IMG/VR virus record: IMGVR_UViG_3300007229_000086 | Span: 1 to 23,870 of that record | Reading direction: 5' to 3' (one strand) | Length of the DNA stretch: 23,870 bases | From: a virus | In this document: one piece after another, positions 1-23,870 of the stretch | Numbering within the stretch: the first letter of the stretch is position 1 | How the letters are laid out: the number at the start of each line of letters is the position of its first letter | Program-made: the position numbers and the translations under genes | Notes under the pieces: model-generated | What the model saw: the letters and a program-made list of their open reading frames with translations, nothing else | What the model was told of the DNA's origin: nothing | Databases searched by the model: none

Positions 1-537
1 GAAAATTACGACGAGTACAGCCGGGCGATACTGCGCGGCGCGGCGGCCGGTGCGGGCTTAACTTACGAAGCGTTCACGGGCGATTTATCGAACGTCAACT
101 TTTCATCTGGCCGCATGGGTTGGATTGAGCAAAGCAGAAGTATCAAGGAATTGCAGGAAGACGTTATAATTTTGCAACTATGCGCGCCGGTTTGGGATTG
201 GTTCGTTAAGGCGGCCACGGTCGCGGGCCAGCTTCGCGTTGGTGCCGAAATAGAAACAAGCTGGACGGCGCCGCGCCGCGAAATGATCGACCCTGTTAAG
301 GAGACGAAAGCCCTTAACGATCTTATCCGCGCAGGGCTTACCAGTTGGCAGGACGTCGTTAGGGAGATGGGGGGCGACCCGGAAATACTACGAGCCGAAA
401 TAGTGGCCGATATGGCGCTATTTGACAGCATAGGGGCGAAACCCACAATAGACCCAAGATACGACCCCAAAAGAAATGACACAACGGGAGCGCCCACCAA
501 GGCGCCACCGGCAAACAAGGTAAACGATGGCGGATAA
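1..537 (+). CDS. Phage portal protein, lambda gpB type (C-terminal part)
   Basis: The reading frame is open from base 1, so the N-terminus lies outside the window; 178 codons remain before the TAA. The portal is the dodecameric ring at the capsid vertex through which DNA enters and leaves. The visible part resembles the end of lambda-type portals: a GLTYEAFTGDLSNVNFSSGR segment at about residues 19-38, a helical stretch with WDWFVKAA, then RREMIDPVKETKA and a GLTSWQDVVREMGGDPE segment, and finally a polar, disordered tail. The internal ATG at 115 is not the true start because homology-like sequence continues upstream to the edge. The stop overlaps the next gene by 11 bases, which suggests translational coupling. 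Family assignment is by motif recognition and gene order. Confidence 0.87.
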   Translation, partial: ENYDEYSRAILRGAAAGAGLTYEAFTGDLSNVNFSSGRMGWIEQSRSIKELQEDVIILQLCAPVWDWFVKAATVAGQLRVGAEIETSWTAPRREMIDPVKETKALNDLIRAGLTSWQDVVREMGGDPEILRAEIVADMALFDSIGAKPTIDPRYDPKRNDTTGAPTKAPPANKVNDGG

Positions 538-2542
538 CAGCCAAACGACAGCAGCACACACGGACGGCACCGGGCAAATGGGGCATCTACACGTCCGCGC
601 GCTTTTTCGGTCGGAAACGATAAACGAAGAGGCCCGCACGGTAGAGGTAACATTCGCCACGGAAGAGCCTTATTTAAGGCAGTCTTACCGGGGCGCGTAT
701 TACGAAACTCTAAGCTTTAACCCCGCCCATGTACGTATGGGGCGCCTGCAAAGCGGCGCGCCGCTGATAGATAACCACGAATTTGCAAACAGCCGCACCG
801 CCGACAGTGTTATCGGCGTGGTGGAAAGCGCGCGGATAGTTGGCAAAGAGGGCCGGGCGATTGTTCGGTTTTCGAAGCGGGAAAACGCCGACGATCTTTT
901 TAAGGACGTCGTCGACGGTATTTTACGTAATATTTCCGTGGGTTATCGCGTGTATGCGTACGAAATTACGGAATTTGAGGACAAGCCCGACCAATATAAA
1001 GCGGTAGATTGGGAGCCTTTCGAGGTGTCTATCGTTCCCGTTCCGGCGGATTACAAGGCGCAAGTTCGCAGCGGCGATAGCGCCGACACAAACAATGTTA
1101 ACTTTTTAAAATCAGTTGTTAGAATGGAAGAGCAGAACAACCCAACCCAGGCACCCGTAGAGGTCCCCACGGTTGAAACGCGCCAAGCGGCGCCAGTTCA
1201 AGCCCCCGCGACGACTACCCAACCAGCAGCCGCGACGGCTACGGACACGCGCAACGCGGCACAAATCGCCACGGACGAGCGCGCACGTATTCGACGCATC
1301 CAGGAACTTGCCCGTGTGGCCGGTACGCCTGAAAGCGTGGTTAACGGGTTAGTCGAACGGGGCGTTAGCGTCGAAATGGCGCAGGACGAAATTACCCGCG
1401 TTTGGGCCGCTTCGGCCGCCCCTGCGCAAGACGGACGGACGCCCAGCGCGGCCGTAACCGGCGAAGCCGAAAGCGTAACCCGCGCGGCCGCGATCGAAAA
1501 CGCCATTTTGCACCGCTCAGGCGTTGCGGGCGTAACACTCCGCGACGACGCGCGGAATTTCCGCAACATGACCCTTTTGGACATGGCGCGCGAAGAGTTG
1601 ACCGCTCGCGGCGTACAGGTACGCGGATTGTCGGCAATGGAAATTGCCCGTATGGTCCTGACTCGTGGCGCCTACGGCGCGCACAGCACCAGCGACTTTG
1701 TCAACATCCTGGGCAACACGGTTAACCGGGCGTTGCAGGCGGCTTACCTGGAGGCTCCGCGCACGTTCCAGGCGTTCACCCGCCAGACCACAGCTAACGA
1801 TTTCCGCGAAAAGACTACCGTACAGCTTTCCGGCATGATCGGAGGCTTTGAGGAAGTTCTGGAAGGCGGCGAATACAAAGCGGGCAAGTTCACGGACAAA
1901 GCCGAAAGCTACGCCGTTAAGACTTACGGTAAGCTTATTACCATTACCCGCCAAGCCCTGATTAACGACGACCTGGGCGCGTTTAGCCGCATCCCCGCCG
2001 CAATGGCGGCCGAAGCTGCGCAACTGCAAAGCGACTTGGTTTACGGCATCCTGACGGGTAACCCCCTTATGTCTGACGGCTTCGCGCTTTTCAGCACGCA
2101 ACACGCCAACCAGGCCGCAAGTGGTACCGCGTTGAGCACGACGTCTTTGTCGGCCGCCCGCGCTACGTTCCGCAAGCAAACCGGCATGAACGGCCGTTAT
2201 TTGAACCTGACGCCCACGTATTTGATCGTCGGCCCTGATTTGGAGGCTACCGCCTTGGCGATTTTGAACGGCAACATTTACGCGGACAGCACTGCAAACG
2301 TAAACATCTGGAAAGGTGCCCTTACGTTGGTGGTTGACCCCCGCCTGGGTTCCGCTTGGTTCCTTTCCGCCACGCCTTCGACCGTTGATACGATCGAATA
2401 CGCGTTTTTGTCTGGAGCCGGTGAACTGTACACCGAAACGATGGATGGTTTCCACGTCGACGGTATGCAACTGAAGGCCCGTATGGACTTCGGCACCAAG
2501 GCGATTGACCACCGTGGACTTTATAAGAACGCGGGCGTTTAA
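527..2542 (+). CDS. Fused prohead protease / major capsid protein
   Basis: This 671-aa protein joins two head functions normally encoded separately. Residues about 20-185 form a U35/HK97-type prohead protease: a His in DNHE (H84), a Ser in RNISVGYR (S137) and a Glu in PFEVSIVPVPA (E166) sit at spacings close to the Ser-His-Glu triad of that family. Residues about 190-330 are low in hydrophobics and rich in Ala, Thr, Pro and Gln, then helical (TDERARIRRIQELARVAG), which fits a linker with scaffolding role. From about residue 385 the sequence (FVNILGNTVNRALQAAYLEA, then GKLITITRQALINDDL) resembles Mu gpT major head subunits with the HK97 fold. The enzyme probably cuts itself off during head maturation. 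ATG at 527 lies inside the portal stop region (ATGGCGGATAA). Fusions of this kind occur in other phages. Confidence 0.9.
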   Translation: MADNSQTTAAHTDGTGQMGHLHVRALFRSETINEEARTVEVTFATEEPYLRQSYRGAYYETLSFNPAHVRMGRLQSGAPLIDNHEFANSRTADSVIGVVESARIVGKEGRAIVRFSKRENADDLFKDVVDGILRNISVGYRVYAYEITEFEDKPDQYKAVDWEPFEVSIVPVPADYKAQVRSGDSADTNNVNFLKSVVRMEEQNNPTQAPVEVPTVETRQAAPVQAPATTTQPAAATATDTRNAAQIATDERARIRRIQELARVAGTPESVVNGLVERGVSVEMAQDEITRVWAASAAPAQDGRTPSAAVTGEAESVTRAAAIENAILHRSGVAGVTLRDDARNFRNMTLLDMAREELTARGVQVRGLSAMEIARMVLTRGAYGAHSTSDFVNILGNTVNRALQAAYLEAPRTFQAFTRQTTANDFREKTTVQLSGMIGGFEEVLEGGEYKAGKFTDKAESYAVKTYGKLITITRQALINDDLGAFSRIPAAMAAEAAQLQSDLVYGILTGNPLMSDGFALFSTQHANQAASGTALSTTSLSAARATFRKQTGMNGRYLNLTPTYLIVGPDLEATALAILNGNIYADSTANVNIWKGALTLVVDPRLGSAWFLSATPSTVDTIEYAFLSGAGELYTETMDGFHVDGMQLKARMDFGTKAIDHRGLYKNAGV

Positions 2543-2559
2543 TCGCAACCGAACGAAAC

Positions 2560-2585
2560 GCCGCCGCGCCTAACCGCGTGGCGGC
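2560..2585 (+). other. GC-rich stem-loop after the capsid gene
   Basis: GCCGCC at 2560-2565 pairs with GGCGGC at 2580-2585, and the stem extends inward by GCG/CGC across a two-base bulge. A+T-rich sequence follows but without a run of T, so it is a poor intrinsic terminator. It may protect or process the 3' end of the capsid mRNA. Seen by eye; function inferred. Confidence 0.5.
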
Positions 2586-2614
2586 AATTTATAAAAAATT
2601 GAAAAATTAGCAAA

Positions 2615-2935
2615 ATGACTAATTACATTCAGCAAGGTCACAGCGTGGACGTAGTGGCGCCCGTGGGCGGCTACACCAGCGGCGACCTGGTCGTCGTCGG
2701 CACCCTTGTCGGTATCGCAAACACGACCGTACTGGCGGGCGAAAAATGCGCTATTAGCGTTGAGGGTGTTTTCGAGATTCCGAAGCTTACCGGCGCTTTG
2801 AGCGTTGGCGCTAAGGTTTACAGCGACGCTGGCGCCGCCGTGGACACCACGAACACCGACACCTTGGTCGGTAAGGTCGTAGAAGCTGCTTTGAGCGGCG
2901 ACACGACCGTAAAAGTGCTTTTGGTAAACGCCTAA
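2615..2935 (+). CDS. Capsid cement/decoration protein, DUF2190 type
   Basis: A 106-aa small beta-rich protein. It opens with a QGHSVDVVAPVGGYTSGDLV segment, followed by VGTLVGIANTTV and AISVEGVFEIPKLTGALSVG, and ends with a strand KVLLVNA. This Gly/Val-rich pattern is typical of DUF2190 proteins, which bind the outside of the capsid lattice and stabilise it, and which usually lie beside the major capsid gene as here. The ATG follows an A-rich leader without Shine-Dalgarno sequence, as expected in Bacteroidota. It is separated from the capsid gene by 72 bases that hold a stem-loop, so its expression level could be set separately. Confidence 0.8.
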   Translation: MTNYIQQGHSVDVVAPVGGYTSGDLVVVGTLVGIANTTVLAGEKCAISVEGVFEIPKLTGALSVGAKVYSDAGAAVDTTNTDTLVGKVVEAALSGDTTVKVLLVNA

Positions 2936-2956
2936 ACAGCGTACAAAAACGACGTT

Positions 2957-3301
2957 ATGCCCTCCTACTTCGATAGCCTACAAAAGCGCGTGTTTACCCT
3001 TGCTAAAGGCCGTTTCGGCTTTACGGCGAGTTACACAAGCGCCGACGGGCTGGCGACGTGGGAGGGCATCGTTTTGTTTGGCAACCCGTCTGAAATGTAC
3101 AAGCTGGCCGGTATGCCCTTTGAGCCTAACCGGTATACGATGGAGTACCAAAGCGGCGACTTACCCGGACTTTTGGAACGCGTACACGCGCGCCAAACCG
3201 ACGAAAAGGTAACGGTCGACGGTGTGGAATATTACGTTACTTCGGTCGACGCGGTACACGACGGCGAAACGTTCCGCGCAAACTTAACCCCGTTCCTATA
3301 A
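2957..3301 (+). CDS. Probable head-tail joining protein
   Basis: A 114-aa protein placed between the capsid cement gene and the Gp37-family gene, where phages of this layout encode a small connector. It shows alternating beta strands (EGIVLFGNPSEMYKLAG, DEKVTVDGVEYYVTSVDAVH, TFRANLTPFL) like the short beta-barrel connectors of the lambda gpFII/Gifsy-2 type. Those sit under the portal and receive the tail. The stop codon overlaps the next start (TAATG at 3299-3303), so the pair is translationally coupled. The functional call rests mainly on position and size; no diagnostic motif is visible. Confidence 0.5.
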   Translation: MPSYFDSLQKRVFTLAKGRFGFTASYTSADGLATWEGIVLFGNPSEMYKLAGMPFEPNRYTMEYQSGDLPGLLERVHARQTDEKVTVDGVEYYVTSVDAVHDGETFRANLTPFL

Positions 3302-3846
3302 TGGCTACCACTTCGCTAAGTTACGACAGGTTAGAAGATGCGATAGCCGCAAGGCTTAGCGCCCTCATACCCCTGGGCTATGAGGTTAAGACGTTGCCGG
3401 ACACCGAAGCGGAATTGCAGCGCCCGGCGGGCTTTAAGCCCCGCGTTACGGTCGCCTATTCCGGTAGCAACTTCGGCGATGGGGCCGATAGCAAAAACCC
3501 GGCCGTCCACCTTACCGGCGCGGTCGCTCAGACAGAATTTTGCACTCTCGATGTAGTTTTCGAGGCGCAACGCCTGCGCGGCAATCGCGGGTACCACGAA
3601 GCCCTCCGCTTAGCTATGCGGCTACTTTTAGGATTTAAGCCGATCGGCTGGTCGAAATTAATGTTTCGCACCAACGAATTTAAGAACCATGCGGACGGCA
3701 TTTTCGTTTTTCACCTTGTCGTTACCTGCTACCGCTTTATAATGGAGGCCACCGACGACCAGGGCGCACCGTTGAACCTCGACGGTACGACGGGCCAACC
3801 CGCCGAACCTTTGTTAACCGACGCTAATTTTACAATCGCGTGCTAG
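3301..3846 (+). CDS. Gp37-family protein (Mu-like), likely tail terminator/completion
   Basis: A 181-aa protein that resembles the Gp37 family of Mu-like phages. It has an N-terminal helix (YDRLEDAIAARLSALIP), a basic strand segment, a central TEFCTLDVVFEAQRLRGNRG stretch with a helical RLAMRLLLGFKP, and a C-terminal hydrophobic strand IFVFHLVVTCYRF. Gp37 genes sit at the head-tail junction and are thought to help complete the connector or tail terminator. ATG at 3301 overlaps the previous stop by one base. The end overlaps the next start (GTG at 3840) by seven bases. Role is inferred from family and location. Confidence 0.65.
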   Translation: MATTSLSYDRLEDAIAARLSALIPLGYEVKTLPDTEAELQRPAGFKPRVTVAYSGSNFGDGADSKNPAVHLTGAVAQTEFCTLDVVFEAQRLRGNRGYHEALRLAMRLLLGFKPIGWSKLMFRTNEFKNHADGIFVFHLVVTCYRFIMEATDDQGAPLNLDGTTGQPAEPLLTDANFTIAC

Positions 3847-4331
3847 AAAACGTAAAAATATCGGAATTGGCGGAGGTCGTAGAGTACGAAAACCAACGCT
3901 TTTTTTGTTCGCTGCCAAGCGGAGAAATTGCCGTCCGATCGTTTGCAGAATTGACGGGCGCGGAAAGCCTTATTTACATCGACGGCGGAGCGACAAAGAC
4001 GACCTTAGCGGCCGATTTAATCGACCGGCTTAGCGGTACGCCTTACGTCGCCGCCACGGGCTTAGAGGGTCCTACGTTTACCCTGGCAGCCTACCCCGGA
4101 AACGTTTTTCAACGGGTCGGCGATCTGGAGGTAGACAACCAACCAAGCGAAAACGCATTTTTCCCCCTGGCCGGTACCGGCGCGGTTTTGGGCTTCGGCT
4201 CAGATCGCGTTTATTCGTTACTTGCCACGGCGCGAAAAATACAATATAATAACCTGGCGGTTAGCCTTGCGCCCGTGGTGCAAGCGGGCGTCGGGTACTG
4301 GTCAATAAGCGGAACTTTCCGCGTAAGTTAA
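3840..4331 (+). CDS. Unrecognised protein at the head/fibre boundary
   Basis: A 163-aa protein that I do not recognise. It begins with GTG overlapping the end of the Gp37-family gene. The N-terminal third reads VKISELAEVVEYENQRFFCS, then SGEIAVRSFAELTG. The remainder is Gly/Ala-rich and beta-prone (TLAAYPGNVFQRVGD, then AVLGFGSDRVYSLLATARKI). The close packing with both neighbours shows that it belongs to the late operon, and the next two genes look fibre-like, so it may be an adaptor or fibre-associated protein. No catalytic motif, signal peptide or membrane segment is visible. Existence as a gene is well supported by coupling and length; the role is a guess. Confidence 0.7.
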   Translation: MLENVKISELAEVVEYENQRFFCSLPSGEIAVRSFAELTGAESLIYIDGGATKTTLAADLIDRLSGTPYVAATGLEGPTFTLAAYPGNVFQRVGDLEVDNQPSENAFFPLAGTGAVLGFGSDRVYSLLATARKIQYNNLAVSLAPVVQAGVGYWSISGTFRVS

Positions 4332-4338
4332 TACCACA

Positions 4339-5052
4339 ATGGCGACACAAACAAGGACCGTTTTAAAATCGTATTTCAATACCGGCGACTTTCCGACGGA
4401 AACGCAATTTGCCGATTTTATTGATAGTTACCGCCACATTGTAGACGATGCAATCGCGATCGCCGACGTTACCGGCCTAGCCGCTGCGCTCGCCTCCGCC
4501 ACGGTCGCCGATGGCGATAAGGGCGACATTATCGTAAGCGGTACCGGCGCGGTTTGGACCCTGGAGGCGACCGGCGTAAGCGCCGGAACTTACAACCAGG
4601 TAACGGTCGGATTAGACGGCCGCGTAACGGCCGGAGCCAACACCGGGGCGACCACGTTGGTAACCCTTAACGCGGGGTCAGAAACGACGCTCCGCGTACG
4701 CTACGAGGGCGCCACAGCGCCGTTATTTACGAAGAGCAGCGACGGCAACTATTTACTGGTCAGCGGCGCCGCTTCGCGCGTGTTGTCGTTCGTGTGGAGG
4801 GGCACGCCTGGCGGAGGGGTCGACCCAGCGACCTATACCGGCGGAGCGGTTAACCTGCTAATACGCGACGCGGACGGCGAACAACTTTACGGCGTTTACG
4901 AAGTTATAAGCGAAACGACCGGACAGGACGCGCGGAACATTCCAGGCGTTTTACTTTCGCAGACGGCGCCAACGGCGGGCGACACAAATTTAAACTTACC
5001 CAACGCCGCAAGCATTAGCGGCGGTTTTATAATCATCGGAAAAATAGCCTAA
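4339..5052 (+). CDS. Fibre-like structural protein
   Basis: A 237-aa protein with an N-terminal segment (VLKSYFNTGDFPTETQFADF, then SYRHIVDDAI) of a type often seen at the start of fibre-like proteins in Bacteroidota phages. A Gly/Thr-rich repetitive beta region follows (GDIIVSGTGAVWTLEATGVS, GTYNQVTVGLDGRVTAGA), then a C-terminal beta domain ending FIIIGKIA. The phrases GTYNQVTVGLDGRVTAG here and GITPATYTNANVTFDADGRA in the next protein are variants of one motif, so the two probably share a shaft architecture. No signal peptide is present, unlike its neighbour. It likely forms part of the adsorption apparatus. Confidence 0.6.
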   Translation: MATQTRTVLKSYFNTGDFPTETQFADFIDSYRHIVDDAIAIADVTGLAAALASATVADGDKGDIIVSGTGAVWTLEATGVSAGTYNQVTVGLDGRVTAGANTGATTLVTLNAGSETTLRVRYEGATAPLFTKSSDGNYLLVSGAASRVLSFVWRGTPGGGVDPATYTGGAVNLLIRDADGEQLYGVYEVISETTGQDARNIPGVLLSQTAPTAGDTNLNLPNAASISGGFIIIGKIA

Positions 5053-5054
5053 TT

Positions 5055-7763
5055 ATGCGCCACATTATAACCCTAATTACCCTTTTCTGCGCGTTCAGCT
5101 TATCCGCACAGATCACCGGCGAAGTCGACGACGTTTTCGTTTTGGGTGCGCAGTTTGGCGCGTCTACTACCTTAACTGATAGCACTTACCAAGTAAGCAG
5201 CACCCACCTATTTAGCCAACTTAACAACACCTTTTTACCCACGGGTATAGCGGTAGGCGATATTTTAGTCGACCCAAATAAGCGCCGATTTCGCGTTAAG
5301 GTCGTCGTTTCGACTACTTTCTTAACGTCCACTTTGCAAGTGGTCCGCTTACAGGCGCTAAACTTAGCGCCGTCCGGCGTCGGGTTTATCTATCGCCCGA
5401 CAGGTACAAACGATTTTATCCCTCGCGAGGTTGCCGGAATTATTAGCCCCGCGCTGGAAGCAATGATAGACAACCATAACGCGTACAATGCGGCCAATTT
5501 TGTAGGCGGGTCTGGCGGCGTGGGCGATGTAACAGCGGCGATACTGAACGATTCGATGCAAGTCGTTCGGGATAGTTTGGCGGCGGTGCGGGCGGATATT
5601 AGCACGGGTGCGGGCGAAAGCACGACGGTTTCAGATACGCCAACGATCGACCTTACCCTAACGGGTTCGGACATTACAGGTGATGTTGTGGCGGGGAGTA
5701 TTGGTGCAACGCAATTGGCAAGCACAGGGATAACACCAGCCACCTACACAAACGCCAATGTGACGTTTGATGCTGACGGGCGGGCAACGGCAGCGAGTAA
5801 TGGCACGGGTGGCGGTGTTGCAACAGTCGTAGCGGGAACAGGAATAAGCGTAAACGCTACCGACCCTGCTAATCCTGTTGTGACCAATACAGCACCAGAT
5901 CAGACTGTTGCTATCACTGGCGCGGGCAGTGTGGCGGTTACGGGCACTTACCCGAATTTTGTGGCGACTGGTAGTGGGGTAACGGGTACAGGAACGACTA
6001 ACACATTGCCTATGTTCACAGCCGCGACGACTTTAGGTGATAGCCCTGTTCAGTTTTTAACCGACAGAATAAAAATAAACGCGGATTACTTTCAAGTAAC
6101 AGGTAACACCCTTGAAAATAGAGCAGCTACGGCTAATTTCGGTGAGTTGTTTTTTAATACTACCAACTATACATTAGAAATGTACACGGGGACAACTTGG
6201 AAGCCTTTTTTAGACTACCAAGGCGCGGCGGGTAAAATTCCAGTTTGGACGGACAATAATCTTGGTTACAGTAATAATTTCCACTATAATACATCGAATG
6301 GCAGATTCGGCGTTGGGTTTTCTTCTGCTGCTGCGTACCAAGTTGAGTTCCGTAATGATCTTGGCGTAACATTAGGAGAAAAAGGTGTTTTTTGGGTTGG
6401 GAGAACAGACACAAGCAACCCAGGGTTAATTGCAGGGTATTACGCAAACGGGTCATCTGTTTCTTTTCCTATAATACGCGCGGGCGGTTCTGGTAACACG
6501 GGTTTTGCGCTGGGTGGGGCGACTTCAAATTACAATATATTTATAAGCTCTACCAATAAACGCACAGGATTTGATAATCTCGCGCCTAATTACAAGGTAG
6601 ATATTGGCGGTACAGACGCAGCAATAAGGCTCAACCCGCACAACACGACACTAACGGGCGCGGAAGGGCTGTTATTTGCTAACAGCGTAACCAAGGGGCT
6701 AAAAGGGCATGATGGAACGTCGTTTTACAGGATTCCGAAGTTTACGGACGCAGCGCCAGCCAACGGGCAAATTCCTGTTTTCAACTCTACGAGTGGAATG
6801 TACACGGCTACTACCCCAGCCTACCTAACAGCCGAAGTAGACGGAAGCGTGACTAATGAGTTACCCACATACACCAGTAGCGGCACAGGCCCGGTAAGCC
6901 CTAAAGAGGGTGACGTATGGCTGAACACCACGACCAACTTTCGACAAGTATATCTTGGCGGCGCATACCGTAATTTTCTAACAGGTAGTGCCAATAATGG
7001 AACTATTAGCGAAGTATCACTAGTTGATCTTAACGAGGCGTATTTTGTTGACCAAGACGGTGACGGAGCAGAATACCTTATAACTGAAAACGCGGGAACT
7101 GGAAACCTTGAAATTACAGCACCAGGGCAAATCACCAACCCCTATATCTTTTCCGATACGGGCGCGGGTGCCAACGACGTACAAAGAGGCTCCAACATAA
7201 CCACCGCACTAGCAAACCGACCAATAGCCACCACAGTAACCGCAAACCGACCCGCCATGTGGTCAGGCACCGGAAACGAGTTAACAGCATTCCCCCTGGA
7301 AAGCACACTCGGATTAGTTCGACAAACACAAACAACTGCGTTTGAGTTGGCAAGGGGGACGACAGGGGAAGCGCCAGCAGCCACAACAGCCGGGCGGCTA
7401 AGGTGGAACACCACAAAAGTGAAACCGGAAATTTCGGACGGCTCGGCTTACCGTCAATTGGCCTATACGAATGAGTACGGGCTCGAAACATTCATTATAA
7501 ACGCAACGTCAACAATCGCCCCCATTAAAAACATCTTTGTGTACACTGATGCAATAGTTAGCAGTGAGACCGTGACAATAGACGTGGCTAACTTGGTGGG
7601 GGGAACGATAATGAAGGTTTGGGCCGAAGGAACGATTATACTAGATAGTTCAGCGGGAAGTTTTGTTGCTTCGCCCGGTGCATCCGGAACCGCAACGGTA
7701 ACACTTACCGACCAAGTAGCCGAATATGTTTGGGCATTTGGTTCTTGGTTTAAAACAAATTAA
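5055..7763 (+). CDS. Large fibre-like protein with N-terminal signal peptide
   Basis: A 902-aa protein starting two bases after the previous stop. Residues 1-18 form a classical Sec signal peptide: a short charged start, a hydrophobic core (IITLITLFCAFSLSA) and a probable cleavage at SA|Q. The mature part is Thr/Gly/Asn-rich and repetitive, with shaft-like phrases (TPATYTNANVTFDADGRA, NAASN-like loops) and several GKIPVWTDNN / NGQIPVFNST modules, as in long beta-structured fibres. Base composition shifts along the gene: the middle, about 6,050-6,650, is visibly richer in A+T and uses different codons from the ends, which suggests mosaic exchange. A phage fibre would normally assemble in the cytoplasm, so export is unexpected. 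It could be displayed on or released from the infected cell, or the hydrophobic start could act otherwise. Confidence 0.65.
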   Translation: MRHIITLITLFCAFSLSAQITGEVDDVFVLGAQFGASTTLTDSTYQVSSTHLFSQLNNTFLPTGIAVGDILVDPNKRRFRVKVVVSTTFLTSTLQVVRLQALNLAPSGVGFIYRPTGTNDFIPREVAGIISPALEAMIDNHNAYNAANFVGGSGGVGDVTAAILNDSMQVVRDSLAAVRADISTGAGESTTVSDTPTIDLTLTGSDITGDVVAGSIGATQLASTGITPATYTNANVTFDADGRATAASNGTGGGVATVVAGTGISVNATDPANPVVTNTAPDQTVAITGAGSVAVTGTYPNFVATGSGVTGTGTTNTLPMFTAATTLGDSPVQFLTDRIKINADYFQVTGNTLENRAATANFGELFFNTTNYTLEMYTGTTWKPFLDYQGAAGKIPVWTDNNLGYSNNFHYNTSNGRFGVGFSSAAAYQVEFRNDLGVTLGEKGVFWVGRTDTSNPGLIAGYYANGSSVSFPIIRAGGSGNTGFALGGATSNYNIFISSTNKRTGFDNLAPNYKVDIGGTDAAIRLNPHNTTLTGAEGLLFANSVTKGLKGHDGTSFYRIPKFTDAAPANGQIPVFNSTSGMYTATTPAYLTAEVDGSVTNELPTYTSSGTGPVSPKEGDVWLNTTTNFRQVYLGGAYRNFLTGSANNGTISEVSLVDLNEAYFVDQDGDGAEYLITENAGTGNLEITAPGQITNPYIFSDTGAGANDVQRGSNITTALANRPIATTVTANRPAMWSGTGNELTAFPLESTLGLVRQTQTTAFELARGTTGEAPAATTAGRLRWNTTKVKPEISDGSAYRQLAYTNEYGLETFIINATSTIAPIKNIFVYTDAIVSSETVTIDVANLVGGTIMKVWAEGTIILDSSAGSFVASPGASGTATVTLTDQVAEYVWAFGSWFKTN

Positions 7764-7779
7764 TTTAAAAATAAACATT

Positions 7780-8448
7780 ATGAAAAAGTACTTTTTTTTA
7801 TCGGCGTTAATGCTTTGTATCTTTTTCACCAGCGCGCAGGAAATTATTTTCGAAAGTAGCGCGTATTTCCCTTACCAAGATTCCCTTTTCACATACCGTA
7901 CGATTACGGTAACAAATACGGGGATAGAGGGCGTAAACGATACGTCTGTTGTATGGTCCGCCCCTACCGACACCCTCGGGATTGCGCAGCAAATTGAGGT
8001 GTCAGCGATTAACAGCACTAACATGGCGGTCGCAAGATTTCGGAACGGGATATCTTTTAGAAACGTCTTGGTAAACTACTTGGCGCAGAAAACGCTGTTA
8101 GCTGCGCTTGGGATTGACCTAGATGCGCGTATGGTTGCGCGTTACGGGGCAAACGTGGCGGGTCGTTACCGAGTGTTCAGAACCGACGGAACGAACTTTT
8201 TTGTCGACGTAGCCGCGCACCCGACGAACCCGGCGGTAATGCGCGCGACGGGAACCGCAAATGAGGGTAATTTTAACGTGTTAATTTACGGTCGCTGGAT
8301 GCTGCGAATTGCTTTACCTGCGCCGGACAACATTACCTATTTGATACACGACAGCGACAGCACCGACCGCCCCATATTGCGTCACCCCTCGTTCTGGATT
8401 CCTAATGTAATGGTAACCTCTAAAAATACCAGAATGGTGAAACTGTAA
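7780..8448 (+). CDS. Exported protein of unknown function
   Basis: A 222-aa protein that I do not recognise. ATG at 7780 is chosen because it gives MKKYFFLSALMLCIFFTSAQ, a clear Sec signal peptide with likely cleavage after A19. The in-frame start 54 bases upstream would bury that signal and overlap the previous gene. The Cys in the core is not in a lipobox position, so a lipoprotein is unlikely. The mature chain is beta-prone with many aromatic residues and ends in a basic region. It lies 16 bases after the large fibre-like gene and is probably co-transcribed, so the two exported products may act together outside the cytoplasmic membrane. Confidence 0.6.
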   Translation: MKKYFFLSALMLCIFFTSAQEIIFESSAYFPYQDSLFTYRTITVTNTGIEGVNDTSVVWSAPTDTLGIAQQIEVSAINSTNMAVARFRNGISFRNVLVNYLAQKTLLAALGIDLDARMVARYGANVAGRYRVFRTDGTNFFVDVAAHPTNPAVMRATGTANEGNFNVLIYGRWMLRIALPAPDNITYLIHDSDSTDRPILRHPSFWIPNVMVTSKNTRMVKL

Positions 8449-8454
8449 ACAGCC

Positions 8455-9018
8455 ATGAAAACCTACACCGTAAAGAAAGGGCAATCTAATTTTCGCCCGT
8501 ACGAACCCATCTGGCCGGTTTTCCGGGCCAAAGGTTTTAAGGTAGAATTTGAAGTTGTACCTGGCGGCTGGTCGTCGCCCGCCGATTGGACCGTCGACGG
8601 CGTCCTGGACGCTGACCGGGGCGACTATCAAAAGTTAGCCGGTCTGACTAACTTCTTTTCGGGTAACGGTAGCAATACGGCGTTTACCGGCTTTTTCCCA
8701 GGCGACGAGCCCGAAACGTGGGTCGTCGGCGCTTACGTGAACTACCCAGGCAGCGCGTTTAAGTTTGACCAAAAAAACACTACCGTCGTACGGTCCGGCG
8801 ATACCGGCGCGATCGTTTGCGACTTTAGCGGAGGCAAAGCGCGGTATAAACTTATCGCCGGGTCGACTGTTAAAGAGACATCTTTCGACTTTAAAAAGTC
8901 GCGGATTATGCGCCAGGCGGGTACCTTTGCGGGAGGGTCAAACAACAGCCCAGGCCCGTACGGCGGCGTCGCGATTAAAGACATGGCGGTCCGCATCGGC
9001 TTTAAGGTTACGCGCTAA
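8455..9018 (+). CDS. Unrecognised beta-rich protein
   Basis: A 187-aa protein with no family I can name. It starts MKTYTVKKGQSNF and is rich in Gly, Phe, Asp and Trp, with repeated short strands (FKVEFEVVPGGW, ETWVVGAYVNYPG, DTGAIVCDFSGGKARYKLIAG). This fits a compact all-beta fold such as a receptor-binding or fibre-tip domain. It starts six bases after the exported protein gene and ends just before the promoter-like site at 9055, so it closes the fibre cluster. It has no signal peptide. Function is inferred only from position and composition. Confidence 0.6.
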   Translation: MKTYTVKKGQSNFRPYEPIWPVFRAKGFKVEFEVVPGGWSSPADWTVDGVLDADRGDYQKLAGLTNFFSGNGSNTAFTGFFPGDEPETWVVGAYVNYPGSAFKFDQKNTTVVRSGDTGAIVCDFSGGKARYKLIAGSTVKETSFDFKKSRIMRQAGTFAGGSNNSPGPYGGVAIKDMAVRIGFKVTR

Positions 9019-9054
9019 CCGCCAACACGTACAAGGCCACAAAGTTAAATTTAT

Positions 9055-9062
9055 TATATTTG
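9055..9062 (+). promoter_or_regulatory. Promoter -7 element, TATATTTG
   Basis: TATATTTG matches the Bacteroidota -7 consensus TAnnTTTG and lies in the 61-base gap before the ATG at 9080, about 17 bases upstream of it. No good -33 TTTG is visible, so the promoter may be weak or need an activator. It would allow the coiled-coil membrane protein to be expressed apart from the fibre genes. Confidence 0.45.
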
Positions 9063-9079
9063 TGGCAAAAAATAACCCC

Positions 9080-9460
9080 ATGGAAAACATACGCGACTTA
9101 ATCGCGATTTATGCGGAGTACCAGGCGGAATTTAATATTTTGGCGGGCGCCGTGGCCGTCGCCGTTTTGGCGGGCACGCTAATAGTTTACCGCATCCGCG
9201 GGAGTCATTTACGGCGCGCCCTCGACGAGTGGAACAAGCTATTTGACGACCTTAACACGCGCGTTATGGATTTGTCGCGCGCGTTGATGGAAGTTCGCCA
9301 AGATTTAATATCCGCGCGCGACGAAGCGCAGCGGGCGAAGTTGGATAACGCCCTGCTTACGGAAGAGGTAGCGCGCTTACGGGCCCGCGTGGCGGAATTG
9401 GAGCGGAGAGAAAAGGAACTGGAGGCGGCGTTGAGCGCCGCAAAAGAGGCTATAAAATAA
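9080..9460 (+). CDS. One-TM coiled-coil protein, spanin-like
   Basis: A 126-aa protein. The start at 9080 is preferred over an in-frame open stretch reaching back into the previous gene because it follows the promoter-like site and gives a sensible membrane topology. Residues about 20-38 form one hydrophobic transmembrane helix (ILAGAVAVAVLAGTLIVY), followed by basic residues (RIRGSHLRR). Residues about 45-125 are a long heptad-rich coiled coil (LTEEVARLRARVAELERREK). This architecture is like inner-membrane spanins of the Rz type, which link the two membranes during lysis of Gram-negative hosts, but topology (C-terminus out or in) cannot be read from the sequence. It could also be a membrane anchor for the next protein. 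No partner outer-membrane spanin was recognised beside it. Confidence 0.55.
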   Translation: MENIRDLIAIYAEYQAEFNILAGAVAVAVLAGTLIVYRIRGSHLRRALDEWNKLFDDLNTRVMDLSRALMEVRQDLISARDEAQRAKLDNALLTEEVARLRARVAELERREKELEAALSAAKEAIK

Positions 9461-9467
9461 CACTATA

Positions 9468-10055
9468 ATGGTCGACGGAAACGTTTTGACGGAATTAGAG
9501 CGTACCAAACAAAAATTATCCGACCTAATAGGCGCGGTAGATGGAGTATTGGGCAAACATAACCAAGCAATTTTTTTCACCAAAATAACCTATCCAGATA
9601 TGGACATTAAAGCTAGCAAAGGCGCGACCGTACCGGTGGGCGCTTCGGACGCGCTACCGGTCAACGCCCTGGGCGTCACGTCGTTGAAGCGCGTCATTAC
9701 CTACGTGGGCGCGCAAATCAAAGGCGCGTTCCTGATCGACAGCGACGGCGACGGCAAAAACAGTACGGCGGAATATTTGGCCTATGCGTTTTCCCTTATC
9801 CCGACAATTCCCGGAATTATCCCCGCGCTGCAAAACAGCCAGGCGGAATTTCGCGACCTGACGAACGAAGAGATAACCGAACTTGTCGACCACGTTTTAC
9901 GTACCGACTTTTTGCCCGACGATCGCGACCGGGCGGAGCACTACGTTAAGGCGTTGTTTTACACGCTCAACGTTAGCCGGCTGTTTATCAAATTCAGCGT
10001 GGATTTTTTCGCCGGTAAGGACGTCGTTTTCAACCCTACCGAAGGTTTGATCTAA
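9468..10055 (+). CDS. Unrecognised protein with canonical EF-hand loop
   Basis: A 195-aa protein that I do not recognise. Residues 91-102 read DSDGDGKNSTAE, a complete 12-residue EF-hand/dockerin-type calcium loop with acidic residues at positions 1, 3 and 5, Gly at 6 and Glu at 12. It is followed by a helix (YLAYAFSLIPTIPGIIPAL). The first 35 residues form a helix with an ERTKQKLSDLIGAVDG pattern. The C-terminal half is helical and acidic (TNEEITELVDHVLRTDF). It starts eight bases after the coiled-coil gene and ends just before a strong terminator, so the two are probably one unit. A calcium-dependent structural or lytic-control role is possible but unproven. Confidence 0.6.
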   Translation: MVDGNVLTELERTKQKLSDLIGAVDGVLGKHNQAIFFTKITYPDMDIKASKGATVPVGASDALPVNALGVTSLKRVITYVGAQIKGAFLIDSDGDGKNSTAEYLAYAFSLIPTIPGIIPALQNSQAEFRDLTNEEITELVDHVLRTDFLPDDRDRAEHYVKALFYTLNVSRLFIKFSVDFFAGKDVVFNPTEGLI

Positions 10056-10080
10056 CCGGGCTAAGCCTTTAAGCGATTGT

Positions 10081-10128
10081 AAAAAGTAGCGCCGATAGAA
10101 TTAAAACGCTACCGGCGCTACTTTTTTA
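10081..10128. terminator. Intrinsic terminator before the tail sheath gene
   Basis: GTAGCGCCG at 10086-10094 is the exact reverse complement of CGGCGCTAC at 10113-10121. Six T follow on the + strand and five A precede the stem, so it could work in both directions. The loop is 18 bases. It separates the fibre/EF-hand block from the tail operon. Confidence 0.85.
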
Positions 10129-10129
10129 T

Positions 10130-10137
10130 TATCTTAG
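10130..10137 (+). promoter_or_regulatory. Weak promoter-like site before tail sheath
   Basis: TATCTTAG differs at one place from the TAnnTTTG consensus and lies just after the terminator and 49 bases before the sheath ATG. A small hairpin, AGTCG-AAA-CGACT at 10153-10165, follows in the expected leader. A promoter is required here if the terminator is efficient, but the match itself is modest. Confidence 0.3.
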
Positions 10138-10185
10138 CGCCTGAAAGCAACAAGTCGAAACGACTAATAACAAAAATATAAAGAT

Positions 10186-11589
10186 ATGGCATTTTTGCAC
10201 GGGGCCGAAGTTATCGAGACGAGCCAAGGCGTCCGCCCCATTAACGAGGCGCGCAGCGCGGTTATTGGCTTGGTGGGTACCGCGCCGAAAGGCCCGACTA
10301 ACGCCCTAACGGTTATATCAACGCCACGCCAGGCCGTCGAAACTTTCGGCGAACAGGTGCCCGGCTTTACGATTCCCGCCGCCCTTGACAGCATTTTTGC
10401 GCAGGGAGGCGCGCGGGTTATTGTGGTTAACGTTTTCGACGTTGCCGACCACACCACCGCGGTAGCGGACGAAAGCCAAACCACGGCCGCCGGAAAGATC
10501 ACCCTGGACTTCGCGCCGGTGGGTAACATCGTAGTAACTAACAGCGCAGGCACTACGACGTACGACGCAGGAACCCACTACGAGGTTAACGCCTTCGGCG
10601 TCGTTCGCATTCTGGACACTACGACAATCCCCAACGGCACGGAATTGCTGGCCGATTACGTTTACCTCGACGGTACGGCGATCACCGGCACCGTTGTAAA
10701 CGGCTCCGCTACTTTGCCGCGCACGGGCATTGAATTGCTCGACGAAGCGGCCAGCACCTTTGGATATACGCCGCGCATCCTTATTAGCCCCCTTTACAAC
10801 GAAGTGGCCGCCGTTGCTACCAAATTGGCCGCTAAGGCGGAAAGCTACCGGGGCGTAACTATCCTGGACGCGCCCGTCGCTACGACGATTAGCGCAGCGA
10901 TCGCAAGCCGGGGCGGAGCGTCTACCGTCTTACCTTACCAGGTAAGCGATAAGCGGGTTATACTGACCTATCCGTACGTTAAGGCCGTCGATCAACTCGG
11001 CGCCACGGTTAACCGCCCTTATTCGCCTTACTTGGCTGGAGTTATGGCAGTTACCGACAATACCGAAGGGTACTGGAACAGTCCGAGCAACCGACAGATC
11101 AAAGGCACCCTGGGTCCCGTGGTCATGCTGACCGCCGGAATTAGCGACCTCAACAGCGACGTTAACCAGTTGAACGAACAAGGCATCGTAACCGTTTTTA
11201 ACGCGTTCGGTACGGGCTTCCGCACGTGGGGCAACCGCTCCAGCGCGTGGCCGATCGAAACGACAGCCGACAATTTTATCGCAGTCCAACGCGTTAAGGA
11301 TATTCTTAACGAAAGCGTCGAGGCCGCTATGCTGCCCTTTATCGACCGGCCGATTAACCAGGCGCTTATCGACGCTATCCGCGAAACGGTTAACGCGTTT
11401 ATCCGTTCGCTTGTCGGCCGTGGCGCCCTCGTTGACGGCGTTTGCACGTACAACCCGGCGGACAATTCGCCCAGCGAAATTGCAGCGGGTCGCCTTGTTT
11501 TCGACATTAATTTTATGCCTCCGACACCTGCGGAGCGCATCACATTTAAAAGCTACTTAGACCAGTCGCTTTTAGCAAATATCGCGTAA
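10186..11589 (+). CDS. FI: Contractile tail sheath protein, P2 FI type
   Basis: A 467-aa protein with the clear features of myovirus sheaths: an N-terminal GAEVIETSQGVRPINEARSA, a VIGLVGTAPKGPTNALTVIS segment, then PRQAVETFGE and the C-terminal half with VMLTAGISDLNSDVNQLNEQ, an LNESVEAAMLPFIDRPINQ helix and the GRLVFDINFMPPTPAERITF end. The sheath polymerises around the tube and contracts to drive DNA delivery. It follows a terminator and a promoter-like site, so it probably starts the tail transcription unit. Its TAA overlaps the tube gene start by one base (TAATG), as expected for two proteins needed in similar amounts. An inserted beta domain about residues 95-185 (GNIVVTNSAGTTTYDAGTHY) is variable between sheaths. 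Confidence 0.93.
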   Translation: MAFLHGAEVIETSQGVRPINEARSAVIGLVGTAPKGPTNALTVISTPRQAVETFGEQVPGFTIPAALDSIFAQGGARVIVVNVFDVADHTTAVADESQTTAAGKITLDFAPVGNIVVTNSAGTTTYDAGTHYEVNAFGVVRILDTTTIPNGTELLADYVYLDGTAITGTVVNGSATLPRTGIELLDEAASTFGYTPRILISPLYNEVAAVATKLAAKAESYRGVTILDAPVATTISAAIASRGGASTVLPYQVSDKRVILTYPYVKAVDQLGATVNRPYSPYLAGVMAVTDNTEGYWNSPSNRQIKGTLGPVVMLTAGISDLNSDVNQLNEQGIVTVFNAFGTGFRTWGNRSSAWPIETTADNFIAVQRVKDILNESVEAAMLPFIDRPINQALIDAIRETVNAFIRSLVGRGALVDGVCTYNPADNSPSEIAAGRLVFDINFMPPTPAERITFKSYLDQSLLANIA

Positions 11590-12107
11590 TGGCATCGACA
11601 ATAAACAAAGTAAATAACGCGAACGTATACCTGGACGGCGGAACGCTGTTAGGAAAGGTTATGGAATTTACCTTACCGGACCTGACCAGCAAAACGTCTG
11701 AAAGTATGCCTTTGGGGCAAATCGGAACGTCGGAGCACTTCGCCGGGTTTGAAAAATTGGAAGGTACGCTTAAGTGGGCGTCCCTTTACAAAGAGGTTTA
11801 CCTCCTTACCGCCAACCCGCTAAGCACCCACCAGGTACAACTGCGCGGAAACGTCGACGTTTACGACGCGACGGGTTTAGTGGAGCAAGTGCCCGCCGTG
11901 TGTTACCTTACGTGCACGTTTAAGAAAGTGCCTTTCGGTACTTTCAAGGCCCACGAAAACGTAGAACTGGAAAGCGAAATTTCCATTACTTCGGTAAAAT
12001 TGGAGTACGACGGCGAATCGCTGGTTGAGTACGACGCGATCGCCAACATCTACAAGGTGGGCGGCGTTGACGTGTTAGCCACGTACCGCGCTAACCTCGG
12101 AATTTAA
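11589..12107 (+). CDS. FII: Major tail tube protein, P2 FII type
   Basis: A 172-aa protein directly coupled to the sheath gene. It shows the FII pattern: NKVNNANVYLDGGTLLGKVM, then FTLPDLTSKTSESMPLGQIG, a central LEGTLKWASLYKEV and a C-terminal SITSVKLEYDGESLVEYDAI. Hexameric rings of this protein stack to form the channel for DNA. Length is close to the family norm. The gene is followed by a perfect 8-bp GC-rich stem-loop without a T tract, which may stabilise the 3' end of the abundant sheath-tube message. Confidence 0.92.
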   Translation: MASTINKVNNANVYLDGGTLLGKVMEFTLPDLTSKTSESMPLGQIGTSEHFAGFEKLEGTLKWASLYKEVYLLTANPLSTHQVQLRGNVDVYDATGLVEQVPAVCYLTCTFKKVPFGTFKAHENVELESEISITSVKLEYDGESLVEYDAIANIYKVGGVDVLATYRANLGI

Positions 12108-12113
12108 ACAACG

Positions 12114-12135
12114 GGGCGGCGTTACGGCGCCGCCC
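12114..12135 (+). other. GC-rich stem-loop after the tail tube gene
   Basis: GGGCGGCG at 12114-12121 pairs perfectly with CGCCGCCC at 12128-12135 around a six-base loop. The bases that follow are not T-rich, so it is not a standard intrinsic terminator. It resembles the stem-loop after the capsid gene in position and form. A role in mRNA stability or partial attenuation is inferred. Confidence 0.55.
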
Positions 12136-12161
12136 TACCATATCACCCTAAAAATTAGATT

Positions 12162-12458
12162 ATGCAAGACACAACAAACGGGCCTATCGCCCCGAAGGCC
12201 GAAAACATGGCCGTCGAATTTGACCTAACCGTCGGTAAAGAAACTTTTGCCGTCGGCATTATTGAGGCCAAAGGAAAGCACGTGACCCGCGCCCAGCAGA
12301 TTATGGGAGGCGAAGAAACGCGATACTATCCCGCCCTCATGCACGTGGTTTGTCGCATCGGCGGCAAGGTTATGCCGATGGAATATTACGAAGAAATGCC
12401 AATGCACGCCTTTAGCGCGCTAATGGTCCGGCTGAACACTGAGGGGTTTACCGGATAG
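12162..12458 (+). CDS. E: Tail assembly chaperone, P2 gpE type
   Basis: A 98-aa protein in the position of P2 gpE between tube and tape measure. After a disordered start it has FDLTVGKETFAVGIIEAKGK, then HVTRAQQIMGGEE and a C-terminal MHAFSALMVRLNTEG helix, matching small E-type chaperones that coat the tape measure protein before the tube forms. An ATG at 12162 follows an A+T-rich leader. Near its end a -1 frame continues as E' (see separate entry), as in P2 and in lambda G/GT. Confidence 0.85.
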   Translation: MQDTTNGPIAPKAENMAVEFDLTVGKETFAVGIIEAKGKHVTRAQQIMGGEETRYYPALMHVVCRIGGKVMPMEYYEEMPMHAFSALMVRLNTEGFTG

Positions 12459-12598
12459 GGGAACCGGAAATAGTATTTTTGGCCCACTTTTGCGGGTTCA
12501 GCTATACCGAGATGATGGAAACGATACCAGCACGAACCCTTTACCGGTTACACGCCGAAGCCGTCAAACAATACAATAGAATAAACGCGGCGCCGTAA
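12443..12598 (+). CDS. E': E' extension in the -1 frame (frameshift product of E)
   Basis: A 51-codon open frame lies in the -1 phase relative to E. It has no plausible early start: the upstream stop in that frame is TGA at 12440-12442 and the first ATG is at about 12512. Its translation includes EPEIVFLAHFCGFSY, then TEMMETIPARTLYRLHAEAV and ends in a polar helix, typical of the T-part of tail chaperones that binds the tape measure. A ribosome must therefore shift -1 between 12443 and 12458. The in-frame codons there are GAG GGG TTT ACC GGA TAG; slippage on G-GGG-TTT is the best candidate, though not an ideal heptamer. The full E-E' product would be about 149 aa, close to P2 E+E'. Coding by homology pattern is convincing; the slip site is inferred. 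Confidence 0.75.
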   Translation, partial: GVYRIGEPEIVFLAHFCGFSYTEMMETIPARTLYRLHAEAVKQYNRINAAP

Positions 12599-12640
12599 GG
12601 GCCGCGAAAATATCGCATAATCGAGAGATTACAATTTGTA

Positions 12641-12672
12641 CCCCGCGCCGGTAAAAGGTGGCGGGGTTTTTT
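12641..12672 (+). terminator. Intrinsic terminator before the tape measure gene
   Basis: CCCCGC at 12641-12646 pairs with GCGGGG at 12661-12666, with two more C-G pairs inside across a small internal loop. Six T follow at 12667-12672. It ends the sheath-tube-E/E' unit, whose products are needed in larger amounts than the tape measure and baseplate. Confidence 0.75.
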
Positions 12673-12687
12673 ATGGCCGGAATTTCG

Positions 12688-12695
12688 TAAATTTG
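12688..12695 (+). promoter_or_regulatory. Promoter -7 element, TAAATTTG, next to tape measure start
   Basis: TAAATTTG is a full match to TAnnTTTG and lies only four bases before the ATG at 12700. With the usual few bases between the -7 element and the transcription start, the mRNA would begin at or beside the start codon, so it would be leaderless or nearly so. No clear -33 TTTG is seen at the usual spacing. It directly follows the terminator, which supports a new transcription unit. Confidence 0.45.
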
Positions 12696-12699
12696 TCCT

Positions 12700-14565
12700 A
12701 TGAGGAAAGTATTACAGGCGTCGATAATCTTATCGGCCGTCGACAAAGCGTCGAAGGTTGTAAACGGTATGGCGACCAACGCCACGCGGCGCCTCGACAC
12801 GCTCCAGCGCGCGTCGTCGCGCGTGGCGGCAAAGTCCGGCCAATTCGCGCGCCAGGCCGCCGTACCTGCGGCGGTAATGGGGGCGGCGTTGGTCTACCCT
12901 ATAAAGAAAGCGATCGACTTTGAGCAGGCAATAGCCAACGTCGGCGCCGTTAGCCGCGCATCTTCCGACGAACTTAAAGCGATGGCAGCGCAGGCGCGTA
13001 AGATGGGGGCGGCGACGCAATACACTGCCGTCGAAAGCGCCGACGCGATGGGGTTTTTAGCGATGGCGGGCTTTAACGCTAAGCAGGCAATCGACGCGCT
13101 ACCGGGCACGCTCAACCTGGCGGCGGCGGGCAATACGGACCTGGCCCGCACGGCCGATATTGCGAGTAATATTCTTACCGGGTTCGGATTGGAGGCGCGC
13201 GATATGGGGCGCGCCGGTGACGTGCTTACGAATACGTTTACATCGTCTAACGTCACCCTGGAAATGTTAGGCCAAACCATGAAATACGCCGCGCCTATCG
13301 CCACGGCTTTAGGGGTCGACCTTAGCACGGTGGCCGGTATGGCTGGCAAGCTTGGCGACGCGGGCATTCAGGCCGATATGGCAGGAACGGCGCTAAGGTC
13401 GTCTTTGCTCCGCCTATCTTCGCCGCTTGCGAAGGGACGGAAAAGTTTAAACGAGATAGGGGTGTCGACCCTGGACGCCGCCGGAAACCTTCGGCCGATG
13501 CCTACAATTTTGGCGGAGATTGGCACGGCGGTTAAAAATTTACCGACCGGCAAACAGGCCGAAGTATTGAAAAACATCTTCGGCACGGAGGCCGCCAGCG
13601 CGGGCGCGGTACTGACTACACAAGCCCGGACCGGTGCCCTCCAGACCTATATCTCAACCCTGGGCAAAAGCGGGAGCGCCGAAGCCACGGCCGCCGCGCG
13701 CATGAACACGACCCAGGGCACGCTACTGAAATTAAAGTCGGCTACCGACGATCTGGCTATTTCGGTCGGGTCGCTGCTTTTGCCGGGCGTTACGGAATTA
13801 GCCACTAAGGCGGCGCTTATCGCTAACCGCATGGCCGCCTGGTCCGAAGCAAACCCCGCACTTAGCGCCGGTATTGCAAAATTCGCCATAGGACTAACCG
13901 CCGTTTTAGGCGTCGCGTCCGCCGTCGGTTTTGTGATTAGCGGAATATCTACGACCGTGGGCGTGCTTGCGCCTATCCTTTCCGCCGTCATTACCGGCGT
14001 CGGCGCGGCCGTTGCGGCCGTGGGCGCGGTGCCGATCGCAATAGGGGCCGCCATTGTCGGCGCGGCGCTCCTGATTTACAAGTATTGGGACAATATAAAA
14101 AGTTTCTTTGTCGGCGCATGGGATTTTATGAAGGCGGCGGGCGCGAAGATTCCCGAAATGCTGGCCGCCGGTATCCGCGCGTCGATAATGCTGCCTTTTA
14201 ACGCGGGCAAAGCCGTCGTGCAAAAGGTCCGCGACCTGCTACCGTTTAGCCCGGCGAAGGTCGGGCCGCTGAAAGACCTCCACAAAATTAAGCTGGTCGA
14301 AACGATCGCCGCGACGATCAAACCCGCGCCGATGGTCGACGCGATGGCGGGCGCGGTGGGCACCTTCGCGAACAGCAGCCCGACGCCAAGCGCCGGCGCG
14401 GGCGGCCGTGGCGGCACCGTGAATTATAGCCCGGTTTTGAATTTCACCGGCGCGGTAACTGAGCAAACAAAAGCCGACTTTGCCGCGCAACTGCGCGCGC
14501 ATAAGAACGACATCGAGCGCATATTGCGCGATATTGCCACGAACCAATTAAGAACTTCCTACTAA
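12700..14565 (+). CDS. T: Tail tape measure protein
   Basis: A 621-aa protein that sets tail length and is ejected with the DNA. It carries the TIGR01760-type core: VYPIKKAIDFEQAIANVGAV, SSDELKAMAAQARKMGAATQ, then TAVESADAMGFLAMAGF and VTLEMLGQTMKYAAPIATAL. Residues about 393-462 are strongly hydrophobic and Gly/Ala-rich with several possible membrane-spanning helices, as in other tape measures that penetrate the inner membrane. The C-terminus has VRDLLPFSPAKVGPLKDLHK, a motif common in these proteins. At 621 aa it is short to medium, which predicts a correspondingly short tail. Its TAA overlaps the next start (TAATG). Confidence 0.93.
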   Translation: MRKVLQASIILSAVDKASKVVNGMATNATRRLDTLQRASSRVAAKSGQFARQAAVPAAVMGAALVYPIKKAIDFEQAIANVGAVSRASSDELKAMAAQARKMGAATQYTAVESADAMGFLAMAGFNAKQAIDALPGTLNLAAAGNTDLARTADIASNILTGFGLEARDMGRAGDVLTNTFTSSNVTLEMLGQTMKYAAPIATALGVDLSTVAGMAGKLGDAGIQADMAGTALRSSLLRLSSPLAKGRKSLNEIGVSTLDAAGNLRPMPTILAEIGTAVKNLPTGKQAEVLKNIFGTEAASAGAVLTTQARTGALQTYISTLGKSGSAEATAAARMNTTQGTLLKLKSATDDLAISVGSLLLPGVTELATKAALIANRMAAWSEANPALSAGIAKFAIGLTAVLGVASAVGFVISGISTTVGVLAPILSAVITGVGAAVAAVGAVPIAIGAAIVGAALLIYKYWDNIKSFFVGAWDFMKAAGAKIPEMLAAGIRASIMLPFNAGKAVVQKVRDLLPFSPAKVGPLKDLHKIKLVETIAATIKPAPMVDAMAGAVGTFANSSPTPSAGAGGRGGTVNYSPVLNFTGAVTEQTKADFAAQLRAHKNDIERILRDIATNQLRTSY

Positions 14566-15419
14566 TGCCATACACCCTCGGAAATATACGATTTACCGGT
14601 CAGTACGGGCCGAAGGCGCTAACGAGCCAACACGCCGCCCGGTACGCCAATACGGCGCTGGTGGGAGGCGGTACCGTATTGCAAAAGACCGGCGACGAGC
14701 CGGTAACCTTGGATTTTGAAGCCTATTTGCATTTTAGTTTTATCAACGTCGCGGCCGCGGTCCTTGCGTTTGAAACCGCCAAGGCAAGCGGCGCGGCGTT
14801 GCCGCTAAGCGACGACGAAGGTGGGCAATACGGCGACTACGTTATAACGTCTTACAGCGTCACCAGATCGCAGGCCAACCCGACCGGCGAAACGGTAGCC
14901 GCTACCGTGGCCGTGTCGTTGTTGCAATACGTCGACCCGGACCCCGCCGGAACGGCGTTAAGGGCTTCGGCGTCCAACGCCCTGGCGCTATCCGCTAACA
15001 ACCCCATCCCCGCCGTGGTGGCCGCGCTACCGCTTACCGACCAGGGCCAGGTAGTGTCTACCACCTTGTCGGCAAACAGCGGAGTGACGGCCGCCGCCGT
15101 ATTGGTCGACCAGGCCGCGATACCGGGCGCGGATAGCGTTTCTATCCTTAGCCGCGCCAGCGCCCTATATAGCGACGCGCGCCGCGCGATCGAAGCCACG
15201 GCCGCCAAGCTTACGGAAGCGCAAACCCTGGCGGGCCGCGTGCCCGGTATGCTGGAGGCCGCGCAGGCCGCCGCCCTTGTTTTCAGCAGCGCCGCCGAAG
15301 CGGCCGCCGCCGGGGACATCACTAACGCGAAGGCGCAAAGCGTTAACGCCGTCGCAAGTATTGCAGGCGTGGCCGCGATCGGCCGCCCGCTATTCGTTGA
15401 CCAAATACTCCGCCGATAA
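14565..15419 (+). CDS. U: Tail completion protein, P2 gpU type, with long C-terminal extension
   Basis: A 284-aa protein. Residues 1-125 match the gpU pattern: YTLGNIRFTGQYGPKALTSQ, a RYANTALVGGG segment, TLDFEAYLHFSF and a YGDYVITSYSVTRSQANPTG strand pair. gpU-like proteins cap or complete the tail. The remaining 160 residues are an Ala-rich helical region (ALYSDARRAIEATAAKLTEA) not present in P2 gpU, which is about half this length; Mu-type gpN proteins also carry a C-terminal part after a similar N-terminal domain, so this is an alternative name. Starts and ends are coupled to neighbours by TAATG overlaps. Confidence 0.78.
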   Translation: MPYTLGNIRFTGQYGPKALTSQHAARYANTALVGGGTVLQKTGDEPVTLDFEAYLHFSFINVAAAVLAFETAKASGAALPLSDDEGGQYGDYVITSYSVTRSQANPTGETVAATVAVSLLQYVDPDPAGTALRASASNALALSANNPIPAVVAALPLTDQGQVVSTTLSANSGVTAAAVLVDQAAIPGADSVSILSRASALYSDARRAIEATAAKLTEAQTLAGRVPGMLEAAQAAALVFSSAAEAAAAGDITNAKAQSVNAVASIAGVAAIGRPLFVDQILRR

Positions 15420-15637
15420 TGGATTACATTAAGTACACAACCGAACAGGGCGAACGCTTCGACCAGATCGCGCAAAAACTATTCGGCGAACCCGGACGGT
15501 GGAAGGACGTAATTAACGCGAACCCCACATTGGCGCTGGTTAAAAACTTCGATGCGGGCGTCGTTATCCGGGTGCCTATTTTGCAAACCGCGACGCCTAC
15601 CGGCGTGGCCGCAAACTTACCGCCGTGGAAACGATAA
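15419..15637 (+). CDS. X: Tail protein X, LysM-like
   Basis: A 72-aa protein of the P2 gpX family. The segment IKYTTEQGERFDQIAQKLFG, then WKDVINANPTL and a FDAGVVIRVPIL end is the usual LysM-like layout. In P2-type tails gpX lies between U and D and joins the tube end to the hub, possibly contacting peptidoglycan. It starts in a TAATG overlap with U and ends overlapping the D start by 13 bases. Confidence 0.88.
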   Translation: MDYIKYTTEQGERFDQIAQKLFGEPGRWKDVINANPTLALVKNFDAGVVIRVPILQTATPTGVAANLPPWKR

Positions 15638-16719
15638 CGCCCGAAATTACGATCGTCTACAATAAGCGAAACGTTACGGCCGACCTATTGCCGTACCTGG
15701 CCGCATTTGAATATTTGGACAACGCCACAGGCAAAAGCGACGAAGTGACGATACAACTAGCGGACCCCGCCGGGCTTTTTATTGGTGATTGGTACCCGGA
15801 AAAAGGCGACACGCTGGAAATTTATTTCGGGTTCGTCGGCAACATGGTACCGGCCGGGCTTTTTGAAATTGATCAGATCGAGGTAAGCGGCCAACCGTCG
15901 ACCGTTTCGCTTATGGCGATAGCCGCGCCGACGTCGCGCGCGCTACGTACACGCCGAAGCGTCGCCCACGAAAATAGCAGCTTGCGCAAGATCGCCGAAA
16001 AGGTAGCGGAGCGCAACGGGCTAACCGTTACCGGACAAATCGACGAGGCGCTGGCCGTTCGTCGGGCTACACAAAACCGCGAAACGGATTTATCTTTTTT
16101 GTACAGATTGGCGAGAAAATACGGGTATGGGTTCAACGTTCGCGGCGCGGATTTGGTATTTTATTCGCTTTACGCCTTGGAGGGCGAAGCGGCAAAGAAA
16201 ACGATCGACCTGGCCGACGTGGTAAGTTATGCCTTCCGGGCAAAGACCGCCGCCACGTACAAAAGCGCGCAGCTAAGTTATCACAACCCGGACACCCAGG
16301 AAATAGTCAGCTTTGAAAACGGCGAGGACACCCTGGCGTTTTTCACCGGCGCTTCGGCTACCCTGCCAACGCGAACGGCCGCGCCGGTAAGCGCGCAGCA
16401 GGAGGCGGTATTTTTTGAGAATGGCGAGGACACCCTGGCGTTTTTCACCGGCTCCGCCGATACGCTGCGCGTATACGAAAAGGCCAAAGACCCCGCCACG
16501 GCGGCGGCCGTTACGCGCGCGGCGCTATACGAAAAGAATACGCAAAAGGTGACCGGCGCGCTGGTCGTCGTTGGCGACGTCAATTTATTGGCCGGTAATA
16601 ATATTGAGGTGACCGGCGCCGGTAAGTTTTCCGGCCGGTACCATATCGAAAGCAGCCGCCACACGATCACCCCGGCGGGCGGATATGGGACCAGCCTCGA
16701 AATAAAAAAAGTAGGTTGA
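15625..16719 (+). CDS. D: Tail hub protein, P2 gpD type
   Basis: A 364-aa protein that begins with GTG inside the end of X. It matches late control protein D/tail hub proteins related to VgrG and T4 gp27: an N-terminal DEVTIQLADPAGLFIGDWYP barrel strand, LFEIDQIEVSGQPSTVSLMA, a RTRRSVAHENSSLRKIAEKV helix and a SFLYRLARKYGYGFNVRG segment, then the C-terminal GDVNLLAGNNIEVTGAGKF and HTITPAGGY. The hub forms the trimer-to-hexamer adaptor of the baseplate. Odd feature: a 13-residue motif FENGEDTLAFFTG occurs twice, 34 residues apart, in the domain junction; this insertion is not part of the common family core as I know it. Confidence 0.85.
   Translation: METITPEITIVYNKRNVTADLLPYLAAFEYLDNATGKSDEVTIQLADPAGLFIGDWYPEKGDTLEIYFGFVGNMVPAGLFEIDQIEVSGQPSTVSLMAIAAPTSRALRTRRSVAHENSSLRKIAEKVAERNGLTVTGQIDEALAVRRATQNRETDLSFLYRLARKYGYGFNVRGADLVFYSLYALEGEAAKKTIDLADVVSYAFRAKTAATYKSAQLSYHNPDTQEIVSFENGEDTLAFFTGASATLPTRTAAPVSAQQEAVFFENGEDTLAFFTGSADTLRVYEKAKDPATAAAVTRAALYEKNTQKVTGALVVVGDVNLLAGNNIEVTGAGKFSGRYHIESSRHTITPAGGYGTSLEIKKVG
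16312..16350 (+). repeat. Internal direct repeat in the tail hub gene, copy 1
   Basis: A 39-base segment encoding FENGEDTLAFFTG. Copy 2 begins 102 bases later, in frame, and differs at only two or three bases, so the duplication looks recent or under strong constraint. Confidence 0.85.
16414..16452 (+). repeat. Internal direct repeat in the tail hub gene, copy 2
   Basis: Second copy of the 39-base segment, again encoding FENGEDTLAFFTG. The 34-residue period keeps the reading frame. The spacer between the copies is Thr/Ala/Pro-rich (TLPTRTAAPVSAQQEAV). Confidence 0.85.
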
Positions 16720-16720
16720 T

Positions 16721-17245
16721 ATGTTAAAATTCGGTACCGTATGCGCGACAGATCACCCCGCCGGACTTGTCCGCGTGGAATTAGACGACGACGCCCTGGT
16801 GAGCTATTGGCTTAGCCCGGCGCACCTTACGACGCGCAACGCGCGCGCCTTCGCGCCGCTGGCTATCGGTGAGCACGTCGCGTGCTTATTTGACGAAAAC
16901 CTGGAGGACGGCGTCGTTTTGGGCGCGATATACTCCACCGCCGACCGCCCCGAAGGCGACGCGGCGCGCACCTTTCTGGAATTTTTGGATAAGGTTTCTA
17001 TTGAGTACGACGCGGACGCCCAGGCGTTTATCATAACGAATAGTGCCGTGTCGGTGACCGTCGCCGACAATAAGGTAACGATAAGCCGGGGCGGCGACAG
17101 CCTTGGCGCGGCGTTGTCCGACCTTATCGACGCGATGGCGCTGGAAACGCACACCAGCGCGGCGCCGGGTTCGCCAACGACGCCGCCGCTAAACGCCGCA
17201 AGTTACACGGCAATTAAGACAAGGCTTTTAAATTTCCTCGGATAA
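16721..17245 (+). CDS. V: Baseplate spike protein, P2 gpV type
   Basis: A 174-aa protein starting one base after the hub gene stop. The N-terminal half is an OB-fold of the gpV family: GTVCATDHPAGLVRVELDDD, HLTTRNARAFAPLAIGEHVA and DGVVLGAIYS. The middle forms repeated strands (IITNSAVSVTVADNKVTISR) consistent with a beta-helical spike, and the end is helical. The trimeric spike pierces the outer membrane during contraction. The usual metal-binding HxH tip is not obvious; ETHTS at about residues 141-145 is the only similar sequence. The stop overlaps the next start by one base. Confidence 0.87.
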   Translation: MLKFGTVCATDHPAGLVRVELDDDALVSYWLSPAHLTTRNARAFAPLAIGEHVACLFDENLEDGVVLGAIYSTADRPEGDAARTFLEFLDKVSIEYDADAQAFIITNSAVSVTVADNKVTISRGGDSLGAALSDLIDAMALETHTSAAPGSPTTPPLNAASYTAIKTRLLNFLG

Positions 17246-17739
17246 TGGCACGCATACAAGATATAATTTCGGCTAATTGGCAACTGAGCGCCGCCACGTT
17301 TGCGCAGGTCGTTGAAGGTGCGGACAGTTACAACCAAAGTATAATTTTGGCCGTAACGACGCGCCAAGGCTCCGACCCTTTCCGGCCGACTTTCGGCTCG
17401 GACATTTGGCAGTATATAGATAAACCCGTAAACGTGGCCGCGTCCGGCATCGTTCGCGCTATCCGTAACGCCGTAGCGTTATGGGTGCCGGGCATTACGA
17501 TAACGTCGCTGCGTTATTCTTACCAAGACAGTAACGGCGACCCGAACGGGCTACCGTCCGGGCTTCGGTTTGACCTTACCTGGCAACCCACAGGCGGCGC
17601 AAGTGCGGGCGACCTTAGCATACTATTAACGACACAAAGCGCGGGAGGGGCGACCGTTCCGGCGCTTATACGTATCTTGTCGACCGAAAGCGGCGCGGGC
17701 ATAACGTCCGAAACCGGCCAATTTATCGCCCTAATTTAA
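17245..17739 (+). CDS. W: Baseplate wedge protein, gpW/gp25 family
   Basis: A 164-aa protein. The segment SIILAVTTRQGSDPFRPTFG followed by SDIWQYIDKPVN and VRAIRNAVALWVPGITITSL is the core of the GPW/T4 gp25 family, including the RPxFG-type loop. These proteins start sheath assembly on the baseplate. The C-terminal 60 residues (LRFDLTWQPTGG and beyond) extend past the compact domain. ATG at 17245 overlaps the spike gene stop (TAATG). Confidence 0.87.
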   Translation: MARIQDIISANWQLSAATFAQVVEGADSYNQSIILAVTTRQGSDPFRPTFGSDIWQYIDKPVNVAASGIVRAIRNAVALWVPGITITSLRYSYQDSNGDPNGLPSGLRFDLTWQPTGGASAGDLSILLTTQSAGGATVPALIRILSTESGAGITSETGQFIALI

Positions 17740-17749
17740 ACCTTACAGT

Positions 17750-18859
17750 ATGCCAACCGCACCCACCTTTATTGATACGGACGTCGACGCGATCGTCGCG
17801 CGGCTTGTTAGCAAATACGAAGCCGACACCGGCCGCGCGTTGGAACCCGCCCAGGCCGAACGCCTGCTAATTAATATGGTCGCTTACGAGGTCAAGATCG
17901 TACGCGAACAGTTGCAAGCAGCGGCGGAACAAATGCTGGTTAGTTTTGCGGTAGCGCCCGCGTTGGATTTCCTGGCGGAGTTGGTCGGCGTTGTCCGGCT
18001 ACCGGCCGCCGGGGCGCTTACCAACGTGCTTTTTACCGTCGCGCCTTCGCATCCTGGCGTTTTGGTACCCGCCGGTACGCGCGTTGCGACCTCCGACGGC
18101 CAGGTAATATTTAGGACGGTTGCCGATCTAACGATAACGAGCGGCAACACAACCGGGGCCGTGTCGGCGGTCGCAACGACTACCGGCGTGGCCGGTAACG
18201 ATTACGCGATCGGCGACGTTTCCGGAATCCTCGACCCGTTGCCGTACCTTGTCAGCGTCGCGAACACGACCGTAACGGCAAGCGGCGCGGACGCCGAAAC
18301 CGACGAAGCGTTACGCACCCGCGTAAAGTTGGCGCCGTCGGCGTTTAGCGTTGCGGGCCCGACTAACGCTTACAAATACTTCGCCCTCCAGGTCAGCCCT
18401 ACAATTATCGACGTGTCGGTACTTAGCAGCGTTCCGGGCACCGTCCAGGTTTACCCGTTGGTCACCGGCGGCATAGTAACCCCCGCGCATATCCTTAGCG
18501 CCGTACTATCCGCCCTTAGCGCGGAGGACGTGCGGCCGTTAACCGACACTGTGACAGTACTTAGCCCTACGTTGGTCCCTTACGACATCGAAGTCGAAAT
18601 AACGACGTACACGGACGCCGACGAGGCGCTGGTCGTGGCTCAGGCCACCGAAGCGTTAACCGCTTACGCCGCCGCGCGCGGTTCGGTTATCGGCCAGGAC
18701 GTTAAGCGCAGCCAAATAACCGCCTTATCGGTCGGCACGTTAGGCAGCGTTTTCGACGTTACCGTCGTTGCGCCGGCGGTCGACGTCGTCGTCGACGGTA
18801 CCGAGGTGCCGGTCGTTGGAACCATTACCGTAACCGTAACCGGCCAAACAAATGGATAA
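17750..18859 (+). CDS. J: Baseplate protein, P2 gpJ type
   Basis: A 369-aa protein of the Baseplate_J family. The signatures are YLINMVAYE-like helix (RLLINMVAYEVKIVREQLQA), AVAPALDFLAELVGVVRLPA, VPAGTRVATSDGQVIFRTVA and the DAETDEALRTRVKLAPSAFS motif, followed by LSSVPGTVQVYPLV. gpJ links wedges at the edge of the baseplate. It starts ten bases after W and overlaps the next gene by eight bases, consistent with one operon. Confidence 0.92.
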   Translation: MPTAPTFIDTDVDAIVARLVSKYEADTGRALEPAQAERLLINMVAYEVKIVREQLQAAAEQMLVSFAVAPALDFLAELVGVVRLPAAGALTNVLFTVAPSHPGVLVPAGTRVATSDGQVIFRTVADLTITSGNTTGAVSAVATTTGVAGNDYAIGDVSGILDPLPYLVSVANTTVTASGADAETDEALRTRVKLAPSAFSVAGPTNAYKYFALQVSPTIIDVSVLSSVPGTVQVYPLVTGGIVTPAHILSAVLSALSAEDVRPLTDTVTVLSPTLVPYDIEVEITTYTDADEALVVAQATEALTAYAAARGSVIGQDVKRSQITALSVGTLGSVFDVTVVAPAVDVVVDGTEVPVVGTITVTVTGQTNG

Positions 18860-19565
18860 CATAGCCAGCGCGCTAAGCGGCGCCAACCACATAACAGCGA
18901 TAGGGCGCGCAGCAGGCGCCGAACTGGCGGAGGTACCGACCAACGGGCTACTAATGTACCTGGTGGACAGCGCGCCGGAAAGCGCCCTCTATCATTTGGC
19001 GGATCAGTTCGGCGTTCTTGGTTGGGCGGGTTGGCGCTTAGCCGCTACCGTGGCGGCGCGGCGCGCGCTGATAAAAAAGGCGATCGTACTACACCGCAAA
19101 AAAGGTACTGTTTTCGCGATCAAAGAGGCGGTGCGCGCGGTCGGCTTCGATAGTGCGGAGGTCCGCGAGGGCGTCGGCGTCGACTACGATGGGACGTATG
19201 TTTACGACGGCTCCATCACTTACGCGGGCGGGAATTGGGCGACCTTTCGCGTTACCGTGGCCGTGGGCGCCGACGTGTCGATAACGCCCGAACTGGCCGC
19301 CAATATGCGCGCCCTGATCGAAGAGTACAAAAACGCGCGTTCGCATCTTATCGACGTATCTTTCGCGATAAGCCTGGCGGACACGTTAAGCCCTTCGGAA
19401 ATATTGGAGTACGACGATGGGCAGATCGTCGACCAACTTTTCCCCGGCGTCGATTATTCTGGCGAAGCGTTTTATAATGGCGCGCAAACGCACAATAATG
19501 GCGCAGATATTGTAAATTTGCGGGTATACCGTAACGGAACACTCATAGAAAATGGATACTACTGA
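18852..19565 (+). CDS. I: Baseplate/tail protein, P2 gpI type
   Basis: A 237-aa protein. The pattern LVDSAPESALYHLADQFGVL, AGWRLAATVAARRALIKKAI and LHRKKGTVFAIKEAVRAVGF, then the EYKNARSHL segment, is the gpI signature. gpI connects the baseplate periphery to tail fibres. After the family core the C-terminal 60 residues (YDDGQIVDQLFPGVDYSGEA and following) form a short beta extension, perhaps the fibre docking site. The gene overlaps both J and the following fibre-associated gene. Confidence 0.88.
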   Translation: MDNIASALSGANHITAIGRAAGAELAEVPTNGLLMYLVDSAPESALYHLADQFGVLGWAGWRLAATVAARRALIKKAIVLHRKKGTVFAIKEAVRAVGFDSAEVREGVGVDYDGTYVYDGSITYAGGNWATFRVTVAVGADVSITPELAANMRALIEEYKNARSHLIDVSFAISLADTLSPSEILEYDDGQIVDQLFPGVDYSGEAFYNGAQTHNNGADIVNLRVYRNGTLIENGYY

Positions 19566-19986
19566 TAAATTCGCGCCTAAAGGCGTCGTTAAGCTGGACA
19601 TCTACAAAGATGGGGCGCTGGTTGAGGCTTACGAAGATCGTAACCTTATCGTATTGTCGGGCCGTAACGCCGTCGCGGCGTTAATCGGTGCGGCTACCGC
19701 CGGTAAGGCCGTCGACCGTTACGCCGTCGGCACGAACGGCGCCGAAACCGTGTTGACCGATACGGCGATCACCGCACCGTTCAATAAGGCCGTGGCGGGC
19801 ATTACATACCCGTCGGGCGCGGTTCAATTCAGCTTTACGCTGGAATTGGCGGAGAACAACGGCGTAACTATTCGCGAGTTCGGTTTGCTTTGTGTCGACG
19901 GTACGCTTTTTGCGCGCATCGTTCGCGCGCCCATTATCAAAGACAATACGGTCCGTATCGAAGGGACCTGGACAATAACCTTTTAA
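19552..19986 (+). CDS. Fibre-associated tail protein, unnamed
   Basis: A 144-aa protein between gpI and the collar-domain fibre. It begins overlapping gpI by 14 bases. Repeated beta strands (VVKLDIYKDGALVEAYEDRN, AVQFSFTLELAENNGVTIRE, FGLLCVDGTLFARIVRAPII, RIEGTWTITF) resemble the N-terminal adaptor regions of phage tail fibres. Its start KLDIYKDG and gpI's end NLRVYRNGTL show a similar strand pattern. It may be the adaptor that attaches the fibre. I cannot assign a named family with certainty. Confidence 0.65.
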   Translation: MDTTDKFAPKGVVKLDIYKDGALVEAYEDRNLIVLSGRNAVAALIGAATAGKAVDRYAVGTNGAETVLTDTAITAPFNKAVAGITYPSGAVQFSFTLELAENNGVTIREFGLLCVDGTLFARIVRAPIIKDNTVRIEGTWTITF

Positions 19987-19998
19987 AGCCCTACAATA

Positions 19999-20883
19999 AT
20001 GGCAAACCTGACAGAAAGCGCAGTTTACGAAGCGGGCATATACCAGTTGGAAACGACCGACCCCGTTATCGGTGGACCGAGCGGAATTTCTAACCTCCAG
20101 GCCAAACAGTTGGCGAACCGCACAAAATACATTTACGATATTTTGGCCGCAGGTGGCGTTGGCGCCGAGGCGCTGGAGTTTTCCGGCGATCTCAACACGC
20201 TAAAGGCGCCCGGCTTTGTGTTGGTGCGCAGCACGGCCACTAACAAACCGATTTCTGGTTTGGGGCATCTTATCGTAACCGGGCGGCAATCCGTGCCGGA
20301 ACTTGCGAACGTGCCGGGTGCGGTACAAATGTTCCTGAGCCAACAGGTCAACCAAATATTTTTCCGGTTCCTTGCGGGCACGACATGGACGGCGTGGTTT
20401 GGCTTGCAGACCACCACGGCCGCCGATACCGCTTCGCAAATGTTCACCGGGATGATCGGATATTTCCCGACAGCAGCAGCGCCAAACGGCTGGCTACCGG
20501 CCAACGGAGCGCAGGTTAGCCGGACCACTTACGCGGCGCTATTCGCCCGCATCGGCACGACGTCCGGCACGGGCAACGGCACGACGACGTTTACCTTACC
20601 GGACCTTCGCGGGTTGTTCGTTCGCGGACTTGACGACGGGCGCGGCATCGACCCGGCGCGCACCCTTGCGACATACCAGCCGCACGTTACCGCGCTCAAA
20701 GCGCATACACACAACTACGACAAAGCGGTCGTTTCGGCGACCCGCTACGTTAACGACCTTGGTGTCGGCAACGGGTCGCCCGTTACGCTCGTAAATTCAT
20801 TCACCCCCACCGCGAGCAGCAGCAGCGCCGAAGTACCGGGCAACCCGGACAACGTAGCTTTACTAGCTTGCATAAAATACTAA
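19999..20883 (+). CDS. H: Tail fibre protein with collar domain, P2 gpH type
   Basis: A 294-aa protein. The N-terminus (NLTESAVYEAGIYQLETTDP, VIGGPSGISNLQAKQLANRT) is the usual start of fibre proteins with short shafts. A phage tail collar domain runs from about residue 150: GMIGYFPTAAAPNGWLPANG, then TTYAALFARIGTT, FTLPDLRGLFVRGLDDGRG and the tip HVTALKAHTHNY. The HxH pair (HTH) is typical of collar-type tips and often binds metal. The end NPDNVALLACIKY is the standard collar terminus. It is the probable receptor-binding fibre. At 294 aa it is much shorter than P2 gpH. Confidence 0.87.
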   Translation: MANLTESAVYEAGIYQLETTDPVIGGPSGISNLQAKQLANRTKYIYDILAAGGVGAEALEFSGDLNTLKAPGFVLVRSTATNKPISGLGHLIVTGRQSVPELANVPGAVQMFLSQQVNQIFFRFLAGTTWTAWFGLQTTTAADTASQMFTGMIGYFPTAAAPNGWLPANGAQVSRTTYAALFARIGTTSGTGNGTTTFTLPDLRGLFVRGLDDGRGIDPARTLATYQPHVTALKAHTHNYDKAVVSATRYVNDLGVGNGSPVTLVNSFTPTASSSSAEVPGNPDNVALLACIKY

Positions 20884-20887
20884 CAGC

Positions 20888-21208
20888 ATGGTTACCATAT
20901 ACCACTACGACGAGAAAACCGGGCACTACATCGGCCAGGGCGTTGCGCCAAGCAACCCCGCCGAACCAAGCGCCCCACTATTGCCCGCGCACAGCACGAC
21001 CGTACCGCCACCATCTGGCCCGGTACGATTTGACCCCGTGGTCGGCGATTGGCTCGCAGCAGGCGACGCCAAGGCCGCGCCCGTTGTGGCCGTGGTGCCA
21101 GAAGTAGAAACAAAGACAGCGCCGCCAAACGCGGGCCCCGAAAAGGTACAGGCAGCGGAGCAACCTAGCGAGCGCCCCACCAAGGGCCGCAAGTCGCGAC
21201 GGCGGTAA
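20888..21208 (+). CDS. Probable tail fibre assembly protein
   Basis: A 106-aa protein five bases after the fibre gene. It starts with TIYHYDEKTGHYIGQGVAPS, then LPAHSTTVPPPSG and RFDPVVGDW, a pattern seen in short proteins after phage fibre genes (fibre assembly or adaptor type). The C-terminal half is Ala/Pro/Lys-rich, likely disordered, and ends strongly basic (GRKSRRR). It closes the tail operon. Function is inferred from position and the N-terminal pattern. Confidence 0.6.
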   Translation: MVTIYHYDEKTGHYIGQGVAPSNPAEPSAPLLPAHSTTVPPPSGPVRFDPVVGDWLAAGDAKAAPVVAVVPEVETKTAPPNAGPEKVQAAEQPSERPTKGRKSRRR

Positions 21209-21253
21209 ATAGTGGGATTTTTAGTTAAGGAAACGTTAAAATCTGCAAAACGC

Positions 21254-21284
21254 TTGCAATAGTGTAAAGAGCGCCTTATCTTTA
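21254..21284 (+). promoter_or_regulatory. Promoter of the methyltransferase gene
   Basis: A TTG at 21254-21256 and TATCTTTA at 21277-21284 are separated by 20 bases, close to the Bacteroidota -33/-7 layout. The -7 element deviates from TAnnTTTG at the last base. The same two positions with the same 20-base spacer are kept in the second leader copy, which supports the assignment. Confidence 0.55.
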
Positions 21285-21290
21285 CACTAT
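21259..21290. promoter_or_regulatory. Operator-like inverted repeat over the methyltransferase promoter
   Basis: ATAGTGTAAAGA at 21259-21270 is the exact reverse complement of TCTTTACACTAT at 21279-21290, with an eight-base spacer. The 32-base site spans from just after the -33 element through the -7 element, so a dimeric protein bound here would block transcription. Candidate binders are the methyltransferase itself, the phage repressor or the helix-turn-helix protein at 23171. It lacks a T tract and is not a terminator. Confidence 0.6.
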
Positions 21291-21329
21291 CAACTAACAA
21301 AGGCGATAAACGCCGCAAACTTTAAAGAA

Positions 21330-22316
21330 ATGGAAACATTTAAAACGGTAGACTTATTTTCGGGGTGTGGTGGAATGTCTTTAGGGTTCCAAAATGCAGG
21401 ATTTGAAATCCTTGCTGCATTTGATAATTGGAAACCAGCCTTAGAAGTTTACAAAGAAAATTTTGGCCACCCAATTTATGACTTCGATCTTAGTTCGGAT
21501 GAAAGCAAAGATTTTATTAGTGGCTTAAGTCCTAACTTAATAATTGGTGGGCCGCCTTGCCAAGATTTTTCAAGCGCAGGAAAAAGAGATGACACATTAG
21601 GTAGAGCGGATTTAACAATCTCTTATGCTAATATTGTTAGTACTGTAAAGCCTGAAATGTTCGTAATGGAGAATGTTGAAGGAATAAAAAAGAGTAGAAT
21701 TCTAAAAGAAGCAATTCAAATTTTAAGAGGTGCGGGTTATGGCTTAACAATGGAAGTTCTTGATGCAAGTCTATGTGGAGTTCCTCAAGCAAGAAAGCGG
21801 TTTTTTATGATTGGTAGACTAAATGAATCTGATGACTTTCTGATTCCTTATCTTCAAAATAACCTTTCAAAACAGCCAATGACAGTTTATGATTATCTTG
21901 GAGATTCACTTGGGATAGAGCATTATTATAGCCATCCAAGAAGCTACAAAAGACGTGGTGTATTTAGCATCCATGAGCCTAGCGCAACTATTCGTGGAGT
22001 TAACAGACCTATTCCGGCAGGTTACCCAAAACATCCAGGAAACCCAGTTGATGTTTCTGAAAATGTAAGGTCATTAACAACAATCGAACGGAGCTATATT
22101 CAAACATTTCCAAAATCTTTTAAACTTTGCGGAACAAAAACTAATTTAGAACAAGCAATAGGAAATGCTGTACCTGTGAAGTTAGGAGAATATGTTGCAC
22201 AATGTATTGCAGCATATTTAGCTGATAAGGAGGGATATAAGAAAAAAACAATTCTCAAAGCTGCCGAATCCGTGCAAAAAGCATATACAGAGTGTGTGGC
22301 TCGCAACCGAGAGTAG
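21330..22316 (+). CDS. C5-cytosine DNA methyltransferase (orphan)
   Basis: A 328-aa enzyme that transfers a methyl group from S-adenosylmethionine to carbon 5 of cytosine in DNA. All main motifs are present: I (VDLFSGCGGMSLGF, residues 7-20), IV with catalytic Cys77 (GGPPCQDFSSAG), VI (ENVEG, 114-118), VIII (QARKR, 153-157), IX (RSLTTIERSYIQTFP) and X (QAIGNAVPVKLGEYVA). The target recognition region between VIII and IX is about 80-90 residues, so specificity cannot be read. No restriction enzyme gene is beside it; it likely protects phage DNA from host restriction or regulates genes. The gene is clearly richer in A+T than the phage structural genes and uses other codons, a sign of recent transfer. 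It has its own leader, promoter and terminator. Confidence 0.96.
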   Translation: METFKTVDLFSGCGGMSLGFQNAGFEILAAFDNWKPALEVYKENFGHPIYDFDLSSDESKDFISGLSPNLIIGGPPCQDFSSAGKRDDTLGRADLTISYANIVSTVKPEMFVMENVEGIKKSRILKEAIQILRGAGYGLTMEVLDASLCGVPQARKRFFMIGRLNESDDFLIPYLQNNLSKQPMTVYDYLGDSLGIEHYYSHPRSYKRRGVFSIHEPSATIRGVNRPIPAGYPKHPGNPVDVSENVRSLTTIERSYIQTFPKSFKLCGTKTNLEQAIGNAVPVKLGEYVAQCIAAYLADKEGYKKKTILKAAESVQKAYTECVARNRE

Positions 22317-22343
22317 CGCAAAACACCTTAAATAGACCACAAA

Positions 22344-22366
22344 CCCAGGGCGCGCCGGGCTTTTTT
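22344..22366 (+). terminator. Intrinsic terminator after the methyltransferase
   Basis: CCC-A-GG at 22344-22349 pairs with CC-GGG at 22355-22359, leaving one bulged A and a five-base loop, and T6 follows at 22361-22366. The T run is shared with the first bases of the second leader copy. It isolates the methyltransferase transcript from the next gene. Confidence 0.6.
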
Positions 22367-22476
22367 AGTTAAGGAAACGTTAAGGTTTGCAAAATGCTTG
22401 ATATAGTGTAAAGTTACCCGTAGATTTGACCTATCAACTAACGAAGGCGATAAACGCCGCAAACTTTAAAGAGATG
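22362..22476 (+). repeat. Duplicated 115-bp leader, copy 2 (before the Cys-His-Asp protein)
   Basis: Gapless partner of 21218-21332, ending with the ATG at 22474. The inverted repeat seen in copy 1 is eroded here: only 7 of 12 arm positions still pair. The -7 element instead becomes a full consensus match. The hairpin GGCG-ATAAA-CGCC recurs at 22446-22458. Confidence 0.9.
22398..22428 (+). promoter_or_regulatory. Promoter of the Cys-His-Asp protein gene
   Basis: TTG at 22398-22400 and TAGATTTG at 22421-22428 (full match to TAnnTTTG) are separated by 20 bases, the same geometry as in leader copy 1. Transcription would start near 22435, giving a leader of about 40 bases. Confidence 0.6.
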
Positions 22477-22797
22477 AATACGATTAATAAATACAATATA
22501 GCCACGTTTGCCGAACGCCTTTTGTCTGAAATGGGTGGTGACGCTTTGGAAATTTGCACTGGCGATTGCGCCACCTTTGCAAAGAAGACGCAAGACCAGT
22601 TTGGCGGCGTAATCAAATACACCCCTTCTTTTGAGCTGCTTGACGAAATTAATGGCCGAGCCCAAGAAGAAAGTACCGAGTTTTTGCGGCGCGACCCTTC
22701 TCACTGCTGGGTAGAGATTGACGGCGTGTTTTTTGACGCTTTTGATACCGATGGCGTGGAAGACGAAAATTACCTGCAATTTGTTGAGAAGGTATAA
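22474..22797 (+). CDS. Small cargo protein with papain/transglutaminase-like Cys-His-Asp pattern
   Basis: A 107-aa protein. ATG 22474 is chosen because it stands exactly where the methyltransferase ATG stands in the other leader copy; a TTG 48 bases upstream in frame lies inside the -7 element and cannot be transcribed from that promoter. Residues 30-36 (GDCATFA, Cys32) followed by 77-90 (HCWVEIDGVFFDAF, His77 and Asp88) form the order Cys, His-x-W-V, D-A that is usual in papain-like and transglutaminase-like folds. At 107 residues it would be among the smallest of such proteins. I do not recognise a specific family; it may be a peptidase, amidase or a catalytically dead relative. Shared leader with the methyltransferase points to co-acquisition or co-regulation. 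Confidence 0.65.
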   Translation: MNTINKYNIATFAERLLSEMGGDALEICTGDCATFAKKTQDQFGGVIKYTPSFELLDEINGRAQEESTEFLRRDPSHCWVEIDGVFFDAFDTDGVEDENYLQFVEKV

Positions 22798-22831
22798 ATT
22801 CTAACGGGCCACGGCCGCAACAACAGACAAT

Positions 22832-23086
22832 ATGAGCGCTTTTGACTATGCGAAAGAAGCAGCCGAGCGCATGGCCCGGCTAGATTTTAACGAAGGGGCG
22901 CCTAGCGACCCCTCCAGGTATGGCGCCCTAGAAATAAGCGCCTGGGCGGGATGGTATCGCAACGAGTATGCCAGACAGGTCGATCTAACCGGCCAGGGCG
23001 AAAATGATCGCCCACAAAGCCAAAAGGATAGCGGCGGCGATAAGGCAGCCCAGGCGGCGGTCGGACGCTTCGACGTCGGCCGATAA
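22832..23086 (+). CDS. Small unrecognised protein
   Basis: An 84-aa open frame. The first 50 residues look like a real protein: FDYAKEAAERMARLDFNEGA, then LEISAWAGWYRNEYARQV with a Trp-rich amphipathic helix. The last 34 residues are polar and low in complexity and lie opposite the antisense miniprotein frame. No promoter was seen in the 34-base gap, so it is likely read from the promoter of the preceding gene. No family recognised. Confidence 0.5.
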   Translation: MSAFDYAKEAAERMARLDFNEGAPSDPSRYGALEISAWAGWYRNEYARQVDLTGQGENDRPQSQKDSGGDKAAQAAVGRFDVGR

Positions 23087-23116
23087 GTTTTCAAGTGGGT
23101 TTTTGTCGTTTTTCAT
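22985..23116 (-). CDS. Possible antisense one-TM miniprotein
   Basis: A 43-aa frame on the - strand. ATG at 23116 is preceded by a run of A residues, as is usual for Bacteroidota starts. After a polar N-terminus (KNDKNPLENLSADVEASDRR) the last 22 residues form a convincing transmembrane helix (LGCLIAAAILLALWAIIFAL). It overlaps the end of the + strand gene by 102 bases. It could be a small holin-like or toxin-like membrane peptide placed just before the lysozyme, or a chance frame. No - strand promoter was identified with confidence. Confidence 0.3.
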   Translation of the reverse strand: MKNDKNPLENLSADVEASDRRLGCLIAAAILLALWAIIFALAG

Positions 23117-23147
23117 TTTTTTTACTGCAAAGCTAAACGTTTTTTCG

Positions 23148-23155
23148 TAGTTTTG
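23148..23155 (+). promoter_or_regulatory. Promoter -7 element, TAGTTTTG
   Basis: TAGTTTTG matches TAnnTTTG and lies 15 bases before the ATG at 23171 in an A+T-rich gap. The -33 region has only ACTG at the expected distance. It would drive the helix-turn-helix gene and the overlapping lysozyme gene. Confidence 0.5.
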
Positions 23156-23170
23156 CAAAAAAGTTGAGAA

Positions 23171-23461
23171 ATGACAAAAGCCCAAATAGCCGAAGCCCTG
23201 GCCGCCGTTTACGACCCGCTGGAGGAAATAGACCGGCGCGCGATAGAACTAAACGTAAAAATTACTGACCTTGCGCGCATTAGCGGCGTGCACTATGCGA
23301 CGATCTACCGCTGGTTCCGACAGCCGCCCGCCGCGCTGGAAACAACGCGCCGCATTATTGCCGTCCTGGACTTAATCGAGGCGGAGCAAATTAGAAATCA
23401 TGAAACGAATAATTTACGCCCTGGCGCTAATGTTAGCGTCGGGGAACCTGGCAACGACTAA
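23171..23461 (+). CDS. Small helix-turn-helix protein
   Basis: A 96-aa protein. Residues about 24-62 form a helix-turn-helix of XRE/Cro type: ELNVKITDLARISGVHYATI followed by YRWFRQPPAALETTRRIIAV. The N-terminal helix and the C-terminal ALDLIEAEQ-like helix would complete the small bundle. The last 22 residues are polar and are coded where the lysozyme gene already begins, in another frame. It may regulate late or lysis genes, or the cargo leaders. Its own promoter is close, so autoregulation is possible. Exact target is unknown. Confidence 0.75.
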   Translation: MTKAQIAEALAAVYDPLEEIDRRAIELNVKITDLARISGVHYATIYRWFRQPPAALETTRRIIAVLDLIEAEQIRNHETNNLRPGANVSVGEPGND

Positions 23462-23870
23462 CGCGCCGCTTAACCGCTACGAACTGAGCGCGCCAGAAGC
23501 GATCGACACGACGATCGACGACGCGTTCGACCTGCTTAAAGAGTTGGAAGGCTTCGCGCCGGTCGCAAAGTGGGACGTTAACGCCTGGCGCAACGGCCAC
23601 GGCACCAAGGCCGCCCACCGGGGCGAAGCGATCACCGAAGCGGAGGCGGGCCGAAGGGCGCGCCAAACCTTCGACAAATGCCTGGCGCAACTGCGCGCCG
23701 ATTACCCCGAACTTACCGACCGCGCAGCGGGCGCCCTGGCGTCGATGCTCTATAACGTGGGGTCGTTCGGGCCCGAACTTCGCGCAGCTATCCGCGCCGG
23801 GCACCCCGAAAAAATAGCGCGCATTATGGCGCGTTACGTTAAGGTCGGCGGCGCCGTCAACAAAGGCGTA
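23400..23870 (+). CDS. Endolysin, GH24-type lysozyme with signal peptide (3' end outside window)
   Basis: An open frame of 157 codons that continues past the window edge. ATG at 23400 is preferred because residues 1-22 (MKRIIYALALMLASGNLATT and on) form a signal peptide or signal-anchor: two basic residues, then a hydrophobic core. The catalytic region is LKELEGFAPVAKWD with E50 and D59 nine residues apart, as E11 and D20 in T4 lysozyme, then GHGT with T69. ITEAEAGRRARQTFD and RAAGALASMLYNVGSFG are standard in phage GH24 lysozymes. It would cleave peptidoglycan between N-acetylmuramate and N-acetylglucosamine for lysis. Export by the host Sec system would make it independent of a large-hole holin. 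It overlaps the helix-turn-helix gene by 62 bases in another frame. Confidence 0.85.
   Translation, partial: MKRIIYALALMLASGNLATTNAPLNRYELSAPEAIDTTIDDAFDLLKELEGFAPVAKWDVNAWRNGHGTKAAHRGEAITEAEAGRRARQTFDKCLAQLRADYPELTDRAAGALASMLYNVGSFGPELRAAIRAGHPEKIARIMARYVKVGGAVNKGV

Follow-up and report, generated by a model that had tools for sequence, protein, structure and literature searches.

Two neighboring genes in the window, by which we mean the whole 23,870-nucleotide stretch of viral DNA analyzed here (positions 1 to 23,870 of IMG/VR record IMGVR_UViG_3300007229_000086), encode proteins with a Sec signal peptide whose signal peptidase I (SPI) site is followed directly by glutamine (cleavage after SA, before Q), the arrangement of Bacteroidetes Q-rule SPI substrates. 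On balance, we lean toward the view that the two genes constitute a virion fiber module, the subunits of which would be made as Sec pre-proteins, exported, and added to the particles during or after lysis. For this phage and its host, we infer export, cleavage, virion attachment, and the timing of attachment at or after lysis from sequence.

The 902-amino-acid (aa) precursor (5055..7763, plus strand), a modular protein of fiber-like character, begins 2 nt downstream of the neighboring gene at 4339..5052, and the 222-aa precursor (7780..8448, plus strand) begins 16 nt past the end of the 902-aa gene. Both genes are real, co-directional, and located within the late virion operon. The longest open reading frame (ORF) for the 222-aa gene opens at 7726; as this position falls inside the 902-aa gene and a 68%-identical homolog (L004:94-762) begins at the same residue as ATG 7780, the latter is almost certainly the start. 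Signal peptides were identified with a heuristic based on a positive n-region, a hydrophobic core of 8 to 16 residues, the -3/-1 rule, and Q at +1, which is a hallmark of Bacteroidetes SPI substrates (PMC5837995). Only the 902-aa and 222-aa genes were flagged in the window, the former with MRHIITLITLFCAFSLSA ahead of QITGEV (5055..5108, plus strand; cut before Q19; heuristic score 11.5) and the latter with MKKYFFLSALMLCIFFTSA ahead of QEIIFE (7780..7836, plus strand; cut before Q20; heuristic score 11.9). No Q-type signal peptide was found when the same cutoff was applied to 4,176 Met residues inside ORFs, confirming the initial annotation of two adjacent genes with Sec signal peptides cleaved between SA and Q. 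The Q-rule site, together with retention of the signal peptide in the homologs checked, also argues for the export by the host Sec/SPI route that had been proposed. The mature 902-aa protein (about 92 kDa) and the mature 222-aa protein (203 aa) contain zero Cys residues, and disulfide formation was thus ruled out as a motive for export. A T9SS C-terminal sorting domain is absent from both proteins in Pfam and NCBIfam. A lipobox is likewise absent; Cys12 and Cys13 lie within the hydrophobic core as TLFC and LMLC, and the small residue at -1 is missing. The L004 homolog contains a weak LLAC. No Bacteroidota promoter motif was found for the two genes, with only 2 nt separating them from the upstream gene. 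Neither protein has sequence relatives in the PDB, and there are no direct homologs of either gene among 50,697 named phages.

Profile matches across the window show that it belongs to a contractile-tailed phage whose structural module is P2/Mu-like. A protease-capsid fusion (527-2542; phrog_4523, E = 1e-213) is followed by head-completion genes, the fiber-like block (3840-10055), and the tail sheath (from 10186), after which come the tail tube, tape measure, and baseplate genes. A canonical tail fiber with a Phage Tail Collar domain (19999..20883, plus strand; PF07484, E = 1.2e-20; phrog_3100, E = 1e-37) has no signal peptide and provides an internal contrast to the signal-peptide fiber genes of the same window. 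A 43,762-bp IMG/VR contig (G002) includes the whole window with 100% identity, and the genes scanned on its other arm are of a lytic replication type (DNA polymerase A, VapE-like, SNF2, ssDNA-binding, and DUF2800). No match to a tyrosine integrase (PF00589) was obtained in this 43.7-kb contig, which may be incomplete, as it is linear according to IMG/VR and end repeats were not found. An SD-like motif precedes 1 of the 29 starts in the window phage, a pattern expected for Bacteroidota and unlike that of many relatives, and the host is probably a member of the Bacteroidota. The initial annotation had envisaged decoys or adhesins on the surface of a lysogen, which these features do not support: the genes belong to a late structural operon and are packed too tightly for a promoter of their own, neither the integrase result nor the lytic-type replication genes favor a prophage, and, because the T9SS C-terminal domain and the lipobox are both absent, no established surface-display route is open to the proteins.

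The right arm of the genome contains several copies (76 to 93% identity) of a ~110-bp repeat. Within the window, the copies at 21223-21338 and 22367-22477 flank a putative C5-methyltransferase gene (21330-22316), and further copies lie in G002 at about 3013-3120, 3798-3878, 5021-5104, and 7831-7946. Self-matching revealed a 55-bp direct repeat, FENGEDTLAFFTG, present twice (16312-16366 and 16414-16468) inside a baseplate gene (15625-16719); the baseplate gene of the relative L044 is without the stretch inserted at this repeat. Directly ahead of the sheath, 9080-9460 encodes a candidate spanin- or anchor-like protein of 126 aa, in which an N-terminal transmembrane segment is combined with a long coiled coil; the protein is also present in L049. 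An endolysin-like ORF (23400-23870) is interrupted by the end of the window and continues in G002, and its hydrophobic N terminus, MKRIIYALALMLASGNLATTNA, is possibly a signal-type endolysin leader. Another Q-rule signal-peptide gene (142 aa; MKILFFLCALAACGAVSA ahead of QDYNIYF) lies outside the window in G002 (L006:11035-11520), amid this phage's replication genes. In L046, the closest sheath relative, a transposase-like ORF (3363-4553), judged TnpB-like by eye, lies between the tail tube and tape-measure genes.

Both proteins had been annotated initially as fiber-like, a description that holds for the 902-aa protein and was not established for the 222-aa protein. The 902-aa protein matches phrog_1325 (E = 4.6e-14), phrog_2803 (E = 2e-8), and phrog_25721 (E = 5e-5) via small repeated modules, including GELFFNTTNYTLEMYTGTTW, GDVWLNTTTNFRQVYLGGAYRNFL, and GRLRWNTTKVKPEISDGSAYRQL, encoded at 6078..7463 (plus strand), and is predicted on this basis to be a modular fiber-like protein. 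The repeat region also aligns by BLASTP with gp101 of Cellulophaga phage phi19:1 (E = 4e-4, for one single comparison), and the three PHROG families are common to the 902-aa protein, phi19:1 gp101, and a fiber-like gene in L047. GC3 is 0.57 in the N-terminal part of the 902-aa gene and about 0.47 to 0.53 in the remainder, a drop that suggests a mosaic origin. No relative of the N-domain was found among the analyzed ORFs or named phages, and the confidence of its predicted structure (pLDDT 37) is too low for use.

The 222-aa protein has no match in Pfam or NCBIfam, and its AlphaFold model (pLDDT 53) gave no fold match at an E value of ≤0.001; it is a putative fiber-associated protein, tied to the fibers by position alone. 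Its homolog in L004, a phage whose genome is organized differently, retains a signal peptide before Q. Identity between the two is 70% over the mature part and 47% over the signal peptide, the core sequence of which has diverged with MKKY, hydrophobicity, and Q retained. A search of 395 genomes of the same phylum returned weak partial matches only. The single bacterial-genome match (L010) was rejected, as similarity was confined to the signal peptide of a host peptidase-like protein. Loci L047 and L049 carry signal-peptide proteins of 210 and 230 aa, respectively, upstream of the sheath, in the place of the 222-aa gene; their similarity to the 222-aa protein is not significant, so the position is shared and the proteins are different. 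The fiber-like block ends with a 187-aa protein lacking a signal peptide (8455..9018, plus strand). Directly upstream of the 902-aa gene, the gene at 4339..5052 (plus strand) encodes a 237-aa adaptor-like protein that has no signal peptide and bears the N-terminal motif VLKSYFNTGDFPTETQFADFIDS, which was also found in one crAss-like phage and 25 other viral contigs. In L044, a gene with this motif again lies directly ahead of signal-peptide genes.

Evidence that proteins of this type reach the virion comes from cultured Cellulophaga phages, in whose GenBank entries proteins are marked "annotation based on experimental MS/MS proteomics analysis"; the cleavage state is not given there. Fiber or spike proteins so noted are gp101, gp102 (a pectate lyase), gp103, and gp104 of phi19:1, gp091 to gp094 of phi10:1, and gp085 to gp087 of phi18:3, which belongs to another family. 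All 11 have a signal peptide, with Q at +1 in 10, and the remaining MS/MS-noted proteins translated from these three phages have none. The expectation in the initial annotation that exported proteins would not be virion proteins thereby finds no support, with the reservation that co-purified periplasmic protein may be the source of the MS/MS records. Like the window, phi19:1 and phi10:1 (Assiduviridae) and phi18:3 (Pachyviridae) have consecutive signal-peptide genes in a late operon, three to five compared with two in the window; the Cellulophaga clusters consist of fiber and pectate-lyase genes, each with a signal peptide that mostly follows the Q-rule, placed after the tail genes. The virion types differ, and MS/MS virion records exist on the Cellulophaga side only, the window phage being known from sequence. 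No homologous module of signal peptide plus N-domain was found between the window and phi19:1, phi10:1, or phi18:3, and the likeness is limited to short fiber modules, such as those of PHROGs 1325, 2803, and 25721 in phi19:1 gp101 and the 902-aa protein. By analogy, the window cluster may work like the Cellulophaga exported fiber clusters without being a member of them. Signal peptides were absent from the virion proteins of phi14:2 and phi46:1 and from the fiber-region genes of phi12:1, phi38:1, FCL-2, and B40-8; on phage fiber genes they are widespread and optional, not universal.

Recurrence was examined in about a hundred phage loci gathered with the upstream adaptor motif and sheath as queries. 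Q-rule signal peptides were present in 17 of 588 genes in low-SD phages versus 2 of 525 in high-SD phages, as we grouped the loci, and in related contractile-tailed phages the long proteins bearing them occupy fiber or spike positions. Long spike-like signal-peptide proteins were identified in L063, L067, L071, L073, L075, L077, and L078. In L063 and L077, the two loci read completely, the spike gene is one gene past the baseplate genes, and the L063 spike matches a solved tail fiber (5w5p; E = 1.9e-7). Four proteins encoded directly after the adaptor-like gene of L044 have signal peptides; one is 1,056 aa long and another 92 aa, and the other two, which are adjacent (L044:13547-17877), are a SASA esterase and a protein combining BACON with a Pel9A-type helix. 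A possible SGNH-type esterase without a signal peptide (motif recognized by eye) occupies the fiber position of the window in L048. Sheath-bearing loci in the bacterial genomes G156 and G008 contain no signal-peptide spikes.

Two N-domain queries from which the signal peptide had been removed were also run against viral contigs. A signal peptide was present in all 17 loci recovered with the first query and all nine recovered with the second (26/26), although these are not independent events, as the 17 loci are related and come from one sample and several of the nine are the Cellulophaga phages themselves. In the first group, 16 of the 17 loci scored as Q-type; the exception, L156, has an insertion, and cleavage between AVA and Q is still possible. 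Residues 1 to 62 are 55 to 85% identical in all 21 pairs compared within this group, and the remainder of the protein is without similarity in 15 of the 21. At +1, Q is retained, as are small residues at -1 and -3, while the core sequence drifts, and in L176, where the N-module has been exchanged, a Q-rule signal peptide is still present. A conserved N-module with an exchangeable C-terminal part resembles the pattern of virion-attached receptor-binding proteins, and the signal peptide is here within the conserved part.

In the mechanism we propose, SecYEG would export both pre-proteins into the periplasm, signal peptidase I would cleave after SA, and host glutaminyl cyclase would presumably cap the new N-terminal Gln as pyroglutamate. 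The exported subunits would fold in the periplasm and, because neither a T9SS domain nor a lipobox is present, would remain there until lysis. Lysis would bring them together with particles assembled in the cytoplasm, whereupon the subunits would attach to the virion, free fiber copies being released as a by-product. In vitro, finished P22 heads accept tailspikes added afterward, which makes late attachment biochemically reasonable.

Genuine signal peptides, as indicated by the heuristic and the null of 0/4,176, would equally be carried by free exported factors, namely, periplasmic or extracellular polysaccharide-degrading, decoy, or receptor-blocking proteins that are not virion parts. Such factors would suit the SASA esterase and the BACON plus Pel9A-helix protein of relatives, the domains of which also occur in secreted host enzymes, as well as the separate canonical tail fiber without a signal peptide in the window and the interpretation of Q-rule genes in P. 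gingivalis phages as host-surface modifiers by their authors (PMC10367356). We consider this reading, which is that of the initial annotation, unlikely, as proteins of the same type have an MS/MS virion annotation in phi19:1, phi10:1, and phi18:3, the N-domain is conserved and the C terminus swapped, a T9SS domain is absent, and the genes sit in a late operon.

Cytoplasmic assembly is the rule for tailed phage virions, and the records of relatives annotate virion presence without specifying cleavage. The leader might accordingly be unused, with folding and assembly in the cytoplasm and the uncleaved hydrophobic segment anchoring the virion fiber or forming a membrane-active tip on it; an anchor needs no cleavage site, however, and the persistence of Q at +1 and of small -1 and -3 residues despite core drift renders this improbable. 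We give very little credence to the signal peptide being a functionless leftover from secreted host genes recruited as fibers. The cargo domains BACON, SASA, and Pel9A, of kinds that secreted enzymes of Bacteroidota are known to have, and the higher GC3 of the N-terminal part of the 902-aa gene (0.57, against about 0.47 to 0.53 in the rest) would be in keeping with gene capture, but relics are expected to decay, and the signal peptide was present in 26/26 loci found with signal-free queries, on each of up to five consecutive genes, and in L176 even after exchange of the N-module.

Large proteins with pectin and alginate/chondroitin lyase domains in the flavophages Ingeline and Nekkels bear signal peptides, as remarked in passing by the authors (PMC8776804), with no Q-rule, conserved N-module, or assembly mechanism described. 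Signal-peptide genes of the Porphyromonas gingivalis phages of the proposed Nixviridae follow the Bacteroidetes Q-rule; they were described as genes of unknown function and possible host-envelope modifiers and were not recognized as fibers (PMC10367356). Phage DGR proteins were said to have no detectable signal peptides in the hankyphage DGR paper (PMC6199706). No description of exported virion fibers as a class in double-stranded DNA tailed phages was found in a literature search that left subscription papers mostly outside, nor, within this incomplete coverage, any statement uniting an export signal, a conserved N-module, and virion presence. Ordinary tailspikes and fibers share with the present proteins a conserved N-terminal module and an exchangeable receptor-binding or depolymerase part; they are synthesized and assembled in the cytoplasm and have no signal peptide.

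By analogy with the cultured phages, our results suggest that, in some tailed phages, part of the attachment apparatus is exported first and joins the particle later. We put forward tentatively, as a possibility somewhat short of probable, that in many tailed phages of Bacteroidota, representing several morphotypes, receptor-binding fibers and depolymerase spikes are Sec exported, folded in the periplasm, capped with pyroglutamate, and attached at or after lysis. Export would not be obligatory, as several Bacteroidota phages have fiber genes without signal peptides. In the textbook view, tailed phages assemble entirely in the cytoplasm, and a conserved Q-rule export signal on receptor-binding fibers recorded in virions breaks this rule. 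Such an export signal would also bear on the recognition of receptor-binding proteins in Bacteroidota phages, where signal-peptide genes are easily misfiled as morons or as secreted proteins of a host-like kind, and the Q-rule, as a phylum-level mark, would be useful for linking phages with Bacteroidota hosts.
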